Shown here in pieces: positions 1 to 5,853 of a stretch of 5,853 bases of DNA; positions within the stretch are counted from its first letter, which is position 1, and every line of letters starts with the position of its first letter. The stretch is from Candidatus Desantisiibacteriota bacterium. GTDB taxonomy: Bacteria; JACRDZ01. The notes below the pieces were generated by a model. That model was not told the DNA's origin, made no database searches, and saw only the letters and a list, made by a program, of their open reading frames with translations. Made by a program: the position numbers and the translations under genes. Location of the stretch: contig JACQWU010000086.1 in NCBI GenBank assembly GCA_016209155.1, positions 1 to 5,853 of the forward strand, written 5' to 3'.

Positions 1-825
1 TAAAGCCTCCGCTCTTGAAGCATTTACAGAGACATCAAATGCGGCTATTATTTCAGGGACATCTGTTCTGTATCCGGTGCATATTAATCTCTTCTCAATT
101 CCCAGATCACAGGCTAATTTTTGCAAAACATCATTATTTAATGTACCTTCACCTACCAGCATAAATTTAGTTTTTGGATTTTTTTTGTTTATCAGTTGTG
201 CTGATTTGAGAAAAATGTCATGCCCTTTATAAAGCGAATAATTTGCGATTTTCCCAACCAATATTTCTCCCGGCTCAATTTTAAATTCCTGTCTTATTCT
301 GTCCCCGCTTATATCCGGATTAAATCTTTCGGTATCAACCACACTGTGAATAACGGTAATTTTTTCAGCAGGTATATTTGTATCCAAGAGTATCTTTTTT
401 ACTGCTTCTGAGACTGCGACTATATTATCAATTCTGGAGGCATGATATTTAAAATATGAAAATGGATTATTACGTATTTTAAAAACAACCCTTCTTGAAG
501 CAATAAAAATTGTGCCTGGCAGCCATAATGAAGATAGTAGTCCTAAAGTATGTGCTTTTGGATGATGTGCATGGATTATATCGATATTATTTTTTTTTGC
601 AAAATGAATTATTTCTCTTATGGTTTGAAAATTTATCTCTCTTTTAAAATCAAAAGTTACAACAGGCAGTTTATGCCCGCTATTTGCATATAAAAACAAT
701 CTGCTTTTTTTATCGCATCCGATAAAAATTTCCACATTACGCTTCATAAGCCCCCTGGAAAGCAGAATTAACTGCTCAATTCCACCGCTCCAGCTGCATG
801 CATCGGTTAAATGTAATATTTTCAT
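1..825 (-). CDS. GT4-family glycosyltransferase, C-terminus cut by the window edge
   Basis: Reading leftward from 825, the frame is open for 275 codons to the edge, so the C-terminal part is missing. The protein is a GT-B fold retaining glycosyltransferase that would move a sugar from a nucleotide-sugar donor onto a growing surface glycan at the cytoplasmic face of the membrane. Visible family features are: start MKILHLTD with a glycine-rich loop SGGIEQ (13-18); HAHHPKAH (85-92); VAVSEAV (136-142); VIHSVVDTERFNP (158-170), the typical domain linker; GKIANYSLYKGH (191-202), donor-site loop; LVGEG (223-227); and GYRTDVPEIIAAFDVSVNAS (251-270). The frame ends at SRAEAL, whose Glu273 would be the first Glu of the EX7E motif; the second Glu lies outside. 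An in-frame ATG at 843 adds six residues (MNHRKK). Neither start has a strong ribosome binding site, and MKILHL is the more usual family beginning. It follows the family 2 transferase on the same strand, about 160 bp downstream, with a REP-like pair between. Donor and acceptor cannot be told from sequence. Confidence 0.9.
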   Translation of the reverse strand, partial: MKILHLTDACSWSGGIEQLILLSRGLMKRNVEIFIGCDKKSRLFLYANSGHKLPVVTFDFKREINFQTIREIIHFAKKNNIDIIHAHHPKAHTLGLLSSLWLPGTIFIASRRVVFKIRNNPFSYFKYHASRIDNIVAVSEAVKKILLDTNIPAEKITVIHSVVDTERFNPDISGDRIRQEFKIEPGEILVGKIANYSLYKGHDIFLKSAQLINKKNPKTKFMLVGEGTLNNDVLQKLACDLGIEKRLICTGYRTDVPEIIAAFDVSVNASRAEAL

Positions 826-895
826 TTTTTTTCTATGGTTCATTTTTTCATTTAAAAATTTCCGTAAGTCATTGATATTATTCGAAAATATGGCA

Positions 896-981
896 GGTAG
901 GAGTAATCTCCTGATTGCGATATTTATAAATTCGTTATAGCATTACAATTACAACATCGCAGTCAGGAGACTGCTCCTACC
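896..981. repeat. Pair of inverted REP-like palindromes (BIME-type element)
   Basis: Two 26-nt arms, 896-921 and 956-981, are inverted copies of each other (23 of 26 identical) separated by 34 nt. Each arm also folds alone into a 6 bp stem with a 4-nt loop: 903-908 with 913-918, and 959-964 with 969-974. Each begins with the foot GTAGGAG and ends with GCGA. The three differences between arms all keep the stem: one A-T pair is replaced by G-C on both sides, and one C-G pair is replaced by T-G. The GTAG foot at the base of a short hairpin is the hallmark of REP elements moved by Y1 (RAYT) transposases. The GTAGGAGC...GCGA layout resembles Pseudomonas REPs, from memory of the family. It starts 5 bp past the stop of the upstream minus-strand gene and could stabilise or attenuate the message between the two glycosyltransferases. 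No clear T-run follows on the minus strand, so a plain intrinsic terminator is unlikely. The rest of the gap holds nothing else I recognise. Confidence 0.82.
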
Positions 982-986
982 AGCTC

Positions 987-1772
987 TTATAAATTTTTAT
1001 ACCCCTTTGTGCTAATTTGTAGCTGATACATTTCCCATAATTTTAAATATTTAGTAAATACATATATTGAACTTAAAATACACCAGAAAAAACCGTGTAT
1101 CCCGTCTAAAAAACCAAGCTGAAGGAAAAAAGTCTGTATAAATTTAAAAGCCGGTCTTATAGTAAAATGATACCAGTGAGGGCGTTTTTTATTTTTATAC
1201 ATTTCTTCCGCAGCCCATGATGTATAGCGGTTAAGTTTCTCAAAATATTTTACTATGTTACGCTGCTGATAATGTTCTAAATAACCTTTATTAATATATC
1301 CTGCTCTGCCTTCAACAATTTTTTCCGCATGAACTTTTTTATCTTCGCACCGTCCCTTATCACGTCTGAAAAACCGTATACTTTTATCCTTTCTTTCCCC
1401 GCAAAAATTTATACACTTGCCCAAAAAATGATTACGCCGGAAAATATAATATCCATTATATTCTTTATTATCATTTTCCAGAATATACTCAATGCTTTTT
1501 TTTAGTGCGGGATTAACAACTTCATCAGAATCAATAAGAAGAACCCATTCATGTTTTAATTGCGGAATAGTCCAATTACATTGCGAAGCATTACCAATAT
1601 ATTCATGCTGAATTATATTGGAAGTATACCTGCGGCATATATCTAAAGTACGGTCGGTACTATAAGAATCAACGATAAGCAATTCATCTGCCCATAAGAT
1701 ATTTTTAAGACATTTTTCAATTATATCTTCCGAGTTATAAGTTTTAACAAAAATAGATATTTTTTTACGCAT
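987..1772 (-). CDS. Family 2 glycosyltransferase, WaaE/KdtX-like (beta-1,4-glucosyltransferase type)
   Basis: This 261-residue protein matches the usual length (about 250-260) of the WaaE/KdtX-like GT2 group, which add a sugar to LPS core or a similar surface glycan at the cytoplasmic face of the inner membrane. The GT-A fold is plain: MRKKISIFVKTYN at the start; WADELLIVDSYSTDRTLDIC (27-46), the nucleotide-binding strand and loop typical of this group; LLIDSDE (78-84), holding the DxD-type metal/donor site Asp81-Ser-Asp83; and VHAEKIVEG (147-155), near the position where relatives have a conserved VHE. The C-terminal part (about 205-245) is rich in aromatic and hydrophobic residues (FFLQLGFLDG, FFWCILSSIYVFTKYL), as in relatives, and probably contacts the membrane. 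No Shine-Dalgarno is seen before the ATG, which fits the near-leaderless promoter found there. The start is supported by the family-typical N-terminus. The gene is divergent from the UDP-xylose genes and upstream of the GT4 gene. Sugar specificity is not assignable. Confidence 0.92.
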   Translation of the reverse strand: MRKKISIFVKTYNSEDIIEKCLKNILWADELLIVDSYSTDRTLDICRRYTSNIIQHEYIGNASQCNWTIPQLKHEWVLLIDSDEVVNPALKKSIEYILENDNKEYNGYYIFRRNHFLGKCINFCGERKDKSIRFFRRDKGRCEDKKVHAEKIVEGRAGYINKGYLEHYQQRNIVKYFEKLNRYTSWAAEEMYKNKKRPHWYHFTIRPAFKFIQTFFLQLGFLDGIHGFFWCILSSIYVFTKYLKLWEMYQLQISTKGYKNL

Positions 1773-1782
1773 ATTGAAGCAA

Positions 1783-1811
1783 AATATACACTATTTTATG
1801 CTAAATATCAA
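1783..1811 (-). promoter_or_regulatory. Candidate promoter for the family 2 glycosyltransferase, near-leaderless
   Basis: On the minus strand a -35 TTGATA (1806-1811) is followed, after exactly 17 nt, by a -10 TATATT (1783-1788); each differs from the sigma70-type consensus at one position. Transcription would begin around 1776, only about 3-5 nt before the ATG at 1772, giving an almost leaderless message. The lack of any Shine-Dalgarno before this ATG agrees with that. The region is very AT-rich, so a chance match is possible. Confidence 0.5.
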
Positions 1812-1846
1812 TACAATTAGCGTATATCCTGATTATGAAGTCCGCA

Positions 1847-1902
1847 AACAAATTTATTGACAGGCCTTTTTTTATGTGATTAAATTATTAGATAAATTTG
1901 TT
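1847..1902. repeat. Perfect 11 bp inverted repeat bracketing the plus-strand promoter, possible operator
   Basis: AACAAATTTAT (1847-1857) and its exact reverse complement ATAAATTTGTT (1892-1902) are separated by 34 nt. The left arm ends on the first base of the candidate -35 and the right arm begins about where transcription should start, so the pair straddles the promoter. It could be a two-site operator for a regulator. It is unlikely to act as an RNA hairpin because the left arm lies upstream of the expected start. Each arm contains AAATTT, and AT-rich DNA gives such matches by chance more often than balanced DNA. Confidence 0.35.
1857..1885 (+). promoter_or_regulatory. Candidate promoter for the UDP-xylose/M16 unit
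   Basis: A perfect -35 hexamer TTGACA (1857-1862) is followed, after 17 nt, by TTAAAT (1880-1885; 4 of 6 consensus bases), preceded by TGA (1877-1879), an extended -10 element. Transcription would start near 1892 and leave an untranslated leader of about 107 nt before the ATG at 1999. A second -10-like TATAAT lies at 1927-1932, but its best-placed -35 (TTCCAA, 1904-1909) is poor. The leader is AT-rich and I see no riboswitch-like structure in it. An AGGAG ribosome binding site at 1988-1992 sits 6 nt before the start codon. Confidence 0.5.
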
Positions 1903-1998
1903 ATTCCAAAAATATTTTGCTAATTATATAATTTATGATAAAATCAAAGAAAAATTTAACATTTTGCAGTGAATTTGACTTTAATATAGGAGCAAATA

Positions 1999-2940
1999 AT
2001 GAAAAGAATTCTTATTACCGGCGGAGCCGGTTTTCTTGGCTCAAATTTATGCGATTTATTAATAGCAAAAGGGTATTATGTTATATGTATGGACAATCTT
2101 ATTACAGGCTCGCCTGATAATATAGCTCATCTTATAGGACATAAAAATTTTAGTTTTATACAGCATGATGTTACAAATTATATTTATGTGGAAGGCAAGC
2201 TTGATTATATTTTGCATTTTGCTTCACCCGCAAGTCCAATAGACTATATGGAATTCCCTATCCAGACTCTTAAAGTCGGGTCTCTCGGTACACATAAAGC
2301 ATTGGGACTTGCGAAAATCAAAAAAGCGGTTTTTCTTCTTGCCTCAACATCCGAAGTATACGGCGACCCGTTAATACATCCTCAGAAAGAAAATTACTGG
2401 GGAAATGTAAATCCTATCGGCCCGCGCGGGGTTTATGATGAAGCAAAACGTTTTGCCGAAGCGCTTGCTTTTGCATATCATCGCTATCATGATGTTGATA
2501 TCCGTATTGTACGTATTTTTAATACTTTCGGCCCGCATATGAGATTGAATGACGGAAGAGTCGTCCCGAATTTTATTTATCAGACTTTGACCGGCAAGCC
2601 CATTACCATTTTCGGGGATGGAACCCAGACCCGCAGTTTTTGTTACGTTTCTGATTTGATAGACGGGATATATAAATTGATGCTTTCCAAAGAGACAGAA
2701 CCTGTAAATATCGGAAATCCTGCTGAGATGACTATTCTTGAATTTGCTAAATTGATCAAAAAACTTACTCAAAGTAAGAGCAAAATTGATTTTAAACCTT
2801 TACCTGTTGATGATCCCAGAATACGTCAACCGGATATAACTAAAGCTAATAAATTATTAAAATGGAAACCAAAAGTAAGCCTTGAAGATGGACTTATAAA
2901 AACAATACAATGGTTCAAAAAGAATAGAAAAATCAAATAG
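1999..2940 (+). CDS. uxs: UDP-glucuronate decarboxylase (UDP-xylose synthase)
   Basis: This enzyme converts UDP-glucuronate to UDP-xylose and CO2 with bound NAD, in the cytoplasm. At 313 residues it has the normal length of short bacterial UXS proteins. It is an extended short-chain dehydrogenase: the NAD loop GGAGFLG is at residues 8-14; [11 protein letters not shown] (73-83) and [17 protein letters not shown] (87-103) are UXS signatures; [12 protein letters not shown] (113-124) carries Ser118-Glu119; [11 protein letters not shown] (141-151) carries the catalytic Tyr146 and Lys150; [20 protein letters not shown] (172-191) and [17 protein letters not shown] (204-220) are the nucleotide-sugar part; and DDPRIRQPD (271-279) supplies Arg276, aligned with the arginine needed for decarboxylation in ArnA-type enzymes. 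By these residues it looks active. The start is supported by AGGAG 6 nt upstream and by the family N-terminus [11 protein letters not shown]. It is the first gene of its unit, 28 bp before the broken UDP-glucose dehydrogenase that would make its substrate. Confidence 0.96.
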
Positions 2941-2968
2941 AATTTTGTGCTGAAAGGGGTCTCATTTA

Positions 2969-4028
2969 ATGAAAATATGCGTAGTCGGGACAGGATATGT
3001 CGGGCTGGTTGTCGGAGCATGTCTGGCGGATTTGGGAAATGATGTTGTATGTATAGATGTTGTAAAAGAAAAGATAGATAAGCTTAATAATGGTATTATT
3101 CCTATATATGAACCGGGGCTTGAACAGTTGGTGAAATATAATTTAGAGCGTAAACGTCTGCGTTTCAGTATAGATTTAGTATCAGGGATAAAAATTTCAA
3201 AAGTAATTTTTATTGCAGTCGGAACTCCGAGTAAAAAAAGCGGAGATCCGGATTTAAGCCAGGTGAAAGAGGTTGCCGTTCAAATAGGTAAAAATCTTAA
3301 TTCATACAAAGTTATTGTTAACAAAAGCACTGTCCCTGTAGGTACCGGAAAGGTTGTAAAAAAAATTATTCAGGAAAATTTAGCGAATAAAAAACTGGAT
3401 TTTGATGTGGTATCCAATCCCGAATTTCTTAAAGAAGGAGCTGCTATTCAGGATTTTATGCGACCGAATCGGGTGGTTATTGGTACTGAAAGTTCGAAAG
3501 CCATAAAAATAATGAAAGATATTTATGATTCATTATTTCTTTCAACAGGTACATATTTTGTGTCCACCAATCTTGAAACTGCTGAAATGATTAAATACGC
3601 TTCCAATGCTTTTCTTGCCGCAAAAAATTGAAAAAAATTTGAAAAAAATAAAAGGAAAATCGATAGGCATTTTGGGACTGGCTTTTAAACCTAATACTGA
3701 TGACATGAGAGAATCCCCTTCTATTGTGATAATAAATGAGCTGGTGAAAAAAGGCGCCGGAATAAAGGTTTTTGATCCCATGGCAATGGGACAGGCAAAA
3801 AAAATATTTTCATCATTAAAAATTGAATTTTCAGATAATAGTTATGAAGTCGCGCGTAATAGCGATGCTCTGGTTTTTCTCACGGAATGGAATGAATTCA
3901 GAGAGATTGATTTTGTGAAATTAAAAAAACTGCTTAAAAGCTTTATTATTTTTGATTTGCGTAATATTTTTGAACCTGACAAAATAAAAAAACTTGGTTT
4001 TGAGTACATAGGAGTCGGGAGAAAATAA
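2969..4028 (+). pseudogene. ugd: UDP-glucose 6-dehydrogenase, internal deletion plus frameshift
   Basis: An intact Ugd (usually about 430-450 residues) oxidises UDP-glucose to UDP-glucuronate with two NAD. The first part (2969-3631, 220 codons) has the NAD-binding start MKICVVGTGYVGLVVGACLA, IYEPGLEQL (46-54), FIAVGTPS (76-83), NKSTVPVGTG (118-127) and VVSNPEFLKEGAAIQDFMRP (148-167). It runs to KYASNAFLAAK, reads one more codon (Asn) and stops at 3629-3631. The C-terminal part resumes in another frame at about 3621 (KIEKNLKKIKGKSIGILGLA) and ends normally at 4026-4028 with GLAFKPNTDDMRESPS and EYIGVGR. Missing is the block normally following FLAAK: the ISFINE helix, the dimer core and the GGSCFPKD motif with the catalytic Cys. 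By comparison with family length about 85-95 codons are lost; the net loss is 3n+2 nt. The join lies in an A-rich tract (3621-3650). An ATG at 3606 opens the second frame but has no ribosome binding site. AAAGGGG (2953-2959) precedes the first start. No activity is expected. A sequencing or assembly collapse would look the same. Confidence 0.9.
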
Positions 4029-4045
4029 ATTTAGAAGGGATTATT

Positions 4046-5853
4046 ATGATAAAGAAGGTTTTATGTTTTGTATTTGTTGTTTCATTTTCTGTTATAGCTT
4101 CAGTTTTCGCATTTGATTCAACACTTTTAAAAGAGGAAAAAGTAAATCGTTATGTGCTGGATAACGGGATGATTGTTCTGCTTAAAGAAAATCATTCTTC
4201 TCCGGTTGCGGCAATACAGATATTGGTAAAAACCGGAAGCAGCACCGAGGGAGATTTTGAAGGTACGGGAATTTCTCATTTTGTCGAACATATGCTGTTT
4301 AAAGGGACGAAAAAAAGAAAAGTTGGAGACATCCCGAATGAAATAAAAGAAGCCGGCGGAACGATAAACGCTTATACTACTTATGATTATACAGGTTATC
4401 ATACAGTTGTAGCAAGCCGCTATTTTGATATTGGGCTCGATGTTCTTGCCGATTCGATCATGAATTCTATTTTTGATGAAGATGAATTTGATAAGGAAAA
4501 AGACGTGATATTGAAGGAAATTAATATGAATGAAGACGACCCTCGCAGGTCTCTTTATCTTCTTTTCTGGAATACTGCTTTTACATCGCATCCTTATCGT
4601 TATCCGGTGATAGGGTATCGGTCACTTTTCAGCAAATTGACAAGAGACGATCTTCTTAAATATTATAGAGAAAAATATATACCGAATAACATGGTTTTAA
4701 TAGCGGTCGGAGATATAAATTCAAATGAAGCCATTGAAAAAATAAGAAAAATTTTCAAAGATTACAGCAGAGGAAAATTGAAATCTGTTTATATTCCTCA
4801 GGAACAAAGACAAATGGGCAAAAGAGAACTCATAGTGGAAAAAGATATTAATGTTGTGCATATGATTATGGGTTATCACGGTCCTGATATTTTCAGTCAC
4901 GATATTTATGCCTTAGACGTACTTTCAATAATACTCGGGGAAGGACGCAGCTCCAGGCTTTTTAAAGAATTAAAAGAAAAGAAACAATTAATATATTCTG
5001 TAAGAGCTTTTTCCAACACACCAAAAGATCCGGGAATAGTAGGTATAAGCTTTACCCTGGATAAACAGAATGTTAACACTGTTCAGGAAGCGTGCATAAA
5101 AGAAATTGAAAAAATATATTCAGAAGGAGTAACTGAGGATGAAATAAAAAAAGCTGTCACACAGGTCGAAAGTGACACTATTTTTAGCCAGCAGACCGTT
5201 GAAGCGCAGGCAGGAAATATCTTATCAAATGAGGTAGTGGCAAACAATATAAATTTTTCAAAAATTTACCTTGAAGGTATTTCTAAAGTTACAGGTGAAG
5301 ACATAAAGAAGGTCATCTCTAAATATTTCACTCAGGATAATTTAACTGTTGCTATGATTATTCCAAGGCAATCAAATGGTCTTGATTCTTCGGCAGTAAA
5401 GACTTCAGGAGAGGTGAAAAGTGAAAATAAAGTCAAAAAAACAGCTTTAACCAATGGAGTTCGTGTTTTAACCAAAGAAAATCAGGATTTACCCATAATT
5501 AACATTAAAGCAGTATTTCAGGGCGGAGTGAGATACGAAAATGAAAAAAATAACGGAATTAGTAATTTTATCCAGACAATGGTAAAAAAAGGTACAAAAA
5601 CGTATTCGGCAGAAATGCTAAATGATACAATAGAATCCATCGGAGGATCATTGGAAGCTTATAACGGGGATAATAGTTTCGGATTCACATTAAATGTATT
5701 AAAAAGAGATTTTGACAAAGGATTAAAATTGCTGAATTCTGTTATCTTTGAACCGACATTTCCTCAGGAAGAGATAGACAAAGAACGGAAGAATATTCTT
5801 ATGTCCATACGCACCCGTGAAGATAATGTTTTCGGTTCAGCAACCCGTCTATT
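4046..5853 (+). CDS. M16 family zinc metallopeptidase, exported, double-unit type, C-terminus cut by the window edge
   Basis: The frame is open from the ATG at 4046 to the right edge (602 codons); complete fused relatives are around 850-950 residues. Residues 1-22 form a signal peptide: MIKK, a hydrophobic core, then a likely cut after VFA, so the protein should act in the periplasm or outside. The first M16 domain has the inverted zinc motif HFVEH (His78, Glu81, His82) within GISHFVEHMLFKGT and, 76 residues after His82, Glu158 in DVILKEINMNEDD as third ligand, the family's normal spacing. INAYTTYDYTGYH (107-119) is also typical. The second domain has GEGRSSRLFKELKEKKQLIYSV (298-319), carrying the Arg/Tyr pair of M16B enzymes. 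A third domain begins near 466 (TALTNGVRVLTKEN); in it the motif is degenerate, ISNFIQTMVKKGT, with Asn, Gln and Thr in place of the zinc-binding and catalytic residues, so this half is probably structural. The start is supported by AGAAGG at 4033-4038 and by the signal peptide. It lies 17 bp after ugd, probably on the same transcript. Its substrate is unknown. Confidence 0.93.
   Translation, partial: MIKKVLCFVFVVSFSVIASVFAFDSTLLKEEKVNRYVLDNGMIVLLKENHSSPVAAIQILVKTGSSTEGDFEGTGISHFVEHMLFKGTKKRKVGDIPNEIKEAGGTINAYTTYDYTGYHTVVASRYFDIGLDVLADSIMNSIFDEDEFDKEKDVILKEINMNEDDPRRSLYLLFWNTAFTSHPYRYPVIGYRSLFSKLTRDDLLKYYREKYIPNNMVLIAVGDINSNEAIEKIRKIFKDYSRGKLKSVYIPQEQRQMGKRELIVEKDINVVHMIMGYHGPDIFSHDIYALDVLSIILGEGRSSRLFKELKEKKQLIYSVRAFSNTPKDPGIVGISFTLDKQNVNTVQEACIKEIEKIYSEGVTEDEIKKAVTQVESDTIFSQQTVEAQAGNILSNEVVANNINFSKIYLEGISKVTGEDIKKVISKYFTQDNLTVAMIIPRQSNGLDSSAVKTSGEVKSENKVKKTALTNGVRVLTKENQDLPIINIKAVFQGGVRYENEKNNGISNFIQTMVKKGTKTYSAEMLNDTIESIGGSLEAYNGDNSFGFTLNVLKRDFDKGLKLLNSVIFEPTFPQEEIDKERKNILMSIRTREDNVFGSATRL

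Follow-up and report, generated by a model that had tools for sequence, protein, structure and literature searches.

A 254-nt internal loss that splits ugd beside a UDP-xylose synthase gene is probably an assembly artefact

The window, by which we mean the whole stretch of 5,853 nt that we analyzed, comprises positions 1-5853 of contig C34 (11,181 bases in total) in a draft genome (G000) of 3.08 Mb that is divided among 352 contigs and is 79% complete. Its edge adjoins an N gap, a run of 67 N at C34 positions 5854-5920. A scan of genome contigs revealed no close relative of this genome, the best match having ~63% identity. The window contains the following features:

1..843 and 987..1772, minus strand: two glycosyltransferase genes (GT4-like; family 2)
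1999..2940, plus strand: intact UDP-xylose synthase (UDP-glucuronate decarboxylase), 313 aa, identified by its best solved relative
2969..3631, plus strand: N-terminal NAD-binding part of UDP-glucose 6-dehydrogenase (Ugd), identified by a PF03721 match
3621..3630, plus strand: probable false join, CAAAAAATTG, located by comparison with intact L003 and L004; 254 nt missing
3624..4028, plus strand: C-terminal UDP-binding part of the same ugd (PF03720), in another frame
4046..5853, plus strand: M16 peptidase gene (PF00675/PF05193), cut off by the window end

The best solved relative of the UDP-xylose synthase is UDP-glucuronic acid decarboxylase 1 (E 2.4e-113), and the occurrence of glycosyltransferase genes beside the UDP-xylose synthase/ugd pair suggests a surface polysaccharide locus. 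Between both glycosyltransferase genes, GGTAGGAGNNNTCTCCTGANTGCGAT is present in two inverted copies (window positions 896-921 and about 956-981), a pair that resembles a REP-type palindrome. At up to three mismatches, 562 kb of this genome contain four matches to this sequence, the window pair included, and 1.6 Mb of G003 contain no match.

The ugd gene is encoded in two halves that lie in different frames. The first half is an ORF of 220 aa that ends in ...KYASNAFLAAKN followed by a TGA codon at 3629-3631; its residues 1-185 match PF03721 (E 4.7e-68), it is 74-75% identical to the intact Ugd of G001 and G003, and its PDB matches are headed by UDP-glucose dehydrogenases. The second half matches PF03720 (E 5.6e-33) and is 76% identical to the intact relatives. 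The central domain (PF00984), which contains the GGSCFPKD motif with the catalytic cysteine, has no match in either half. The first-pass annotation, made from the letters of the window, had described a Ugd that has lost its core and changed frame with the remaining parts well preserved, and this domain content and the 74-76% identity to intact relatives bear that description out. In its N- and C-terminal domains, its identity to two relatives, and its neighboring gene, the window copy is like a bacterial Ugd of the Ugd/TuaD type (TIGR03026); unlike members of that type, it lacks PF00984 and the catalytic cysteine, and its frame is broken in this assembly.

The nearest relatives that we compared are G003 (L003) and G001 (L004), which belong to the same phylum. 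UDP-xylose synthase is encoded directly upstream of ugd in both, as in the window, and ugd is intact as one open frame of 445 codons in G003 and 439 codons in G001. The comparison with close relatives that had been proposed as a check thus finds the gene pair with an intact Ugd in both genomes. In an unrelated genome (L006, G004:C43, minus strand), an intein apparently interrupts the UDP-xylose synthase upstream of ugd and has both a LAGLIDADG-like domain (PF14528, E 1.2e-12) and a splicing domain that scores below the cut-off (E 3.3e-7); to our knowledge, an intein in UDP-xylose synthase is unusual.

The missing stretch can be measured from conserved flanking residues. Of 50 intact homologous frames, 37 place the GK(S/T)IG motif 95 codons (285 nt) from the lysine of the AAK sequence; the window has 31 nt between these points, a shortfall of 254 nt (3x85-1). 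The same loss of 254 nt is obtained from the alignment of a relative's Ugd and from the CAAAA-to-CAAAA distance in L004. A missing segment had been anticipated correctly, although at 254 nt it is slightly shorter than the suggested 260-290 nt. The edges are visible in the intact L004 sequence as GGCGGCAAAAGTT upstream and ATTCAAAAAATTG downstream, and in the window the left edge passes into the right one at CAAAA to give GCCGCAAAAAATTG. These five nucleotides (3621-3625) are common to both ancestral edges; the relatives support CAAAA only, and not the longer AAAAATT that had been proposed for both edges. Among random deletions of 200-300 nt in ugd, about 1% would have five or more bases in common at their edges, so that this short overlap departs somewhat from chance.

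The same kind of break recurs elsewhere in this draft. We searched the reading frames of G003 (about 1.6 Mb) against 60 contigs (562 kb) and found that 7 of 97 orthologue-like genes, ugd included, have lost 79-385 nt internally and continue in a different frame after the loss, in a survey that is small and in which divergence could contribute for L163 (repeats) and for L162, radC (less conserved). The flanks in the seven cases abut or stand no more than 53 nt apart. Besides ugd, one repeat protein, and one unnamed protein, the affected genes are those for pyruvate phosphate dikinase (385 nt lost), accA (79 nt), radC (103 nt), and an RtcB-family gene (101 nt); a CapD-like and a MraY/WecA-like gene provide two more such cases under the identity cut. 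In the reverse control, in which ORFs of G000 were compared with G003, none of 74 had such a loss. The 97 genes also have three in-frame gaps (15-40 aa) and two in-frame gains, which we counted as a bias check and which are as expected from ordinary divergence. A rate of 7/97 for frame-breaking losses is not plausible as biology.

Essential genes are affected as well. The rpoB gene of the draft (C276:271-3964, L253) is split into two parts that cover model positions 3-849 and 858-1237 in different frames with overlapping coordinates, and it is intact in G001, G002, and G003. Its join, AAAAGGAGAGAGCC, at about position 2770 of C276, lacks 10 residues and 32 nt, breaks the frame, and offers just a few bases that the edges could have in common; it is of the same form as the ugd join. 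Because rpoB is a single-copy essential gene that a living cell cannot carry broken, the rpoB join is an assembly error. In addition, alaS (C332:9636-11893, L261) is interrupted by a gap of 12 N whose two flanks carry the same 11 nt, and dnaE and ileS are present in this draft only as fragments or contig-end copies. The sampled contigs contain 17 short N runs; at five of these, 7-23 nt on one side are identical to those on the other. For IDBA-UD and CLC assemblies, Chen et al. (2020; PMC7111523) described N gaps that were introduced although the flanks overlap, and they also described local assembly errors, unsupported by reads, that put wrong proteins into public databases. The breaks in this draft are like those errors in that genes are broken at joins and N gaps occur despite duplicated flanks; they differ in that the visible error is a stretch lost between ends that abut.

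Because the same kind of break recurs in unrelated and essential genes of this draft, we read the ugd join as very probably an assembly artefact, a false join across an unassembled stretch of 254 nt, and assign this reading a probability of roughly 0.94. On this reading, the TGA that closes the ORF at 2969-3631 is artificial.

The principal alternative is a real and recent deletion of 254 nt, by short homology or slippage, that inactivated ugd in the sampled population. The CAAAA common to both edges counts in its favor and against an artefact to the extent that a 5-nt overlap is equally expected from a natural short-homology deletion, and the good preservation of both halves fits a recent event. 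The draft also contains no other Ugd that we could find, and the missing core was not found elsewhere in the assembly; at 79% completeness, such absence proves little. The search for a second ugd that the first-pass annotation had recommended returned a single further PF00984 gene, on C312, which we rejected as a Ugd based on its full-length best match to GDP-mannose 6-dehydrogenase (1mfz, E 3e-147), as against 1.5e-62 for the best UDP-glucose enzyme. We consider a real deletion very unlikely given that about 7% of the sampled orthologue-like genes have the same defect and the control relative has none, that the defect extends to rpoB, which is indispensable to a living cell, and that nearby N gaps point to a scaffold built over unsequenced stretches. 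Short-homology deletion, replication slippage, and collapse during assembly had been offered side by side as explanations; the survey and rpoB strongly favor collapse and speak against the other two.

Still less credible, to the point of being negligible, is a functional split or frameshifted Ugd, made as two proteins or as one by frameshifting on the A-rich stretch. The downstream frame can be read from an ATG at 3606, inside the upstream ORF, but neither frame encodes the catalytic cysteine motif or the central dimer domain, so that a working dehydrogenase in either form is impossible. Moreover, the core occurs elsewhere in the genome only in the GDP-mannose dehydrogenase, and relatives in the phylum encode the homologue uninterrupted in a single frame.

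On the artefact reading, the genome of the organism most likely contains a normal, unbroken ugd with about 440 codons, the middle of which would have been left unassembled in the metagenome assembly. Paired reads probably set both contig ends side by side, and the assembler or a gap-closing step would then have merged the ends on CAAAA, with 254 nt dropped and the frame shifted as a result; we infer that the specific step was scaffold merging or gap closing.

The first-pass annotation had also raised the possibility that the UDP-xylose synthase has lost its local substrate source. With the join a likely assembly artefact, we set this idea aside, and nothing in our results supports a loss of UDP-glucuronate supply; it is improbable that a genuine, very recent deletion of the Ugd core forces the UDP-xylose synthase to obtain UDP-glucuronate from elsewhere. 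This draft loses internal pieces of genes without any mark in the sequence, and we are cautious in interpreting it: until reads have been mapped, genes that seem to be pseudogenes or to be split, and pathway steps that seem to be absent, should not be taken as the biology of the organism.
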